DNA from: Martelella limonii
Lineage (GTDB): Bacteria; Pseudomonadota; Alphaproteobacteria; Rhizobiales; Rhizobiaceae
Assembly (NCBI RefSeq): GCF_013344475.1
Contig: NZ_JABUOU010000007.1
Coordinates: 62,001 to 126,000 of the forward strand
Reading direction: 5' to 3'
DNA: 64,000 bases
A model generated the notes under the pieces. It was given only the letters and a program-made list of their open reading frames with translations. It had not been told where the DNA came from and did not search any database. Made by a program: the position numbers and the translations under genes. Positions 1 through 64,000 of the stretch are shown piece after piece; within the stretch, counting starts at the first letter, position 1, and the number at the start of each line of letters is the position of its first letter.

Positions 1-1218
1 CTTCTCGAACTCCTCGTTCAGGATATCGCGCACCTGCGGCAGGTTGACGAGGCGCACGCCCTTGGAGTTTTCGGTGGGCGCCTTGCCCATCATCTGCTGG
101 ATCGGCGTTTCGCGGCCCGGGTTCTTGTCGTAGAAACCGGATTCCTTGGTCGCCTCATAGGCCGCCATCGTCACCGGCAGATAACCGGAAACCTGGTGCA
201 GGCGGGCCTGGATATCGGTCTGCGACAGGAAGTTGAAGAACTCGGCAATGCCCTTTTCCTCGTCGTCGCTCTTGCCTGCAAACACCCAGAGGCTGGCGCC
301 GCCCGGGATCGTGTTCTGCGGTCCGTGACCTTCATAATAAGGCAGCTGGCCGATGCCGTAATTCATGCCGCTCTTGACGATATCGCCCAGCCCGCCGGAG
401 GATTCCGTCAGGATGCCGCATTCGCCGGAAAGAAACAGCTGCTTGGCCTCCGAGGTGCGTCCGCCATAGCGGAACACGCCATCCTTGGCGAGGTCGGCGA
501 TCGCCTGAAAATGCTCGACATAGATCGGCGCATTGATTTCCAGCTCGACATCGGTGCCCGCAAGTCCGTTCTCATTGGTGCCATAGGGCACATTGTTCCA
601 CGCGGCGAAATTCTCGGTCTGGATCCAGGTGAGCCAGGTCGAGGTCAGGCCGCAATTGGCCGCACCGCTGGTCTTGATCTTGCGTGCGGCATCGAAGACT
701 TCCGGCCAGGTCTTGGGCGGCGCGTTCGGATCGAGGCCGGCCTTTTCGAAGATATCCTTGTTGTAATAGAGGATCGGCGACGACGAGTTGTAGGGGAAGG
801 ACAGCATGGTGCCATCCGGCTTCGAATAATAGGCGACGATGCCCGGCAGATAGTTCGACTTGTCGAAGGTATAGCCGCCCTTTTCCAGCACCTCGGCAAC
901 CGGCACCACGGCACCTTCGGCAGACATCATCACGCCGGAGCCTGCATCGAAGACCTGGATGATCGCCGGCGGCTGGCGCGAGCGGAATGCGGCGATGCCG
1001 GCATTCAGCGTTTCGGGATAGGTGCCCTTGAACACCGGCACGATCTTGTAATCGTCCTGGCTGTCGTTGAATTCCTTCGCCAGTTGATCGACCACCTCGT
1101 TATTGGCGCCGGTCATGGCGTGCCACCATTGCAATTCGGTCTCTGCGAATGCCTGGCTGCCGATGGCAAAGGCCACGGCGAACAGAGCCGTCGATGCGGC
1201 TTTTAAACGAATAGACAT
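1..1218 (-). CDS. ugpB: UgpB-like periplasmic glycerol-3-phosphate/glycerophosphodiester binding protein (C-terminus off the window)
   Basis: Periplasmic solute-binding protein of an ABC importer; UgpB binds sn-glycerol-3-phosphate and glycerophosphodiesters. The reading frame is open to the window edge, giving 406 residues of a family that is about 430 long, so only a short C-terminal end is missing. It starts with a signal peptide (MSIRLKAAS...SQAFAE) and continues with UgpB-like stretches such as WWHAMTGANNEVVDQLAKEF, PVFKGTYPETLNAGIAAFR, FPYNSSSPILYYNKDIFEKA and GGASLWVF. The start is fixed by GGGAGG seven bases before the ATG. It lies 88 bp downstream of the phosphatase gene on the same strand; the permeases and ATPase that it needs must lie beyond position 1. 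Its presence beside a sugar-phosphate importer suggests a shared phosphorylated-substrate theme. Family assignment is by recalled similarity to E. coli UgpB. Confidence 0.85.
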   Translation of the reverse strand, partial: MSIRLKAASTALFAVAFAIGSQAFAETELQWWHAMTGANNEVVDQLAKEFNDSQDDYKIVPVFKGTYPETLNAGIAAFRSRQPPAIIQVFDAGSGVMMSAEGAVVPVAEVLEKGGYTFDKSNYLPGIVAYYSKPDGTMLSFPYNSSSPILYYNKDIFEKAGLDPNAPPKTWPEVFDAARKIKTSGAANCGLTSTWLTWIQTENFAAWNNVPYGTNENGLAGTDVELEINAPIYVEHFQAIADLAKDGVFRYGGRTSEAKQLFLSGECGILTESSGGLGDIVKSGMNYGIGQLPYYEGHGPQNTIPGGASLWVFAGKSDDEEKGIAEFFNFLSQTDIQARLHQVSGYLPVTMAAYEATKESGFYDKNPGRETPIQQMMGKAPTENSKGVRLVNLPQVRDILNEEFEK

Positions 1219-1306
1219 GTTTCCTCCCAACCAATGACGGGCAGCCATCGGCCACCCTTGACACCGCCGCCAGCCCTCCCCGGCCGGAGGCGGAAACTTT
1301 ACCTTC

Positions 1307-2116
1307 TCAGACTTCCACGAACTGCGCAATCTTTGCAAGCGCGTCCAAGCTTCCAGGACCGGCCGCCAGCACCGGCGCGCCGCCCGTCAGGCCTTTGCCC
1401 TCCACGGGAAAGGGCAGGTGCGATCCACCTGCTTCCACAACAAGACAATAGCCCGCCAGGCAGTCCCAGGCATGCATGGACGGCTCGATATAGCCTGCCA
1501 GACGGCCTGCCGCGACATAGGCGATCATCAGAGCGCCGGAACCGTTGCGGATGAAATTGCCGTTTTCCATGAGCAGACGCTCGACCATGGCGGCAACCGA
1601 TTGCGGCGAGACCTCGCTGTTGGCGCCGATCCCGGTCAGGGCATTGCGGGGCGTGATTGCACCCGTGAGCAACAGCCTTTCGCCGTTCAGGAAGGCACCC
1701 TTTCCGGCCGCAGCGGCGTAATGCTCATCAAGGCAGGGCGCATTGATCACCCCGACCACCGCCTTGCCCTCATGAAGCAGCCCGATCGAAACGCACCATG
1801 TCGGCATGCCGGCCAGAAACGCGCTGGTGCCGTCGATCGGGTCGATGACCCAGGTGAAGCCGGATGTGCCGGCTTCCAGGCCATATTCCTCGCCCAGCAC
1901 GCCGTCTTCCGGAAATTCTTTTGCAATCGCCTTGCGGATCAGCTGCTCGACGCCGCGATCGGCGATCGAGACGACATCCTGCGGATCGCGCTTGGTCTCG
2001 ATCGCGAGACTTCCGCGGTCGCGGAAATATTGATGCGCCACCGCCCCACCCTCGCGGGCCATCCGTTCGGCAAGCGCGTATCGGTTTTCGAGGGCTGCTG
2101 CATTTTCAACGTCCAT
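1307..2116 (-). CDS. Inositol-monophosphatase-family phosphatase
   Basis: Mg2+-dependent phosphatase of the IMPase/HisN/SuhB superfamily, 269 residues, cytoplasmic. Metal-binding signatures are visible: GEE around residues 75-77, WVIDPIDGTSAF around residue 90 and the distal AWDCLAGY motif. These are the carboxylates that hold two or three metal ions in this family. The start has GAGGGAG seven bases upstream. The gene is the last of the afuA-like / permease / ATPase / phosphatase unit; only 12 bp separate it from the ATPase gene. The context suggests it dephosphorylates the sugar or polyol phosphate brought in by the transporter. Alternatives in the family are histidinol phosphatase or 3'-phosphoadenosine phosphatase; the context does not support them. 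Confidence 0.85.
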   Translation of the reverse strand: MDVENAAALENRYALAERMAREGGAVAHQYFRDRGSLAIETKRDPQDVVSIADRGVEQLIRKAIAKEFPEDGVLGEEYGLEAGTSGFTWVIDPIDGTSAFLAGMPTWCVSIGLLHEGKAVVGVINAPCLDEHYAAAAGKGAFLNGERLLLTGAITPRNALTGIGANSEVSPQSVAAMVERLLMENGNFIRNGSGALMIAYVAAGRLAGYIEPSMHAWDCLAGYCLVVEAGGSHLPFPVEGKGLTGGAPVLAAGPGSLDALAKIAQFVEV

Positions 2117-2128
2117 GACTATGCTCCC

Positions 2129-3193
2129 TCAGCTGTCTGCAATCAGCGCGACGCCGCGCCGGGCAAGCGACAGAACGACATCGCTGCCCGCCGGCAGGGG
2201 CTGGCTTTCCGCAGCGTCCACCACGAACAGGGAGCCGATCTCGCTGTCGATTTCATATTCGATGTGATCGCCGAGATAGGCCGCATGCAGGACCTTGCCC
2301 TTGATCCCGCCTTCTGTGCCGGGCCTGATGTTGATCGCATTGGGGCGGATGGCGAGCTTTGCCGCCCCTTCCCTGGCATTGCGCGCAGGCACGGAATGTT
2401 CGGTATCACCGAGGGTGACCTGCGCCATGTCGCCATTGATCGCCACGATTTCGCAGGCGACCACGTTCGCCTCGCCCATGAAGTCTGCGATGAAGGAGGA
2501 GGCGGGATTTTCGTAGAGCTCGCGCGGCGGCCCCTCCTGCGCGATCCGGCCCTGCTGCATCACGATAATGCGGTCCGACACGGCAAGCGCTTCGTCCTGA
2601 TCATGGGTGACGTAGACCGCGGTGAAGCCCAGACGCTGCTGGAGATCGCGGATATCGGTGCGCACCTTGCGGCGCAGGCGCGCGTCGAGATTAGAGAGCG
2701 GTTCATCCAGCAACAGCACCTGCGGCTCCAGAACCAGCGCGCGGGCAACCGCCACACGTTGCTGCTGACCGCCGGAAAGCTCGGCCGGCAGGCGCGCGCC
2801 GTAATCATGAAGCCCGACCAGCGCCATGCCCTCCTCGGCCCGTTCGCGCGCCTCGCGCTTCTTGAGACCCGACGCTTCGAGCCCGTAGGCGACATTGTCG
2901 AGCACGCTCATATGCGGAAACAGGGCATAGGACTGGAACACCATCGACACGTCCCGCTCATTGGCGGGCAGCATGGTGACATCCTTGCCGCCGATCAGGA
3001 TGCGCCCTTCGGTCGGGTGTTCGAGGCCCGCCAGCATCCGCAGCGTCGTTGTCTTGCCGCAGCCGGAGGGACCGAGCAGTGTCACCAGCGTTCCGGGCTC
3101 GATCTCGATCGAAAGATCGGGAATGGCTGTGAAGGATCCGAACATCTTCTTCACATTCTCGAAGACGACGGAGCCGGTCTTGTCGCGGTTCAT
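2129..3193 (-). CDS. ABC transporter ATP-binding protein, AfuC/FbpC type
   Basis: ATPase of a binding-protein-dependent importer, 354 residues. Walker A GPSGCGKTT (about 38-46), signature LSGGQQQR (about 138), Walker B LLLDEP and the H-loop THD are all present, followed by a C-terminal TOBE-like regulatory region. It overlaps the permease gene by four bases (ATGA), so the two are translationally coupled. AGGAG stands eight bases before the start. Such ATPases serve iron(III), polyamine or sugar-phosphate importers; the fused two-domain permease and the adjacent phosphatases favour the sugar-phosphate (Afu) type. Confidence 0.85.
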   Translation of the reverse strand: MNRDKTGSVVFENVKKMFGSFTAIPDLSIEIEPGTLVTLLGPSGCGKTTTLRMLAGLEHPTEGRILIGGKDVTMLPANERDVSMVFQSYALFPHMSVLDNVAYGLEASGLKKREARERAEEGMALVGLHDYGARLPAELSGGQQQRVAVARALVLEPQVLLLDEPLSNLDARLRRKVRTDIRDLQQRLGFTAVYVTHDQDEALAVSDRIIVMQQGRIAQEGPPRELYENPASSFIADFMGEANVVACEIVAINGDMAQVTLGDTEHSVPARNAREGAAKLAIRPNAINIRPGTEGGIKGKVLHAAYLGDHIEYEIDSEIGSLFVVDAAESQPLPAGSDVVLSLARRGVALIADS

Positions 3194-5415
3194 GCTGTCT
3201 GCTCCTGATTGATTTTCGCGCGTCCGGCCTTGCCGCCGATACGGTTTTCCCGCCTGAGCTTCCGTTCGCCGACCAGAAGCTGGAACCCGCCGATAATGGT
3301 GACCATCACCACGATCAGGGCCGAGGAATAGGCGATTGCAATGCCATATTCGCCGTTTTCGACAAGCCCGACGATATAGGACGTCGCCATGTTGTATTCG
3401 GCACTGACGAGGAAGATGACGGCGCTGATCGAGGTAATGGCCCGCACGAAGGAATAGACCAGGGCCGCAGTGATTGCCGGCCGCAACAGCGGCAGGATGA
3501 CCTTGCGGATGGTGCGGAAACTGCTGGACCTCAGCGTCAGGGACGCCTCGTCCAGGCTCTGGTCGAGCTGCGTCATCGCCGCCACGCCCCCGCGCACGCC
3601 AACCGGCATGTTGCGGAACACGAAGCAGGTGATCAGGATCAGCGCCGTGCCGGTCATTTCCAGCGGCGGCAGGTTGAAGGCCATGATGTAGCTGATGCCG
3701 ATGACCGTGCCTGGAATGGCAAAGCTCATCATCAGCGCGAACTCGAAAAGTCCTCGCCCGGCAAATTTCTGACGCACGATGATATAGGCCGTCAGAAGCC
3801 CGACGGCGGCCGTCAGCGGCGCGGCGATCAGCGCAATCTCCATCGTGGTCCAGAAGGAATTCCAGGCAACGCCCGTCCAGGCGATCCCGCCATCGCGGAA
3901 GGAGATCGAAAAGGCGCGAATATAGTGTTCAAGCGTAAGGCTGTTATCGAGCCCCCAGATCTTCACGAACCCGCCGAACAGGATCATGGCGTAAACCACC
4001 AGCGTGAACACCGCCCAGGGGATCACGACCGCATGGACGGCGATCGAAAGCCCTTTCGGCAGCGCGATATGGGCCCCGGAATCGCCCTTGCCCGTGACGG
4101 TCGCGTAATTGCGGCCGGAAAGCCAGAGGCGCTGGATCAGGAAGGCGGAAAGGGTGAAACATAGCAGGATCATGGCGAGAACGGCGGCGCGCGAAGGATC
4201 GTTCTGGGCGCCGACCACGGCGAAGAAGATTTCGGTCGACAGCACCCCATGGCTGCCGCCAAGCACCAGCGGATTTCCGAAATCGGCCATGCTCTCGATG
4301 AAGCCGATCAGGAAGGCGTTGGCGAGGCCGGGCTTCATCAGCGGCAGCGATACCTTGAGGAAGGTGCGCCAGCGCCCGGCGCGCAGCGTCTGCGACGCCT
4401 CCTCCATCGACGGGCTGACGCCTTCGACGACGCCGATCAGAACGAGGAAGGAAATCGGGGTGAACGACAGCACCTGCGCAATCCAGATGCCGGTCAATCC
4501 GTAAAGCCAGCGTCCGGGCTCGACGCCGAACACGTCGGCCATCATCTGGGTCACGACGCCGGAGCGACCGAGCAGCAGCGTCAGCGCGAGGCCGACGACG
4601 AAGGGCGGGGTGATGATCGGCAGGATGGTGAGGAGCCGCAGCCCCTTCTTGAAGGGAAAGCGCGTCCTTGTCGCGACCAGCGCGAAGGCGAGGCCCAGCA
4701 GCGTGGACCCGGCGGCGGTCATGATCGCGAGAAACAGGGTGCGCCAGGCAACGCCGCAGCGGGCACCGCCGATCAGGCAGTCGAGGCTCCAGATCGAGGG
4801 ATCCTGCATGTTGTTGATGAAGCCGTCCGGCTGGAACGAGCCATCAAAATCCTGGAACGCGCCGACGAACATCGACCCGATCGGATAGAACACGAAGATC
4901 GCGACCAGAAACACCAGCATGCTGATCGACGAGACGATGAAGGCATCGCCCTTCATCACGCCGCGCTCGGCAAGCCCCATCGAAAAGATCAGCACGAAGG
5001 CGATGCCCAGAACGATGGCGCCGCCGCCCATGGCAAGCTGGCCGTCCACCTCCGGCATCAGGCGTTCAAGGACGCTCCAGTTCCAGCCCATATAGCCGAT
5101 CGAAAGCCCCTCGACGGCAAGATAGGCGACACCCACCGCCCCGCACCAGACGAGCAACCTCCCCCGGGCCTCGCCGAGCGGCATGAGCCGGGCGGAAAGG
5201 CTTGACAGAAGCAGCAGCATCGGTACGGCGAGCCAGATCCGGTCAAAGCCGAAGACCTGCACGATGCCGGGGGCGAGGTCGGCATCGCCGTAATAGCCGG
5301 TGAGCCATTCAAAGGCGAAGAAGCCGCCTTCCACCCGGTACCACGGCAGCAGCACGAAGCTTAGAACCGCGGCAGCCAGAATGATATCCAGTCTGCGATT
5401 TTGTGGGGTCATCAT
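3190..5415 (-). CDS. Fused two-domain ABC permease, AfuB/FbpB type
   Basis: Inner-membrane permease of 741 residues containing two complete BPD-type transport domains in one chain. Each half carries an EAA-type loop contacting the ATPase: EEASQTLRAGRWRTFLKVSLP in the first and DEASLTLRSSSFRTIRKVILP in the second. There are about a dozen hydrophobic segments, including an extra N-terminal membrane region of roughly 170 residues before the first domain. This tandem organisation is typical of AfuB and of FbpB-like iron permeases. Two ATG codons stand in tandem at the start (5415 and 5412) behind a short AGG; which is used is not certain. The gene lies 63 bp after the binding-protein gene. Confidence 0.85.
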   Translation of the reverse strand: MMTPQNRRLDIILAAAVLSFVLLPWYRVEGGFFAFEWLTGYYGDADLAPGIVQVFGFDRIWLAVPMLLLLSSLSARLMPLGEARGRLLVWCGAVGVAYLAVEGLSIGYMGWNWSVLERLMPEVDGQLAMGGGAIVLGIAFVLIFSMGLAERGVMKGDAFIVSSISMLVFLVAIFVFYPIGSMFVGAFQDFDGSFQPDGFINNMQDPSIWSLDCLIGGARCGVAWRTLFLAIMTAAGSTLLGLAFALVATRTRFPFKKGLRLLTILPIITPPFVVGLALTLLLGRSGVVTQMMADVFGVEPGRWLYGLTGIWIAQVLSFTPISFLVLIGVVEGVSPSMEEASQTLRAGRWRTFLKVSLPLMKPGLANAFLIGFIESMADFGNPLVLGGSHGVLSTEIFFAVVGAQNDPSRAAVLAMILLCFTLSAFLIQRLWLSGRNYATVTGKGDSGAHIALPKGLSIAVHAVVIPWAVFTLVVYAMILFGGFVKIWGLDNSLTLEHYIRAFSISFRDGGIAWTGVAWNSFWTTMEIALIAAPLTAAVGLLTAYIIVRQKFAGRGLFEFALMMSFAIPGTVIGISYIMAFNLPPLEMTGTALILITCFVFRNMPVGVRGGVAAMTQLDQSLDEASLTLRSSSFRTIRKVILPLLRPAITAALVYSFVRAITSISAVIFLVSAEYNMATSYIVGLVENGEYGIAIAYSSALIVVMVTIIGGFQLLVGERKLRRENRIGGKAGRAKINQEQTA

Positions 5416-5444
5416 CCTGCCCGGAGCGTATGCGAAGACAATTC

Positions 5445-5470
5445 CGGCGCACCGCGCATGCGATGCGCCG
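5445..5470 (-). repeat. Short hairpin between binding-protein and permease genes
   Basis: CGGCGCA and TGCGCCG form a seven-pair stem around a 12-base loop in the 63-bp gap after the binding-protein gene. It has no following T-run. It could lower expression of the downstream genes relative to the binding protein. Weak on its own. Confidence 0.3.
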
Positions 5471-5478
5471 AAGGCTCG

Positions 5479-6507
5479 TCAATTGGCGTTGGCGCCGATT
5501 TCCTTGTCCCAGCGCTCCAGCAGCGCCTTGCGCTTTTCCGGATCACCATAGATGACGAAGTCATAATCGATGAGCTTGATGTCCTCGAATTTGGGCGCTT
5601 CCTCCGGCACCTGGGCGTTCTTGTTGGAGGGAAGCTGGAAGGATTTGGCGTCCTTCATCGACGACTGAACGTCGGCCGTCAGCGCCCAGTCATACCATGT
5701 CTTGGCGCTGTCCATGTTGCGCGCGCCCTTGACGATCGACATCGAGCCGATCTCGTAGCCGGTGCCTTCGCATGGGGCCACGACCTTCACCGGGAAGCCT
5801 TCGACGGTCTGGGCAACAGCATCATGCATGAACACGATGCCGAGACCGGTCTCGCCGCGCGCTGCCGACTTCACCGGCGCAGAGCCTGACTTGGTATATT
5901 GCGAGACGTTCTTGTTGAGATTTGCGAGGTACGCGAAAGCCTCGTCCTCGCCCATCAGCTGCACCAGCGTGGCAAGGGCGGTATAGGCGGTGCCCGACGA
6001 GTTCGGGTTTGCGATCTGGATTTCGCCCTTGTAGCTTTCATCCGTCAGATCGGCCCAGCATTTGGGCTCGGAAAGCCCCTTCTTCGCGAAGATATCGGTG
6101 TTGTAACCCCAGCCGAGCGCGCCGGCATAGACGCCGACGGTGCGGTAGTCGGCGCTCTTGGCCTGCGCCACCGCCCAGTCATTGAGCTCCGGGAGCATCG
6201 GCGATTCATAGGCTTCGGTCAGACCTTCCGACGCGGCCTGCAGATGGGGATCGCCCGTGCCGGCCCACCAGATATCCGTCTTCGGATTGCGCGATTCTGC
6301 CCTGATCTTGGCATAGGCCTCGCCGGAAGACAGCCGCACCATGTTCACATCGATTCCGGTTTCCTTTTCAAACCGGTTTGTCATCATTTCGCAGATCACG
6401 ACATCTGCCGAGCAGATCAGATTGAGGCTTTCCGCAGCCTGGGCCGAATATCCCATGCCGGTAACCGTCGCAGCCAGGGCGGCTGCGGCCAAACGTACTG
6501 AACCCAT
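5479..6507 (-). CDS. AfuA-like extracellular solute-binding protein
   Basis: Periplasmic binding protein of the AfuABC/FbpABC class, 342 residues from the chosen start. The start at 6507 (MGSVRLAAAALAATVTG) is chosen because AGGAGG lies five to six bases upstream; an in-frame codon ten residues earlier lacks this. The signal peptide ends near AQAAES. The mature part has ICSADVVICEMMTNRFEKET and WWAGTGDPHLQAA stretches typical of the AfuA/2-aminoethylphosphonate/iron group. AfuA proteins bind hexose phosphates. I see no clear tyrosine ligand cluster typical of iron-binding FbpA, though this cannot be settled by eye. First gene of the importer operon; a LacI-type operator lies about 40 bp upstream. 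Confidence 0.8.
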   Translation of the reverse strand: MGSVRLAAAALAATVTGMGYSAQAAESLNLICSADVVICEMMTNRFEKETGIDVNMVRLSSGEAYAKIRAESRNPKTDIWWAGTGDPHLQAASEGLTEAYESPMLPELNDWAVAQAKSADYRTVGVYAGALGWGYNTDIFAKKGLSEPKCWADLTDESYKGEIQIANPNSSGTAYTALATLVQLMGEDEAFAYLANLNKNVSQYTKSGSAPVKSAARGETGLGIVFMHDAVAQTVEGFPVKVVAPCEGTGYEIGSMSIVKGARNMDSAKTWYDWALTADVQSSMKDAKSFQLPSNKNAQVPEEAPKFEDIKLIDYDFVIYGDPEKRKALLERWDKEIGANAN

Positions 6508-6548
6508 GATTTCCTCCTCTTTTGCCGGCGCCTCCACGCCGTTCGCTT

Positions 6549-6562
6549 TGCAAGCGTGTGCA
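6549..6562 (-). promoter_or_regulatory. Candidate LacI-family operator before the afuA-like gene
   Basis: TGCAAGCGTGTGCA matches 12 of 14 positions of the perfect palindrome at 10246-10259 and shares the TGCA(N6)TGCA frame with 6626-6639. A possible -35 TTGACA for the leftward gene is at 6592-6587, so the site would lie at about the transcription start, a repressor position. Confidence 0.6.
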
Positions 6563-6625
6563 GAGGGTGCATGACCGATATTGCACTGTCAACGATCTGT
6601 CACAAAAAATTCACGAACCGCCGGT

Positions 6626-6639
6626 TGCACAACAGTGCA
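6626..6639 (+). promoter_or_regulatory. Candidate LacI-family operator and promoter of the lacI-type gene
   Basis: TGCACAACAGTGCA shares the TGCAC(N4)GTGCA frame with the site at 10246-10259. It overlaps a possible rightward promoter: TTGCAC at 6625-6630, 17-base spacer, CAGAAT at 6648-6653. This placement suggests autoregulation. Confidence 0.55.
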
Positions 6640-6673
6640 TTCCAAAGCAGAATGAGGAGGTTGAGGGGGAAAT

Positions 6674-7681
6674 ATGGCCGAAAAAGAATTTGTGAGCGCG
6701 CAGGAAGTCGCGCGTCGCGCCGGCGTTTCCCGCTCGGCCGTCTCCCGCACCTTCACCCCCGGCGCCAGCGTTTCTGCCGAAACCCGCCGTAAAGTCTTGG
6801 CTGCCGCCGAAGAGCTTGGCTACCATGTCAACCATCTGGCGCGCGGGCTGATGCGCAATGAGAGCGGCATCGTCTGCCTGATCGCCTCCGAGGTCGCCAC
6901 GCCCTACCGTTCGGCGCTCGTCAGCGCCATGACCCAGAAATTGCAGGATGCGGGCAAGATCGCGATGCTGGTCAATACCGACCGCTCGGACGGCAGCGTG
7001 GACGCGGCACTGCGCCAGGCGATCAGCTATCGCGCCGATGCCTCGATCATCCTCTCGGGCCTGCCGGACAAGTCGATCGTCAAGCTCTGCCTGAAGAACG
7101 GATTGCGGCTGGTCCTCATCAACCGCGACGACGATCAGGAAGGGCCGTTCCGCATCAGTTTCGACAATGACGAGGCCGCCCGGCGGATCCTGACGGCGTT
7201 CCTGCGCGCAGGCTGCCGCCGGCTTGCCTTTGCCAATTCCGCTGCAATGACGCCGAGCCTGATGGCGCGCGAAACCGGCTTCATAAAGGCGGCCGAGGCG
7301 GAAGGCATCGAGGTGATCGTCGAGCGCTACGGCAACACGTCCTACAGCACCGGGCGCATGCTCGCCCAGCGGCTGCTTACCCGCGCAGACCGGCCCGACG
7401 GCGTGTTCTGCGCCAATGATCTGATTGCCTGCGGCTTCATGGACGCGGCGCGCCAGCAGTTCTCGCTCTCCATCCCGGACCAGCTCTCCGTCGCCGGCTT
7501 CGACAATATCGAGCAGGCCGGATGGGGGTCCTATGATCTCACCACTTTTTCCCAGCCCGTCGACGCGATCGCCGATTGCGCCGTCGACTGGCTCGGCGTG
7601 ACGCAACAGGTGGCGCTTGCCGATCCGTCGGTCACCTTGCATGCCGATCTCGTCTGGCGCTCGTCGATCCGCGGCGGCTGA
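6674..7681 (+). CDS. LacI-family transcriptional regulator
   Basis: DNA-binding repressor, 335 residues. The N-terminal LacI helix-turn-helix is clear (VSAQEVARRAGVSRSAVSRTF, residues about 7-27) with the hinge-helix region (NHLARGLM) near residue 55. The rest is a periplasmic-binding-protein-like effector domain ending with a typical SVAGFDNIE segment. It is divergent from the afuA-like operon. Candidate operators TGCA(N6)TGCA lie in front of both divergent genes and in front of the second phosphatase operon at 10231, so it probably controls all three. The effector is unknown; a phosphorylated sugar or its product would fit. Confidence 0.9.
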   Translation: MAEKEFVSAQEVARRAGVSRSAVSRTFTPGASVSAETRRKVLAAAEELGYHVNHLARGLMRNESGIVCLIASEVATPYRSALVSAMTQKLQDAGKIAMLVNTDRSDGSVDAALRQAISYRADASIILSGLPDKSIVKLCLKNGLRLVLINRDDDQEGPFRISFDNDEAARRILTAFLRAGCRRLAFANSAAMTPSLMARETGFIKAAEAEGIEVIVERYGNTSYSTGRMLAQRLLTRADRPDGVFCANDLIACGFMDAARQQFSLSIPDQLSVAGFDNIEQAGWGSYDLTTFSQPVDAIADCAVDWLGVTQQVALADPSVTLHADLVWRSSIRGG

Positions 7682-7742
7682 CGAACGCTGCCGCCCGCAG
7701 GCGGGCGTTCAGCGCCGCCGGAAGCAGTCAGGACAGAAATCT

Positions 7743-9356
7743 TCACTCAGCCGCCGAAAGTCCGGCTCCCTGAAGCGCGTGCGATATGGCAGGTTTCCGT
7801 GCCTGCCGGGCGTAATGGCCGAGCATGGCGAAAAAGGTGTTGAGGAATGTCGCCTCGTCACTGATGGCGGCGGGGCTGAGCGTCAGCGCGTCGTAGAACG
7901 CAAGCCGTGTGGGCTCGATCTCCGCCCTGGCCATCGCGCCGCCATTGCGCAGCATGTACCAGTCGCAGACAATCTCGAAGAACGGGAGCGCCGCGAGAGC
8001 GGACGGGGGCGTAACGCCCGCCACGGCACAGGCTTCGCCGCATGTGATCCGTCCGGGAAGGTCAGCCATCTGTTCCGGCCAGTCGCGCGCGATGAACCGA
8101 TCCGAAACGAGCCCGCGCATATGGGCTTTCAGGAAAGCGCCGTAGCTGCCGGCACTGAAGCAGGGGTGATCTTCGCCGCCACGGTTTTCCAGCCGATAGG
8201 CCGCCGCTATGCGCGGATCGCAGGCGATATCGCCGAGCGGCCGATCGCAAGGCACGATCTCTTCTGCGCCAAGCGACACCTCCTTCCAGGCCGCCGGAAA
8301 GGCGACCAGAGACGGCACTGCAATGTTGACGAGGCTGCTTTCGCCCTTGTCATGCGTGGTGGTGCTGTGGACGTGAAGATGACCGCTAAAATGAATGCCG
8401 CCGCCGGCCGAGAGAAGCCGCTCGCCTACATCCGGCTGCGGTATGCGGCGGGCGAAGCTCTTGGCGCCGAACAGGCGCGCCTCTCCGCGCCCATGATCGT
8501 CGAACGGGTCGAGCACGGGATAATGCGAAAACATCAGCAGTTTCTTGCCCGCCCGGCGCGCGCGCTCCTGAACATCCGCAATCCACGCGAAGATGAACGG
8601 CTTGTGCTGCATCATGCCGTTCCATCCGGCAGCCGTGCTGTCTTCAAAGGCATCCGCGCGGGAGGCGGGGTGATCGAGCGGGGCGAACACATTGGCATCG
8701 ATCATCATGAACCAGACGCCGGGCACGGGCTCAACGAGATAGCTCGCATCCATCAGCCGATGACGCGTTTCTCCGTTCGGAGACACGACCTCATAAACGC
8801 GATCCTCCGCGCGGTCGGAAAGGCCGAACGGCGTTTCCCAGTGCAGATCGTCGGGACGCCGGAAATAGCCGAATTTGGCCATCGGCGTCAGGCCTTCAGG
8901 GTAGCCTGCGCAGTGCAGCCCCGCCACGTGGCGGGCGTGATCGGGATCGCTCGAGACCGTGACCCGGGCGCCGTCCGCGCCGATGAACTCCTTTGTCTGG
9001 TGCCTGCCCTCGAGTGCAAAGATGTCGTGATTGCCCGGCAGCGCCCAGAACCGAATGCCATGAACGCGCTCATAGCGAAGCAGGATCGTGCGCAGCCCTA
9101 CCATGGTGATGCGCTGGCCATCATCGCTGTAATCGCCGAGCAGAACGACATGACGGATGCCGCGCGCCAAAACCTGATCCAGCGCGACATGCAGAGCGCG
9201 GTGGCTTTCGTTGAAGACGCGGGTCGAGATACGAGTTTCGGCAAAACTGCGCAGCGCAAGCCGGCCGCCATCGAGAACGAGACCGGCAAAGCCGTAATCG
9301 GCTTCGATATCGTGAAAATGGGCATCCGCGATCACCGCGAACCGAAACGCATCCAT
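7743..9356 (-). CDS. Metallophosphoesterase (calcineurin-like phosphodiesterase)
   Basis: Two-metal phosphoesterase, 537 residues from the ATG at 9356. Motifs in order: AVIADAHFHD (DxH), LLGDYSDDG (GDxxD), ALPGNHD (GNHD), LMFSHYP and HFSGHLHVHS (GHxH), all required for metal binding. AGGGAG seven bases before the ATG decides the start; an earlier TTG overlapping the upstream stop is possible. No signal peptide is seen, so it should act in the cytoplasm. About 200 C-terminal residues after the catalytic domain are of unknown role. It is the second gene after an IMPase-family gene and is likely co-transcribed. Substrate may be a phosphodiester such as a glycerophosphodiester; this is inference from context. 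Confidence 0.8.
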   Translation of the reverse strand: MDAFRFAVIADAHFHDIEADYGFAGLVLDGGRLALRSFAETRISTRVFNESHRALHVALDQVLARGIRHVVLLGDYSDDGQRITMVGLRTILLRYERVHGIRFWALPGNHDIFALEGRHQTKEFIGADGARVTVSSDPDHARHVAGLHCAGYPEGLTPMAKFGYFRRPDDLHWETPFGLSDRAEDRVYEVVSPNGETRHRLMDASYLVEPVPGVWFMMIDANVFAPLDHPASRADAFEDSTAAGWNGMMQHKPFIFAWIADVQERARRAGKKLLMFSHYPVLDPFDDHGRGEARLFGAKSFARRIPQPDVGERLLSAGGGIHFSGHLHVHSTTTHDKGESSLVNIAVPSLVAFPAAWKEVSLGAEEIVPCDRPLGDIACDPRIAAAYRLENRGGEDHPCFSAGSYGAFLKAHMRGLVSDRFIARDWPEQMADLPGRITCGEACAVAGVTPPSALAALPFFEIVCDWYMLRNGGAMARAEIEPTRLAFYDALTLSPAAISDEATFLNTFFAMLGHYARQARKPAISHALQGAGLSAAE

Positions 9357-9433
9357 CGATAAACTCCCTGCGCCGTCGCCTCTGGCGCGACCGCGAGACA
9401 TTGTTTTCAAGACCGGCGGACGAAAGCCACGCT

Positions 9434-10231
9434 TCAAAGAAGATCTGCGCGAAGCGGAATGCCGACAGCCTTGCTGATACCTTCAGCCAGTGCGGGCGTT
9501 GCTGCCAAAACCGGGCCGCCCGCGCGCAAATCGCCGAGCGCCAGATAAGGACAGACGGCCCCGCCCGCCTCGCTGACAATCAGCAGTCCCGGCACGCAGT
9601 CCCAGGAATTCATATGCAGCTCCACATACGCGTCCGACCGGCCATCGGCAACATGGGCAAGCGCCATGGCGCCGGAGCCGAGCCGGCGCACATTGCTGCC
9701 GATCCGCAGAAGCTCGGAAAGCGCATGCAGATAGCGCTCGTTGGAAATCCGGGGCGACCAGCCAAGCTCGATGGACGCGGCGCTGAATGCGGCGGTGTTC
9801 GAAACGCCGAGCTTGCGGCCGTTCAGCGTCGCCCCCTGCCCGCGCCGGGCGCAATAAAAAGCCTCCGTGACAGGATTGTAGATCGCGCCCATTTCCGGAA
9901 CGCCGTCTGCAACAAAGCCGATGGAAATACAGAAATGATCGACGCCGCGGGTGAAATTGGCGGTTCCATCGATCGGGTCCACCACCCACACATTGCCCTC
10001 GACGCTGCCGCCGCCCTCCTCGCCGAAGAAGGAGTCGTCGGGAAACGCCTCGGCGATGGCGCTGCGGATATGCGCCTCCGAAGCGAGATCCGTTTCGGTG
10101 AGGAAATCCTGCGGGCCCTTCATTGCATGGGTGTTGGCGGTGCGCGCATCATATCCCTGCTTCACCAGACGGCCCGCAGAGCGTATGACTTTTTCCAGAA
10201 ACGCAAAGCGCTGATCCATCAGGTCCGACAC
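9434..10231 (-). CDS. Second inositol-monophosphatase-family phosphatase
   Basis: IMPase-superfamily phosphatase, 265 residues. Signatures: GEEGGGS, VWVVDPIDGTANF and the distal SWDCVPGL motif, giving a complete metal site. The start is taken as the GTG at 10231 (VSDLMDQRFAF) because AAAGGAG stands six bases upstream; a longer in-frame extension would run through the operator. It resembles the enzyme at 1307-2116 in layout but differs in most residues, so the two probably act on different phosphates. It heads a two-gene unit with the metallophosphoesterase. A perfect TGCACGCGCGTGCA palindrome lies just upstream. Confidence 0.85.
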   Translation of the reverse strand: MSDLMDQRFAFLEKVIRSAGRLVKQGYDARTANTHAMKGPQDFLTETDLASEAHIRSAIAEAFPDDSFFGEEGGGSVEGNVWVVDPIDGTANFTRGVDHFCISIGFVADGVPEMGAIYNPVTEAFYCARRGQGATLNGRKLGVSNTAAFSAASIELGWSPRISNERYLHALSELLRIGSNVRRLGSGAMALAHVADGRSDAYVELHMNSWDCVPGLLIVSEAGGAVCPYLALGDLRAGGPVLAATPALAEGISKAVGIPLRADLL

Positions 10232-10245
10232 GCCAATCTCCTTTG

Positions 10246-10259
10246 TGCACGCGCGTGCA
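10246..10259 (-). promoter_or_regulatory. Candidate LacI-family operator before the phosphatase/phosphoesterase operon
   Basis: TGCACGCGCGTGCA is a perfect 14-bp palindrome 14 bp before the GTG start. A plausible leftward promoter is TTGCTG, 17 bases, CATATT, with the -10 box touching the palindrome. Same frame as the sites at 6549 and 6626. Confidence 0.6.
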
Positions 10260-10384
10260 ATATGCATAGACCGATGGGTGTCAGCAAGCCGATTTTTTTG
10301 GCCGTGGACCGGCGTCCTGAAGGATAGCGACGCCGTCGCGCTGGAACGCAAGCGACCGTCATCGGGCTAGGACCTTACGTCATG

Positions 10385-11740
10385 TCAGCGCGCAAAGCCC
10401 GGCCTGAACAGAGAGCCGATCGCCACGGTTCCGTCCTCGATCCTGAGGCCGATGCGGCCTTCTGTCTTGCGATAGATTTCGGGATGGGCGGCAAGGAGGC
10501 GCGCCTTTTCGAGATCGTCATAGCCCTGAAGGCCGCCGCCGAAATGGTGGCCGTTGCGCTCGATATCGCGGCAGCCAAGCGTTGCCGCCATCAGCGTATC
10601 CTGCTGCCAGCAGAGCCCCGGCTGGCAGGTGAGGTCTTCCGCGGAAATGAAGAGATTTTCCCCGCGCTCTCTGCCTGCGGATACACGGGCATAGTTGAGC
10701 AGCGCGCGCAGGACGCCCTTGCAGCTCTTGATCGAAGTGCCGGCCCAGCCATGCGCGCGCGCTGTCGCGAAGGCGCCGTCATGGTCGTCGCTCTCGTCGA
10801 TGATCAGCGGCAGACGGGACAGTTCAGGCGCAATCTCCATGGTCAGCGCGGATTCGCGGGCAAAGGGCTGTTCGATGAAGGCGATGGCGGCGCGGAGGGA
10901 GGCAAGCTCACGTTCCGTATGCAATCGCTCGAGAAAGGTAGCGAACCTGTCTGGCTGGTACTGCTCGTTGGCGTCGAGCGTCACGCGGTAGCCTTCCATC
11001 GGCCGGATCAGACCGGCTATGCGGGACAGCCGTTCGATATCGGCGTCCGGATCGCCCTTCAGCTTGATCTTGAAGGCCGAAATGCCGGTGGCGTTGATGA
11101 TTGCCTCAAGGCTCACCGGCTGACCGTCATCCGGCGTGCCGTCAGAGACGTCGCTGCGATAGAGCGGGGCATCGAAGCCGACGGTCTGACGCGGGGCGAT
11201 GGCGGGTTGCGGTGCAAGCGCCGAAAGCGCCTTGGCAATGGCTTCGGGCGCGATATCGAAGGCTTCCAGTTCGCAGACGCCGAACAGATCCTGCCGGGCA
11301 GCCTGCGGAAAATTCAGGCCGCTTGCAAAGCAGAGCGCATCGATCAGCGCCATCTCGACAAGTGCCGGGCCGAAATGGGCGGCAAGACGCGGCGTTCCCT
11401 CCGGCATGGCGGCCTCGACCTCCCGGCGCATGCGGGTGGTGGCTGCCGCTATCGTCTCGCCGGAGATCGCCTGCGCCGACGCGAGCGCGCATTCCACGGA
11501 AAGCTTCAGATCGGCGACCGTTTCGGCATTGCTACGGCTTGCGCGCTTGTCGAACCAGCGCGGCACCAGAAGCTGCGCCGAGCGCCCCTCCACGCGCGCT
11601 CCATCCACAAGGATCGACAGCGTCACGAACGCCTGATCCGTTTGCGTGACCACCGTATTGCCGAAGTGGAACGGAAGACGGAATTGCACCGGGCTCAGGC
11701 GAAACGAGATCCTCTCCAGCGTGACGGGCATTGCTCTCAC
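10385..11740 (-). CDS. Enolase-superfamily enzyme (mandelate racemase/muconate lactonising-like)
   Basis: Probable acid-sugar dehydratase or epimerase, 451 residues. In the TIM-barrel domain I see FKIKLKG (KxK, catalytic base), TLDANEQY (metal Asp), IEQPF (metal Glu), IIDESDD (metal Asp/Glu) and SIKSCKG (second Lys), the usual order of a MR/MLE-type active site. The start is a GTG at 11740 that overlaps the stop of the upstream gene (GTGA) with AAGGGGG five bases before it. Last gene of the tctC-tctB-tctA-tetR-TIM-barrel operon. With a carboxylate transporter in front, a sugar-acid or related carboxylate is the likely substrate; the exact reaction cannot be read from the sequence. Confidence 0.8.
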   Translation of the reverse strand: MRAMPVTLERISFRLSPVQFRLPFHFGNTVVTQTDQAFVTLSILVDGARVEGRSAQLLVPRWFDKRASRSNAETVADLKLSVECALASAQAISGETIAAATTRMRREVEAAMPEGTPRLAAHFGPALVEMALIDALCFASGLNFPQAARQDLFGVCELEAFDIAPEAIAKALSALAPQPAIAPRQTVGFDAPLYRSDVSDGTPDDGQPVSLEAIINATGISAFKIKLKGDPDADIERLSRIAGLIRPMEGYRVTLDANEQYQPDRFATFLERLHTERELASLRAAIAFIEQPFARESALTMEIAPELSRLPLIIDESDDHDGAFATARAHGWAGTSIKSCKGVLRALLNYARVSAGRERGENLFISAEDLTCQPGLCWQQDTLMAATLGCRDIERNGHHFGGGLQGYDDLEKARLLAAHPEIYRKTEGRIGLRIEDGTVAIGSLFRPGFAR

Positions 11741-12579
11741 GGCGTCCCCCTTTCGAAGGTCTGCAGATGGGCCTTGACGGTGGCGGCGGCAATCGCAAGC
11801 GTCGTCTGCGCGTTCACGCATGTGGTGAACGGCTCGACAGAGAGATCGCCGTCATAGCCGGTCTCGACGATGGCGGCGATGATGGCCGAAAAATCATCAT
11901 GCCCGGTGCCCGGCGCGCCGCGATTGCTGTCGTTGAGATGGACATGGGCGATGCGGCCGGTCGGCAGCCATCGCCGCGCAAGGTCCGGCACGCTGTCTTC
12001 TTCGGCAAGCGCGGCCGACGAGCAGTCCAGCATGGTGCGGAAATGATCGGAGCCGATCATGTCGACCAGTTCCTGAGCCTCATCGAGCGTGTTTATGAAG
12101 GGCGTCTGGTCTGACGAAAGCGGCTCAATGGCATAGACGAGACCGTGCCTTGCCGCAGCGTCCGCCACATTGCGGAACAGCGCTGCGACATGCACCAGGG
12201 TGTCCTGCGCGCTCATGCCGGCAAGCGGCGCTCTTTGTCTGGGCGAGCCATGCACCAGAACGCGCCCGCCAAGCTCGGCGCAGATCTCGACAAGCCGCAG
12301 CAAATAGACCTCGGTTTCACGGCTGCGGGACGGATCGGTGATTGAAAGCGACGGAGCATCGGAAAGCAGCCAGTGCAGACCTGCAATCTCGAGACCGTTC
12401 CAGCGCGCGATCTCGCGCAGCTTGTGGATCTCGGCCATCGACACCGTCATCGGGTTGCCGGGCAGGCATTCCACGGCCAGTTCGAGCGCCTGGTAGCCGA
12501 CGGCCTTTGCAAACCGGCACTGATCCTCGAATGCAAAACCCTCGCGATGCAGAAGTTCGGTGCAACAGGTGAGGCGCAT
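11737..12579 (-). CDS. Sugar phosphate isomerase/epimerase-like TIM-barrel protein
   Basis: Member of the xylose-isomerase-like (AP endonuclease 2) TIM-barrel family, 280 residues. Metal ligands are placed as in the family: Glu in AIEPLS, Asp in MLDCSSA, His in HVHLNDSN and Glu in SVEPF. The GTGHDDF loop also fits. The start at 12579 (MRLTCCTELL) follows the tetR stop by five bases. It overlaps the enolase-superfamily gene by four bases. It probably isomerises or epimerises an intermediate in the same pathway. These proteins are hard to assign to a substrate. Confidence 0.8.
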   Translation of the reverse strand: MRLTCCTELLHREGFAFEDQCRFAKAVGYQALELAVECLPGNPMTVSMAEIHKLREIARWNGLEIAGLHWLLSDAPSLSITDPSRSRETEVYLLRLVEICAELGGRVLVHGSPRQRAPLAGMSAQDTLVHVAALFRNVADAAARHGLVYAIEPLSSDQTPFINTLDEAQELVDMIGSDHFRTMLDCSSAALAEEDSVPDLARRWLPTGRIAHVHLNDSNRGAPGTGHDDFSAIIAAIVETGYDGDLSVEPFTTCVNAQTTLAIAAATVKAHLQTFERGTP

Positions 12580-12584
12580 GTCGC

Positions 12585-13235
12585 CTATCCCTTTTGCTTG
12601 AGCCAACCGACGACGGCTTCCGTCGCGCGGCGGGCATGGGCGTTCAGCGCCTCTTCGGTCGCCTCGAAGCCGAAGACTTCGGCAAGCGTGTAGCGATTGG
12701 AAACCGGGAAATAGCAGAGCGATGCGATCAGGAGATAGACCTCGACCGGCTCCGCCCGGCGTTGAAATACGCCCTCCTCTGCACCGCGCTTCAAGACGTC
12801 GGAAAGCTTCACCAGAAGCTTGGACTGGATCTCGCGCCTGTCCCCGATCGCGCCGACAGAGGAGCCCTGACGGAGGTTTTCGGTGTTCAGCATGGTGATG
12901 AACCATGGTTTGGTGCGGAAGTGGGTCATGGTGAACATCACCAGCGCCGCAATCGCCTCTTCGGGCGTCAGCGCATCAAGCGCCAGCTCCTCCTCGCCCG
13001 CGCGGATCTGCACATAGGCCTCGCGCAGCGCGGCCTTGTACAGCTCGTCCTTGTCGCCGAAATAATCGTAGAGAAGCGGCTTCGAAAGCCCCGCCTGTTC
13101 GGCGATGCGATCCACCCGCGCACCGTCATAGCCGACGGAGGAGAACTCATCGAGAGCAGCCTGAAGGATGGCGGCGCGCGATGCTTCGGCATCGCGGATG
13201 CCCCGTCTCGGTTTCACTGCTGCCCCTTTCGCCAT
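12585..13235 (-). CDS. TetR-family transcriptional regulator
   Basis: Repressor of 216 residues with an N-terminal TetR helix-turn-helix (AILQAALDEFSSVGYDGARVDRIAEQAGLSK region, followed by LLYDYFGDKDELY, residues about 22-66) and an all-helical ligand-binding part. It is embedded in the transporter/enzyme operon, two bases after tctA and five before the TIM-barrel gene. GGGGAG five bases upstream supports the ATG. Candidate operators with a CCTAC...TAGTA core lie in front of tctC and in front of the oxidoreductase operon at 19892, so it is the natural candidate to control both. Confidence 0.9.
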   Translation of the reverse strand: MAKGAAVKPRRGIRDAEASRAAILQAALDEFSSVGYDGARVDRIAEQAGLSKPLLYDYFGDKDELYKAALREAYVQIRAGEEELALDALTPEEAIAALVMFTMTHFRTKPWFITMLNTENLRQGSSVGAIGDRREIQSKLLVKLSDVLKRGAEEGVFQRRAEPVEVYLLIASLCYFPVSNRYTLAEVFGFEATEEALNAHARRATEAVVGWLKQKG

Positions 13236-13237
13236 GT

Positions 13238-14776
13238 CTACTCCCCGTTTGTGGACGTGCCATCTCTGTTAGCATTCGGCCGTCTGAACTGGAATAGCCT
13301 GCGCACCGGCGGGATCGAAAACAGGATCACCAGGGCGATCACAACGGCAAAGGCTGCGGAAACCGGCCGTGTGAAGAAGGCGGAGACATCGCCGTTGGAA
13401 AGGATCAGACCACGACGCAGGCTCTTGTCGAGCAGGCTGCCGAGGATGATGCCCAGCACCAGCGGCGCCATCGGATAGTTGAGCCGGCGCAGCACATAGC
13501 CGACAACGCCGAAGGCGAACATGACCCAGATATCGAAGATGCGCTGCGACAACGCGTATGGGCCGATGACGCAGAGCGTGAACACCATCGGCATCAGGAT
13601 CGTGCGCGGCACCTTCAGCACCCGCACGAACAGCGGCGTCAGCGCCATGCCGAACACGCCCATGGCAATGGTAGCCAGGATCAGCATCACGGCGATGGTA
13701 TAGATCATCTCCGGCTGATCGAACATGATCATCGGGCCGGGGCGCACGCCGTGGAGGAAAAGGGCTGCAATCAGGACGGCGGCGGAAGCAGAGCCCGGAA
13801 TGCCGAGCGTCAGCGTCGGGATCAGCGAGCCGGGAACGACGGCGGAGTTGCCGGTTTCTGCTGCAATCAACCCCTCCTGGCTGCCCTTGCCGAATTCATC
13901 ACGCTCCTTGGAGTGACGCTTGGCCGCCGCATAGGAGCCCCAGGCGCCGATATCCTCGCCGACGCCCGGAATGATGCCCACCAGCGTCCCGATAATGCCG
14001 GATTCGAGCACGGTGCGCTTGTAGCGCCAGACCGAGGACAGCAGTTCCGAGACTGGCGCCTTGACCGATTTCTCGTTGGCCATCTGGGCGGCCGGCATGG
14101 TCATCGCAAACAGCACCTCTGCAAAGCCGAAGGCGCCGACCATGGCCGGGATAAGGTCGATCCCGCCATTCATCTGCTGGATGTCGAAGTTGAAGCGCAC
14201 GTAGGAATGAATGCCTTCCGAGCCGATCATGGCGATCGAAAGCCCGATCAGGCCGGCCATGTAGCCCTTCAGCGGTTCGCCGCCATGAGTCAGCTGACCG
14301 GAAATGATGATGCCGAAGAGCGCCAGCCAGAAGAACTCGTAGGATCCGAAGCCGAAGGCCGCTTCCGCAAGCGGCGGGGCGATCAGGATCAGCATGGCGA
14401 TCCCGACAAGCGTGCCGAGCATCGAGCCGAGCGTCGCGATCGCCATGGCGAGGCTGCCCTTGCCCTTGCGGACGAGAGGAAACCCGTCGAGCGCCGTTGC
14501 GGCGCTTGCGGGCGTTCCCGGGATGTTGAGCAGGATGGCGCTGCGCGACCCGCCATAGATTGCACCGACATACATGCAGATCAGCACCAGAATGGCGGCG
14601 TCGCGATCGAGCGAATAGGTCAGCGTGGTCAGAAGCGCCACGCCCATGGTGGCCGTCAGCCCCGGCAGCGCGCCGACGAAGATGCCGAGCAGCGTCGCCC
14701 ATGCGACATTAAAGAGCATGACCGGCGTGGTGAGATTGGCAAAGGCGGAGCCGAGTGCATCGAGAACGGTGGTCAT
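13238..14776 (-). CDS. tctA: Tripartite tricarboxylate transporter, large permease TctA
   Basis: Inner-membrane permease of the TTT family, 512 residues with about twelve membrane segments. Diagnostic TctA stretches include GALPGLTATMGVALL near residue 38, YGGSRSAILLNIPGTPASAAT near residue 75 and GIIPGVGEDIGAW near residue 265. Such systems import carboxylates with cation gradients together with a TctC-type binding protein. It overlaps tctB by four bases (ATGA). Confidence 0.93.
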   Translation of the reverse strand: MTTVLDALGSAFANLTTPVMLFNVAWATLLGIFVGALPGLTATMGVALLTTLTYSLDRDAAILVLICMYVGAIYGGSRSAILLNIPGTPASAATALDGFPLVRKGKGSLAMAIATLGSMLGTLVGIAMLILIAPPLAEAAFGFGSYEFFWLALFGIIISGQLTHGGEPLKGYMAGLIGLSIAMIGSEGIHSYVRFNFDIQQMNGGIDLIPAMVGAFGFAEVLFAMTMPAAQMANEKSVKAPVSELLSSVWRYKRTVLESGIIGTLVGIIPGVGEDIGAWGSYAAAKRHSKERDEFGKGSQEGLIAAETGNSAVVPGSLIPTLTLGIPGSASAAVLIAALFLHGVRPGPMIMFDQPEMIYTIAVMLILATIAMGVFGMALTPLFVRVLKVPRTILMPMVFTLCVIGPYALSQRIFDIWVMFAFGVVGYVLRRLNYPMAPLVLGIILGSLLDKSLRRGLILSNGDVSAFFTRPVSAAFAVVIALVILFSIPPVRRLFQFRRPNANRDGTSTNGE

Positions 14777-15273
14777 GGCAGGCGCACCAGAAACAGGTCT
14801 TCAAAGAGGTAGGATATCGCGCCGCCGAAAACGACGGCGATGATCACCGCGCGGGCGGTGGTAATCGCCATCGCGCGCCGCGTCATGTCCCGGTGAAGTT
14901 CGAAAATCATGATGAAGCAGGCGACGAACAGGCTGCTCGCCACCCAGAAATGGATACGCCCGACGAGGAACAGGGCATAGACCGCGCAGAGAGCGATCAG
15001 GCCGAGAAGGCGCCCGAGTTCCGTGCGATCGATCGCGCCCGAAGGCCGGTTGTCATCCGCGCCGAGACGCGCCTGATACAGACCGTAGAGCTGGAAGATT
15101 GCGACAAGCGTGATCGCAAAGCCCAGAAACATCGGCAGCAGACCGGGAATACTGGCCGGATGGATGTGACGAACCTCAAGACGGTCCATCGTGTAGCCGC
15201 CGACGAACTGGGCAATACCCACCGCCAGAAGGATCGTCGTGACCACAAGATCGAGAGATCGCAACTTCAACAT
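14773..15273 (-). CDS. tctB: Tripartite tricarboxylate transporter, small membrane subunit TctB
   Basis: Small membrane subunit of the TTT importer, 166 residues with four hydrophobic segments, as expected for TctB. GGAGG lies five bases before the ATG. It is separated from tctC by 276 bp that contain two strong hairpins, and overlaps tctA by four bases. Confidence 0.88.
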   Translation of the reverse strand: MLKLRSLDLVVTTILLAVGIAQFVGGYTMDRLEVRHIHPASIPGLLPMFLGFAITLVAIFQLYGLYQARLGADDNRPSGAIDRTELGRLLGLIALCAVYALFLVGRIHFWVASSLFVACFIMIFELHRDMTRRAMAITTARAVIIAVVFGGAISYLFEDLFLVRLP

Positions 15274-15377
15274 GCTGCCTCCGAGGTGATTGGATGGGAC
15301 GGCGACTATGCCGCCGCCCCGGTTTGGTGTGTCATGTCACGGCGCAGGAATGGCCTTGCCGCATTTTCAGGACGTGG

Positions 15378-15405
15378 TTCCGGCTCCCTTCCGAAGGAGC
15401 CGGAA
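15378..15405 (-). repeat. Hairpin in the tctC-tctB gap
   Basis: TTCCGGCTCC and GGAGCCGGAA form a perfect ten-pair stem with an eight-base loop. It has no T-run, so it is more likely an RNA-stabilising or attenuating element than a full terminator. Confidence 0.55.
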
Positions 15406-15511
15406 ACGCGCCGCACAGCCCCCCAAATTCTCGCCCCGGAGGGGAGAGAAAGTTGGGGGCAAGATCCACGGCAGCATTCATTCAGCACGCTTCGCCACGA
15501 AGAAAGCCGGC

Positions 15512-15539
15512 GGCCGGCACGCTTCAAAACGTGCCGGCC
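15512..15539 (-). repeat. Hairpin directly after tctC
   Basis: GGCCGGCACG and CGTGCCGGCC form a perfect ten-pair GC-rich stem with an eight-base loop, starting about ten bases after the tctC stop. Likely a 3' stabiliser or attenuator that raises tctC mRNA relative to tctBA. Confidence 0.6.
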
Positions 15540-15549
15540 AGCCAGTCCC

Positions 15550-16560
15550 TTATTCCTTGCAGGTCAGGCCGACTTCGGACGGATCCTTGACGGCTTCGCC
15601 GCGCGCTTTCATGGCGCAGGCTTCGTTCGTTGCCACCGGAATGGCGCGGGCGCGGGCTTCGTCGCCGTAGCTCGGTGCAAAGCTTGCCCCGCGCTGGAGC
15701 GCATACGACTTCAGCTCCTCGGAGTTCATCACCTTGTCAGCCCAGACCTGGTCGACCGTGTCATAGACTTCCTGCGGCGCACCCTTCGGAATGAAGACGC
15801 CGAAATAATCAGGCGCGACCTCGATATCGAGCCATTCCGTTACCGGCGGAATCGGATCGATGCCTTCGATTTCGAGCGGCGTATCCGAAAGCACTGCCAG
15901 CGGGCGAAGCCTTCCGGCCTTGATCATTTCCGTCTGTTCGACGGCGAGCTGAGTGGTCATGTCGACCTCGCCGGAAGCGGCTGCGATGACGGCAGGATTG
16001 CCGCCGTCATAGGCCACCATGCGCGCGGTCATGTTGCCGCCGACCGCATCGTTCAGCGTTGCAAGCGCCGTGCCGCCGGAAGAGGTGACGCCTGCCGTGC
16101 CGACCGTGACATTGCCGGTCTTCATCGCTTCCAGAAGTTCACCGAAATCCTTGTAAGGCGAATCGGCGTTGACCGAGATCAGCGGCGCGTTGGCGACATG
16201 GAGATAGATGCGATAGTCGTCGATATTGCTCTCTTCGAGCAGGCCCGAAACCGCGTAGGTCGCGTTGTTGGCAATCGCGTTAGCGGTCCAGGTATAGCCG
16301 TCATGCGGCGCATCCATCGCCGCCTTGGTGCCGATCGAGCCGGAGGCGCCGGGCTGATTGACGACAACGACTTCGGTGTCGAGTGCCTCGGCCAGGATCG
16401 GCGCGACGACGCGGGTCACCTGGTCGGTCGAGCCGCCGGCAGACCACGGCACGATGATGTTGATCGGGCGATCCGGCTGCCAGGTTTCGGCCGATGCCGC
16501 GCCGGTGGCGATGATGGCGAATGTGGCCGCGGAAACGGCCAGTTTCGAAAACATGGACAT
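15550..16560 (-). CDS. tctC: Tripartite tricarboxylate transporter substrate-binding protein TctC (Bug family)
   Basis: Periplasmic binding protein of 336 residues. A signal peptide (MSMFSKLAVSA...GAASAE) is followed by family motifs PINIIVPWSAGGSTDQVTR and VVVNQPGASGSIGTK. GGAGG stands eight bases before the ATG. First gene of the operon that runs through tctB, tctA, tetR, a TIM-barrel gene and an enolase-superfamily gene down to 10385. The transported compound is probably a carboxylate, perhaps a sugar acid given the enzymes that follow. Its promoter carries a CTACTA(N2)TAGTAG palindrome. Confidence 0.92.
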   Translation of the reverse strand: MSMFSKLAVSAATFAIIATGAASAETWQPDRPINIIVPWSAGGSTDQVTRVVAPILAEALDTEVVVVNQPGASGSIGTKAAMDAPHDGYTWTANAIANNATYAVSGLLEESNIDDYRIYLHVANAPLISVNADSPYKDFGELLEAMKTGNVTVGTAGVTSSGGTALATLNDAVGGNMTARMVAYDGGNPAVIAAASGEVDMTTQLAVEQTEMIKAGRLRPLAVLSDTPLEIEGIDPIPPVTEWLDIEVAPDYFGVFIPKGAPQEVYDTVDQVWADKVMNSEELKSYALQRGASFAPSYGDEARARAIPVATNEACAMKARGEAVKDPSEVGLTCKE

Positions 16561-16576
16561 GATAGTCTCCTCCCTT

Positions 16577-16594
16577 GACTACTAAATAGTAGGT
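16577..16594 (-). promoter_or_regulatory. Candidate TetR operator before tctC
   Basis: On the minus strand ACCTACTATTTAGTAGTC contains the perfect inverted repeat CTACTA(TT)TAGTAG (16579-16592). A TTGACA box lies about 17 to 20 bases upstream, so the palindrome falls over the -10 region. It agrees at 14 of 18 positions with 19921-19938. Confidence 0.6.
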
Positions 16595-16744
16595 TACGAG
16601 CACATGACCTCCTGTCAAGTGCTTGCGCTGCGCAGTTTCCGGCCGGATCAGAGAAACACTCCTCTCGCGTTTCTCCTCACCGCAGCCACCTGCCCGCGCC
16701 GCAGGCAATCTTCCATTCGTCCGGGCGAATGCCGCCCGGGTCTT

Positions 16745-17572
16745 TCAGCAGACGCTTCCCGCCCGCTCGATGATGACGCGCATCACCTCGTCCGGATCGC
16801 GCTTCCACCAGTTCTCCTGAGAGAATATCTCGACCTCGTTGAGCCCAGAAAAGCCCTCCGCTTCCACGGCGCCGCGCAGGCCGGCAATGTCGATGACGCC
16901 GTCGCCCATCATGCCGCGATCGTTCAGCATGTCGGTGGTCGGCACCAGCCAGTCGCAGAGGTGGAACGCCATCAGGCGTTTCTTTCCGGCGCGGGCAATT
17001 TGGTCCCTGACCTCCGGGTCCCACCAGATGTGATAGACGTCGGCTGCAACGCCGATGCCATCGCCGAGACGGTCGCAGATATCGAGCGCCTGGCGCATGG
17101 TGTTCACCGCCGCCCGGTCCGCCGCATACATCGGATGCAGCGGCTCGATGGCGATCTTCATGTCGACAGTGCGGGCATAGTCGAGGGTCTTCGCGAGACC
17201 TTCCTCGATCATTGCACGGGCGCTTTCGAGATCGCGCGAACCCGGCGCAAGGCCGCCAACGACCATGACGAGGCATTCAGCCCCGATGGTGACGGCCTCG
17301 TCAACGGCGCGGCGATTGTCGTCGAGCACATTCTGCGTCAGCGCGCCTTCCGCGGTGAACCAGCCGCCGCGGCAAAGGCCCGAGACGGCTAGCCCGGCTT
17401 CCCGGATCTGACGCGCTGCCTTTTCAGGACCAAGCGCCTGCAACTGATCGCGCCAGGGCGCGATCCCGCCGAAGCCGTGGCGGGCGCAGCCCTCGATCGC
17501 CTGATCCAGCTTCCACTGGGCGCGGGTGGTGGCCGTGTTGAGCGACAGCCTTTCGGGTGTGATCGCCGCCAT
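16745..17572 (-). CDS. Sugar phosphate isomerase/epimerase-like TIM-barrel protein
   Basis: Xylose-isomerase-like TIM-barrel protein, 275 residues. Metal site residues: Glu in IAIEPLHP, Asp and His in VAADVYHIWWD, His in AFHLCDW and Glu in NEVEIFS. It is only distantly similar to the protein at 11737. It is the last gene of the oxidoreductase / DUF993 / isomerase unit, five bases after the DUF993 stop. This trio recurs in sugar and polyol oxidation clusters of soil bacteria as far as I recall; the chemistry here is not known. Confidence 0.8.
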   Translation of the reverse strand: MAAITPERLSLNTATTRAQWKLDQAIEGCARHGFGGIAPWRDQLQALGPEKAARQIREAGLAVSGLCRGGWFTAEGALTQNVLDDNRRAVDEAVTIGAECLVMVVGGLAPGSRDLESARAMIEEGLAKTLDYARTVDMKIAIEPLHPMYAADRAAVNTMRQALDICDRLGDGIGVAADVYHIWWDPEVRDQIARAGKKRLMAFHLCDWLVPTTDMLNDRGMMGDGVIDIAGLRGAVEAEGFSGLNEVEIFSQENWWKRDPDEVMRVIIERAGSVC

Positions 17573-17577
17573 GCCGC

Positions 17578-18738
17578 CTAGACCCCGATACCGTGTGTCG
17601 CCATCACGCGGGCCGTGCGGACAGCCGCCATTTCGGCATCGGCGAACAGACCGGCGGCATCGGCAAGGCGCACCACGTGAGCCAGATGCTGCGCCGAACG
17701 CGCGCTCTGCTGGCCGCCAAGCATGATGAAATGGTCCTGATGGCCCATCAGATAGGCGAGAAACACGACGCCGGTCTTGTAGTAGCGGGTCGGAGCCTTG
17801 AAGATGTGGCGCGACAGCGGAACGGTCGGCGCCATCACGGCGTTGAAACGCTCCATGTCGCCCTTGGCAAGGGCTGCAAGCCCGGTTGCGGCAACTGGCG
17901 CGATCGGGTCGAAGATGCCGAGAAGCGCGTGGCTGTAGCCCTGTTCATCGCCTTCAATCAGCTCCGGGTAGTTGAAGTCGTCGCCGGTATACATCTTGAC
18001 GCCATCCGGCAAGCGGCGGCGCATGGCGATTTCCTTGTCCGCCGAGAGAAGCGAGATCTTGATGCCGTCGACCTTGGCGGCATTTGCCTCGATGATCTCG
18101 AGGCAGGTGTCCATCGCGGTCATGTGGTCGCTGCTTGCCCAGTAGCCCTCAAGTGCCGGGTCGAACATCTCGCCGAGCCAGTGCAGCACGGCCGGCTGTT
18201 TCAGGCCGGACAGAATGCGGCCATAGACGCGGGCGTAATCATCCGCGCTTTTCGCAACCTTGCAGAGCGCGCGCGAAGCCATCAGGATCACCTGACCGCC
18301 GGTCGCTTCCACCGCTTCGCACTGCATCTCGTAGGCCGCGATCACATCGTCGACCGTCTTCGCGTCGGCGGGATCGAGATGATCGGTGCCCGCGCCGCAA
18401 GCGATCGAATGACCGTCCGCCTTCGCTTCGGAAACCGAACGCTGGATCAGCTCCAGCGAGGTCGGCCAATCCATGCCCATGCCGCGCTGGGCGGTATCCA
18501 TGGCCTCGGCAACGCCGAAGCCGAGCGACCACAGGTGGCGGCGGAATGCCATCGTCGTGTCCCAGTCGACATTGCAATCCTGCCAGGGATTGTTGTCGGC
18601 AAACGGATAGACAACCACATGGGCCGCCGCAAACACCTTGCGGTTCCAGGCACCGGTATCGACAGGCGCCGCATTGCCCGAAAAGGTGAAGGTTTCAGTG
18701 CCGCCGGAAGCGGCTGGAAGAATGACCTTGCTCATCAT
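17578..18738 (-). CDS. DUF993-family protein (aldolase-like TIM barrel)
   Basis: Protein of 386 residues that I place in DUF993, a family related to dihydrodipicolinate synthase-like aldolases. Recognisable parts are NNPWQDCNVDWDTTMAFRRHL, GMGMDWPTSLELI, SIACGAGTDHL and VLHWLGEMFDP; HWLGEMF and KISLLSADKE are family-typical. Two tandem ATGs overlap the stop of the oxidoreductase (TGATGATG); GGGGAT upstream fits the second (18735) slightly better. Tightly coupled to the oxidoreductase and TIM-barrel genes. The reaction is not established; it may cleave or rearrange the keto-product of the oxidoreductase. Confidence 0.75.
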   Translation of the reverse strand: MMSKVILPAASGGTETFTFSGNAAPVDTGAWNRKVFAAAHVVVYPFADNNPWQDCNVDWDTTMAFRRHLWSLGFGVAEAMDTAQRGMGMDWPTSLELIQRSVSEAKADGHSIACGAGTDHLDPADAKTVDDVIAAYEMQCEAVEATGGQVILMASRALCKVAKSADDYARVYGRILSGLKQPAVLHWLGEMFDPALEGYWASSDHMTAMDTCLEIIEANAAKVDGIKISLLSADKEIAMRRRLPDGVKMYTGDDFNYPELIEGDEQGYSHALLGIFDPIAPVAATGLAALAKGDMERFNAVMAPTVPLSRHIFKAPTRYYKTGVVFLAYLMGHQDHFIMLGGQQSARSAQHLAHVVRLADAAGLFADAEMAAVRTARVMATHGIGV

Positions 18739-19892
18739 CAGATCCCCAGATCCCCGATATCGACCCAGCGCCGTTCGCGCGCGCTGGTGTAGCCGGCTTC
18801 GGCCAGCTGGACGCCCTTGGCGCCTTCCGCCAACGTATAGGCCCACGGACCATCCTCCAGGACGTGGCGCAGGAACTGCTCCCACTGCACCTTGAAGCCA
18901 TTGTCGTAGACCGCATTGTCCGGCACTTCCTGCCAGTCTTCGAAGAAGTCCATCTTCTGCGGCTCATCCGGGTTCCAGACGGGCTTCGGCGTGTTGGCGC
19001 GATGCTGGCTCACGCATTTGTGCAGACCGGCGACGGCCGAGCCATGGGTTCCGTCGATCTGGAAGGTAACCAGGTCGTCGCGACGGACGCGGGTGCACCA
19101 GCTCGAATTGATATGGGCGATGATGTCGCCCTCGAGCTCGAAGGTCGCATAGGCGGCATCGTCGGCAGTCGCCTTGTATTCCTTGCCCTGTTCATCGAGG
19201 CGGGTCGGGATATGGGTTGCGGTGGTGCAGGAGACGGCTTTCACCGGTGCGACCACATTGTCGAGCACATAGCGCCAGTGGCACAGCATGTCGGACACCA
19301 TGCCGCCGCCATCCTCGGCGCGATAGTTCCAGCTCGGCCGCTGCGCAGGCAGGTCCTCGCCGGTGAAGACCCAGTAGCCGAACTCGCCCTTGACGGAGAG
19401 GATCTTGCCGAAGAAGCCGGTGTCGCGCAGGCGCTTCAGCTTCAGAAGGCCGGGAAGATCGAGCTTGTCGTGCACGATGCCGTTCTTGACGCCCTTTTCC
19501 TTGGCGTAGCGGGCAATCGCCACCGCCTCTTCCAGGCCTTCGGAAACCGGCTTTTCGGAATAGACATGCTTGCCGGCATCGATCGCTTTTCTCAGAAGAG
19601 TCGGGCGCAGCTTGGTGGAGGCGGCATCGAAGAAGATGATGTTATGGGGATCGGCAAGGGCTGCATCGAGATCGGTGGTGTAGCGCTCGACGCCGTGGCG
19701 CCGGGCAAGCTCTTCGATCTTGGCGCCATTGCGCCCGACAATGATCGGGTCCGGCATCGCGATCGAACCGTCCTTCATGCGCAATCCGCCCTGATCGCGG
19801 ATTGCAAGCACCGAACGGATCAGATGCTGGTTCATTCCCATGCGGCCCGTGACGCCGTGCATGATGATCCCGATACGATTGGTATCAGCCAT
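18738..19892 (-). CDS. Gfo/Idh/MocA-family NAD(P)-dependent oxidoreductase
   Basis: Dehydrogenase of 384 residues acting on a sugar, polyol or glycoside. N-terminal Rossmann region GIIMHGVTGRMGMNQ (about 6-20), the hallmark EKP in YSEKPVSEG (about 115) and a C-terminal alpha/beta domain with a KLDLPGLLKLKRL segment are visible. The start at 19892 has GGAGG seven bases upstream. First gene of a three-gene unit; a candidate TetR operator lies about 30 bp upstream, linking it to the tct operon. Confidence 0.88.
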   Translation of the reverse strand: MADTNRIGIIMHGVTGRMGMNQHLIRSVLAIRDQGGLRMKDGSIAMPDPIIVGRNGAKIEELARRHGVERYTTDLDAALADPHNIIFFDAASTKLRPTLLRKAIDAGKHVYSEKPVSEGLEEAVAIARYAKEKGVKNGIVHDKLDLPGLLKLKRLRDTGFFGKILSVKGEFGYWVFTGEDLPAQRPSWNYRAEDGGGMVSDMLCHWRYVLDNVVAPVKAVSCTTATHIPTRLDEQGKEYKATADDAAYATFELEGDIIAHINSSWCTRVRRDDLVTFQIDGTHGSAVAGLHKCVSQHRANTPKPVWNPDEPQKMDFFEDWQEVPDNAVYDNGFKVQWEQFLRHVLEDGPWAYTLAEGAKGVQLAEAGYTSARERRWVDIGDLGI

Positions 19893-20247
19893 TGGTATTC
19901 CTCCCATCAACGTGCACATTACCTACCAGTTAGTAATAAACCGGTCAAGTTCAGGAACCCCAAAAAATCGGCAATGCAAAAGAACGTGCGTGAGGCGGCA
20001 AAAATGCGGGAAAAAAGGCGAAAATCCGCCATGCGGCGGACCAGTCGTGTAAAGGGAAAGAGCAAGGGCGCTGGATGCTGGGGGCGCGCCTGACGATGAC
20101 GGCTTGCGGGCCGCCTGCGCTTTGCCTTGAGGCTTGGGTCGTCAAAGGGCTTCGTGACCGCGCCGTGATGGCACGTCCATTTCTGCTGAATTCCGGGCGC
20201 GCCAGGATCAGGCGATGGCGCAGCGCGCCCTCGCCATCTGCAAAATG
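19893..20247. other. 355-bp intergenic region with a promoter and no gene
   Basis: The left end holds the promoter of the oxidoreductase operon: TTGACC at 19948-19943, a 17-base spacer and TAGGTA, with the TetR-type site inside. I see no further gene, RNA or repeat in the remaining 300 bases up to the small gene at 20248. Confidence 0.5.
19921..19938 (-). promoter_or_regulatory. Candidate TetR operator before the oxidoreductase operon
   Basis: ACCTACCAGTTAGTAATA agrees with the tctC site at 14 of 18 positions; its own symmetry is partial (four of six pairs). It overlaps the -10 end and spacer of the probable promoter. Confidence 0.5.
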
Positions 20248-20490
20248 TCAGACGTCCTTCACGGCGACATCCGGCTTTTCGCTTCGGTCGATATGCTCAG
20301 TCTTCCACTCGCCGTCTGCGGTTTCATACATGATCTCCGCAGTCTCGCCTTCGACATGCTGGCGCAGCGCCACTTTCTTTGCCGTCGCAAGCGCCGTCGC
20401 GTGGTCGGGAAAGGGTTCGGACCAGACATCGCCAAGGCGGTAGGCCCAGCCGCCGTCATGCTGTCCGATGTGATAGGTATAATGCGCCAT
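20248..20490 (-). CDS. Small DUF2188-like protein
   Basis: Protein of 80 residues, no signal peptide or membrane segment. The HDGGWAYRLGDVWSEPF start, the ATALATAKKVA helix and the DGEWKTEH end resemble small DUF2188-type proteins of unknown role. GAAGGAG lies ten bases before the ATG. It follows the M20 hydrolase gene on the same strand after 192 bp and may be transcribed alone. No function can be given. Confidence 0.6.
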   Translation of the reverse strand: MAHYTYHIGQHDGGWAYRLGDVWSEPFPDHATALATAKKVALRQHVEGETAEIMYETADGEWKTEHIDRSEKPDVAVKDV

Positions 20491-20657
20491 GGTTCATTCA
20501 CTCCTTCAAGCAGCCCGCACGCGGGCCCAGGCAAGGCTAACACGCAAACACCCTGCCTTGTTCCGGCGGAAAGATGAAAGCCACCGTCCCTTTGGCGCAA
20601 GCTGGCCCCTGGCGGCGCTCAGGGCAGGAACCGGAAGATCGAGCAGACAAGACCCTA

Positions 20658-20676
20658 GCGCCGCCTCGGCGGGCGC
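20658..20676 (-). terminator. Possible hairpin after the hydrolase gene
   Basis: A GC-rich imperfect stem (GCGCCGCC against GGCGGGCGC) lies within ten bases after the hydrolase stop codon. It lacks a T-run, so rho-independent termination is uncertain. Confidence 0.3.
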
Positions 20677-20682
20677 GCGATT

Positions 20683-22344
20683 TCAGCTGTTGCGGCGAAC
20701 GGCGATGGCGCGGGCGATGTCGGAAAGCGCTGCCAGCTTTTCCTCGCTCGAACCTTCCGCATAGACCTTTTCCAGCGTCTCGGCATATCCCTGCATTTCC
20801 CGGAGGCATTCCTCGCCCGCGCGGTGAAGCATCGGCGTTTCGTAATTGTCGTCGGCGAAGTCTGCGGCCACGATCCCGAGCAGCAGATAGCCCGCAGCCT
20901 TTTCCGGCTCTGCCTCTGCCTGACGGAATGCCTGATGCGCAGCCTTGCCGAAAGCCTTCACGGCAACCTTGTTTTCAATCACGAGTGCGGGAATATCCTT
21001 GAACACTGAGGCTTCCTCTTGTCTGTTTTCGATCTCTTCGGTCTTATCGAATTCTGCAGTCTTGCCAAGGTAATGACACAGCAATGCGACCGCGCATAGA
21101 AGGTCGCCAATCTCCATGGCTTCATCCGGATTGTGCGAGCCATGATCGTTTCGCACGAAAATCATGCCGCTGGGAATCCCCTTTCCGGCAAAAACCGCCG
21201 CATCATGCCCGCCGCCGGATACCATCAGCGGCGGATCGAGGCCGGCTTCCCTGCCGGCGTGTGCGAGCGCCTGCGCAAGCGGACCCGAGAGCGCGGCAGG
21301 CTCTGTTCTCAGCGGATCGCCCAGTTCGAACCTCACCTTGCGCGCCGCCTCGATGCGGGCGATTTCGCTGAGCAGCAGCGCGTGAAAGCGCTCGAGAACC
21401 TGCACATCGTCGGAGCGCACGTCGAGGCTGAAATGAACCGCATCGGGAATGCGCGACATGGCGTGGGTCGCGCCATTGGTGGACACGACGCCGCTGGTCA
21501 CCACCAGATCGGAGCCCCCATCGAGCGCTTCCTGCCAGGCAGCGTCGAGATGGGCCATCAGGTCCGCCATCGCCAGCACCGGGTCGTGGCGGTAGGCCTT
21601 GGGAACGGCGCCGGAATGGCCGCTTTCGCCAAAGCAGGCGATCGACTTGTAGCGGAAATTCCCGCGAATGCCGGTCACGACCGCCACGGGCAGACCGCGC
21701 TCGACCAGAACCGGACCCTGTTCGATATGAACTTCGAGATATTGCAGGATCTCTTCCGCCCGCATCAGCGGCGTGCCGGCACGCACCTTTTCGATATCGA
21801 TTCCGACTGATTGCATATGCTCGGCAAGCGGACGGCCATCGGCCTTGTGGGCGGCCGCAAGCTCTTCCGGCGTCAGCCGTCCGAGAAGCGCCTTCGAGCC
21901 GATATAGCATGGGCCGAACCAGGCACTCTCCTCGCCGCGCATCGCAATCACCCGCACCGGCTTGACGAACGGGCGGACGAGACCGCGCCGCGCCGCGATC
22001 AGGGAGAGAAGGCCCGCAACCACGCCCGCAAGGCCATCGAAATTGCCGCCCTGGTCAATGCTGTCGGCATGCGAGCCGATCAGGCAGTACTGTTCCGCGT
22101 CTTGATGTTCCGGCAGGCTGATCAGAAGGTTGCAGCCGGCATCATAGGCAGTTGAAAGCCCCTCGGCTTCGGCAACGCCCTTCAGATAGGCGAGCACCTC
22201 GGTTTCCCGTTCGGAAAAGGCCGGTCGGTTGACCCCAGCAGGTGCCGGGCTGAGCCGCGCCACCGCATCGAAAAGCGTCGCGGCCAGCGTTTCGAACTCC
22301 GCGCAAATGATTTCGGGCGCGAGCCGGCCCTGGTGATGTGTCAT
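20683..22344 (-). CDS. M20-family amidohydrolase (carbamoylase/allantoate amidohydrolase-like) with C-terminal extension
   Basis: Zinc-dependent amidase of 553 residues, related to N-carbamoyl-L-amino acid hydrolase, beta-ureidopropionase and allantoate amidohydrolase. Metal and active-site residues are in place: GSHADSI, GGNFDGLAG, RGEESAWFG, LEVHIEQGP, GHSGAVP and SGGGHDA. Family members are about 410-420 residues; here about 130 further residues follow, mostly charged and probably helical, of unknown role. GGAGG precedes the start. It overlaps pyrDB by four bases, so it is the third enzyme of the pyrK-pyrDB-hydrolase operon. A role in hydrolysing an N-carbamoyl amino acid such as carbamoyl-aspartate is inferred. 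Confidence 0.85.
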   Translation of the reverse strand: MTHHQGRLAPEIICAEFETLAATLFDAVARLSPAPAGVNRPAFSERETEVLAYLKGVAEAEGLSTAYDAGCNLLISLPEHQDAEQYCLIGSHADSIDQGGNFDGLAGVVAGLLSLIAARRGLVRPFVKPVRVIAMRGEESAWFGPCYIGSKALLGRLTPEELAAAHKADGRPLAEHMQSVGIDIEKVRAGTPLMRAEEILQYLEVHIEQGPVLVERGLPVAVVTGIRGNFRYKSIACFGESGHSGAVPKAYRHDPVLAMADLMAHLDAAWQEALDGGSDLVVTSGVVSTNGATHAMSRIPDAVHFSLDVRSDDVQVLERFHALLLSEIARIEAARKVRFELGDPLRTEPAALSGPLAQALAHAGREAGLDPPLMVSGGGHDAAVFAGKGIPSGMIFVRNDHGSHNPDEAMEIGDLLCAVALLCHYLGKTAEFDKTEEIENRQEEASVFKDIPALVIENKVAVKAFGKAAHQAFRQAEAEPEKAAGYLLLGIVAADFADDNYETPMLHRAGEECLREMQGYAETLEKVYAEGSSEEKLAALSDIARAIAVRRNS

Positions 22345-23279
22345 GCGATTTCCTCCACGCGGGCGATCTCCCTGTCGCCCGAAATTGCAGCGCCGACGAG
22401 ATCTTCAGACCGCGCAATGCCTTCGGCGTCCAGCGCATCGGCGAGCGCGGTGACAAGCTTCGGCATGATCGACGGATCGATGAAGTTCGCGGTTCCAACC
22501 TGAACGGCCGTGGCGCCGGCGATCAGATACTCCATGATATCCGTCGCGCTCGAAATGCCGCCGCAGCCAATCACCGGGATCGAAACCGCCCGCGCGCACT
22601 GATAGGTCACCCGCAGCGCGATCGGCTTCAGCGCCGGGCCCGACAGGCCGCCCATGATATTGCCGAGCTTGAAGGCTCTGGTGCGCACATCAACGGCCAT
22701 CCCCAGCATGGTGTTGGTGGTGACGAGCGCATCGGCGCCGGCATCTTCGGCGGCGCGCGCAATATCGGCAGGCGCTCCGACATTGGGCGATAGCTTCGCC
22801 CAGAGCGGCAGATGCGTGGCCCGGCGGATCGCCGAAATCACTTTGAAAGTCGCCTCAGCGCTCATGGCGAAGGCCTTGCCGTCATCCTCGATATTGGGGC
22901 AAGAGATATTGGCCTCGATGGCGTCGATATTTGTGGCCGAGAGGCTTTCGGCGAATTCCGCGAAAGCCTCGGCGCTGTCGGCCGAGATGCTGACAACCAC
23001 GGGCGCGCTGTAGGGCGCAAATTTCGGCAGCGTGTTTTCGATCAGATACTGACCGCCCTTGGAGGGGATGCCGATCGAGTTCAGCATGCCGCCCTCAAGC
23101 TCGCAGACGCGCGGCACGGGGTTACCGCTGCGCAGATGCGGCGTCACCGTCTTCAGCACCAGTGCGCCGAGGCAATCGAGGTCGAACACCTCCGCCATTT
23201 CAAGCCCGAAGGTGCCGGATGCCGGCATGATCGGGTTTTTGAGCGTCATGGAGCCGACGCGTGTGGTGAGATCCGCCAT
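22341..23279 (-). CDS. pyrD: Dihydroorotate dehydrogenase class 1B-like catalytic subunit (PyrDB)
   Basis: FMN-containing TIM-barrel flavoenzyme, 312 residues. Class 1B features: N-terminal LTTRVGSMTLKNPIMPASGTFG, the catalytic-base Cys in ANISCPNIEDDG (serine in class 2), LWAKLSPNV and the FMN-phosphate segment IGCGGISSATD. The start at 23279 is preferred because AGGAGG is seven bases upstream; another ATG three bases earlier is too close. It partners PyrK, encoded just upstream. In most proteobacteria de novo pyrimidine synthesis uses the quinone-linked class 2 enzyme, so a 1B pair inside an uptake and amidohydrolase operon suggests catabolic use. Confidence 0.85.
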   Translation of the reverse strand: MADLTTRVGSMTLKNPIMPASGTFGLEMAEVFDLDCLGALVLKTVTPHLRSGNPVPRVCELEGGMLNSIGIPSKGGQYLIENTLPKFAPYSAPVVVSISADSAEAFAEFAESLSATNIDAIEANISCPNIEDDGKAFAMSAEATFKVISAIRRATHLPLWAKLSPNVGAPADIARAAEDAGADALVTTNTMLGMAVDVRTRAFKLGNIMGGLSGPALKPIALRVTYQCARAVSIPVIGCGGISSATDIMEYLIAGATAVQVGTANFIDPSIMPKLVTALADALDAEGIARSEDLVGAAISGDREIARVEEIA

Positions 23280-24109
23280 CATACGACCTCCTGAAGGTTG
23301 AAGACAGGCCCGTCGCGGCAGACCCTCAAGTCTTCGCGCACGCCGTCGCGCTCGAACGGCAAAACGCAGGCCTGGCAGACGCCGACCCCGCAGGCCATGT
23401 GCTGTTCGAGCGCGACCTCGCCAAAGATCTCGTGGCGCGCGCAAAGCGCCTTGAGAAGCCGGGTGATGCGCTTCGAGCCACAGGTATAGACACCGTCAAC
23501 GCCCTCCCCCGTCATCAGGCCTTCCACAACCTCACGCAGGTTTTCAACGCTGGAACTGCCCTCGTCATCGCTGATCGTGATCACCTCCAGACCCCAGGAC
23601 CGGAACAGCGACACCGACATCAGGAATTCGGCAGACCGCGCACTGCAGATCGCCGTCGCCTTGAGGCCACGTTCGCGCAGGGCCAGCGCAAGCGGCGCGA
23701 GCGTTGCAAGGCCGACGCCGCGGGCCACCAGCAGCGGATGGCGCATGGTGTCCGGGATGGTGAAACCGATGCCGAGCGGCCCGACGACGCTGAGCGGATC
23801 GCCTGCAGCAAGCGTTGCGAGAACCCCGGTACCTTCGCCCGCCACCTTGTAGAGAAACGACAGCGTGCCCGCGCCGGCATCGAAGCCGTAAATGCTCATC
23901 GGACGGCGGAAGAACGGTCCGGGCGCGGACGGGCTGCGGCAGAGCAGATGGAAGAACTGGCCCGGCTGGCAATCCAGAATTTCCGCCGGCGCGTCGAGAA
24001 CGAGATGGCGGTACTGGCTGTTCACGGGCGTATTTTCACGCACCGTGCAGATCGCCTCGCGGATCAGGGGAATGGGCTTATGTTCAGCGATTTCAACGAT
24101 CTTAGACAT
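23279..24109 (-). CDS. pyrK: Dihydroorotate dehydrogenase electron-transfer subunit (PyrK)
   Basis: FAD and [2Fe-2S] protein of 276 residues that passes electrons between NAD(H) and PyrDB. The FAD-binding RRPMSIYGF motif (about 67), the nucleotide-binding VARGVGLATLAPLA region and the C-terminal cluster CGVGVCQAC with a fourth Cys in RVCRDGP are all visible. The start at 24109 (MSKIVEIAEHK) has only a weak Shine-Dalgarno sequence. First gene of the pyrK-pyrDB-hydrolase unit. Its promoter carries the same operator as the TRAP promoter. Confidence 0.87.
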   Translation of the reverse strand: MSKIVEIAEHKPIPLIREAICTVRENTPVNSQYRHLVLDAPAEILDCQPGQFFHLLCRSPSAPGPFFRRPMSIYGFDAGAGTLSFLYKVAGEGTGVLATLAAGDPLSVVGPLGIGFTIPDTMRHPLLVARGVGLATLAPLALALRERGLKATAICSARSAEFLMSVSLFRSWGLEVITISDDEGSSSVENLREVVEGLMTGEGVDGVYTCGSKRITRLLKALCARHEIFGEVALEQHMACGVGVCQACVLPFERDGVREDLRVCRDGPVFNLQEVV

Positions 24110-24273
24110 GGCGTGCTCAAGAAACGGGAGACGACACCGCGGGAGGCAGTGTTCAGACAATCTGGTTTTAAGGCTTGGAGATCAGGCGCGGGCGGCTAAT
24201 CAGCGCGGCGCGATCGGGTCGTTCGTGTCAGGTCTGCCATGACAGGCTCCTTTGCTACAGGAGTTAAAAAGAG

Positions 24274-24302
24274 AGGCTATGGCGAAGCGTCTCTTCTGTC
24301 AA
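24274..24302 (-). promoter_or_regulatory. Predicted promoter of the pyrK operon
   Basis: TTGACA at 24302-24297, a 17-base spacer and TAGCCT at 24279-24274. The inverted repeat at 24309-24322 lies seven bases upstream of the -35 box. Confidence 0.55.
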
Positions 24303-24308
24303 CAAAAT

Positions 24309-24322
24309 TCTCATTTTTGAGA
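24309..24322 (-). promoter_or_regulatory. Candidate XRE-regulator operator before pyrK
   Basis: TCTCA(N4)TGAGA inverted repeat. Together with its flank it reads TGAGAATTTT, one base, TTGACA on the minus strand, the same arrangement as in front of dctP, so the same regulator probably binds both. Confidence 0.65.
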
Positions 24323-24365
24323 CCACAGGCACAATATTATACTTATTGCGATCTGCCGCACCCGC

Positions 24366-25652
24366 TCAGCGATAGAGCAGGTTCGGCAGAAACAGCGAGA
24401 TTTCAGGGATATAGGTCACGATCAGCAGCGCCACGAAATTGGCGATGATGAACGGCGTGATGCCGGAAATGATGGTCGTGACCGGTTTCGAAAGCGTAGA
24501 GGCCGCCACGAAAATGTCGAGACCGAAGGGCGGCGTGATCATGCCGAGGCTGATGTTGAGCGTCACGATCATGCCGAGATGGACGGGATCGATGCCGAGC
24601 GCCACGGCCGCCGGGAACAGCGGCGGGATCAGGATCAGCAGCGCCGAATTCGGATCGATGAACATGCCGGCAATCAGGAACAGGAGATTGACCGCGATCA
24701 GGAACATGATCGGCCCGGTATTGTTCTCGGCCAGAAAGGCGGTGATCGCGACCGGGACCTGCGCCAGCGTGATGAAATAGGCAAGCAGGCTGCCGACGGC
24801 GAGCAGGATGAAGATGATCGACGTCGAGATCGCGGCGCGCTCGACCAGGTTGAAGAAACCCGACCAGGACAGCGTGCGGAACACGATGCTTTCGACAAAA
24901 ACGGCGTAAACGACGCTGGCGGCGGCCGCTTCCGTGGGCGTGAAGATCCCGCTATAGATGCCGCCGAGAATGATGACCGGCATGCCGACCGCCCAGCCGG
25001 ACCTGCGGATCGCCTCGAAGCGCTCCGGCCAGGTGGCCCGGGCCCCGCGCGGCAGGCCCTTCCGCCGGCTTTCGATCGCGACCAGAACCGCAAAGGTCAG
25101 CGCCAGCACGATCCCGACGCTCAGCCCCCCGATGAACAGCTTGGCAATCGAGGTGCCGGTCATCCAGCCATAGACGATGAAGGTGATCGAGGGCGGAATG
25201 AGCAGTGCCGTCTCGGCGCTGGAGACGATCAGGCCGAGCGAGAAACGCTCGCTGAAACCGGCCTTGCGCATTTCCGGATAGGCCATGTTGGCCATGGCGG
25301 CGACGGTGGCGGGCGCCGAGCCGGAGACCGAGCCGAAGGCCATTGAACCACCGATCGTGGTATAGCCGAAGCCGCCCCGCAGGTGGCCGAGGAACACCTT
25401 GATGAGCCCCGTCAGGCGCCCGGCAATCTCGCCCTGCCCCATCAGTTCGGCGGCGAGGATGAAGAAGGGAATGGCCAGCAGCGTTTCATGGTCGATGCCG
25501 CCGACGACCTTCTGCACGATCACCGGATCCGGCAATTTTCCGTAGAACACGAGCTTGACCAGCAGCGCCGGCACGGCCAGCACCAGGAACATTTCGAAAC
25601 CCGAGATCAGCAGAGCAAGGGTGAGAACGGCGATGAGAACGAGCCAGATCAT
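24366..25652 (-). CDS. dctM: TRAP transporter large permease DctM
   Basis: Inner-membrane permease of 428 residues with about twelve hydrophobic segments, family TRAP-T large subunit. Typical stretches are FFILAAELMGQGEIAGRLTGL, GSVSGSAPATVAAM and MITPPFGLDIFVAAS. GGAG lies nine bases before the ATG. Third gene of dctP-dctQ-dctM; pyrK follows after a 256-bp gap with its own promoter. Imports an organic anion using the sodium or proton gradient. Confidence 0.93.
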   Translation of the reverse strand: MIWLVLIAVLTLALLISGFEMFLVLAVPALLVKLVFYGKLPDPVIVQKVVGGIDHETLLAIPFFILAAELMGQGEIAGRLTGLIKVFLGHLRGGFGYTTIGGSMAFGSVSGSAPATVAAMANMAYPEMRKAGFSERFSLGLIVSSAETALLIPPSITFIVYGWMTGTSIAKLFIGGLSVGIVLALTFAVLVAIESRRKGLPRGARATWPERFEAIRRSGWAVGMPVIILGGIYSGIFTPTEAAAASVVYAVFVESIVFRTLSWSGFFNLVERAAISTSIIFILLAVGSLLAYFITLAQVPVAITAFLAENNTGPIMFLIAVNLLFLIAGMFIDPNSALLILIPPLFPAAVALGIDPVHLGMIVTLNISLGMITPPFGLDIFVAASTLSKPVTTIISGITPFIIANFVALLIVTYIPEISLFLPNLLYR

Positions 25653-25653
25653 G

Positions 25654-26151
25654 TCAGTGTTCTCCTACCGCGTTTTCAAACCGGTCATACATTCCAAAAC
25701 CGCTCAACAGGAAGCGCAGGGCAAGCAGCCCGAAGCCGACCGTCGGCGCGAGATAAAGCCAGACCGTGGAGATCTCGAGCGTCGGGTTCTTCTGCCCCAT
25801 GGCGAGAACGAAGCTGCAGAGTTTCCAGCCGAGCCAGACAAGGTAAACCGACACGAGGAACCCGGTCAGATCGATGATCCGGCGAAGCGGCAGGCCTGTC
25901 CGTGCCGCGATCCCATCCCGGAAGGAATTGATGCTGACCTGGCGGCCGCGCTCCAGCGCAAGGCCTGCGGTCAGGAAGACCAGATAGATATTGAGAAGCG
26001 AGACCACCTCTTCCAGCCAGCCGAAATCGGACGCTATGGTGCCGCCGAACTCCCGCATCAGCACGCTGGCGAAATAGAAGCAGACCATCAGAATGAAGAT
26101 GGTCACGATCACGATGCGTTCAGCCAGGCGCAGCACGTTGACGGCGGTCAT
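25654..26151 (-). CDS. dctQ: TRAP transporter small permease DctQ
   Basis: Small membrane subunit, 165 residues from the chosen start (MTAVNVLRLAER), four hydrophobic segments. GGAG seven bases before this ATG decides the start over longer in-frame options. The LALERGRQVSINSF segment is typical of the family. Its stop is one base before the dctM start. Confidence 0.88.
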   Translation of the reverse strand: MTAVNVLRLAERIVIVTIFILMVCFYFASVLMREFGGTIASDFGWLEEVVSLLNIYLVFLTAGLALERGRQVSINSFRDGIAARTGLPLRRIIDLTGFLVSVYLVWLGWKLCSFVLAMGQKNPTLEISTVWLYLAPTVGFGLLALRFLLSGFGMYDRFENAVGEH

Positions 26152-26258
26152 GGACAATCTCCAGAGAATGCAGGCCTTGCGGCGGCGGGAGAAGCGATGC
26201 GGGTTCAGAAACGACAGCACCGGCCCAGGGGCCGGTGCTTGCATGGTGATGAAAAGGC

Positions 26259-27278
26259 TTAGTTTCCGGTCACTTTCGCATATTCGGCTTCGTAAAGCTC
26301 GATCAGGTCTTCGCCCTGCTCGCCGGTCTGGGCGATATAGGCAGCCTTGGCGGCCGGATAGGTGATGTCGCGCAGCTCTGCTTTCTGGGCGTCGGTCGCA
26401 ACCGTCACCTCGACGCCGTTTTCCTTGATGGTTTCAAGCGCTGCGTCGACGGCCGCCTTCTTGTGCGCCAAAAGGTCCGGCACAACTTCCTGGAAGGTCT
26501 CCGTAATCGTCGTCTGATACTCTTCCGGCAGGCTCGACCAGAAGGCCGGGTTGAACAGGATCACGTCTTCCATGGCGCCGTGATCGGAGACGAGGAGATA
26601 TTTCTGCACCTCGTAGAACTTCATGTTCTTGATGGTGTCGAGCGGGTTCTCCTCGCCGTCAACCACGCCGGTCTGCAGCGAGGTATAAAGTTCGCCGAAG
26701 GGGATCGGGTTCGCCTGCGCACCAAGCGCCTTGAACTGTTCCACCAGGATCTTGGAATCCATCACGCGGAATTTCTGGCTGGCGAAATCGTCGATCGAGG
26801 CGATCGGCTTGTTGGAGGTAAAGCTCTTGCGGCCGTTCGGCCACAGACCGATGCAGGTCACGCCCTTCTCGTTGAAGCTGTCGCAGAGCGCTTCGCCGAA
26901 AGGACCGCTGGTCAGATCAACCGCTTCGGCATCGTCTGCCGGCAGCAGGTAGGGAATATCGAGGATAGAGATCGCGGGATCGAAACCGCCAAGGAAGGCT
27001 GCGGGCGCTACGGTCGCCTCGAGCGTGCCAAGCTGCACGCCTTCCGTCATTTCGCGCTGGGTGCCGAGCTGGCCGGCCGGGAAGATCTGGAACTCGACCT
27101 CGCCATTGGTGCGCTCGTTGACGAGCTCCGCCACCTTCTCAAGATAGACATTCCGGCTCTGGGCAGCAGATTCCAGATGACCGATCTTGGCAACGTATTC
27201 TGCGGCGTTTACGGAGCTGGCGAAAAGCACTCCGATGAGTGCTGTGGCTGCAAGCGACTGTGCGAAAAGTTTGAGCAT
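26259..27278 (-). CDS. dctP: TRAP transporter solute-binding protein DctP
   Basis: Periplasmic binding protein of 339 residues with a signal peptide (MLKLFAQSL...SSVNAAE). Family features include the basic KFRVMDSKILVEQFKALGA segment, with the conserved Arg that holds the substrate carboxylate, and PIPFGELYTSLQTGVVDGEENP. The substrate is therefore a carboxylate. Genetic linkage to pyrK-pyrDB and an amidohydrolase suggests a pyrimidine- or ureido-carboxylate. Its promoter and operator are clearly visible upstream. Confidence 0.92.
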   Translation of the reverse strand: MLKLFAQSLAATALIGVLFASSVNAAEYVAKIGHLESAAQSRNVYLEKVAELVNERTNGEVEFQIFPAGQLGTQREMTEGVQLGTLEATVAPAAFLGGFDPAISILDIPYLLPADDAEAVDLTSGPFGEALCDSFNEKGVTCIGLWPNGRKSFTSNKPIASIDDFASQKFRVMDSKILVEQFKALGAQANPIPFGELYTSLQTGVVDGEENPLDTIKNMKFYEVQKYLLVSDHGAMEDVILFNPAFWSSLPEEYQTTITETFQEVVPDLLAHKKAAVDAALETIKENGVEVTVATDAQKAELRDITYPAAKAAYIAQTGEQGEDLIELYEAEYAKVTGN

Positions 27279-27322
27279 GTGAAGCGTTCCCCTTATAGCT
27301 CATGGCGTGGCGAGAAGGGAGC

Positions 27323-27351
27323 ATTTAAGGACCCCGCAATCTCCATGTCAA
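27323..27351 (-). promoter_or_regulatory. Predicted promoter of dctPQM
   Basis: TTGACA at 27351-27346, a 17-base spacer and TTAAAT at 27328-27323. The operator palindrome abuts it on the upstream side. Confidence 0.65.
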
Positions 27352-27354
27352 GAA

Positions 27355-27374
27355 AATTCTCATAATTGAGAATT
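27355..27374. promoter_or_regulatory. Operator palindrome between dctP and the XRE regulator
   Basis: AATTCTCA and TGAGAATT are perfect eight-base arms around TAAT. It sits between divergent dctP and the regulator gene, immediately upstream of the dctP -35 box, and recurs before pyrK. Confidence 0.7.
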
Positions 27375-27437
27375 CCCTTTCACCGCAATGAAATTCGTGT
27401 ATCTTTATCATGATTTACCGATTTTCGCGGAGGGGAC

Positions 27438-28319
27438 ATGAGCGACACGGAACTTTCAATACGCGAAATCGGTCAGCGCCTCAAAGCCTTTCGCATCGGC
27501 GCTGGCCTCACCCCGGAAGACCTCGCCAATCAGATCGGCATCTCGCGCGCCGCAATCTATCGCTACGAGGCAGGCGCGACGCCGAAAGTCGACACGCTGG
27601 TGATGATCGCCGACCGCCTGGGCGTGACGTTGCCAAACCTCATGGGCATCGGCACGGAATATATCGCCAATGCCGTCGGCTTCTTCGAACGCATGCGCCA
27701 GCTGGAAGAAAAGGTCGAACAGATCCATGTCCTGTTCGGTCCCGTCTCCTACCTGCTGACGACCGACGAATACGACCAGTATCTTCAGCAGGTGCTCGAA
27801 GAAAGCGTTCCGGAAGACGCCCCGTTCAGAGAGAAATCGCTCGAAGAGATCAAGGTGCTGACGGGTATCCTGCGGCAGCGCAAGGAGGCCTTCCGCGAAC
27901 ACCGCCCGTCCATTCTCAGCCTCGTTTCTGCAGCCGAGCTTGAACAGTTCGCCCGCATCGGCCTGATCGGCGCCTACGGACTGAAGAATGTCGATGTGGC
28001 AGAGCGCAAGGATATCGCCCGTCACGAGATCGAAAACATCCTGCGGATGCTGCGCGATCAGCCGATCGGCGTGCAGGTCGGGCTGGTGGTCGATTCGATC
28101 CCGGGATCGAGCTTCCAGATCTTCCGCAACGGCACCCGCCGGACGCTGGCAACCAGCCCGTTCAGGCTCGGCGCACTCCCCAACATCCGCATCGGCGTCG
28201 CCTCGATCTCGGCTGCCCCGGAAGCGGTTTCGCTCCATGCCAGCATGACCGAACGGTTGTGGGCGCGCAGCCTGAAGGGCATGGAAGCGGTCGAATTCCT
28301 GAAGCAGATCATCCTCTAG
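27438..28319 (+). CDS. XRE-family helix-turn-helix regulator with a large C-terminal domain
   Basis: Regulator of 293 residues. The N-terminal XRE domain is clear: IGQRLKAFRIGAGLTPEDLANQIGISRAAIYRYEAGATPKVDTL (about 10-55). About 230 residues follow that I do not recognise; they contain a possible coiled segment near ERMRQLEEKVEQI and may bind a ligand. It is divergent from dctP. The TCTCA(N4)TGAGA sites at 27355 and 24309 are its likely targets. Because both sites sit just upstream of the -35 boxes it could act as an activator. Confidence 0.85.
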   Translation: MSDTELSIREIGQRLKAFRIGAGLTPEDLANQIGISRAAIYRYEAGATPKVDTLVMIADRLGVTLPNLMGIGTEYIANAVGFFERMRQLEEKVEQIHVLFGPVSYLLTTDEYDQYLQQVLEESVPEDAPFREKSLEEIKVLTGILRQRKEAFREHRPSILSLVSAAELEQFARIGLIGAYGLKNVDVAERKDIARHEIENILRMLRDQPIGVQVGLVVDSIPGSSFQIFRNGTRRTLATSPFRLGALPNIRIGVASISAAPEAVSLHASMTERLWARSLKGMEAVEFLKQIIL

Positions 28320-28485
28320 AAAGGCATGCTCCGCCGTCCCTGTATCCACCTGCTTATGGCGTACGCGACGGGGGACGAGTGCGCTTGACAAAGCCTGCAC
28401 CGCATCACCTAGTGCGTGCTCCGATTTCGCGCATAAGGCGAATGCCGCTCATCGGCTGTGCCTTAGAACCTGGAATATCCTTCTG

Positions 28486-29448
28486 ATGAGCCGCATGAAA
28501 ATTGTCTTCCTCGACCGGTCCACGCTGTCGCCTGAAACCGTTCTGCGCGCACCGGGCTTCGACGCCGATTTCGAAAGCTTCGACAAGACGCCGCCGGAGG
28601 CCGTGGCGGAGCGGATCACCGATGCCGATATCGTCATCACCAACAAGGTGCCGGTCCGTGCAGCCGCCATTGCCGGCGCAAAACGGCTCAAGATGATCGC
28701 GATTTCGGCAACGGGTTACGACATCGTCGACACCAAGGCTTGCGCAGAGGCCGGGATCACCGTCAGCAATATTCGCGGCTACGCGAAGAACACCGTGCCG
28801 GAACACACCTTCGCGCTGATCCTCGCCTTGCAGCGCAGCCTCATCCCCTATCGCCGTTCGGTGATCGCGGGCCGCTGGGAGGAAGCCGCCTCGTTCAGCT
28901 ATTTCGACTATCCGATCGCCGACCTTGCCGGAAAGCGGCTGGGCATCATCGGCAGCGGCGCGCTCGGCCAGAGCGTTGCCGCCATCGCCCGCGGCTTCGG
29001 CATGGATATCGTCTTTTCGGGCCACAAGGGTGCAGAACACATCGGATCGCTCTACACGCCCTTCGAGACCGTGCTGCGCACCAGCGACATCATCACGCTG
29101 CACTGCCCGCTGACGCCTTCAACGCGCAACATGATTTCCGACGCCGAATTCGCGCAGATGGGCCAGACGCCATTGCTGATCAACACCGCGCGCGGCGGAC
29201 TGGTGGACGAGGACGCGCTGGAGCGCGCATTGGAAGCGGGCCTGATCCGCGGCGCCGGCTTCGATGTCGCAACCGCCGAACCGCCCGGCGCAGACCATAT
29301 CATCCACCGCATCGCAAGACGCGACAACGTGATCGTGACGCCCCACGTCGCCTGGGCCAGCCGCGAGGCAATCCAGGCCCTCGCCGACCAGCTGATGGAC
29401 AACATCGACGCCTTCGCCGCCGGCAAACCGCGCAATGTGGTCGTGTAG
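28486..29448 (+). CDS. D-2-hydroxyacid dehydrogenase (glycerate/hydroxypyruvate reductase-like)
   Basis: NAD(P)-dependent dehydrogenase of 320 residues. The cofactor motif GIIGSGALGQSVA (about 150), the catalytic Arg in INTARGGLVDE, the Glu in VATAEPPG and the His in VTPHVAWAS are all present. The start at 28486 is uncertain; an in-frame ATG three codons later is possible and neither has a strong Shine-Dalgarno. It lies 167 bp after the XRE gene on the same strand and may belong to the same pathway, reducing or oxidising a 2-hydroxy acid. Confidence 0.87.
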   Translation: MSRMKIVFLDRSTLSPETVLRAPGFDADFESFDKTPPEAVAERITDADIVITNKVPVRAAAIAGAKRLKMIAISATGYDIVDTKACAEAGITVSNIRGYAKNTVPEHTFALILALQRSLIPYRRSVIAGRWEEAASFSYFDYPIADLAGKRLGIIGSGALGQSVAAIARGFGMDIVFSGHKGAEHIGSLYTPFETVLRTSDIITLHCPLTPSTRNMISDAEFAQMGQTPLLINTARGGLVDEDALERALEAGLIRGAGFDVATAEPPGADHIIHRIARRDNVIVTPHVAWASREAIQALADQLMDNIDAFAAGKPRNVVV

Positions 29449-29539
29449 CGCGCAATCAGAAGACGGACGCCCGTGAGAGGGTATGGCAGGCCTTGCCTGT
29501 CTCCGAGGCGCGTTTCAATCCGGTTGCGATCTCGCTTTT

Positions 29540-30571
29540 TTATCCGATACGGGTACCGTCCTCTCTGAAGGCGTGGACGCTCGACGGTTGGGCGCCAAGG
29601 GCGATGCGGGTGCCGGCGGCAAATGTGCTTCCTACCGGCTGCTCCAGTATCACCGGCGGGTGCCCGTCGATCTCGGCATGGACGAGCCGCGCGTTGCCGA
29701 GATACTCCGTCAGCCTGACCCTTGCCGACAGAACCCCCTCGCCCTCCGGCATGATCATCAGGCTGTCCGGACGAATGCCGCAATAGCGGGCGTCACGGTC
29801 GAGCTGAAGCGCAGCGCGCAAGGCCTCGAACGGGCCGGTGAGCTCGAAGATGTTCATTTTCGGCGCGCCGATGAACTGAGCGGCAAACAGGTTCTGCGGG
29901 CGTTCATAGAGATCCTGCGGCGTCCCGACCTGTTCAATCCGGCCATCGCGCAGCAGGACGATCTTGTCGGCAAGCGTCATCGCCTCGACCTGGTCGTGGG
30001 TCACGTAGATCATGGTGCGCTTCAAACGTTCGTGCAGCTCTGCGATCTGGGTGCGCATGTGCACCCTGAGTTCGGCATCGAGGTTCGACAGCGGCTCGTC
30101 GAACAGGAAGGTCTCCGGCTCGCCGACGATGGCGCGGCCGATCGCCACGCGCTGGCGCTGGCCGCCGGAGAGCTCGCGCGGGTAACGCCCGGTGAGCGTG
30201 TCTAGCTGCAGCATGCTGACGGCATTGCCGACAAGCGTCTCGATCCGCTCGGCCGGCACCTTTCTCACCCTCAGGCCGAAGGCAATGTTCTCCTTCACCG
30301 TCAGGTGCGGATAAAGCGCATAGGATTGGAACACCATGGCGACACCGCGCCTCGCGGGCGCGATATCATTCATCCTCTGGCCGCCGATTTCGAGCGTTCC
30401 GCCGGAGATGTCCTCAAGGCCGGCGATCATGCGCAAGAGCGTCGACTTGCCGCAACCGGAAGGACCGACGAAGACGCAAAACGTGCCGTCTTCGATCACG
30501 AGGTCGATGCCCTTGATGACCTCGGCGGCCCCGTAGGATTTGCGGATATCTTTAAGTTCGAGCCTGGCCAT
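29540..30571 (-). CDS. Sugar ABC transporter ATP-binding protein (MalK/UgpC type)
   Basis: ATPase of a CUT1 sugar importer, 343 residues. Walker A GPSGCGKST, signature LSGGQRQRVAIGRA, Walker B TFLFDEP and switch VTHDQVEAMTLADK are followed by a TOBE/OB-type C-terminal domain (from about 240). Last gene of the binding protein / permease / permease / FAD enzyme / ATPase operon, five bases after the FAD gene. MalK-type ATPases often serve several transporters. Confidence 0.9.
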   Translation of the reverse strand: MARLELKDIRKSYGAAEVIKGIDLVIEDGTFCVFVGPSGCGKSTLLRMIAGLEDISGGTLEIGGQRMNDIAPARRGVAMVFQSYALYPHLTVKENIAFGLRVRKVPAERIETLVGNAVSMLQLDTLTGRYPRELSGGQRQRVAIGRAIVGEPETFLFDEPLSNLDAELRVHMRTQIAELHERLKRTMIYVTHDQVEAMTLADKIVLLRDGRIEQVGTPQDLYERPQNLFAAQFIGAPKMNIFELTGPFEALRAALQLDRDARYCGIRPDSLMIMPEGEGVLSARVRLTEYLGNARLVHAEIDGHPPVILEQPVGSTFAAGTRIALGAQPSSVHAFREDGTRIG

Positions 30572-30576
30572 GCCTC

Positions 30577-32196
30577 TTACTCCACGCGCCCGAACAGTTC
30601 GAGCCTCGGCGTTTCACGGATATGCTGCGGCCATGCGAGCGGAACGTCAAAACGGCTGGTCAGGATCCCCTGGAAATCCGCAAGCCGTTCTGCCGTTTCG
30701 CGCACGCCGCGCGGGCTGATGTCGTTGTTGAGGCAGTAGGCCGCAAGCGCCCCGACGCTTTCGCCGATGTTCCATTCCACAGGATGCAGACGGTAGCAGC
30801 CATTGGTCAGATGGGTGGTGCCAATGTTCTTGCAGGCCGGAAGCATATTGGTGACCCGCTCGGGGATCAGGCTGCCAAGCGGGATCTGGAACGGCCAGTT
30901 GGCGATATCGACATAGTTGCGGGGTGCCGTGGAGGGGTGAAGGTCGATGCGGTAGGAACCGACACCGACCGAATCCGCAAACTGCTCGGCGCCCGTCAGG
31001 CCCTTGCGGGCATCGATGCCGACATGGTTTTCCGTGACCGTGAACAGCGCCTTGATCCGGCGGCTTTCGCGGATATAGGGCGCGATCGTGAGCCCATCGA
31101 GCGTACCCATCACCGCGCCCGCAGGCTTCAGACCTTGATAGCCATAGCCACCGTCATGGCGCGGCGCCTCGGTCTGCATCCAGTAAAGCATCGACAGCGA
31201 CAATTGCCGCGCGCCCTCCAGATGCCGCTCTGCTTCTTCTGCCGGAACGCCGACAAGCGGCCCGCCGCAATAATCGATCTGCGGCCAGTTGACGAGGCAG
31301 ACGTCAGAGGCATAGCGGTTGCCGACATGGTGCCGGCGGTAGAAGATCCGGCGGTAGTGCCAGTTATCGGCGGCAAATTTCTGATCGCTGTCGCCGGCAA
31401 AGAGCGGGCGGTTGTCCGGTTCCAGCGTCACCGGGTTGGGGCCGACGAAGGACAGCTGCCGATCAGGCCAGAAGTCGAGCTTGAAATCGCGCCAGATGTC
31501 GTAGTCGCGCGGTCGCTCGATCGTATGGTCTTCATCCGGATGATAGCTCATCGCGAAGCACCAGCTGACCGCCTGCTGGTCAAGCGGGTTGGCGCCCCCC
31601 GCCAGCGCGGCAGGCTCTCCCGTCTCGGCCTGGCTTTCCGCGCCGATGACATGCTCGACATTGCCGAGTTCCAGCAGATCGCCAAGCTCCGTCGCGTCGA
31701 TGAAATAGCGGCCCGTCAGGACAACATCGCCATATTCGAAGGATCGCACTGTGACCGAGGTAAAGCGGTCGCCATCGGTTTCGGCGGCAATTGGCTTTGC
31801 CGACATCAGGATGGTGAGCCGGTCGGTCGCAAACCACGGAGCGAGGAGCGCGTCGATGGCAGCAACGCCCGCGCGCGGCTCTGCACAGATCGGCGAAACA
31901 TTGCCGCTTCCCGGATTGAGGTTGTCGTCGGCGCGCGCCTCGTCTGTCAGCGGATAATTGCGGCGGTAATAATCGCGGATTTCGGCCCGCAGCTGGCGGT
32001 AGCTTGCGGTTGATCCGTCGCTTTCGATCCACGGGTTTTCGTCCGGCGGAACGGCCTGCGTCGTCAACTGGCCACCCAGCCACTTGAATTCCTCTGTCAG
32101 GATGACGCTGCGCCCGAGCTTGAGGGCCGCAAGGGCCGCAGCAACGCCGCCGAGACCGCCACCGATGATGACGATATCGCTGGTCAGTTCTTTCAT
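30577..32196 (-). CDS. FAD-dependent oxidoreductase of the FAD_oxidored type
   Basis: Flavoprotein of 539 residues. The N-terminal dinucleotide motif is DIVIIGGGLGGVAAALAALK (about 7-26), followed by EEFKWLGGQLTTQ and, in the middle, FIDATELGDLLELG; NGCYRLHPVEWNIGESVGALAAYCL closes the FAD site near the C-terminus. No signal peptide. AAAGGAT before the ATG overlaps the stop of the permease gene, so it is translated as part of the transporter operon. The enzyme probably oxidises the imported sugar or a derivative; its substrate is unknown. Confidence 0.83.
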   Translation of the reverse strand: MKELTSDIVIIGGGLGGVAAALAALKLGRSVILTEEFKWLGGQLTTQAVPPDENPWIESDGSTASYRQLRAEIRDYYRRNYPLTDEARADDNLNPGSGNVSPICAEPRAGVAAIDALLAPWFATDRLTILMSAKPIAAETDGDRFTSVTVRSFEYGDVVLTGRYFIDATELGDLLELGNVEHVIGAESQAETGEPAALAGGANPLDQQAVSWCFAMSYHPDEDHTIERPRDYDIWRDFKLDFWPDRQLSFVGPNPVTLEPDNRPLFAGDSDQKFAADNWHYRRIFYRRHHVGNRYASDVCLVNWPQIDYCGGPLVGVPAEEAERHLEGARQLSLSMLYWMQTEAPRHDGGYGYQGLKPAGAVMGTLDGLTIAPYIRESRRIKALFTVTENHVGIDARKGLTGAEQFADSVGVGSYRIDLHPSTAPRNYVDIANWPFQIPLGSLIPERVTNMLPACKNIGTTHLTNGCYRLHPVEWNIGESVGALAAYCLNNDISPRGVRETAERLADFQGILTSRFDVPLAWPQHIRETPRLELFGRVE

Positions 32197-32200
32197 TTTC

Positions 32201-33043
32201 TTATCCTTTCACGCCTGACAAGGCAAAACTTTCGACGATCTGGCGCTGGGCCAGAATGTAGACGATGAGCATGGGAATGACGGCAACCGCCGTGGCTGCA
32301 AGCTGCAGGTGCCAGAGCGGCAAACCGTAGGTGTCGGTAAAGTTGGCGAGTGCGAGCGGCAGGGTGAACAGCTTGATGTCGTTCACGAAGACCAGCGGCT
32401 CGAGAAAGAGGTTCCAGGAGAACAGGAACGTGATGATGCCGACCGCGGAAAGCGCGGGCTTTGACAAAGGCAGCGCCACCTTGAAATAGACGCCGAAACG
32501 CGTGAGCCCATCCATGCGGCCGGCCTCTTCCAGCTCCTTCGGCAAGGCCATGAAATACTGGCGCATGAGGAAGGTTGCCATCACGCCCTGCGAGCCGAAA
32601 ACCGGCAGCAGGATCAGCGGCATATGGGTGTTCATCAGACCCAGATACTTCATCAGGAAGAAGTTCGGAACGATGGTGACTTCCTCGGGCATCATCAGCG
32701 CCGAAATCAGCAGAAGCAGGACAAGGGCGCTTCCGGCAAAGCGCAGCCTTGCCAGCGCATAGCCGGCGAGCGACGAGATGAACAGCGTCAGCCCGGTCAC
32801 GAGCACGGCGATATAAAGCGAGTTGAAATATTGCCGGGCAAACGGCTGATAGGCGAAGACCTCAGAAAAGTTCGACCAGTGGGCCGTCGCCGGGATCAGC
32901 GATGCCGAGGAAAACACGTCCGCCTGCCCCTTGAGCGCTCCGGACACCATCCAGATGAACGGAAACACAAAGGGAATGGCCAGAGCCGAAAGGCCCACGA
33001 TCCAGCAGATCCGGCTGATCTTCTGTTGAAGTCGATAATTCAT
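32201..33043 (-). CDS. Sugar ABC transporter permease (MalG type)
   Basis: Inner-membrane permease of 280 residues with six hydrophobic segments and the EAA loop ELEEAGRMDGLTRFGVYFKVALPLSKP, which docks to the ATPase. It overlaps the other permease gene by four bases. CUT1 family. Confidence 0.92.
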   Translation of the reverse strand: MNYRLQQKISRICWIVGLSALAIPFVFPFIWMVSGALKGQADVFSSASLIPATAHWSNFSEVFAYQPFARQYFNSLYIAVLVTGLTLFISSLAGYALARLRFAGSALVLLLLISALMMPEEVTIVPNFFLMKYLGLMNTHMPLILLPVFGSQGVMATFLMRQYFMALPKELEEAGRMDGLTRFGVYFKVALPLSKPALSAVGIITFLFSWNLFLEPLVFVNDIKLFTLPLALANFTDTYGLPLWHLQLAATAVAVIPMLIVYILAQRQIVESFALSGVKG

Positions 33044-33933
33044 TTGCGCACCGCCTTCAAAAGCATCTGCAGGATGGTCAGCGCCAGGATCAGCACGAAC
33101 AGCACGACGGCGAGCGCCGAGGCATAGCCGGTATTGAAGAACTTGAAGCCCTGCTCGTAGATGTAGAAGGCGAGCACCAGAGTGGCATTCTGCGGGCCGC
33201 CCCCGGTCATCAGATAGATATGGTCGAACACCTTCAGCGACCCGACCACCGTGATGACCATGATGACGAGCGTGGTCGGGGCAAGCAGCGGCCAGGTGAT
33301 GCGGCGGAAAATGTCCCAGCTGGTGGCGCCCTCGAGCCTCGCCGCTTCCTCATAGTCGCGCGGTATCGATTGCAGCGCCGCGATATAGAGGATCATGTTG
33401 AGGCCGACTGTCTTCAGAACACGGGTCACGATCACCGATGCCATCGCCCATCGCGGCTCATGCAGCCAGTTCGGCCCGTCGATGCCGATCACTGAGAGCG
33501 CCTGGTTGACGGCGCCGCTTTCGTGCTGCAGCAGAAACGTCCATATGATCGCCCAGGCCACGGCCGAGGTGATGACGGGGGCAAAGAACATCGTGCGGAA
33601 GATGACGACGCCCCTGAAGGGACGCGACAGCGCGATCGCCAGCCCGAGCGCCAGCGCCATGTTGAGCGGGACGAGCCCGGCCGCAAACACCAGCGAGTTG
33701 CCGAGCACGTGCCAGAACGTGTCGTTCCGCGTCAGCGCATCGACATAGTTTTCCATGCCCACGAAACGGGATTGCTGGGACAGCAGGTTCCACTCCGTGG
33801 TGGAATAATAAAAGACGGCGATCAGCGGGCCGACGAAGAAGATCAGGAACCCGGTCAGGATCGGGCTGACAAACAGCCAGCCGGCGATCGCTTCGCGGGT
33901 CCTGAGCGTCAGTCCCGGACGGAGAGCGGACAT
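33040..33933 (-). CDS. Sugar ABC transporter permease (MalF type)
   Basis: Inner-membrane permease of 297 residues with six hydrophobic segments and the EAA loop DYEEAARLEGATSWDIFRRITWPLL. Two adjacent ATGs stand at 33936 and 33933; AAGGA is seven bases before the second, which is chosen. It follows the binding-protein gene after 78 bp containing a short hairpin. Confidence 0.9.
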   Translation of the reverse strand: MSALRPGLTLRTREAIAGWLFVSPILTGFLIFFVGPLIAVFYYSTTEWNLLSQQSRFVGMENYVDALTRNDTFWHVLGNSLVFAAGLVPLNMALALGLAIALSRPFRGVVIFRTMFFAPVITSAVAWAIIWTFLLQHESGAVNQALSVIGIDGPNWLHEPRWAMASVIVTRVLKTVGLNMILYIAALQSIPRDYEEAARLEGATSWDIFRRITWPLLAPTTLVIMVITVVGSLKVFDHIYLMTGGGPQNATLVLAFYIYEQGFKFFNTGYASALAVVLFVLILALTILQMLLKAVRK

Positions 33934-33975
33934 CATCGCTTCCTTTATGCGCGCGAGATACGAATGGGGTGGTGA

Positions 33976-34001
33976 CCGGCGGCCTTGCACCAGACCGCCG
34001 G
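33976..34001 (-). repeat. Short hairpin after the sugar-binding-protein gene
   Basis: CCGGCGG and CCGCCGG form a seven-pair stem with a 12-base loop between the binding-protein and permease genes. It may reduce readthrough into the membrane genes. Confidence 0.35.
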
Positions 34002-34011
34002 GGCACCGGTC

Positions 34012-35265
34012 TTACTTCAGCAACGGATCGATATCGTCGCAGAGCTTGGCGAGCACTGCCGGGACATCCGCATCCGCGGCCCAGAGCGCATCAAAATCGG
34101 GCCGCGACGCCGCCTCGATCTGCGGGTAGCGCTCATGGCTCGGCAGAACTGATCCGCTCTCGATCCCGGCCGCGACGATCTCCATCTGCTCCGGCGTCAC
34201 CGCCGGATTGCTCGAAAGGAAGGCCTCGCTTTCCAGTACCGACTTGCGCGCAGGCGGGAAGAACTCGGCCATTCTGGCGACATTGTCGGCATTGGTCATG
34301 TAGGCGAGGAATTCCGCCGCCAGTTCCTTGTTCTTGCCCTGCGCGAAGGCAACAACGGCGGCCTGTCCGACCGTCGAGGCGTCACCGGCAGGACCGGAGG
34401 GCAAGGGCGCGAAGCCCCAGTCGAAATCGACGTCCGCAAGCTTGGAAACGCGCGAGATCTGCGTCATCGTCAGGGCAGCATTGCCGGAGAAGAAGTCGCC
34501 CTGCTCGCCAGGCGGCACGGTCGATTTGTCGGCATAGACCATATCGTGGAAGAGCTTGACGGCTGCAACGGATTCCGGGCTGTCGAGCATGCACGATCCG
34601 TCCGTCCAGGCATCACCGCCATAAGAACGCACGATCGGCATCAGGTTGTGCATCACGCGCGCACCGTATCCCTGGCCATCGACCGTTTCATACCCCCAAA
34701 TTCCGGCATCGGCATCCTTGAGGGCGGCGGCGTCAGCCTTCAGCTGTTCCCACGTCCAGGTGCCGTCTGCAGCGCGTTCGGCCGGAGTTTCAAGGCCCGC
34801 AGCCTCGTAGAGCGATGCGTTGAAGTAGATCAGGAAGGGCGAGGTCGAGAACGGAACGCCGTAAACCGCATCACCCTTGGTCCAAAGCCCCATCGCCGGC
34901 TCGGAAAAGTCGGCATAATTATAGTCGTCCGCCGCGGCAAGCGTATCGGAAACGTCTTCCAGAACGCCCGCATTGACGAAGGCAGGCGCCGAGCTTTCGA
35001 GCAGCCAGCCGAGATCCGGCGGATTGCCGCCGGCGAGCTGAAGCGTCAGCTTCTGCACATAATCGCCGAACGGGATGGTATCGAACTGTACCGTGACGTC
35101 CGGATGGGTCTCGGCAAAGCCTTCGGCGATGCCGTTCAGCATGGCAAGATGCGCCTCGCTTCCGGTCCACACCGTGAACCGCAAATCTTCGGCACAGGCT
35201 GCCGAAGCGAATGACCCTGTGAGGGCCGATGCGATGATTAACCGCTTAATCAGTTGTGTTGACAT
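34012..35265 (-). CDS. Sugar ABC transporter substrate-binding protein
   Basis: Periplasmic binding protein of 417 residues (family 1). Signal peptide MSTQLIKRLIIASALTGSF ending near ACAED; the mature part has FTVWTGSEAHLAMLNGIAEGF, YGVPFSTSPFLIYFNASLY and a C-terminal FFPPARKSVLES segment. GGGAGG is 12 bases from the ATG, longer than usual. A candidate LacI operator lies inside codons 5 to 10. First gene of the operon down to 29540. The sugar is not identifiable. Confidence 0.9.
   Translation of the reverse strand: MSTQLIKRLIIASALTGSFASAACAEDLRFTVWTGSEAHLAMLNGIAEGFAETHPDVTVQFDTIPFGDYVQKLTLQLAGGNPPDLGWLLESSAPAFVNAGVLEDVSDTLAAADDYNYADFSEPAMGLWTKGDAVYGVPFSTSPFLIYFNASLYEAAGLETPAERAADGTWTWEQLKADAAALKDADAGIWGYETVDGQGYGARVMHNLMPIVRSYGGDAWTDGSCMLDSPESVAAVKLFHDMVYADKSTVPPGEQGDFFSGNAALTMTQISRVSKLADVDFDWGFAPLPSGPAGDASTVGQAAVVAFAQGKNKELAAEFLAYMTNADNVARMAEFFPPARKSVLESEAFLSSNPAVTPEQMEIVAAGIESGSVLPSHERYPQIEAASRPDFDALWAADADVPAVLAKLCDDIDPLLK
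35236..35251 (-). promoter_or_regulatory. Candidate LacI operator inside the start of the binding-protein gene
   Basis: On the minus strand GATTAAGCGGTTAATC, with arms GATTAA and TTAATC. It agrees with the site at 36363-36378 at 14 of 16 positions although it encodes part of the signal peptide. Confidence 0.45.
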
Positions 35266-35297
35266 GATCTTTCATTACCTCCCGTTTCAGATCGGAT

Positions 35298-36338
35298 TCA
35301 GATTGCTTTCAGCGTCTCGCCCGGGACATAGCCCAGTGGCTGCATGATATTGTCAGGCATCTTTCCCGGCTCGCGCACAATCGCGATCAAGGTCTCTACC
35401 GCCCGCTCGCCCATTTCCTCTCTGGGAATGGAAATGCGGGTCCAGCGCTCCCCCTCGGCCTCGTCAAACAGGGGCGCGGCGAGTGCGACGACGGAAATGT
35501 CATCAGGAATTGAAAGTCCGAGCGCTGCCAGTTCACGCTCAAGCGCCACCGCATGCGCGAAGGTCTCGGCAAGAACCACCGTCACCCCGTTTTCAAAGAG
35601 CGCGCGGATCCATGCCGGATTGATCCTTTCAGGCGCTATCCTGTCGACGAACAGGTTCAGGTCGCCATGCTCCCGGTCGACGAAGCCGCGCTCGCGGTCC
35701 TGGTTCTGCTCCCGAACATCCTCTTCGCCGATCAGCATCATCGCCCGATGCCCCATTGTGCGGCATCGGGCGACGACGTCGCTCACGGCGTTTTCATAGT
35801 CCGGCGCGACCCAGCTGATCTGGCCGCCCTCGATTTCACGCCGTCCGATCGTGACGAAGGGAAAGCCGGTGTCGCAAAGCCGCTTGAGATCATCCTTGTC
35901 CTGCGAAGCCCCGAGAAGGATCGCGCCATCGGCGATGCCCATGCGATTGGTGCCTTTCGGGAAGATGCTGCGCCGGCCCTTTTCAAGGGTCGATGAGGTG
36001 AACAGCAGCAGATCCTGACCAAGCTTCATCGCTCCCCGCTCAATGCCGAGAAGGAAGGGATAAAAGAAGTTCCGCCGATCGGAAGGAAACACGGCCTCAT
36101 AGGTAAAGACGCCGATGATATTGCGCTGACCGCCCGCCAGCGACTGGGCGACGACATCAGGCGCATAGCCGAGCTCGACCATGGCGGCGCGGACCCGCTT
36201 TTCGGCGTCCTCGCCCACGCGAATGGTCTTGTTGGGCTTCGGCGAGATGACGGCAGACACCACGGCGGTCGAAACGCCGGCCATGGCCGCGACATCGCTC
36301 TGGGTCACACGTCTTGAGCGCCTATGCCTGATGGTCAA
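35298..36338 (-). CDS. LacI-family transcriptional regulator
   Basis: Repressor of 346 residues. Helix-turn-helix VTQSDVAAMAGVSTAVVSAVI (about 11-31), hinge DVVAQSLAGGQ, then a sugar-binding-like effector domain. The start is a TTG at 36338 with GGAGG seven bases before it; the nearby ATG at 36345 is out of frame. It lies 32 bp upstream of the binding-protein gene on the same strand. Matching GATTAAGCG(N2)TAATC sites lie upstream of this gene and at the start of the transporter operon. Confidence 0.88.
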   Translation of the reverse strand: MTIRHRRSRRVTQSDVAAMAGVSTAVVSAVISPKPNKTIRVGEDAEKRVRAAMVELGYAPDVVAQSLAGGQRNIIGVFTYEAVFPSDRRNFFYPFLLGIERGAMKLGQDLLLFTSSTLEKGRRSIFPKGTNRMGIADGAILLGASQDKDDLKRLCDTGFPFVTIGRREIEGGQISWVAPDYENAVSDVVARCRTMGHRAMMLIGEEDVREQNQDRERGFVDREHGDLNLFVDRIAPERINPAWIRALFENGVTVVLAETFAHAVALERELAALGLSIPDDISVVALAAPLFDEAEGERWTRISIPREEMGERAVETLIAIVREPGKMPDNIMQPLGYVPGETLKAI

Positions 36339-36362
36339 CGGTCATCCTCCAGAAACACGTCT

Positions 36363-36378
36363 GATTAAGCGTATAATC
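36363..36378 (-). promoter_or_regulatory. Candidate LacI operator before the lacI-type gene
   Basis: GATTAAGCGTATAATC, with a GATTA/TAATC inverted repeat, 25 bp upstream of the TTG start. It pairs with 35236-35251 and suggests autoregulation. Confidence 0.5.
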
Positions 36379-36511
36379 TAGATGATAAGCTTCGTCAAGT
36401 CCATGGGGTCAAGGACGCCATCCGGACGAACGCAAACATCTGCGCTTCGCCCTTAGAGGACGCGGCGCAGATGTTCGAGGCCTTGAGAGGGCGGGCTTCG
36501 TCAGTGCCGGA

Positions 36512-37291
36512 TTATGAGGCTTCCGCAAGCTCCGGCGGTTCCTTGGCGCCGGTCATGAAGGCGACGGCATCCGACATCGTGTAATCCTTCGGATTGACGA
36601 CGCAGAGGCGCCGCCCAAGGCGATGGACGTGAATGCGATCGGCCACCTCGAAGACATGCGGCATATTGTGCGAGATCAGGATGATCGGAATGCCGCGCGC
36701 CTTGACGTCGAGGATCAGTTCAAGCACCCGGCGCGATTCCTTGACGCCGAGCGCGGCGGTCGGTTCGTCGAGAATGATGACCTTGGAGCCAAAGGCCGCC
36801 GCCCGCGCCACCGCAACCCCCTGCCGCTGTCCGCCGGACAAGGTCTCCACCGCCTGATTGATGTTCTGGATGGTCATCAGGCCGAGATCGCTGAGCTTCT
36901 GCCGGGCAATGCGCTCCATCTCCGGCCGGTCGAGCTGGCGAAACAACTTGCCCATGATGCCTGGCTTGCGCAGCTCGCGCCCCATGAACATGTTGTCGGC
37001 GATCGACAGTGCCGGCGACATCGCAAGCGTCTGGTAGACCGTCTCGATGCCGGCTTCGCGGGCATCATTGGGAGAGGTGAAGTTGAGGCGTTTGCCCTCC
37101 ATGTGGATTTCGCCGGAGTCCGGCAGAACGGCGCCGGATATCGCCTTGATCAGCGTCGACTTGCCGGCGCCATTGTCGCCGATGACCGCCAGGATCTCTC
37201 CGGGCATCAGGTCGAAATCGCAGTGATCGAGCGCCGTCACCTTGCCGTAGCGCTTGACGAGGTTGCGGGCCTTCAGGAGCGGTTCGGTCAT
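36512..37291 (-). CDS. frcA: Fructose-type ABC transporter ATP-binding protein FrcA
   Basis: Single-domain ATPase of 259 residues. Walker A GDNGAGKST, signature LSGGQRQGVAVARA, Walker B VIILDEP and HNMPHVFEVADRIHVHRLGRR. Most ribose-type importers use a double ATPase; the single-domain form and the close match to my recollection of S. meliloti FrcA (DNMFMGRELRKPGIMGK, NINQAVETLSGGQRQG, DYTMSDAVAFMTGA) support the name. It overlaps frcC by four bases (ATGA). No fructokinase gene follows it here. Confidence 0.85.
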   Translation of the reverse strand: MTEPLLKARNLVKRYGKVTALDHCDFDLMPGEILAVIGDNGAGKSTLIKAISGAVLPDSGEIHMEGKRLNFTSPNDAREAGIETVYQTLAMSPALSIADNMFMGRELRKPGIMGKLFRQLDRPEMERIARQKLSDLGLMTIQNINQAVETLSGGQRQGVAVARAAAFGSKVIILDEPTAALGVKESRRVLELILDVKARGIPIILISHNMPHVFEVADRIHVHRLGRRLCVVNPKDYTMSDAVAFMTGAKEPPELAEAS

Positions 37292-38370
37292 AGTGATACC
37301 TTTCTGATCCACTGGTCGAGAGCAACGGCGGCGATGATCAGCAGGCCGATCAACAGGTAGGTCCATTGGGCATCCGCGCCCATGAGCCGCAGACCCAGCG
37401 TAAAGACGCCGACGATCAGGGCGCCGAACAGCGTGCCGAGCACGGAGCCGCGCCCGCCGAAGAGTGAGATGCCGCCGATCACGACGGCGGTGATGGATTC
37501 GATATTGCTCAACTGGCCGGATGTGGGCGACACCGAGCCGATGCGGCCGATCAGGGCCCAGCCGGCAAAGCCGCAGATCAGGCCGGAGAGTACATAGACC
37601 GAGATCAGCGTGCGCTTGACATTGACGCCGGCGAGTTCGGCCGCTTCTGGATCATCCCCGACCGCATAGACATGCCGGCCCCAGGCGGTCTGACGCAGGA
37701 CATAGGCAAGCAGCAGCACCAGCGCGATCATGAAGATAACGCCATAGGTGAAGACCGCGCCGCCGAGCGAGAACTTGTTGCCGAAAAATTGGAGCAGCGG
37801 CGCCGCAGCCTCGATATCCTGGGCGCGGATCGTTTCATTGGCAGAATAAAGGAAGTTGGTCGCCAGCGCGATCTGCCACATGCCGAGGGTAACGATGAAG
37901 GGCGGCAGCTTGACGCGGGCGACCAGAAACCCGTTGATGAAGCCTACCAACGCGCCGCAGGCAAGGCCGCAGACGATCGACAGGGCGGGCGGAAACCCAT
38001 AGCGAAACGTGAACTGCCCCATGATCACGGAACTCAGAACCATGATCGCGCCGACCGAGAGATCAATGCCCGCCGTCAGGATGACCAGGCTTTGTGCCGC
38101 CGCGACGATGCCCACGATCTGAACCTGCTGCAGGATCAGGGTGAGGGCAAAGGGCGAGAAGAACTTGGATCCCAGCAGCGCGCCGAAAACCGCGATCGAC
38201 ATCATGAGAACAATCAGCGGCACCAGTGCCGGCGTCTGATGCAAGGCATGCTGGACCTTGTCCATCATCCGGTCAGGCTCGCGCTCGAATTCCGCGAGTT
38301 TTGCCGGGCTCTGCCCGAGTACGGATTCGTAATCATCCCGCTTCGCGGTCGGTTCCTGCATCACGCTCAC
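37288..38370 (-). CDS. frcC: Fructose-type ABC transporter permease FrcC
   Basis: Inner-membrane permease of the ribose/RbsC family, 360 residues with about nine hydrophobic segments after a hydrophilic N-terminal stretch of about 45 residues. Family parts include LTAGIDLSVGAIMVLSSVI, LPPFIVTLGMWQIA and GRGSVLGTLFGALIVGVF. It lies between frcB and frcA; the gap to frcB contains a strong hairpin. Confidence 0.9.
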   Translation of the reverse strand: MSVMQEPTAKRDDYESVLGQSPAKLAEFEREPDRMMDKVQHALHQTPALVPLIVLMMSIAVFGALLGSKFFSPFALTLILQQVQIVGIVAAAQSLVILTAGIDLSVGAIMVLSSVIMGQFTFRYGFPPALSIVCGLACGALVGFINGFLVARVKLPPFIVTLGMWQIALATNFLYSANETIRAQDIEAAAPLLQFFGNKFSLGGAVFTYGVIFMIALVLLLAYVLRQTAWGRHVYAVGDDPEAAELAGVNVKRTLISVYVLSGLICGFAGWALIGRIGSVSPTSGQLSNIESITAVVIGGISLFGGRGSVLGTLFGALIVGVFTLGLRLMGADAQWTYLLIGLLIIAAVALDQWIRKVSL

Positions 38371-38432
38371 TCCTGAATAGGTCCCGGAAATAAAATCGGC
38401 GCATCCGGCCCGCGCCTGACTGTCGGGATCAG

Positions 38433-38457
38433 GGAGAGGCCGGTTTCCGGCCTCTCC
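38433..38457 (-). repeat. Strong hairpin between frcB and frcC
   Basis: GGAGAGGCCGG and CCGGCCTCTCC form a perfect 11-pair stem with a TTT loop, 20 bases after the frcB stop. Likely keeps frcB mRNA in excess over frcCA. Confidence 0.65.
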
Positions 38458-38478
38458 GAAACGATCAGGTCAATGGCA

Positions 38479-39513
38479 TCAGCCCCAGCAGAGCTTCATG
38501 CCCTCTTCGGCGGTGATCGACTCCACGCCGTCAACCGGATGATCGGTCACCAGAGCGACACCGGTATCGAAGAAGTTCTTGCCTTCCGTCAGCGCAGGCT
38601 TGGTGCCGTCGGCGGCAAACTGGGCAATCGCCTCGATGCCTTTCGAAGCCATCAGCAGCGGATATTGCTGCGACGTGGCGCCGATGATGCCATCCGCGAC
38701 ATTCTGGACGCCGGGGCATCCGCCATCGACGGAGACGATCAGAACGTCGCTTTCACGGCCAATCGCCTTCAGCGCCTGGTAGGCGCCAGCCGCGGCCGGC
38801 TCGTTGATTGTATAGACGACGTTGATCATCGGATCCTTGGCGAGAAGGTTTTCCATGGCGCGCTGGCCGCCTTCTTCATTGCCGGCCGTCACATCATTGC
38901 CAACGATCCGCTCGTCAGTCTCGTCGCCCCAGCGGTTTGGATCAGCAAGATCGATCCCGAAACCCTGCAGGAAGCCCTGGTCGCGCATAACGTCGACGGA
39001 GGGCTGGCTGACGCCGAGATCGAGCATGGCGATGCGGGCATTGGCGGCTTCGTCGCCAAGCCTTGCCGCAGCCCAGGCGCCGATCAGTTCGCCTGCGCGG
39101 AAATTGTCGGTGGCAAATGTGGCGTCGGCCGCATCAATCGGCTCCAGCGACGTATCGAGTGCGATCACGAGAATGCCGGCATTGCGGGCCTGCTCGACCA
39201 CAGGAACGATTGCGGAGCTGTCGGACGGGGTGATCAAGATGCCCTTGGCGCCGTCGGCGATGCAGGTTTCGACCGCCTGAACCTGGGTTTCGTGATCGCC
39301 GTCGATCTTGCCCGCAAAGGTCTTGAGATCGATACCAAGTTCCTGCGCCTTGGCGACTGCACCCTCCTTCATCTTGACGAAGAAGGGATTGGTATCCGTC
39401 TTGGTGATCAGGCAGGCCGAGGTGTCTGCGGCGTTGGCATTTGCCGCCAGAACCGCAACGCCGAGCGCCGTCGCGCAAAACAGGGCCTTCGAACCCATTT
39501 TATTGAGCTTCAT
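38479..39513 (-). CDS. frcB: Fructose-type ABC transporter substrate-binding protein FrcB
   Basis: Periplasmic sugar-binding protein (family 4), 344 residues. Signal peptide [12 protein letters not shown]...ANANAAD; mature part with [54 protein letters not shown] and [18 protein letters not shown] nine bases upstream decides the start at 39513. In S. meliloti the related system imports fructose, mannose and ribose; the same range is inferred here. Divergent from the ROK regulator. Confidence 0.87.
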
Positions 39514-39620
39514 GAGATTTTTCCTCCGTTGACCAGCGGGCTCTCCCAAGCCCGCTCAAACCGCGGCAAACACCGCAATGAACACAGGAAGCACGATAAG
39601 GCAGCCGCTTGTCAAGATAT

Positions 39621-39641
39621 TAAATCACTCCGAGTTATTTA
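39621..39641. promoter_or_regulatory. Operator palindrome between frcB and the ROK regulator
   Basis: TAAATCACTC, one centre base, GAGTTATTTA: 9 of 10 arm pairs match. A leftward TTGACA box (39615-39610) starts five bases away, so the site would control frcBCA. Confidence 0.6.
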
Positions 39642-39703
39642 TTGTAGCCAATTTACAAATCGCGGCTTATCCTGCACCTAGAGCTGAAGAGGGAGCTTTA
39701 AAC

Positions 39704-40918
39704 GTGACGACGCATTTTGCCGGCCAGGGAAAGAGTTTCAGGAAGCTCACGACGTCGAGAGGATCGAACCAGTCGGGCGTACGCGCCCATAACGAGCGGC
39801 TGGTGCTCTCCACGATCCGCAGCAACGGACCGTTGGCCAAGGCGGAGATTGCCCGCGTCACCGGGCTCTCGATCCAGACAAGCGCCGTGATCGTTCGCTC
39901 GCTGGAACAGGAAGGGCTGCTGAAGCGCGGAGAGCCGGTGCGCGGCAGGATCGGCCAGCCATCCGTTCCGATGGGACTTGCACCGGATGGCGCCTTTTTC
40001 TTCGGCCTCAAGATCGGTCGCCGTTCGGCCGACATTGTTCTTCTTAATTTCATCGGCGATGTGCTGGAGAGCGCCCACCTCGTTTATGATTATCCGCGAC
40101 TCGATGACATGCTGGCGTTCGTCCTGCCGGCGGTTGCCAGAATGCGGGCGACGGTTCCGCAGGACCGGCTGGCCGGGCTTGGCATCGCGATCCCTTTCCG
40201 CATCTGGGACTGGGCGCGCATTGCAGGCGCCCCGGATGGCCAGATGGACGAGTGGCGTGCCCGTGACATTCGCGCGGAGCTCGAAGCCAGTCTCGGCCTC
40301 CCAGTTTACCTGCAGAACGATGCCTCGGCTGCCTGCGGCGCGGAGCTCGCTTTCGGCAAGGGCGAGCGGCCGCAGGATTTCCTGCATTTCTTCATCGGCT
40401 ATTTCATCGGCGGCGGCCTTGTCATCGACAACCGGCTCTACACCGGGCGCTCCGGCAATGCCGCCGCGCTCGGCTCGCTCCCGATCGCGCACACGGATGG
40501 CGGGTACCGGCAACTCGCGGACACGGCCTCGCTCTGGCTGCTGGAACGGGCGCTTGCCGAAGCCGGAAAATCCACCGAAAGCCTGTGGGGCAAGCCGGAT
40601 GGCTGGGCGATCGACGCAGCGATCATGGAGGCCTGGATCGAAGAGACCTGCAGCAGCCTTGCGATCGCGATCGTCGCTGCATGTTCGGTCGTCGATGTCG
40701 GAACCGTGCTGATCGACGGCTGGCTGCCCGGCGACATTCGCGCGGAGATCGTCAGAAGAACGGCCGCATATCTGAGCGAAATCGATGCCCCGGGCATCGA
40801 GAAACCCGAGCTTCGCGAAGGCACGATCGGACCGAACGGGCGCTCGCTCGGCGCGGCCAGCCTTCCCCTCTCCGACCGCTATCTCGTCGACCTCAACGCC
40901 GTTCTCGTCGCGGGATAG
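39704..40918 (+). CDS. frcR: ROK-family transcriptional regulator, FrcR-like
   Basis: Repressor/ROK protein of 404 residues from a GTG at 39704 (GAGGGAG eight bases before it). An N-terminal winged helix (RAHNERLVLSTIRSNGPLAKAEIARVTGLSIQTSAVIVRSLEQEGLL) precedes a ROK sugar-kinase-like domain with YLQNDASAACGAEL and GYFIGGGLVIDN. The lost or altered kinase motifs and the DNA-binding domain mark it as a regulator, not an enzyme. Divergent from frcBCA, as in the frc locus of S. meliloti. Confidence 0.83.
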   Translation: MTTHFAGQGKSFRKLTTSRGSNQSGVRAHNERLVLSTIRSNGPLAKAEIARVTGLSIQTSAVIVRSLEQEGLLKRGEPVRGRIGQPSVPMGLAPDGAFFFGLKIGRRSADIVLLNFIGDVLESAHLVYDYPRLDDMLAFVLPAVARMRATVPQDRLAGLGIAIPFRIWDWARIAGAPDGQMDEWRARDIRAELEASLGLPVYLQNDASAACGAELAFGKGERPQDFLHFFIGYFIGGGLVIDNRLYTGRSGNAAALGSLPIAHTDGGYRQLADTASLWLLERALAEAGKSTESLWGKPDGWAIDAAIMEAWIEETCSSLAIAIVAACSVVDVGTVLIDGWLPGDIRAEIVRRTAAYLSEIDAPGIEKPELREGTIGPNGRSLGAASLPLSDRYLVDLNAVLVAG

Positions 40919-40973
40919 GCCTGCCTTCGGGGCACATCATCCGGCCTGGCACAGCGCTGATTTGCGGCGCAAT

Positions 40974-40985
40974 GATAATACCAGT
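40974..40985 (+). promoter_or_regulatory. GntR operator half-repeat before the GntR gene
   Basis: GATAATACCAGT, repeated exactly at 41769-41780. It lies 38 bp before the regulator start and suggests autoregulation. Confidence 0.5.
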
Positions 40986-41023
40986 ATAAATCCAGAGATT
41001 TTTTTCGATCTTCAGGTTTGCAG

Positions 41024-41773
41024 ATGACCACGCCCGACATTGTCGAAGACTTGCGGCGGGAGCTCGCCGGGCTTTCCGCCAACATGCCGCTTTACAAGCG
41101 GCTGAAAACCGCGATCGAACACATCATCCTTTCGAACGCCCTCCACGCCGGCGAAAGACTGCCGGGAGAGCGCATCCTGGCCGAAGCGCTGGGCCTTTCG
41201 CGCGTGACCGTGCGCAAGAGCTTTGCACTGCTTGAGGAGGACGGACTGCTGGCAAGGCGCCACGGCGCCAGGACGGAAGTCGCCTCGAAGGTTGAAAAGA
41301 CGATGGCAACGCTTACCAGCTTTTCCGAAGACATCCGTGCGCGCGGCATGGAACCCGGATGCAGATGGATCTCGAAGGCGATGAGTCGCCCATCGCCGTC
41401 GGAAATGATGGCGCTGGGCGTTGGCGGCGGCGATCCCGTTTTGCGGATGAAGCGCGTCCGCACCGCGGACGGAAAGCCGATTGCGATCGAGACGTCCAGC
41501 GTGCCGCAGCGCTACCTTCCCGCGCCCGAGCTGGTGGGGGATTCGCTCTACGAGGCGCTGCAATCGCGCGGCTTTCTGCCGCAAAGGGCCATTCAACGCC
41601 TGCGCGCCAGACCCGCTTCGCAGGAAGACTGCCGGCATCTCGACTGCCCTCCTGCAACGCCCCTTCTCGTCACGGAGCGCAGGTGCTTTCTGTCTGATGG
41701 TGAGGTTGTCGAATATTGCGAGACACGCTATCGCGGCGACGTCTATGATTTCGTGTTCGAGTTACAAAGATAA
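41024..41773 (+). CDS. GntR-family regulator with UTRA domain
   Basis: Regulator of 249 residues. N-terminal GntR winged helix (PLYKRLKTAIEHIILSNALHAGERLPGERILAEALGLSRVTVRKSFALLEEDGLLARRHGART, about 22-87) and a C-terminal UTRA effector domain with RTADGKPIAIETSSVP and the ending VVEYCETRYRGDVYDFVFEL. UTRA regulators of the NagR/DasR/NanR-like group bind amino-sugar phosphates, which fits the NanE-NanK gene 72 bp downstream. Exact repeats of GATAATACCAGT stand in front of both genes. Confidence 0.87.
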   Translation: MTTPDIVEDLRRELAGLSANMPLYKRLKTAIEHIILSNALHAGERLPGERILAEALGLSRVTVRKSFALLEEDGLLARRHGARTEVASKVEKTMATLTSFSEDIRARGMEPGCRWISKAMSRPSPSEMMALGVGGGDPVLRMKRVRTADGKPIAIETSSVPQRYLPAPELVGDSLYEALQSRGFLPQRAIQRLRARPASQEDCRHLDCPPATPLLVTERRCFLSDGEVVEYCETRYRGDVYDFVFELQR

Positions 41774-41791
41774 TACCAGTTGTTAACTGGT
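41769..41791 (+). promoter_or_regulatory. GntR operator before the nanE-nanK fusion
   Basis: GATAATACCAGT repeat leading into a palindrome ACCAGTT(GTT)AACTGGT at 41775-41791, 54 bp before the GTG start and overlapping the end of the regulator gene. Confidence 0.6.
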
Positions 41792-41845
41792 TGCATTCCG
41801 GTTGCTTTTCGGCTGCAATATTGAAAAAATGCAGCGAGAGTTACC

Positions 41846-43363
41846 GTGCAGCCAGATATCCTGAAGAACAGCCTGATCGTATCCTGCCAGCCCATCCCCG
41901 GCGGCCCGATGGATGCGCCATCCTTCGTGACGGGCCTTGCCCGGGCGGCCGTTGCAGCAGGTGCGGCGGCCATCCGCATCGAATCCGCGCGGTACGTCCG
42001 GGCCGTGCGCCCTGCCGTCGATGTTCCGATCATCGGCATCGTCAAGCGCGATCTTCAAGACAGTCCGGTGCGCATCACGCCGTTTCTGTCCGATGTGGAC
42101 GATCTGGTCGAAGCCGGGGCGGATATCATTGCCTTCGATGCGACAAGCCGCCCCCGTCCGGTTGCGCTCGCAGAGCTTGCAGAAGCGGCCCGCACGCATG
42201 GAAAGCTTACCATGGCGGACTGTTCATCGGTCGCAGATGCCCGCCACGCCCTTGCCTGCGGTATCGGTTTCATCGGCACCACGCTTTCGGGCTATGTCGG
42301 CGGCCCTGAGCCGGTTGACCCCGATATCGACCTCATTGCGGCGATCGCCGCCCTCACCCCGTACGTGATCGCAGAAGGCCGCATTCGCACGCCGGAACAG
42401 GCTGCGGAAGCTGCGCGCGCAGGCGCCTACGCCGTTACCGTCGGCTCTGCGATCACCCGCACCGAACATGTCACCTCCTGGTTCAGCGAGGCGCTGGCCG
42501 AGGCCTATCGGACGGAGGCAGAGCCGGTTCTTGCCATCGATATCGGAGGCACCAAGTCCATGGCGGCTCTGGTTTCGGGAATGGGGGTGATCGAGAAGGT
42601 CAGGATTGCGACAGATGCCGGCGGCACGCCCGATCGCTGGCTTGAAGCGATCGCTTCAGCCGCGCAGGATTGGAGCGGTCGGTATGCCCGCGTCGGCATC
42701 GCAGCCACAGGCCTGGTGGAAGACGGATACTGGCAGGCCTTGAACCCGAAGACGCTTCCCATTCCCGGCCGCTATCCTCTGGCTGAGAAGGCAGAAGGCC
42801 TCTTCGGGGGGCCGGTTTTCGCCGTAAACGATGCCCAGGCGGCGGCATGGGGCGAATATATGGCGGCCGGCAAGTCGCCGCAATCGATCGTCTTCCTGAC
42901 GATATCGACCGGGATCGGCGGTGGCGTGATCGCAGGGGGCAGGCTGATGACCGGTCTTGCCGGTCATTTCGGCCTGACCGGAAGCACCCGCAGCGGCCTC
43001 GCGCCGCTCGAGGACCGGGTTTCCGGCAAATTCATTGCGGCAGAGGCCGCCCGGCGCGGCCATGATGCCGATGCGCCATCCGTATTCGCCGCTGCCGCCC
43101 AGGGCGCCGACTGGGCGCGCGACATCGTCAATGGCTCGGCGGAGAGGGTTGCAGCGCTCTGCGCAGATATCAAGGTGATGCTCGATCCCGACGCCATCAT
43201 CATCGGTGGAGGAATTGGCCTTGCAAACGGCTTCCTCGATCACGTTTCGAGCAAGCTTGCGACCCTGCCGGAACGGCTGAGACCAACGTTGAGAGCGGCA
43301 AGGACGGGCGCGGACGCCGGCCTGATCGGTGTCGCGGCGCTTGCTGCCAAGGCGCAACCCTGA
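41846..43363 (+). CDS. nanEK: NanE-NanK fusion: N-acetylmannosamine-6-phosphate epimerase and N-acetylmannosamine kinase
   Basis: Bifunctional protein of 505 residues. Residues about 1-225 form a NanE TIM barrel (SLIVSCQPIPGGPMD, PIIGIVKRD, ITPFLSDVDDLVEAGADIIAFDAT, KLTMADCSS, IAEGRIRTPEQ), and about 230-505 a ROK kinase (LAIDIGGTKSMAALV, VNDAQAAAWGEY, ISTGIGGGVIAGGRLMTGLAGHFG). The ROK part's zinc-site region (the CXCG-type cysteines) is replaced by SGLAPLEDRVSG. Together they would phosphorylate ManNAc and convert ManNAc-6-P to GlcNAc-6-P. GTG start with GAGAG upstream. No sialidase, NanA or transporter gene is next to it; uptake might use frcBCA or a system elsewhere. Confidence 0.87.
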   Translation: MQPDILKNSLIVSCQPIPGGPMDAPSFVTGLARAAVAAGAAAIRIESARYVRAVRPAVDVPIIGIVKRDLQDSPVRITPFLSDVDDLVEAGADIIAFDATSRPRPVALAELAEAARTHGKLTMADCSSVADARHALACGIGFIGTTLSGYVGGPEPVDPDIDLIAAIAALTPYVIAEGRIRTPEQAAEAARAGAYAVTVGSAITRTEHVTSWFSEALAEAYRTEAEPVLAIDIGGTKSMAALVSGMGVIEKVRIATDAGGTPDRWLEAIASAAQDWSGRYARVGIAATGLVEDGYWQALNPKTLPIPGRYPLAEKAEGLFGGPVFAVNDAQAAAWGEYMAAGKSPQSIVFLTISTGIGGGVIAGGRLMTGLAGHFGLTGSTRSGLAPLEDRVSGKFIAAEAARRGHDADAPSVFAAAAQGADWARDIVNGSAERVAALCADIKVMLDPDAIIIGGGIGLANGFLDHVSSKLATLPERLRPTLRAARTGADAGLIGVAALAAKAQP

Positions 43364-43423
43364 CCCGCCAAGCGGTTCCGCCCGACTGCGCAATATGTCA
43401 GAGGCGAACGACCGTTTCAGCCC

Positions 43424-45253
43424 TCAGCCCTTCGCCACCACGATCCGGAAGCCGTTGCCGCGCCAGGAGCCGGCGGGTTCGAGCGAGCCGCGATAGACGC
43501 CGTTTGCCTTCCATGCAGGGCTGGAGAAGCAGCCGCCGCGCAGCACCCGGCGGATATCGGCGGGGGCATCGAGCGCCTCGCGGCCATCCGCCTGCCAAGG
43601 GAAGGCGAAGGAGGGCGTGGCCATGTCCGGGCCCCAGAGCGTCGTGCACCATTCCCAGACCTGCCCCGCCATGTCGAGCGTGCCCGACGGCGCGCGGCCT
43701 TCGGGAAACAGGCCGACGGTGCAAATGTCGTTGAAGCCGGTTTCCTCGCCATCGGCGTGCTCCGCGGCCCACGTCTCGCCCCACGGATAGATAAGGCCGG
43801 AGGGCCCGCGTGCGGCCGCCTCCCATTCACGCTCAAAGGGCAGGCGGGCGATCTCTTCCGCTCCGATGCGGCCCTCGGCGCGCCATTTCTCCGTCACCCA
43901 GACGCAATAGGCGCGGGCATCATGCCAGGTGAGATCGGTTGCCGGATGGGAGGCGCGCTCCGGGTCGCGGCCATTGACGCTCTTCCAGGACCGGCCGGTT
44001 TCTGTGACGAAGCGGAGATAGGCGGCGTTGACGACCGGGTAGACGCCGATCCTGAAATCGCCGACCGGTGCGTGGTGCGGCGGCGCGGAGTTCGGGTGGA
44101 TGTCGCCGCCCATCGGGTAAAGGCCGGCAGCAACGCTTGCCAGCTCTTCGAGGTCGCGCGGATCGCCGAGCCTTGCGAGAACCTCGCCCGCGCGCCGTCT
44201 GAGGCCGGCCGGCGCACCGCCTGTCGCGATCGCGTCCACCAGCGCGGCGGTCAGCGCTTCGGCTTCGGGCGTGCCGGTCGCGACCAGTTTTCCGGCGCAG
44301 AGCAGCACGGGCAGATCGGCTTCAGAACGCGCAAGGCCACGCGCCAATGCTGCCGCCCTTGGCGCATCGGGACCGATCCAGTCGCAGAGAAGGTCGAGCG
44401 GGCCGGCCCACCGGTCCGGCCGGGCGGTGACGGCTTCCAGCAGCGCCGCGTCGCTCATCGCCTCAAGCGCCGTGGCATCGCGGAAGGTTTCGGCCCAGTC
44501 GGCATCGGCCGGGGCGAGCGCGGCAGCGTCGCGGGGTGCCACCGGCCGGCCGCGTTCGAGCGAGAGCCGCCAGAGGCCGGGGAGCAAGAACGCCCGATCG
44601 TCATGGGCAGCGGACAGCCCGTTCCCGGTCTCGAAGACGGCACGTTCCGGCAGCGCTAGGCCGAGAAGCCCGTATTCCGGGATGCTCGCCGGGCGGCGGA
44701 TGCCTTCGAGCGCGCGGCTTTCGCAGAGGATGAGAAGCCGGAGCGAGGGCCGCTCGGTGATGGCGACCGCACAGCGGGCGAGCAGCGCTTCGGGATCGGC
44801 ACGGGTTTCCAACGCGTCGATGATCAGGAGAACCGGCGCGTCGTCACCGGCAAGGATTGCGGAAAGCATGGCATCGACATCATCGTCGCGGCCGCAGAGA
44901 ACGGCCTGAGGCAGCACCTCGGGCAGGTCCTGCGCCAGAAGGTCGCCCTCGGCGTTGCGATAGGCCGGGCGGAAGCAAGTGTCGCGGGCACGCCCGTCCC
45001 CGTTCAGCGCTTCGGACAACAGCCGACCGAAGGTGGTCTTGCCGCCGCCATCGGGGGCGTGGAGCAGCAGCGCCGGGAACATGAACACCATTTCGGCGGC
45101 GGTGAAATGCACCGGCCGGCGCGGCCCGGCCGCCTCGCCGCTGAAGGCGCGCAGCCCCTTGGCTTCCTTGTCCTCATGGGTGAAGCGGGCGAGCAGCGGC
45201 AGGATCGTCGCATCGTGAGGCCCACCCTCGGTGGCTGTCTTCTCGGTGGTCAT
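43424..45253 (-). CDS. P-loop NTPase fused to an FGE/SUMF1-fold domain
   Basis: Protein of 609 residues, no signal peptide. An N-terminal NTPase-like part has a Walker A variant APDGGGKT (66-73) and a Walker B LLIIDALE (about 142-149). A helical middle follows, then from about 370 a C-terminal formylglycine-generating-enzyme (SUMF1/EgtB/PvdO) fold: YPMGGDIHPNSAPPH, LPFEREWEAAARG, YPWGETW, DMAGQVWEWC and RRVLRGGCFSS...GNGFRIV. The paired cysteines of true sulfatase-activating FGEs, usually after the RGGSW segment, are not there, so it is probably not a sulfatase activator. It overlaps the VOC gene by four bases and ends a peptide-transporter operon. Function unknown. Confidence 0.75.
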   Translation of the reverse strand: MTTEKTATEGGPHDATILPLLARFTHEDKEAKGLRAFSGEAAGPRRPVHFTAAEMVFMFPALLLHAPDGGGKTTFGRLLSEALNGDGRARDTCFRPAYRNAEGDLLAQDLPEVLPQAVLCGRDDDVDAMLSAILAGDDAPVLLIIDALETRADPEALLARCAVAITERPSLRLLILCESRALEGIRRPASIPEYGLLGLALPERAVFETGNGLSAAHDDRAFLLPGLWRLSLERGRPVAPRDAAALAPADADWAETFRDATALEAMSDAALLEAVTARPDRWAGPLDLLCDWIGPDAPRAAALARGLARSEADLPVLLCAGKLVATGTPEAEALTAALVDAIATGGAPAGLRRRAGEVLARLGDPRDLEELASVAAGLYPMGGDIHPNSAPPHHAPVGDFRIGVYPVVNAAYLRFVTETGRSWKSVNGRDPERASHPATDLTWHDARAYCVWVTEKWRAEGRIGAEEIARLPFEREWEAAARGPSGLIYPWGETWAAEHADGEETGFNDICTVGLFPEGRAPSGTLDMAGQVWEWCTTLWGPDMATPSFAFPWQADGREALDAPADIRRVLRGGCFSSPAWKANGVYRGSLEPAGSWRGNGFRIVVAKG

Positions 45254-45645
45254 TTGAACAGCTTGGCGACCTCGGGATTGTGAAAGCGCTGGATCTCGAT
45301 CGCGTAGCCCGCCGGATCCTCGAAGAAGAAGTGTTCGCAGTAATTGCCGCGCAGCATCCCGGAAAGGCCCGTGACGCCGGCCTTAGAAAGCTTCTCGTGC
45401 CAGGCTTCGACGTCCTCGGAGACGACGGTCAGCAGTGCGGCGCTCTTCGGCTGGTGCTTCAGATGGCCCTTGTTGCCGTCGACGATGCCGAAATAGGCGT
45501 TGCCGGCGATCCGGTAGATCCGGGCGAGACCCTGGTCGAGCACGAGTTCGAAGCCGAGCACATCCTCATAGAACGGGGCAACCGCGTGGATGTCCTCGTA
45601 ATAATAGAAGGTGATCGCGCATTCTTTCAGGCCTTCGGTGATCAT
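45250..45645 (-). CDS. VOC/glyoxalase-fold protein
   Basis: Single-domain vicinal-oxygen-chelate protein, 131 residues. DIHAVAPFYEDVLGFELVLD at the N-terminus and HFFFEDPAGYAIEIQRF at the C-terminus are typical. The start at 45645 has AGAGGA five bases upstream. It overlaps the P-loop/FGE gene by four bases and follows the leaderless binding-protein gene by 17 bp. Members include glyoxalases, extradiol dioxygenases and thiol transferases; nothing decides between these. Confidence 0.8.
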   Translation of the reverse strand: MITEGLKECAITFYYYEDIHAVAPFYEDVLGFELVLDQGLARIYRIAGNAYFGIVDGNKGHLKHQPKSAALLTVVSEDVEAWHEKLSKAGVTGLSGMLRGNYCEHFFFEDPAGYAIEIQRFHNPEVAKLFK

Positions 45646-45662
45646 GATGGTCCTCTTTTTAT

Positions 45663-47024
45663 TCAGGCGACGCGAAGATAGCCCTTGGGATCGAGGCTGA
45701 AGCCGTCGAGCCCTGCGGCATGCGCCATGCAGTCGATGGGGTGGAACAGATAGAGCCAGTGCGGGTGCGCGCCGAGATGGGCAAGCACGCGGGCATAGGC
45801 CTTTGCGCGGGCTTCGGTCGCGACCGTGCGACGTGCGGTTTCGAACAGCTGATCGGCCTCTTGATCCTCGACGCCCTGCCACCAGACGGCGCGGGAGCGC
45901 GACGAAATCTTGTCGTCCAACACCCGGAACGTGCTGTGGGGCGAGGAATCGAAGATCGCGAGATCGCCGGTCTTCTTGGCGCCGAGTTCGCGAGCATAGC
46001 CGGGACGGTCATGGGCCGTATCGATGGTGACCGCAAACCCGACGGCCTGAAGGCTTTTTGCGATGAAGGCAGCAATCTCCGGCGCGCGCTCGGGCATGTA
46101 GAGCGGGGTGCGCAGGGTAAGCGTCTTCGGCGCGGCGGAGGCGGCGACGAGGGCTGCGGCCCTTTCCGGGTCGAAGGGGATATCGGGCATTTGATCGGCC
46201 ATGCCGTTGTGGAACGGGCTGACGATGGTTTTTGCCGGCACGCCAAGCCCGCCCATGACTTCGGACACCAGCTTCTCTCGGTCGAGCGCGAGATTTGCGG
46301 CGAGGCGAAGGCTGGGATCGGCAAAGGCCCCTTCCCTACCGTTCATATAGGCGATCACCGAAAGCGTGGTCGGCTGTTCATGCCAGACATGGCCGTCGAG
46401 GCTCCGCCGCGGCGTGTCAAGCCGCTCCAGATGGGTGGCGACGTCGATCTCGCCGGCGCTCAGCGCCTGAAGCCGCGCTTCGGCCTCCGGCATCGCGATC
46501 AGCCGCAGTTCCCGCCCGTCGCTGTGACGGACGGTCACGGATGCGCCGCGCTCGAAGGCAACGACCTGCCACGGCCCCGTGCCGATCGTCGCGGTTCCGT
46601 CGGGGGCGATCTTCGGCAGGTAGAATTCGGAAAGAATGTCCGGCAGGTCGGGAAAGGCGTCCGGCGTCGCGATCGAAAGCACGGCGCCTTCTGCGGTGAT
46701 CTCGGCACCTTCCAGATAGCGGGCATAGGACCAGGGCATGCCGAACATGTCGCGGGCATCGCAGATCGCCACGATGAACCGCCTGGCGTCATCGGCCGTT
46801 ACCGGCGCTCCGTCGTGATAGGCAGCGCCGTCACGCAGCGTCAGGGTCCAGCGGCATCCGTCGTCGGAGAGATGCCAGCGGTCGAACAGGCCCGGCCGGG
46901 CCGCGCCGTTTTCCCAGCGCAACATCGGCTCCAGCACCAGGTTCTTCAGCGTCAGGATGCTGGCATCGTCGGTGACGCGGTCGGGCGGCAGGAAATCGAT
47001 CTTTTCGAGCGCGATCGTGATCAT
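45663..47024 (-). CDS. Family-5 solute-binding-protein homologue without a signal peptide
   Basis: Protein of 453 residues homologous to dipeptide-type binding proteins (SBP_bac_5): VLEPMLRWENGAARPGLFDRW, WTLTLRDGAAYHDGAPVTADDARRF, GTGPWQVVAFE, PSLRLAANLALDREKLV. The chain starts directly with MITIALEKIDFLPPDRVTDD, with no hydrophobic leader, and the ATG overlaps the permease stop (ATGA), so a longer form is unlikely. It is therefore probably cytoplasmic. It may act as a ligand sensor or chaperone for the imported compound, as proposed for SgrR-type domains, or need another export route. The true binding protein is at 49049. Confidence 0.75.
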   Translation of the reverse strand: MITIALEKIDFLPPDRVTDDASILTLKNLVLEPMLRWENGAARPGLFDRWHLSDDGCRWTLTLRDGAAYHDGAPVTADDARRFIVAICDARDMFGMPWSYARYLEGAEITAEGAVLSIATPDAFPDLPDILSEFYLPKIAPDGTATIGTGPWQVVAFERGASVTVRHSDGRELRLIAMPEAEARLQALSAGEIDVATHLERLDTPRRSLDGHVWHEQPTTLSVIAYMNGREGAFADPSLRLAANLALDREKLVSEVMGGLGVPAKTIVSPFHNGMADQMPDIPFDPERAAALVAASAAPKTLTLRTPLYMPERAPEIAAFIAKSLQAVGFAVTIDTAHDRPGYARELGAKKTGDLAIFDSSPHSTFRVLDDKISSRSRAVWWQGVEDQEADQLFETARRTVATEARAKAYARVLAHLGAHPHWLYLFHPIDCMAHAAGLDGFSLDPKGYLRVA

Positions 47025-47854
47025 GCAGCACTCCTGCGGCGCGGATTGAACCAGTCGGCGAGGCTATCACCGATCAGGTTGAAGGAAAGCACCGTGATCA
47101 GGATCGCAAAGCCGGGCCCGAGCGCCGTCCAAGGGCTGGAGCGCACGAAGCTCAGATTGGCAGACACGTCAGCCCCCCATTCGGGCAGCGGCGGCTGGGC
47201 GCCGAGGCCGAGGAAGCCGAGCGCCGAGGTCTGCAGGATGGCGCTGCCGAAGGCGAGCGAGGCCTGCACCAGCAGCGGGCCGATCGAATTGACAAGAATG
47301 TAGCGGTTGAGGATGCGACCACGCGGAAGCCCCAGCGCATAAGCGGCCTCGACATAGAGCCTCGATGACACGCCGAGCGACTGCGCGCGGGCAACGCGGG
47401 CAAATTGCGGGGCGAGCGTGATCGCGACCGCGATCATGGCGTTCTGCAGGCTCGGGCCGAAGGCGGCGGCAAGCGCAATCGCCAGCACGAGGGCCGGAAA
47501 CGACAGGATCGCGTCGACGATGCGCATGATCACGGTGTCGACGATGCCGCCGGCAAAACCGGCGACGAGGCCGAAGAACACGCCAACCATGAAGGCGGCG
47601 GCCACCACGAACACGCCGATCGCCAGCGTGTAACGCCCGCCATTCAAGACGCGGGACAGCATGTCGCGGCCGAAATTGTCGGTCCCGAGCCAATGGCTGA
47701 GCGATGGCGGCTGCAGTTTGTCGGCCATGTTGATGGCGAGCGGCGACGGCAGGAAGAAGGGGCCGATCAGGACGGCGAGCAGCAGGATGGCAAGCACGAT
47801 CGTGCCGACGAGGGCGAGCGTGTTGTTGGCAAGGAAGCGTTTCAGGTCGCGCAT
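47021..47854 (-). CDS. Peptide-type ABC transporter permease (DppC family)
   Basis: Inner-membrane permease of 277 residues with the OppC_N segment at the N-terminus, LGTDNFGRDMLSRVLNGGRYTL (about 60) and the EAA-like loop VEAAYALGLPRGRILNRYILVNS. Six hydrophobic segments. It overlaps the leaderless binding-protein homologue by four bases and follows DppB by ten. Confidence 0.9.
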   Translation of the reverse strand: MRDLKRFLANNTLALVGTIVLAILLLAVLIGPFFLPSPLAINMADKLQPPSLSHWLGTDNFGRDMLSRVLNGGRYTLAIGVFVVAAAFMVGVFFGLVAGFAGGIVDTVIMRIVDAILSFPALVLAIALAAAFGPSLQNAMIAVAITLAPQFARVARAQSLGVSSRLYVEAAYALGLPRGRILNRYILVNSIGPLLVQASLAFGSAILQTSALGFLGLGAQPPLPEWGADVSANLSFVRSSPWTALGPGFAILITVLSFNLIGDSLADWFNPRRRSAA

Positions 47855-47864
47855 CAGTGTCTCC

Positions 47865-48875
47865 TCAGCTCATCTTGCGGCGGACGCGCGGGTCGAGCAC
47901 GGCATAGAGAATGTCGACGATCAGCGAGGTCAGCATGAACATCAGCGCGAACACCAGGGTTGCGCCCTGGATGACGGGGTAATCGCGGTTGCGGATCGCC
48001 TCGTACATGTAGCGCCCGATCCCCGGCCAGGAGAAGATCGTCTCGGTCAGGATCGCGCCGCCCAGCATTTCCGCGAATTTGAGGCCGACCACGGTGATCG
48101 CCGGCAGCAGCGAATTGCGCAGCGCGTGGTTATAGACGACATCATGGCGGCTCAGGCCCTTGGCGCGGGCGGTGCGCACGAAGTCCTCATCCATCACCTC
48201 CAGCATGGTCGAGCGCACAAAGCGGCCAAGCGTCGCCGCCAGGAACACCGCGAGGACGGTGGTCGGCAGCACCATGTGGGCGATGGCGCTTGCCACCGCG
48301 CCGGGCTCGCCCGACAGCCAGGCGTCGATGATCGAAAAGCCGGTGACCCGGTCGACGAAGAAATAGGGCGAGATGCGGCCAGACACCGGCAGCCAGCCAA
48401 GCCAGGTGGCAAATACCAGCTGCAGCAGCAGCGCCAGCAGGAAGGCCGGCATCGAAACGCCCGTCAGCGAAATGACGCGCACGGTGTGGTCGAAACCGGA
48501 ATTGGCGCGGGTTGCGGTGACGACGCCGATCGGAATGCCGATCAGAATGGCGATCAGAACCGCGGTGATCGAGATTTCGAGCGTGGCCGGCAGGCGGATC
48601 AGGATCTCGCTCAGTACCGGCTGGCCGCTCTTCAGCGAATTGCCCATGTCGCCATGCAGGAGCCCGGTGAAATAGCTCCAGAATTGCACCAGCGCCGGCT
48701 GGTCGAGATCGAGCTGGGCGCGCAGCGCGGCGATCTGGCTTTCAGTGGCGCCAGGGCCGAGCAGGGTGACGGCCGGATCGCCCGGAATGAGGCGTACCAG
48801 CGAAAACACGATCACCAGGACCAGCAGCAGCACCGGTATCAGCGCCAGCAACCGCCGCACAAGAAATGCAAACAT
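47865..48875 (-). CDS. Peptide-type ABC transporter permease (DppB family)
   Basis: Inner-membrane permease of 336 residues. Typical parts: N-terminal FLVRRLLALIPVLLLVLVIVFSL, IPGDPA, GDMGNSLKSGQPVLSEI, DFVRTARAKGLSRHDVVYNHALRNSLLP and TETIFSWPGIGRYMYEAI. It follows the binding-protein gene after 173 bp that hold two large hairpins. Confidence 0.92.
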   Translation of the reverse strand: MFAFLVRRLLALIPVLLLVLVIVFSLVRLIPGDPAVTLLGPGATESQIAALRAQLDLDQPALVQFWSYFTGLLHGDMGNSLKSGQPVLSEILIRLPATLEISITAVLIAILIGIPIGVVTATRANSGFDHTVRVISLTGVSMPAFLLALLLQLVFATWLGWLPVSGRISPYFFVDRVTGFSIIDAWLSGEPGAVASAIAHMVLPTTVLAVFLAATLGRFVRSTMLEVMDEDFVRTARAKGLSRHDVVYNHALRNSLLPAITVVGLKFAEMLGGAILTETIFSWPGIGRYMYEAIRNRDYPVIQGATLVFALMFMLTSLIVDILYAVLDPRVRRKMS

Positions 48876-48928
48876 TCAATCACCTTGCGAAAGGAGACGG
48901 CCCGGCTGGGAGGGCACCGAGCCGTCCT

Positions 48929-48965
48929 GTGCTTTCGGGGCGACTGATGTCGCCGCCAAAAGCAC
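48929..48965 (-). repeat. Large hairpin between binding-protein and dppB-type genes
   Basis: GTGCTTT...GGCGAC pairs with GTCGCC...AAAGCAC: about 15 pairs with two small bulges and a four-base loop. Confidence 0.55.
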
Positions 48966-48980
48966 ATCTGGTAGAGTTTC

Positions 48981-49020
48981 GCCCCGGCCCGCCGCCCCTT
49001 TCGGGGAAGCGGGCCGGGGC
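48981..49020 (-). repeat. Very strong hairpin after the peptide-binding-protein gene
   Basis: GCCCCGGCCCGC and GCGGGCCGGGGC are perfect 12-base arms; the 16-base interior itself can pair CCCC with GGGG. It starts about 30 bases after the stop codon. Together with the preceding hairpin it probably stabilises the binding-protein mRNA or attenuates the permease genes. Confidence 0.65.
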
Positions 49021-49048
49021 CTGTCGCGAAAGCCCTTGAACGGGGCGC

Positions 49049-50647
49049 TTACTGCTTCGAGACGCCGAAATATTCGGTCAGCGGCGGAGCCGAGTTGATG
49101 ACCAGGCCATCGACGTTCGAACGGGTGAACACGATCAGCTTCGGGCTGAACAGATAGGCCGCCGGAACCTCCTTCACGAGCTCTTCCTGGATTTCGCCAT
49201 AAAGCGCCTTGCGGGCATCCATGTCGGGGTCCTGCTGCGCCTTGACGATCAGAGCGTCGAGCTCTTCATTCTCGGGCATGCGGAAGGTCATGGCCGAATT
49301 CTTCAGGCCGGAGAGATAGCCGATCGTGATGTGCGCATCCGGGTCGTTGTACCACGGCTGGCGGCCATCGAGCGCGATGTCCCAGTCACCGGCAACATGC
49401 AGTGCCCGGTAGGACGGGAATTCCGTCTGGGCGATCTCCGTATTGATGCCGACATCTGCGAGATTGGCCTGGACGAAGGTCGCGACATCGCCCCAGAGCG
49501 AGCCCTGGAAGGAGTAGAGCTTGAGGTTCAGGTCGCCTGGCTTGTAGCCGGCTTCCGCGAGCAGCTGTTTGGCAAGCTCGGGATCATAGCGAGGCGCAAG
49601 TTCCTCGACCTTGGGATCGAAGGCCCAGCTGTTGGAGGTGAGCGGACCGTAGACGCGCTCGGCCGTGCCGTCGAAGACGCCGGAGAGCAGACCGTCATAG
49701 TCGATCGCATGGGCGATCGCTTCGCGCACCTTGATATCGGCAACCGGCGAATCCGTCTTCGAGTTGTTGAACTCGAGCTGGCGGATGATCTGCGAGGGCT
49801 TCTCGATGATCGTGATGTCGGCGTTGTCGGCGAAAGCCTTCATCTCTTCGGAGGGAACGGCGGAAAGCTGGCTCTGCTGCTGGATGACGTCGATGCCGCC
49901 ATTTTCCAGCTCCAGCCTGCGGGTCGAGGCCTCGGGAATGATCCGGTAGATCAGGCGCTTCAGCTTCGGCGCGCCACGGAAATAGTCCGGGTTGGCGTCG
50001 AGCACCACGCGGGTGTCCGGCTCATAGGCGCGGAATGCGAACGGGCCCGTGCCGACCGGATGGTTGGCAAAGTCGTCGCCGTATTTCTCGACTGCGGCGG
50101 GCGAGACGATCGCTGCCTGCGGCTGGGCGAGGATCGACATGAAGGCCGGATAGGGCTCGCTCAGCTGGATTACCACCTCGCTGTCGCTCGGCGTCTCGAT
50201 GCTGTCGATCATGCCGAGGGAGGCTTCGACGTAAGGGTTCATTTCCTTGGTGCGTTCAAGCGAGAACTTCACCGACTCCGCGTTGAACGGCGTGCCATCC
50301 TGGAATGCCACGCCTTCCTGCAGGTCGAAGGTGAAGGTCTTGCCATCGTCGGAGATCGACCAGTCGTTGGCAAGCCGGCCTTCAAGCTCGGCAAAATCCG
50401 GTGCCTTCCAGGCAACCAGCGTGTCGAACACGTTGAGGATGATCTCGCTGCCGACCGGTTCGGCCTTGTTGATGCCGGGCTCAAGGCCGGCCGGATCGGA
50501 TGGGACCGCAATCACGAGCGTTTCGCTCTCTTGCGCGGTGGCGGTAGTGGCGAAGCTGGCGACAGCACCGGCGGACACGATGGCGGCAAAGCCCATGGCC
50601 AATGCAGCACCTGACATCGCCCCGAAGGATCTGCGGGTCAGGTTCAT
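49049..50647 (-). CDS. Peptide-type ABC transporter substrate-binding protein (SBP family 5)
   Basis: Periplasmic binding protein of 532 residues. The N-terminus MNLTRRSFGAMSG with a long hydrophobic stretch to ATAQES looks like a twin-arginine signal, so it may be exported folded. Mature part: LEPGINKAEPVGSEIILNVFDTL, FDLQEGVAFQDGTPFNAESVKFSLER, VGTGPFAFRAYEPD, VREAIAHAIDYDGLL. First transporter gene of the operon; the sulfurtransferase gene lies 182 bp upstream on the same strand. Substrate not known. Confidence 0.9.
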   Translation of the reverse strand: MNLTRRSFGAMSGAALAMGFAAIVSAGAVASFATTATAQESETLVIAVPSDPAGLEPGINKAEPVGSEIILNVFDTLVAWKAPDFAELEGRLANDWSISDDGKTFTFDLQEGVAFQDGTPFNAESVKFSLERTKEMNPYVEASLGMIDSIETPSDSEVVIQLSEPYPAFMSILAQPQAAIVSPAAVEKYGDDFANHPVGTGPFAFRAYEPDTRVVLDANPDYFRGAPKLKRLIYRIIPEASTRRLELENGGIDVIQQQSQLSAVPSEEMKAFADNADITIIEKPSQIIRQLEFNNSKTDSPVADIKVREAIAHAIDYDGLLSGVFDGTAERVYGPLTSNSWAFDPKVEELAPRYDPELAKQLLAEAGYKPGDLNLKLYSFQGSLWGDVATFVQANLADVGINTEIAQTEFPSYRALHVAGDWDIALDGRQPWYNDPDAHITIGYLSGLKNSAMTFRMPENEELDALIVKAQQDPDMDARKALYGEIQEELVKEVPAAYLFSPKLIVFTRSNVDGLVINSAPPLTEYFGVSKQ

Positions 50648-50829
50648 ACTGAACTCCTCTTGTTTTCGACCTGCCGGATTTTTCCGGTCGTCGCTATTTC
50701 AATACCCGTGATATTTCTTTTGCAATATCAAAAATCGATTCATGTGAAATGAAGCATCCAATTTCGTCAGAAAACATGTCACATGATTACCGTTTGTGCA
50801 TCTGCACAAGGGCGCTGCACACACCTTGA

Positions 50830-51693
50830 TCATCGCGGAAACGGTCCACGCTTCACCGGCCGGTCGCCTCGGCTGACATAGTGCGACCATGACCCCGGAT
50901 ACATCGCCGCCTCGACGCCGATGGCGGCAAGCGCCAGCACCTCGTGGGCTGCCGACATGCCCGCCCCGCAATAGACCCCGACCGGTTTTACGCCGTCGAT
51001 GCCAAGGCCGGAGAACAGTTCCTTCAGCGTGGCGCTATCGGCAAACGGGCCGGGGTCGGTCAGCGTATCGAGCGTCGGCGCGCTGAGGGCGCCCGGTATA
51101 TGTCCGCGCGCCGGATCGCCGCCGACCTCGGGGCCGCCGATATAGTTCGGCCGGATGCGGGCGTCGAGCAGGACGCCCTCTTCCGCAAGTCCCGCCGCCT
51201 GTTCGGCGTCGAACTGCGGCATATGGCCAGGTGAGAGCGAAATATCTGATTTTTCGGGAATAAACGGTTCATCCTCGGTCGGAAGTCCGGCGGAAATCCA
51301 GGCCGGCAGGCCGCCATCCAGCACGCGCACATCCGGCAGATCCGCCCATTTCAGCACCCACCACGCCCGCGCCGCAGTCATCGCCCGGTCGGCGTCGTAG
51401 ATGATGATCGGGCGCTCGCATGTCAGCCCCCATGCCCTTGCCGCGACCTCCAGATCGGCGATTGCGGGGAGCGGACGATTGCCCGCCTCCGGGCTCGCCG
51501 GACCCTGGAAATCGCGATAGGCCTCTGCTTCCACCGCGCCCGGAATATAGACGCCGTTGCGCGAGTCGGCGCCGGTATAGGGGTTGGTGGACTGCACCAC
51601 GATGATGTGCGGCGCGGCACCACTCTCTATCATCTCGAAAAGCGCCTGCGGCGTTACCAGCACCTTGCCGCGCGTCTCACTATCGATCCTCAA
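50830..51693 (-). CDS. Sulfurtransferase with two rhodanese domains
   Basis: Thiosulfate/3-mercaptopyruvate sulfurtransferase-like enzyme, 287 residues, two rhodanese domains. The active-site loop in the second domain reads YCGAGMSA, with Cys in the place that carries the persulfide; mercaptopyruvate enzymes usually have CGSGVTA. The start is a TTG at 51693 with GGAGG seven bases before it; the frame stays open further upstream but would run into the divergent ATPase gene. Same strand as the peptide transporter operon, so possibly co-transcribed. Confidence 0.8.
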   Translation of the reverse strand: MRIDSETRGKVLVTPQALFEMIESGAAPHIIVVQSTNPYTGADSRNGVYIPGAVEAEAYRDFQGPASPEAGNRPLPAIADLEVAARAWGLTCERPIIIYDADRAMTAARAWWVLKWADLPDVRVLDGGLPAWISAGLPTEDEPFIPEKSDISLSPGHMPQFDAEQAAGLAEEGVLLDARIRPNYIGGPEVGGDPARGHIPGALSAPTLDTLTDPGPFADSATLKELFSGLGIDGVKPVGVYCGAGMSAAHEVLALAAIGVEAAMYPGSWSHYVSRGDRPVKRGPFPR

Positions 51694-51823
51694 TATCCGA
51701 CCTCCATAATTTCGTTTTATAGATATATCACGAAGAACTTTATATTTGACAGAATGATTGCAATGCGGTGTAAATCGATGCAACAAAAAAGTCTCTCGCA
51801 CTCCTCCATGGAAAATCGTCGCC

Positions 51824-53617
51824 ATGACCGTTCTGTCCGTCCGCAACCTGACCACCGCCTTTTCGACCGCCGATGGCTGGCGCAATGTCGTGGACGGCGT
51901 GAGTTTTGACGTGGACGCGGGCGAAACCGTGGCCGTTGTCGGAGAATCAGGCTCGGGCAAGAGCGTCACCGCGCTCTCGGTGATGGGGCTGCTGCCCAAG
52001 CGCAAGGCGCGCGTTACCGGCGAAATTCACTTCAGGGGCCGTGATCTTCTCAAGCTTTCCGAAGAAGAGATGCAAAATGTGCGCGGCAATGAAGTCGCGA
52101 TGATCTTCCAGGAACCGATGACGTCACTGAACCCGGTAATGTCTGTCGGCGCTCAGATTGCCGAGCCGCTGCGGCGGCATCGCGGCCTGCCGAAAGCGGA
52201 GGCGCGGAGGGAAGCGATCCGGCTGATGGACCGGGTGCGCATTCCGGCTGCCGCAAAGCGGGCCTCGGAATATCCGCATGAAATGTCGGGCGGCATGCTT
52301 CAGCGCGTGATGATCGCGACGGCACTTGCCTGCGCGCCGAAGCTGCTGATCGCCGACGAGCCGACCACAGCGCTCGACGTCACGATCCAGGCGCAGATCC
52401 TCGAGCTGATCAAGGAATTGCAGGACGAAGACCATATGGCGGTGATGTTCATCACCCACGACATGGGCGTCGTCGCCGAGATCGCGGAAAAGACGGTCGT
52501 CATGTACCGCTCCAAAATGCTGGAGACCGGCGCGACCGAAGACGTCTTCGCCCGACCGAAAACCGATTACACCCGCGACCTTCTGGCGGCAGCTCCCCGT
52601 CTCGGTGATCTCGGCGACAGTCCCGTCCCCCGCCCCTATCCGGGGCGAGACGGCATTCTGGCCGAACCGGTCGACACCGTCGACCACGCGGGTGCGCCGG
52701 TGCTTGAGGTCAAGAACCTCTGCGCGCGCTTCGACCTGCGAAAGGGCGTCCTCGGGCGGGTTCATGCCCGTGTCCACGCGGTGGAGAATGTCTCGTTCTC
52801 GCTGAAGAAGGGCGAGACGCTGGCGCTTGTCGGGGAATCGGGCTGCGGCAAGTCGACCACGGGTCGCGCCATTTTGCGGCTGACCAAGCCCGTCTCCGGA
52901 ACGGTGACGCTTCACGGCCAGGATGTTTCGCACCTTTCGCGCAAGGGCCTGCTGAAGCTTCGCCAATCGATGCAGATGATCTTTCAGGACCCGTTCTCCA
53001 GCCTCAATCCGCGCATGCGGATCGGAGAGGCGATCGCGGAGCCGATGCTGGCCCATGGTCTCACCACGCCCGCCGAGGCGCGCACGAAGGTTGCCTCCCT
53101 TCTCGAGCAGGTCGGGTTGTCGCCGGATATGGCCACGCGCTGGCCGCATGAATTTTCCGGCGGACAGCGCCAGCGCATCGCGATCGCCCGCGCGCTCGGG
53201 CTCGATCCGAAGCTGATCATCGCGGACGAGTCCGTTTCCGCCCTCGATGTCACCATCAAGGCCCAGGTCGTGAACCTGATGATGCGGCTGCAGCAGGAGC
53301 TCGGGCTTTCCTATCTGTTCATCAGCCATGACATGGCCGTGGTCGAGCGCATCAGCCACCGGGTCGCCGTCATGCTGCTCGGCGAGATCGTCGAGATCGG
53401 CCCGCGCGCCGAGATCTTCGCCAATCCCGCCCACCCCTATACGCGCCGTCTGCTCTCCGCCGTGCCGGAACCCGATCCCGCGCGCCGGCTGATGCGGCGC
53501 AACATTCCGCTTCAGGAGCTGAAAAGCCCGATCTTCCCCGCCGACTTCATGCCGCCGCACCGCACCTATGACGCAGTCGGCCCCGATCATTTTGTCATGC
53601 GCCAAGAGGCCGCGTGA
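51824..53617 (+). CDS. Peptide-type ABC transporter ATPase, fused DppD-DppF
   Basis: Two complete ATPase domains in one chain of 597 residues. First: Walker [11 protein letters not shown], signature [14 protein letters not shown], Walker [13 protein letters not shown]. Second (from about 310): [40 protein letters not shown]. Each is followed by an oligopeptide-type C-terminal segment ([16 protein letters not shown]). It is divergent from the permease operon but must serve it, because no other ATPase is next to those permeases. It heads a rightward operon of racemase, amidohydrolase, aldolase-like, SDR, aminotransferase and GntR genes. Confidence 0.9.
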
Positions 53618-53637
53618 GCCGATAGAGTAACACCATC

Positions 53638-54303
53638 ATGGCGCGTATTCTCGTTCTGAACCCCAACAGTTCCGAAAAGGTGACGGAGTCCATCCGTCGC
53701 TCCGTTGCAGGCCTTGCCGCGACCACCAACCACCAGCTCGTGTTCGAGCGCCTGCCGGAGGCACCGCTCGGCATCGAGAGCGATGCCGATGTCGCAGCCG
53801 TCGGCCCGATGGTGCGGGCGCGGGCGCTCATCGGCGATGCCGACGCCGTGGTCGTCGCCTGCTTTTCCGATCCGGGCGTCGATGCTACCCGCGCGGCGGT
53901 GACGGAAATCCCGGTGATCGGCGTTGCCGAGGCCGGTTATTACGCCGCACTCCAGTTCGGCCGGCGCTTCGGCGTCGTCTCGCTCGGCCCGTCTTCGATT
54001 GCCCGCCACGCGGTGCGGATCGAGGGGCTCGGCATCACCGCCCGGCTCGCCGGTGACCGTTCGGCGGATCTCACGGTCGAAGAATCAGGCGACGAGGGAC
54101 TGTCGCGCGAAAAGGTCATCGAAACCGGCAAGGCGCTCGCGGGAAAGGATGGCGCCGATGTCATCGTGCTCGGCTGTGCCGGCATGGGCAACCAGCGCCC
54201 GTTCCTGCAGCAGGCGATCGGCGTACCGGTCATCGATCCGGTGCAGGCGGGCGTTGCCGCCGCCATCTCCGCTCTCAATCTCGAATATCTTGCAAAGGCT
54301 TAA
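53638..54303 (+). CDS. Aspartate/glutamate/hydantoin racemase-family protein
   Basis: Cofactor-independent racemase-like protein of 221 residues. Two active-site cysteines are visible, in VVVACFSDPGVD (about 75) and VIVLGCAGMG (about 180), and the N-terminal ILVLNPNSSEKVTESI motif is typical of hydantoin racemases. It lies 20 bp after the ATPase gene and two bases before the amidohydrolase, so it is in one operon. A paralogue is at 60190. It would interconvert enantiomers of a 5-substituted hydantoin or similar cyclic ureide. Confidence 0.85.
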   Translation: MARILVLNPNSSEKVTESIRRSVAGLAATTNHQLVFERLPEAPLGIESDADVAAVGPMVRARALIGDADAVVVACFSDPGVDATRAAVTEIPVIGVAEAGYYAALQFGRRFGVVSLGPSSIARHAVRIEGLGITARLAGDRSADLTVEESGDEGLSREKVIETGKALAGKDGADVIVLGCAGMGNQRPFLQQAIGVPVIDPVQAGVAAAISALNLEYLAKA

Positions 54304-54305
54304 TT

Positions 54306-55673
54306 ATGGACCTGCTACTGCGCGGAACCGTCATCACCCCGCTCGCCGCCATCGAGGGCGGCTGGATCGCCGTTCGTGACGGCAAGATCGCGGCGATCGG
54401 CGACAGCACGACGACCCCGCCGGAGGCGGCGGAAACCGTCGACTACGGTGACCGGCTGATCATGCCCGGCGTAATCGACGGCCAGACCCATGCCACCAGC
54501 GCCAAGGGCCTTGAGGGCATCGGCGATACCACCCGCTCGGCGATTGCCGGCGGCGTCACCACGCTGGTCGACATGCCGTTCGACAACCCAACCCCTCTGG
54601 ACCGCCCCGAACGGCTCAAGGCCAAGGTCGACGCGATCGCCACCCACAGCCATGCCGATGTCGCGCTTTATGGAACGATTACCGCCGAGACCGGCACGGA
54701 TCAGATCGATGCGCTGATCGACGGCGGCGTCGTTGCCTTCAAGATCTCCTCGTTCGAAAGCTCGCCGACGCGCTTTCCCCGCATCGATGCCGCGCTGATG
54801 CTCGACATCATGGAAAAGCTTGCGCCCACCAATCTTCCCATCGGCCTTCACAACGAGGATCAGGAGATCGTGCTGGAGCGGATGGCGCGCGCCCGCGCTG
54901 CCGGCGAAAACGGCATCAACGCCCACTCCACCGCCCGGCCCGTGGCGGCCGAGCTTGCAGCAACCGCCCAGTTCCTGGCGCTCGCGCAGGCAACCGGGGC
55001 GCATGCCCATCCGGTGCATCTGTCGAGCGGCGACGGGTTCTCGCAGGTCGGCGCCTTTGCCGATCTCGGCGTGCGCGCGACGGGGGAAACCTGCGTGCAC
55101 TATCTCTGGTTCGATGCCGCCCGCGATGGCGAAAGGCTCGGCCCGCGCATGAAGGTCAACCCGCCGATCCGCCCCGGCGAGGTCGACAATCTCTGGGATG
55201 CGATCGTCGACGGGCTTGTCGCCTTCACCTCGTCGGACCATTCGAGCTGGCCGATCGACGGCAAGCTGACGGACTCGATCTTCGACGCCGGCGCCGGCGT
55301 GCCGGGGCTTGAAACCCTGCTGCCCGCCTTCTTCACCGCCGCGGAAGCGCGCGGGCTCGATGCCGCCATGCTCGCCGCCGAGCAGCTCTCGGAGCGTCCG
55401 GCCACCTTCTTCGGCCTTTCCGACCGCAAGGGCTCGATCCGGGTCGGCATGGATGCGGATTTCGCCATTCTGGAACAAGGCGCCTTCATCTGGGATGAGG
55501 CCAAGGCCCATGACGGGCTGAACTGGTCGCCCTTCCATGGCGACACCTTCACGGTCAAGGTCGCGGCCACGTATCTGCGCGGCGAACGGGGCTTTGACGG
55601 CAACACCATCACCGGCCGGCAGGGCTCGGGGCGCTATCTCGCCCGCGGCGCCGATTGCTGGTTCGGCAACTGA
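54306..55673 (+). CDS. Cyclic amidohydrolase (dihydroorotase/allantoinase/hydantoinase family)
   Basis: Metal-dependent ring-opening amidohydrolase, 455 residues. Barrel motifs: MPGVIDGQTHATS (about 53), bridging-Lys candidate AFKISSFES (about 145), GLHNEDQE, HPVHLSSGDG and the final Asp in SSDHSSW. In the family the first motif is DxHxH; here the first His is a Gln (codon CAG), so one metal ligand is changed. Other ligands look intact. It probably opens a hydantoin or related ring. Close operon with the racemase; DHDPS-like gene 11 bp downstream. Confidence 0.85.
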   Translation: MDLLLRGTVITPLAAIEGGWIAVRDGKIAAIGDSTTTPPEAAETVDYGDRLIMPGVIDGQTHATSAKGLEGIGDTTRSAIAGGVTTLVDMPFDNPTPLDRPERLKAKVDAIATHSHADVALYGTITAETGTDQIDALIDGGVVAFKISSFESSPTRFPRIDAALMLDIMEKLAPTNLPIGLHNEDQEIVLERMARARAAGENGINAHSTARPVAAELAATAQFLALAQATGAHAHPVHLSSGDGFSQVGAFADLGVRATGETCVHYLWFDAARDGERLGPRMKVNPPIRPGEVDNLWDAIVDGLVAFTSSDHSSWPIDGKLTDSIFDAGAGVPGLETLLPAFFTAAEARGLDAAMLAAEQLSERPATFFGLSDRKGSIRVGMDADFAILEQGAFIWDEAKAHDGLNWSPFHGDTFTVKVAATYLRGERGFDGNTITGRQGSGRYLARGADCWFGN

Positions 55674-55684
55674 GGATAGGGAAA

Positions 55685-56611
55685 ATGAGCCTTCTGACCA
55701 ATGACGCCAAGGGCGTCTACGTGATCTCGGTCACGCCGTTTCACGAAAACGGCGCCGTCGATTTCGACAGCCTCGACCGCGTTACCGACTTCTACATTGA
55801 AAAGGGCGCGACCGGCATCACCGTGCTCGGCATGATGGGCGAGGCGCCGAAGCTGACGCAGGCGGAAGCCCGCGAAATCGTCGCGCGCGTGATCAAGCGT
55901 GCTGGCGATACGCCGGTTGTCGCCGGCGTCTCGGCCCCGGGCCTTGCCGCGATCTCCGAGCTTTCCGGGGCCGTGATGGATATGGGTGCTGCCGGCGTGA
56001 TGATCGCCCCGCCCGGAAGCCTCCGGACCGACGAGCAGATCGCGACCTATTACAGCCAGGCCTGCGCCGCCGCAGGCGATGGCGTGCCTGTCGTGCTGCA
56101 GGATTTCCCGCTGTCGACGGGCGTGCAGATCTCCGTGCCGCTGATGGGCCGGATCATCGAGGAAAACGAGCAGATCGTCATGCTGAAGCATGAGGACTGG
56201 CCGGGCCTTGCCAAGATCTCGGCGCTGCGCGATGCCGAAGGCAAGGGCCGCCGCCGGATCTCGATCCTCTGCGGCAATGGCGGCGTGTTCCTGCCGGAAG
56301 AGATGGCGCGCGGCGCCAATGGCGCGATGACCGGCTTCGGCTATCCCGAAATGATGGCGGATGTGGTCGCGCTTGCCGACGCCGGCGACATGGACCGGGC
56401 ACAGGATATCTTCGACGCCTATCTGCCGCTGGTGCGCTACGAGCAGCAGCCGGGCCTCGGCCTTGCCGTGCGCAAATATGCGCTCGCAAAGCGCGGCGCG
56501 ATTGCCTCCGCCGCCCTGCGCAAGCCGGGCGCCGGACTGGCGCCGGCCGCGATTGCCGAGGTTGAACGCCTCATCGAAAGACAGACAAAAAGACTGAAGG
56601 AACTTGGCTGA
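55685..56611 (+). CDS. Dihydrodipicolinate synthase-family lyase/aldolase
   Basis: Class I aldolase-like TIM barrel, 308 residues. Substrate-carboxylate loop GMMGEAPKLTQAE replaces the usual GTTGE; the Schiff-base Lys is in VMLKHEDWPG. The Tyr of the common YNxP motif is replaced: the segment reads LQDFP. Start at 55685 with an AGGATAGGG-type ribosome site. Its stop overlaps the SDR start. Family members cleave or form 2-keto acid aldols; the present reaction is unknown. I do not think it is NanA, despite the NanE-NanK gene 13 kb away. Confidence 0.8.
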   Translation: MSLLTNDAKGVYVISVTPFHENGAVDFDSLDRVTDFYIEKGATGITVLGMMGEAPKLTQAEAREIVARVIKRAGDTPVVAGVSAPGLAAISELSGAVMDMGAAGVMIAPPGSLRTDEQIATYYSQACAAAGDGVPVVLQDFPLSTGVQISVPLMGRIIEENEQIVMLKHEDWPGLAKISALRDAEGKGRRRISILCGNGGVFLPEEMARGANGAMTGFGYPEMMADVVALADAGDMDRAQDIFDAYLPLVRYEQQPGLGLAVRKYALAKRGAIASAALRKPGAGLAPAAIAEVERLIERQTKRLKELG

Positions 56612-57381
56612 TGGACTTCAAACTTTCCGGAAAACGCGCGCTGGTGATCGGCGCAAGCCGTGGTCTTGGGGCCGCCTCCGCCGCCCTTCTCGCCGAAGAA
56701 GGTGCGACCGTGATCGCCGCCTCCCGCTCCGGCGCCCTGCCTCAGGGCCTTTCGCCCGAAATCGCCGCGCGGATCACCGCTGTTGCGCTCGATCTCGAAG
56801 ACCCGCAGTCGGTTGCGGCTATGAAGGACCTGCTTGCCAAGGAGCCGGTCGATGTTCTCGTCAACAATTGCGGCGGTCCGAAAGCCGGACCCGCGCGCGG
56901 CCAGTCGGCTGCTGCCTGGCAGGCGGCCTTCGCCGCCATGGCAACGCCCGTGTTCGAACTCACGGATGCTGCCCTTGCCGGCATGAGCGACAAGGGCTGG
57001 GGCCGCGTCATCACCATCGGTTCATCGGGCATCGAGGTGCCGATCCCCAATCTGGCGCTGTCGAACGGCGTGCGTGGCGCCATGGCCGGCTGGTCGAAGA
57101 CGCTTGCGGGCGAAGTCGCCGACAAGGGCATCACCGTCAACATGGTGCTGCCCGGCCGGATCGCGACCGACCGCGTGGCCGAACTCGACGCCGGCAAGGC
57201 CGCGAAGTCCGGCGAGAGCGTGGATGCCGTGCGCGAGGCCTCCCGCAAGACCATCCCTGCGGGCCGCTACGGCCGGCCGGAGGAGTTCGCCGCGATCGTC
57301 GCCTTCCTCGCCTCCGAACAGGCAAGCTTCATCACCGGTTCGATGATCCGTGCCGATGGCGGCATGATCCGGAGCCTTTGA
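56611..57381 (+). CDS. SDR-family oxidoreductase lacking the usual catalytic Tyr
   Basis: Short-chain dehydrogenase-like protein, 256 residues. Cofactor motif VIGASRGLG (about 12), NNCGG, the catalytic Ser region TIGSSGIE and a C-terminal GSMIRADGG are present. Where the YxxxK motif is expected the sequence reads NLALSNGVRGAM, with no Tyr. I recall an SDR subgroup with this feature, so it is probably genuine and not a sequencing error. Start overlaps the preceding stop (TGATG), and its own stop overlaps the next start in the same way. Confidence 0.85.
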   Translation: MDFKLSGKRALVIGASRGLGAASAALLAEEGATVIAASRSGALPQGLSPEIAARITAVALDLEDPQSVAAMKDLLAKEPVDVLVNNCGGPKAGPARGQSAAAWQAAFAAMATPVFELTDAALAGMSDKGWGRVITIGSSGIEVPIPNLALSNGVRGAMAGWSKTLAGEVADKGITVNMVLPGRIATDRVAELDAGKAAKSGESVDAVREASRKTIPAGRYGRPEEFAAIVAFLASEQASFITGSMIRADGGMIRSL

Positions 57382-58526
57382 TGACCGCGATCGTCTCCGT
57401 CGACCGGCGCGGCAGCGATGCCAACAAATGGCGGGCCTTCGGGCCCGACGTCATCCCGCTGCCGGTCGCCGACATGGATTTCGCGGTCGCGCCCGAAATC
57501 ATAGCCGCTATCGAAAAGCGCCTTGCCCATCCGGTGCTCGGTTATGGAGCCGCGACCGACAGCCTGCGCGAAACCCTGGTTTCAGCACTTGCGGCCGAAT
57601 ATGGCTGGCACATCGAGCCCGAATGGCTGGTGTTCCTGCCGGGCGTGGAGCCGGGCTTCAACATGGCGCTCAACGCCTTCACCGCGCCCGGCGACACGGT
57701 GATGCAGGAGTTTCCCGTCTACAAGCCTCTGCGCACGGCACCCGCGACGTGGGGGTTGAAGACCGCCGCCGTCTGGCAGAGCCCGTCCGATGACGGACGC
57801 TGGACGTCGGATCAAGCGGCCCTTGAAGAGGCGGCCGCGCGCTCGAAGCTCATGCTGCTCTGCAATCCGCAGAACCCGACCGGACGCGTTTATACACGTG
57901 ACGAGCTGGCGTTCCGGGCCGAACTCTGCATCCGCAACGACATGGTGCTGGTGTCGGACGAGATCCATTGCGGCCTCACGCTTGATGGCCGGACGCATGT
58001 TCCGGTCGCATCGCTTTCGAAGGCGATCGAGGCGCGGACGATCACGCTGATGGCCGCGAGCAAGACCTGGAACATCGCCGGTCTGAAGGCAGCCTTTGCC
58101 GTGATTGCCGATGAGAAGCTCCGGACCGCGTTCATGGCTGCGAAAAAGGGCCTCGTCGACAGCGTCAACATTCTCGGGCTCGCCGCCATGGAGGCGGCTT
58201 ACCGCGACGCCGGCGCATGGCGGAATGCCGTTCGCGCTGTGATTGCGGAGAACCGCGATCTTTTGCAGTCCTTCATGGCTGACAGGCTTCCGAAGGCGAA
58301 ACTGTTGCCGGCGGAAGCGAGCTTTCTCGCTTGGATCGATCTTTCGGGTTATGAACTCGACAAACCAGCTCATGACTGGCTTCTGGAGCATGCCCGCATC
58401 GGCCTCAGCAGCGGGACGGATTTCGGCCCGGGCCTTGAGAACTGGGTCCGCCTGAATTTCGCATGTGCAAAAGAGACCCTTGCCGAAGCGCTTGCGCGTA
58501 TGGCAAAGGCGCTGGAAGAGAGGTAA
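57381..58526 (+). CDS. PLP-dependent aminotransferase / C-S lyase (PatB/MalY type)
   Basis: Fold-type I PLP enzyme of 381 residues. PADMDF near residue 30 (VADMDFAVAPEI), LLCNPQNPTGRVYT, LVSDEIHCGL and the PLP-lysine in MAASKTWNIAGLK are diagnostic of the MalY/PatB group, many of which are cystathionine beta-lyases. The ATG at 57381 shares its first base with the SDR stop. With a sulfurtransferase nearby, C-S lyase activity is a reasonable guess; transamination is equally possible. Confidence 0.87.
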   Translation: MTAIVSVDRRGSDANKWRAFGPDVIPLPVADMDFAVAPEIIAAIEKRLAHPVLGYGAATDSLRETLVSALAAEYGWHIEPEWLVFLPGVEPGFNMALNAFTAPGDTVMQEFPVYKPLRTAPATWGLKTAAVWQSPSDDGRWTSDQAALEEAAARSKLMLLCNPQNPTGRVYTRDELAFRAELCIRNDMVLVSDEIHCGLTLDGRTHVPVASLSKAIEARTITLMAASKTWNIAGLKAAFAVIADEKLRTAFMAAKKGLVDSVNILGLAAMEAAYRDAGAWRNAVRAVIAENRDLLQSFMADRLPKAKLLPAEASFLAWIDLSGYELDKPAHDWLLEHARIGLSSGTDFGPGLENWVRLNFACAKETLAEALARMAKALEER

Positions 58527-58537
58527 TGGGGGTGGCA

Positions 58538-59260
58538 ATGGCGCGCGGCAAGAGCGAGACGAAGGCGAGCGTTCGCAAGAACGGCACGCAGCAGGACAAA
58601 TCGAGGTCGCTCACGGCGCAGGCCTATGAGCTTTTGCGCGCCGAAATCATCACCTGCCGGTTGCAACCGGGGGCGGAAATCGGCGAACAGGAGCTGGCCG
58701 AAAGGCTGGCGATGAGCAAGACGCCGGTGCGCGAGGCGTTGGCGCGTCTGACGCTCGAGGGTCTGGTCGAGGCCTTTCCCCGGCGCGGCTATCGGGTGAC
58801 AGCGGTTACCGTGAAAAGCGTCAACGACGTGTTCACGGTGCGCAAGGCGCTTGAGGGCGTTGCCGGAGAGCTCGCCGCTGCCCGCCTCACCGAAGAGGAA
58901 CTCGACCGGATCGAGGCGCTTTCGGACGCGCAGTATGTGCCGGACGAGGAGCCGACGATTGCGGCCTTCATCAAGGCCAACAATGATTTCCATGCCGCGA
59001 TTGCCGAGGGGGCCCGGGTACCCCGGCTCGCCACGCTGATCGGCTCCTATCTCGAGGAATCCACGCGGCTCTTCCACATGGGCGCCACGATCCGCGACGT
59101 GAACCCGGAAACCTCCGCCGACCATGCCCGCATCGTCGCCGGGCTTCGCGCCCGTGACGGCGAGGCCACCCGCGAGGCGATCATCCAGCACACCGACAAC
59201 ACCCGAAAGGGCCTGCTCCGCGCCCTGATCGCGGATGATGAATCGCTGCTAGTTCTTTAA
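58538..59260 (+). CDS. GntR-family regulator (FadR/FCD type)
   Basis: Regulator of 240 residues. N-terminal winged helix (AYELLRAEIITCRLQPGAEIGEQELAERLAMSKTPVREALARLTLEGLVEAFPRRGYRV, about 28-86) and an all-helical FCD domain with the metal-binding NNDFHAAI, and ADHARIV. The start at 58538 has GGGGG five bases upstream; the ATG at 58526 overlapping the previous stop is also possible. Last gene of the rightward operon, so it probably controls it. It converges on the LysR gene with a 12-bp gap. Confidence 0.87.
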   Translation: MARGKSETKASVRKNGTQQDKSRSLTAQAYELLRAEIITCRLQPGAEIGEQELAERLAMSKTPVREALARLTLEGLVEAFPRRGYRVTAVTVKSVNDVFTVRKALEGVAGELAAARLTEEELDRIEALSDAQYVPDEEPTIAAFIKANNDFHAAIAEGARVPRLATLIGSYLEESTRLFHMGATIRDVNPETSADHARIVAGLRARDGEATREAIIQHTDNTRKGLLRALIADDESLLVL

Positions 59261-59272
59261 GGCCTGAGAAGC

Positions 59273-60193
59273 TCAAGAAGTCGTCGCGGCAACCTGGAAA
59301 TCGGCGAGCGCCTGTTTCATTTCCGAGATGAAGGCATGCAGCAGCCGCGAGCGCGGCACGCCCTTGCGCGTGATCATCACGGCTGTGATCTCGATCGGCG
59401 GCAGGAAGGCGCGCACCGCAATATCAGGCTTGGCATGGAAGGCGGCGCTGAAGGGATCGATCACGGCAGCCCCGATCCCGGCGCCGACAAGAACGGCGGC
59501 GGTGGCGCAATAGCGCACTTCCACGCGGGGCTGATAGGGTGCGCCGTCGCGCTCGAAGGCCGCCCGGACCATCTGCCCCAGACGGGAATCGATTTCGAGA
59601 CCGATGAAGCGATGGCCGGAAAGCGCTGCGGCGCTGACGGTCTGCCCGGGCGCTGACGCCTCCGGCAGGACTGCGACCATATGGGTCTTCGCAATCACCG
59701 AAACATTGACGGCAGGATGATCGTTGAGCGCGAGCGCCAGCCCGATATCGGCCGCCCCGGTCTGGACGGCGGCAATGACATGTTCCAGCCTGCGCACATC
59801 ATAGGCGACCGAGACGCCCTCGCGATCCTTCAGAAACCGCTGCATGGCAAGCGGCGCCACCGTATGACCGAGCGGCGGCGTTGAAATGATCCGAAGGCGG
59901 CCCGACACACCCTGACGGATATCGCGCGCCCGCGCGCTGAAGCCCTTGACCAGACCGAAGACCGGCTTGATCTCCTCATGGAGGGTCATCGCCTCCTCGG
60001 TCGGCTGGAGCCTGCGATGAAGACGTTCGAAAAGGGTGACGCCGATATGGGTTTCAAGCTGGCGCAATCCGCTGGAAACGGCCGGCTGCGAAATTCCGAG
60101 CTCTTCCGCCGCTTCCACCGTCGAGCCGCAGCGCATCACCGCATCGAAGATCTCGAGCAGGCGGAGCGAGATATCGGGGGTCGCCTCCGTCAT
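59273..60193 (-). CDS. LysR-family transcriptional regulator
   Basis: Regulator of 306 residues. N-terminal helix-turn-helix LRLLEIFDAVMRCGSTVEAAEELGISQPAVSSGLRQLETHIGVTLFER (about 10-57), then the two-lobed effector domain starting SGRLRIISTPPLG. It overlaps the racemase gene by four bases and is the last gene of the leftward operon, an unusual place for a LysR protein, which more often is divergent from its targets. Confidence 0.9.
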   Translation of the reverse strand: MTEATPDISLRLLEIFDAVMRCGSTVEAAEELGISQPAVSSGLRQLETHIGVTLFERLHRRLQPTEEAMTLHEEIKPVFGLVKGFSARARDIRQGVSGRLRIISTPPLGHTVAPLAMQRFLKDREGVSVAYDVRRLEHVIAAVQTGAADIGLALALNDHPAVNVSVIAKTHMVAVLPEASAPGQTVSAAALSGHRFIGLEIDSRLGQMVRAAFERDGAPYQPRVEVRYCATAAVLVGAGIGAAVIDPFSAAFHAKPDIAVRAFLPPIEITAVMITRKGVPRSRLLHAFISEMKQALADFQVAATTS

Positions 60194-60858
60194 GCGTTTT
60201 CCGTCACCGCATAACCAAAGGCCATGGCGACGGCGGCCTGGGTGGGATCGATGACGGGCAGGCTTAGTTCGCCCTGGAGCCGCTTGCGATGACCCGACAT
60301 GCCGGCGCAGCCGAGCACGATCGCGCCTGCCCCCATTGCCTTGAGCTTGGAGCCCGCCTTCTGGAGAAGGCCATAGCTTTCCTCCCCGTGTCCACTGTCT
60401 GCGACGCTGACGCTGCCTTCAAGCGCGACCTCGCCGGCAAGCCGGCCCTCGACGCCGAGACGGCGGAGCTGACGCAGATGCCGGGGGATCGAAAGCTCGC
60501 TCACCGCCACCACGCCGAAACTGTCTGCGACCGCAAGCGCCGAAAGCACGCCCGCATCCTGAATGCCGTAGACCGGCCGCTTCGTCAGGGATCGCGCGAT
60601 ATCGACGCCGGGCTGAGAATAGCAGGCGATCACGTAGGCCATGGCATCGGTGCGCTCCTCGATGACGCGGCCGACATTCAGCGCCGCCTCGTCCACCTCG
60701 CGCTGTGTTACCACGCCCGGCGGACCATGAGCAATCGTGAGGCATTCGACGGTCGGAGCGTCCGGGTGCATGAAGCCGGCAAGGGCCGCGCGCAGGCCCT
60801 CGGTCACGCGCTCGGAACTGTTGGGGTTGATCACGAGGATCGGGCCTGGCGATGTCAT
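60190..60858 (-). CDS. Aspartate/glutamate/hydantoin racemase-family protein (second copy)
   Basis: Racemase-like protein of 222 residues, a diverged paralogue of the protein at 53638. N-terminal ILVINPNSSERVTEGL, active-site Cys in VIACYSQPGVD (about 78) and IVLGCAGMSG (about 183). It lies 12 bp downstream of the carbamoylase gene. In hydantoin utilisation the racemase lets a stereospecific carbamoylase use both isomers. Confidence 0.85.
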   Translation of the reverse strand: MTSPGPILVINPNSSERVTEGLRAALAGFMHPDAPTVECLTIAHGPPGVVTQREVDEAALNVGRVIEERTDAMAYVIACYSQPGVDIARSLTKRPVYGIQDAGVLSALAVADSFGVVAVSELSIPRHLRQLRRLGVEGRLAGEVALEGSVSVADSGHGEESYGLLQKAGSKLKAMGAGAIVLGCAGMSGHRKRLQGELSLPVIDPTQAAVAMAFGYAVTENA

Positions 60859-60870
60859 CGGCGTGGTTCC

Positions 60871-61797
60871 TCAGACCTCGACCTTCACGCCGGTCTGCGA
60901 CGTGATCCGGCCGTAATGCTCGATGCGGCGGTGGCGGGCGAAGTCGAAGATCGTCGATTTGCCGAAGGCGCATTTTGAAAAGTCGCAGTCTGCGGTGATC
61001 AGCTCGTCGTCCTCGGTCTCGGCGCGCGCCAGGATGAAACCGTCCGGATCGACGATGATCGAACCGCCCATCAGCGGATGGCCATCCTCCATACCGGCCT
61101 TGGCGATGCCGGCGACGAAGGTCGCGTTCTGATAGGCCCCGGCCTGCAGCGACAACTCGGAATGGAACAGGCGCTTTTCCTTGCCCTCGGCGCTCATCTC
61201 CGCGTTCACGGCAGGCGTGTTGTAGCCAATCGTCACCAGTTCCACGCCCTGCAGGCCGAGGCAGCGATAGGTCTCCGGCCAGCGGCGGTCGTTGCAGATC
61301 GCCATGCCCATGATCACGCCCTCGTTGCGCCAGACATTGAAGCCGAGATCGCCGGGCTCGAAATAGCGCTTCTCGAGATGCTGGAAGCCGCGGTTCGGAT
61401 CGTATTCGTCATGGCCCGGCAGGTGGATCTTGCGGTATTTGCCGACGATTTCGCCCTTGCGGTTGGTCAGGATCGAGGTGTTGAAATGGTGCCCGTCCGG
61501 CGTCAGCTCGGCATAGCCAAAGGTGATCGCGACGCCGAGATCGCGAGCGCGCTCGAACAGCGGCATGGTCGCGCCATTCGGCATTTCGCGCTCGAACCAG
61601 GTGTCGACCTCGTTCCAGTCGGGCATGTACCAGCGCGGGAAAAAGGTCGTCAGCGCGAGCTCGGGATAAACGACCAGCGTCGCGCCCTTCGAAGCCGCTT
61701 GTTCGAGAAGCGCAATCATGCGGGCGACAACCTGCTCGCGGCTGTCGGCTTTCTGGGTGGGACCGAGCTGGGCGCCGGCAATCGTCATCGTGGTCAT
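60871..61797 (-). CDS. N-carbamoyl-D-amino acid amidohydrolase-like enzyme (nitrilase superfamily)
   Basis: Carbon-nitrogen hydrolase of 308 residues. The catalytic Glu-Lys-Cys triad is in VYPELALTTFFPRW (about 47), YRKIHLPGHDEY (about 127) and AICNDRRWPETY (about 172). These stretches and FQHLEKRYFEPGDLGF closely match D-carbamoylases of Agrobacterium as I recall them. The start at 61797 (MTTMTIAG) is spaced eight bases from AAGGA; the ATG two codons earlier is too close. It would release a D-amino acid, CO2 and ammonia from an N-carbamoyl-D-amino acid. Confidence 0.85.
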   Translation of the reverse strand: MTTMTIAGAQLGPTQKADSREQVVARMIALLEQAASKGATLVVYPELALTTFFPRWYMPDWNEVDTWFEREMPNGATMPLFERARDLGVAITFGYAELTPDGHHFNTSILTNRKGEIVGKYRKIHLPGHDEYDPNRGFQHLEKRYFEPGDLGFNVWRNEGVIMGMAICNDRRWPETYRCLGLQGVELVTIGYNTPAVNAEMSAEGKEKRLFHSELSLQAGAYQNATFVAGIAKAGMEDGHPLMGGSIIVDPDGFILARAETEDDELITADCDFSKCAFGKSTIFDFARHRRIEHYGRITSQTGVKVEV

Positions 61798-61823
61798 GGG
61801 CATTTCCTTTGAGGCAAAAACGC

Positions 61824-62489
61824 TTACGTCGCCAGTTGTCGCTGGAAGCGGCTGACGAGCCGCACCAGCGGCCAGAGCAGGAGAAGGTAGATGAAGGCGG
61901 CAAGCACCAGCGGTGAGGCATTGTAGGTGATCGAGCGCGCCATGTTGGCGGCATAGAGAAGTTCCGCAAGCGAGACGACGGAGGCAAGCGACGTCAGCTT
62001 GATGACCTCGACAGTGTTCGACAGCAGCTCCGGCAGCACGTTGCGGACGGCCTGCGGCAGGATGACATAGGCGAGCGCCTGCGGCATGCCGAGCCCGGTG
62101 GAGGCCGCCGCCTCCCATTGGCCGCGCCCGATCGACAGGATGCCGGCGCGGTAGACCTCGCCGTAATAGGCCGAGTTGTTGAGCAGGAAGGCGACCGCGA
62201 CGGCCGCAAACGGGCTGATCCGGATGCCGGCGAAGGGCAGTCCGGAATAGATGAAGATCAGCAGCACCAGCGGCGGCATGGCCCGGAAGATGTCGACGAA
62301 CACCATGGTCGGGTATCTGAGCCAGCGGCGCGGGCTGGTAGCGCCGAGCGCGACGGCAAGTCCGCCGGCAAGGCCGAAGATCACCACGACGACGCAGAGC
62401 TTCAGCGTCATCACAAGCCCGGTCAGCAGCATCGGCAGCGCCTGCCGCATGATCTCGAAATTGAAGAACTGGTCGATGATTGCCTGCAT
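61824..62489 (-). CDS. Polar amino acid-type ABC transporter permease (HisM/GlnP family)
   Basis: Inner-membrane permease of 221 residues with four to five hydrophobic segments. The loop GQWEAAASTGLGMPQALAYVILPQAVRNVLPEL is the ATPase-contact motif of this family, and VFVDIFRAMPPLVLLIFIY precedes it. It follows the partner permease by one base and precedes the carbamoylase by 26. Confidence 0.9.
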   Translation of the reverse strand: MQAIIDQFFNFEIMRQALPMLLTGLVMTLKLCVVVVIFGLAGGLAVALGATSPRRWLRYPTMVFVDIFRAMPPLVLLIFIYSGLPFAGIRISPFAAVAVAFLLNNSAYYGEVYRAGILSIGRGQWEAAASTGLGMPQALAYVILPQAVRNVLPELLSNTVEVIKLTSLASVVSLAELLYAANMARSITYNASPLVLAAFIYLLLLWPLVRLVSRFQRQLAT

Positions 62490-62490
62490 C

Positions 62491-63165
62491 TCAGTTCGCC
62501 TTCCAATCCTGCAGGCCTTCCAGCCAGCGTGCGATGAAAACGACCGGCAGGAAGATCACCAGATAGGCAATCGCCGCAAGCGACAGGGGCGTGGCGCTGC
62601 CGGAAAAGGCCTGCGCCGATTGTGCCGCCGACAGGATTTCCGAAACGCCAATCACCGAGCCGAGCGCGGTCATCTTTGTGATCGCCAGCACCCGGTTGAC
62701 GAGCGGCGGGGTTGCCAGACGCACGGCCTGCGGCAGCGCCACATGGATCAGCGTCTGGGTGAAGCCGAGGCCGGTCGCGGTTCCGGCTTCCCACTGGCCT
62801 TTGCCGATCGAGGCAAAGCCCGCCCAGAAAAGCTCCTCGGCGAAGGCGGCCAGCGTGAGCGCCAGCACGATGAACAGCACCATCGGGCCGGAGAGCCGTA
62901 TCCCCGCAGACGGCAGACCGAAATACATCAGCAGGATGACGACGAGCGGCGGGAGCGCCCGGAAGATATCGGCAAAGCAGATGATCGCGACATTGAGCGG
63001 CCGGTGTCCATAGGTCCTGAGGCAGGCAAGCAGGAGACCGCCGAGGACGCCGGCGACGATGACGGCGCCTGCCACCGTGAGCGTGACCCAGACGCCGGCA
63101 ATGACATCCGGCGCATAGGTCCGCATCATGTCCGGATTGAAGAAGGTGTTCAGAAACCTGTCCAT
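62491..63165 (-). CDS. Polar amino acid-type ABC transporter permease (HisQ/GlnP family)
   Basis: Inner-membrane permease of 224 residues. ICFADIFRALPPLVVILLMY and the contact loop KGQWEAGTATGLGFTQTLIHVALPQAVR are typical. Seven bases separate it from the ATPase gene. The two permeases should form a heterodimer. Confidence 0.9.
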   Translation of the reverse strand: MDRFLNTFFNPDMMRTYAPDVIAGVWVTLTVAGAVIVAGVLGGLLLACLRTYGHRPLNVAIICFADIFRALPPLVVILLMYFGLPSAGIRLSGPMVLFIVLALTLAAFAEELFWAGFASIGKGQWEAGTATGLGFTQTLIHVALPQAVRLATPPLVNRVLAITKMTALGSVIGVSEILSAAQSAQAFSGSATPLSLAAIAYLVIFLPVVFIARWLEGLQDWKAN

Positions 63166-63172
63166 GGCGGGC

Positions 63173-63943
63173 CTAATGCGATACGCGCGAAAGGAAGGCC
63201 TTGGTGCGCTCCATCTTGGGCGCGCCGAAGATTTCCTCGGGCGTTCCCTCCTCGACGATCACCCCGCCATCCATGAACACCACCCTGTCGGCTGTCTCGC
63301 GAGCAAAGCCCATCTCGTGGCTGACGACCAGCATGGTCATGCCCTTGGATTTCAGGTCCTTCATCACGGCGAGCACCGAGCCGACAAGCTCGGGATCGAG
63401 GGCTGAGGTAGGCTCGTCGAACAGCATCACCTTGGGATCGAGCGCCAGCGCACGGGCAATCGCCACGCGCTGCTGCTGGCCGCCGGAAAGCTCGGCCGGA
63501 TAGGCATCGGCCTTGTGGGCAAGGCCCACCTGATCCAGCATTTCGAGCGCGCGGGCCCGCGCTTCCTCATCCGTGCGCTTCAGCGCCTTTCTCTGCGCCA
63601 GCGTGACGTTTCGGATCACCGACATGTGCGGATAGAGGTGGAACCCCTGAAACACCATGCCCACCTGCAGGCGCATGCGTTTCAGGTCGTTGCGGGTGCC
63701 GGACATGATGTTGCGGCCGGCAATGATGATGTCGCCGCCGGTCGGCTCCTCGAGCCGGTTGCAGCATCTAAGCATCGTGCTCTTGCCGGACCCGGACGGC
63801 CCGATCACGAACACCAACTCGCCCTTTTCGACCTTGAGGTCAATCTTGCGCAGAACCTCTGTTTCGGCAAAGCGCTTCTCGAGCGCGACGATTTCCAGCA
63901 TGTCGTGACCAGTCTCTTGCAGCGCAGCCGGGAAGCGGGCCAT
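63173..63943 (-). CDS. Polar amino acid-type ABC transporter ATP-binding protein (GlnQ/HisP family)
   Basis: ATPase of 256 residues. Walker [10 protein letters not shown], signature [15 protein letters not shown], Walker [15 protein letters not shown] and [14 protein letters not shown]. The start at 63943 (MARFPAAL) has GGGGAGG five bases upstream; [11 protein letters not shown] at 63901 is an alternative. It is the first visible gene of the leftward operon with two permeases, a D-carbamoylase, a racemase and LysR. The binding protein is expected beyond the right edge of the window. Confidence 0.9.
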
Positions 63944-64000
63944 GCGGCCCTCCCCGGCGGCATTCACATCAGAAATCGCAGGAGGGCGTGTGGTCGTCGT

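Follow-up and report, generated by a model that had tools for sequence, protein, structure and literature searches.

The window, i.e. the whole 64,000-nucleotide stretch of DNA analysed here, lies on contig C38 and holds an operon of six genes, all on its minus strand between positions 20683 and 27278, where the initial annotation had placed them. Three of these encode a TRAP importer: DctP, the solute-binding protein and a predicted orotate binder (26259..27278; 447 bits to its best PDB match, 4nn3, with the next PDB chain at 179 bits), DctQ, the small permease (25654..26244; Pfam PF04290, 80 bits, and zero matches in an NCBIfam scan), and DctM, the large permease (24366..25652; TIGR00786, 383 bits, cut-off 268). 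PyrK, the electron-transfer subunit recognised by its DHODB_Fe-S_bind domain, occupies 23279..24109; its open reading frame, 24160-23279, starts with TTG, and the in-frame ATG at 24109 is the likelier start. The remaining two genes encode PyrDB, a dihydroorotate dehydrogenase of class 1B type that falls in a clade of its own and, judging from profile scores, alignment and tree, is a putative orotate reductase (22341..23288), and an M20 amidohydrolase fused to a small accessory domain (20683..22344), for which family score, alignment and structure comparison suggest a role as N-carbamoyl-aspartate amidohydrolase. The last two overlap by four bases, 22344-22341, as had been reported.

For comparison, 46 loci were picked by their PyrD, the window counted in. 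L048, L049 and L060, which lie on the same contigs as L028, L045 and L036, and L102 and L103, which represent the same cluster as L099, were dropped from all counts, and the outgroups L043 and L046 stand outside them. As carriers of an identical PyrD, L063 was dropped from the gene counts over the 46 loci and L108 from the operator counts; both are counted within the 28 DctP, 43 PyrD and 47 M20 aligned rows. L111-L113 lie outside the DctP and PyrD rows, and the PyrD tree was built without L109 and L117, the latter with a PyrD in two pieces.

PyrK and the M20 hydrolase are present in all 46 loci and the importer in 45, while a dihydroorotase is found in 20, PyrE (orotate phosphoribosyltransferase, OPRT) in 24, and either or both in 29. 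In locus L100 and genome G311, the entire enzyme set stands within one row, and on a P. putida plasmid a different type of dihydroorotase fills the same slot (PRK09236, 701 bits, cut-off 535). One cluster dihydroorotase and one cluster OPRT were scanned and reached 439 bits (cut-off 293) and 393 bits (cut-off 245), respectively. That these two enzymes join the same cluster in relatives supports the orotate catabolism proposed in the initial annotation. In a search for the pyrC_dimer type, the cluster copy was the sole full match in 7 of 23 genomes, and the single PyrE match of G172, G098 and G043 is likewise the cluster copy; because the cluster holds the sole match in those genomes, it may also be that it simply adjoins housekeeping genes there. 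Homologues of PyrD at 1e-75 occur in one of 398 genomes of the phylum, namely the host, and those of DctP at 1e-90 in two of 385 genomes of the class, the host counted.

With 339 bits for PRK07259 (cut-off 269) and 290 for pyrD_sub1 (cut-off 270), the window PyrD passes the curated cut-off of the class 1B PyrDB family, and PyrK scores 52.5 bits against DHODB_Fe-S_bind (cut-off 23.9), a domain that has no second match in the host genome; these values confirm a class 1B pair with a [2Fe-2S] partner. PyrK is divergent, since it reaches none of the four cut-offs of the curated PyrK families (best 125 bits, cut-off 314), which counts against the orotate reading. Eight PyrD residues (Lys48, Asn72, Asn132, Cys135, Asn137, Lys170, Asn197 and Thr198), which we take to be ligands of the orotate site, the catalytic Cys included, are kept in 43 of 43 aligned rows, and all of these rows carry the loop N[SA]IGIPS, whereas biosynthetic enzymes have NAIGLQN. 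In the tree, the 46 rows of cluster PyrDs make up one clade with support 97/96, and the biosynthetic class 1B enzymes fall outside it. The window PyrD stays below the PreA cut-off (119 bits vs 335) and is devoid of the PreA loop. What is more, a class 2 PyrD scores above its cut-off in all 23 genomes of the family that carry the cluster PyrD, including the host, for which reason the cluster enzyme is not needed for synthesis and a housekeeping pyrD is ruled out; the lack of a second pyrD, which by the initial annotation would have helped to refute its reading, is thus not the case. From these sequence features we infer that PyrK-PyrD may act as an orotate reductase with NADH.

The window DctP is 61% identical to PDB 4NN3 versus 35% to 4P47. 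According to PMC11668362, the TRAP binding protein 4NN3 holds orotic acid in its crystal, a compound that also figures among the TRAP ligands listed in a review (PMC5812351). The unusual lysine of 4NN3 (4P47 position 152; signature Lys151) is kept in 28 of 28 aligned cluster DctPs, and the window protein shares with 4NN3, from Maridesulfovibrio salexigens, this lysine as well as Arg173, Phe at 196 and Asn213. At position 76 the sequence alignment shows Gln in both, whereas PMC11668362 assigns Asn to 4NN3; one residue earlier, 4NN3 has Asn and the window DctP has Thr. By similarity and by binding-site residues, the window DctP fits the 4NN3 group, and because so close a relative was crystallised with orotic acid, the operon very probably imports orotate, in line with the TRAP uptake originally suggested. 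A single-sequence structure prediction of DctP reached a pLDDT of 35 and was left out of the evidence.

With 254 bits against the hydantoinase/carbamoylase family TIGR01879 (cut-off 204), the hydrolase is indeed a carbamoylase-like M20 enzyme. It shares the M20 fold with E. coli allantoate amidohydrolase AllC (TMt 0.83, 28% identity) and Geobacillus L-N-carbamoylase (TMt 0.80, 30% identity), and the metal-motif columns His92, Asp103, Glu138, Glu139, His206 and His404, presumably metal ligands, are common to all three and to the host's other M20 enzyme. Unlike these two relatives, the cluster enzyme has private residues Arg136, Arg227, Asn229 and Arg298 and a small protein fused or nearby. It is not AllC itself, scoring 188 bits against a cut-off of 598 and having Ser in the column of AllC Asn277. 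The extra C-terminal domain, absent from the initial annotation, comprises 107 residues (20686..21006, minus strand), all helical in the model. Fused in the host hydrolase, it is a separate, free-standing gene in most relatives; most related versions of the operon carry it, and among the 297 genomes of the family, the 23 that encode it are precisely those with the cluster PyrD. When 24 members were scanned against Pfam and NCBIfam, none could be placed in a catalogued family; the matches obtained, each to one member and the best to Antiterm (E 9.6e-5), were judged to be chance. Among solved structures, two CagY chains (whole-chain E 7.6e-8 and 1.5e-7, without any passing single stretch) and two designed helical chains (E 0.12 and 0.36) were dismissed as well, as a chance likeness of helical sequences. 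Its fusion and co-occurrence suggest that the accessory domain aids the hydrolase.

Instead of the single shared operator described earlier, there are two copies. Copy 1, AATTCTCA-TAAT-TGAGAATT, a perfect 8+8 inverted repeat, lies between dctP and the regulator gene (27355..27374), and copy 2, AATTCTCATTTTTGAGACCA, lies between dctM and pyrK, upstream of the latter (24306..24325). The regulator, of XRE type (Pfam HTH_3), is encoded on the plus strand (27438..28319) and has a homologue in 39 of the 46 loci. In the host genome, TTCTCA-N4-TGAGA occurs at two places only, both inside this operon, and the consensus TCTCA-N4-TGAGA is found at most alphaproteobacterial cluster promoters. Across the loci there are 44 exact matches in 907,335 bases, 42 of them inside operon gaps; permuted half-site controls (n=29) gave 0.4 matches on average and zero in gaps. 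Counting against the orotate reading, the exact operator is absent from 14 of 46 loci, including all four beta-/gammaproteobacterial ones. The site is observed, and through it the divergent XRE protein would control both promoters. In an alternative version of the cluster, an ABC importer comes under this operator too, together with a uridine-phosphorylase-like enzyme and DeoB.

We consider it likely, and hold with good confidence, that the operon imports orotate and degrades it to aspartate and ammonia under its own regulator. Namely, the TRAP importer would take up orotate, PyrK-PyrD, whose site residues are observed, would reduce it with NADH to dihydroorotate, a dihydroorotase would open the ring to N-carbamoyl-L-aspartate, and the M20 hydrolase, helped by its fused accessory domain, would release aspartate, CO2 and ammonia, with the XRE protein acting on both promoters via the operator copies; in loci with PyrE, part of the orotate may also be salvaged to UMP. 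A candidate gene exists for every step, PyrKD and M20 in the window and PyrC on contig C29, the latter probably being the ring opener in the host. The cyclic amidohydrolase at 54306, initially put forward for this step, resembles ErtD instead, and the operator is absent there. The claim that no pyr biosynthetic gene lies nearby holds for PyrC, PyrE and class 2 PyrD, the only three checked, which are on contigs C29 and C22. Going further, we tentatively advance a twofold proposal, rather doubtful when taken as a whole: that carbamoyl-aspartate amidohydrolase consists of two parts, the M20 enzyme and the helical protein of 107 residues, the latter serving as an obligate subunit or as a scaffold (which would supply a gene for the old "ureidosuccinase" activity), and that the ABC importer, uridine-phosphorylase-like enzyme and DeoB constitute an orotidine route, with uptake, phosphorolysis to orotate and ribose-1-phosphate, and the same degradation.

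Could the operon instead work in the synthetic direction, scavenging dihydroorotate, carbamoyl-aspartate or orotate for UMP via PyrD and PyrE? TRAP proteins in general bind carboxylates, and PyrE and dihydroorotase, frequent in the loci and sole copies in some genomes, would suit such a function. However, the carbamoylase-family M20 enzyme of all 46 loci would destroy carbamoyl-aspartate, class 2 PyrD is already in all 23 genomes, the nearest solved DctP holds orotate, and pyrC and pyrE are absent from the window operon, an absence that also counts against the orotate reading; we deem scavenging improbable.

It is quite improbable, too, that the true substrate is another carboxylated cyclic ureide, such as a substituted dihydropyrimidine or hydantoin: the distinctive PyrD loop and the many ureido substrates of the hydrolase family would agree with this, but the 4NN3 crystal contains orotate, and the scanned cluster dihydroorotase and OPRT exceed their cut-offs. 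Reductive degradation of uracil or thymine, with PyrKD as dihydropyrimidine dehydrogenase and M20 as beta-ureidopropionase, could appeal to the beta-alanine synthases and N-carbamoyl-beta-alanine amidohydrolases among M20 enzymes, but it was rejected in view of a separate host locus that combines PreT-PreA, an M20 gene and a dihydropyrimidinase above its cut-off (606 bits, cut-off 393), together with the DHODH residues that PyrD retains and the PreA loop that it lacks. PyrE, moreover, has orotate as its substrate, and the DctP relative binds orotate; we regard the uracil or thymine reading as extremely unlikely.

Orotate breakdown is classical biochemistry, worked out in the 1950s, and the literature searched, most subscription journals being outside its reach, yielded no gene cluster for it. 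If orotate degradation is correct, the cluster offers a concrete testable set of importer, reductase, ring opener, amidohydrolase, regulator, operator and a nameless protein family, and the name "dihydroorotate dehydrogenase, pyrimidine biosynthesis" would be corrected across the whole PyrD clade. It also suggests an ecological idea. Namely, Klebsiella plasmids carry the cluster next to lacY-lacZ, 8 of the 40 Klebsiella records listed are from milk or mastitis milk (a figure without a background rate for comparison), and milk is rich in orotate; when the E. coli collection was searched by megablast, the Klebsiella version had no near match there.

As for known systems, PMC4016543 places the unnamed dehydrogenase families X1 and X2 beside PreA/PydA, with hyuA, a carbamoyltransferase and XDHase, and pyruvate-ferredoxin oxidoreductase as neighbours. 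The likeness is that of DHODH/DPD superfamily members near ureide genes, whereas the cluster PyrD passes the class 1B cut-off and has different neighbours, a distinction made by description and not by sequence. With class 1B PyrK-PyrDB, the cluster pair shares the two-subunit architecture, the catalytic Cys and the orotate residues, but it differs in its separate clade, its own loop and its M20 hydrolase neighbour in place of carAB-pyrF-pyrE. A parallel in chemistry is the way in which Clostridium (Zymobacterium) oroticum ferments orotate reductively, through orotate reductase, dihydroorotase and ureidosuccinase: the proposed steps are the same, with an NADH-linked dehydrogenase, the likeness being one of steps and not of gene sequences, whereas here the route would be found in Proteobacteria and as one gene cluster, which also includes an importer and a regulator, has an M20 enzyme as its hydrolase and adds an accessory protein of no catalogued family.

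The operon of dctP, dctQ and dctM, followed by pyrK, pyrD and an M20 hydrolase gene with overlapping ends, all on the minus strand, is best read as a system for orotate catabolism, which we consider highly probable. Namely, orotate would be imported, reduced to dihydroorotate and converted via carbamoyl-aspartate to aspartate, with transport specificity and every catalytic step being predicted, and uracil would be broken down at a separate PreTA locus. The gene names in the initial annotation are borne out by family scores, with PyrK scoring below the curated PyrK cut-offs. The gap between dctM and pyrK is 256 bases, taking the pyrK start at 24109, and an XRE regulator gene (27438-28319) diverges from the operon. 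Elsewhere in the window, a FAD-dependent oxidoreductase-like protein (30577-32196, minus strand) with no NCBIfam match above cut-off lies between ABC transporter genes. A cyclic amidohydrolase (54306-55673, plus strand), best matching the hydantoin-5-propionate amidohydrolase ErtD (462 bits, cut-off 600), has a DapA-like gene, an SDR gene and a gene for an ABC transporter as neighbours, and probably marks a separate ureide or hydantoin locus.

Could the operon PyrD be a housekeeping enzyme? The initial annotation had proposed looking for a separate class 2 pyrD, and the host genome (4.54 Mb, 40 contigs) has one: its three DHO_dh matches are the operon PyrD, PreA and a quinone-type class 2 PyrD of 358 residues (384 bits against pyrD_sub2) on contig C29. 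Cluster-type PyrD, at E <= 1e-60, occurs in 23 of 297 sampled family genomes, host counted, and in none of the four other sampled genus members; all 23 have a class 2 PyrD above cut-off, and a housekeeping role is thus ruled out. Host PyrC also lies on C29, and PyrE on C22, where PreA adjoins PreT. Since an M20 hydrolase (694 bits against PRK09290.1-3, 28% identical to the cluster M20) and a dihydropyrimidinase above cut-off (606 bits, cut-off 393) follow PreTA on its 3' side, uracil breakdown is served by a locus of its own.

Residues that align with the orotate site of L. lactis PyrDB are kept in 43 of 43 cluster PyrDs, and in all 43 N[SA]IGIPS replaces the NAIGLQN loop that 1EP1 and L043 have. 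In a maximum-likelihood tree of 53 rows, a branch with support 97/96 separates the 46 cluster PyrDs from five class 1B PyrDs, those of Texcoconibacillus (L043), Listeria (L114), Parabacteroides (L115), Bacillus (L116) and Lactococcus (1EP1). This clade is found across alpha-, beta- and gammaproteobacteria, a spread that fits horizontal transfer.

The tie of the cluster to orotate metabolism is firm. In a set of 46 loci picked by PyrD, with the window counted and near-copies and outgroups left out, PyrK and M20 are present in all and XRE in 39; the importer is TRAP in 30 (five with ABC in addition), ABC without TRAP in ten and MFS in five, L117 being the sole locus with no importer above threshold. 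Dihydroorotase occurs in 20 loci, PyrE in 24, and either one in 29, as in Variovorax (L100: porin-MFS-PyrK-PyrD-M20-PyrC-XRE-PyrE-small protein) and in G311, a genome from another family of the class (XRE-DctPQM-PyrK-PyrD-M20-PyrC-PyrE). Seven genomes (G001, G033, G040, G064, G109, G136, G232) have a strong PyrE match in the cluster and another elsewhere, G109 having a second PyrC too. In seven of the 23 (G033, G043, G055, G064, G098, G172, G251) the cluster copy is the sole full pyrC_dimer match, and in G043, G098 and G172 also the single PyrE match, so that cluster PyrC and PyrE are not dedicated everywhere. On a P. putida plasmid (L104:9186-14078), the cluster adjoins a 453-residue dihydroorotase of a different type (701 bits against PRK09236, cut-off 535), a gene resembling malic enzyme and a methyl-accepting chemotaxis protein; this chemoreceptor possibly serves chemotaxis to orotate.

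The window hydrolase has 553 residues, the final 107 forming a separate, all-helical domain that has no Pfam or NCBIfam family except single-member matches. Its counterpart, a small protein, reaches E < 1e-4 in 39 of the 46 loci, nine of them with the protein fused to M20, as judged by a profile built from eight members of these loci. In a whole-genome search its presence coincided with that of cluster PyrD: the identical 23 of 297 genomes have it, and none of the remaining 274 does; the profile comes partly from those 23 genomes' own copies, and the absences are not by construction. We infer an accessory role.

On plasmids, the cluster PyrD query finds 80 records at E <= 1e-60, which include some biosynthetic homologues (Listeria, Bacillus, Bacteroidales); 53 of the 80 are Klebsiella. 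The three Klebsiella records examined carry PyrK-PyrD-M20-PyrC-XRE-small protein and a divergent MFS gene, adjoining lacY-lacZ. The stretch from PyrK to lacY, a query that contains a common IS1-like segment, is covered to 80% or more by at least 51 records among the 5000 listed. One such cluster beside lacY-lacZ (L099:11160-19422) is on a Klebsiella plasmid from milk, its PyrK annotated as a hypothetical protein. Milk or mastitis milk is the origin of 8 of 40 Klebsiella records among the matches listed, many others being clinical, with no background rate for comparison.

Between dctP and the regulator gene lies the inverted repeat AATTCTCA-TAAT-TGAGAATT, to which the regulator presumably binds. 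TCTCA-N4-TGAGA occurs 44 times in the 907,335 bases of the 46 loci, 42 times in operon gaps, which make up 4% of bases; 29 permuted half-sites gave a mean of 0.4 matches, none in gaps. The host genome has TTCTCA-N4-TGAGA at just two sites, each within this operon (reversed control, 0). Exact matches occur in 32 loci and are absent from 14 of the 46, including the four beta- and gammaproteobacterial ones (L099, L100, L104, L107). The two non-gap matches lie 16 bases upstream of an ABC ATPase frame (L112) and inside the 5' end of an ABC ATPase stop-to-stop frame (L065), in the latter case probably before the true start. Because the same site precedes it, the ABC module is probably co-regulated with the cluster.

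An ABC importer (the one binding protein scanned belongs to the NMT1/THI5 type) accompanies a uridine-phosphorylase-like enzyme in 15 loci (L101:5371-6135, L112:15749-16471 and 13 more), nine of which have phosphopentomutase (DeoB) nearby; the operator precedes the ABC genes in many of the 15. Against uridine phosphorylase (cut-off 280), the two phosphorylases scanned reach 147 and 150 bits. Across all 15, the enzyme retains a Gln-x-Arg motif and carries a His that is private relative to an E. coli sequence. As a guess, it is a candidate orotidine phosphorylase.

The AlphaFold model of the M20 hydrolase (pLDDT 89, 49 alignment rows) has as its best solved structural matches the L-N-carbamoylase 3n5f and AllC (1z2l). 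Compared with AllC, 3n5f and the host M20 beside PreTA, 47 cluster hydrolases have private Arg136, Arg227 and Asn229 (47 of 47 each) and Arg298 (46 of 47). The Arg298 column adjoins that of AllC Asn277, and Asn229 aligns with AllC Gln215, both of them substrate contacts in AllC. The extra positive charge would fit a dicarboxylate substrate, such as carbamoyl-aspartate.

As for uptake, the best match of DctP is 4NN3, a Maridesulfovibrio salexigens TRAP binding protein, at 447 bits, the runner-up among 78 PDB sequences scoring 179. According to PMC11668362, 4NN3 was bound to orotic acid and has Lys at position 152 (4P47 numbering), the others having Arg; PMC5812351 includes orotic acid in its list of newly discovered TRAP ligands. 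All 28 aligned cluster DctPs have the Lys of 4NN3, together with Arg173, Phe at 196 and Asn213. At position 76, where PMC11668362 gives Asn for 4NN3, our sequence alignment has Gln in 4NN3 and Gln (23 of 28) or Ala (5 of 28) in cluster DctPs, the preceding residue being Asn in 4NN3 and Thr in the window DctP. Overall, the 28 cluster DctPs are 57-66% identical to 4NN3, as against 31-37% to 4P47, the TRAP binding protein used for numbering.
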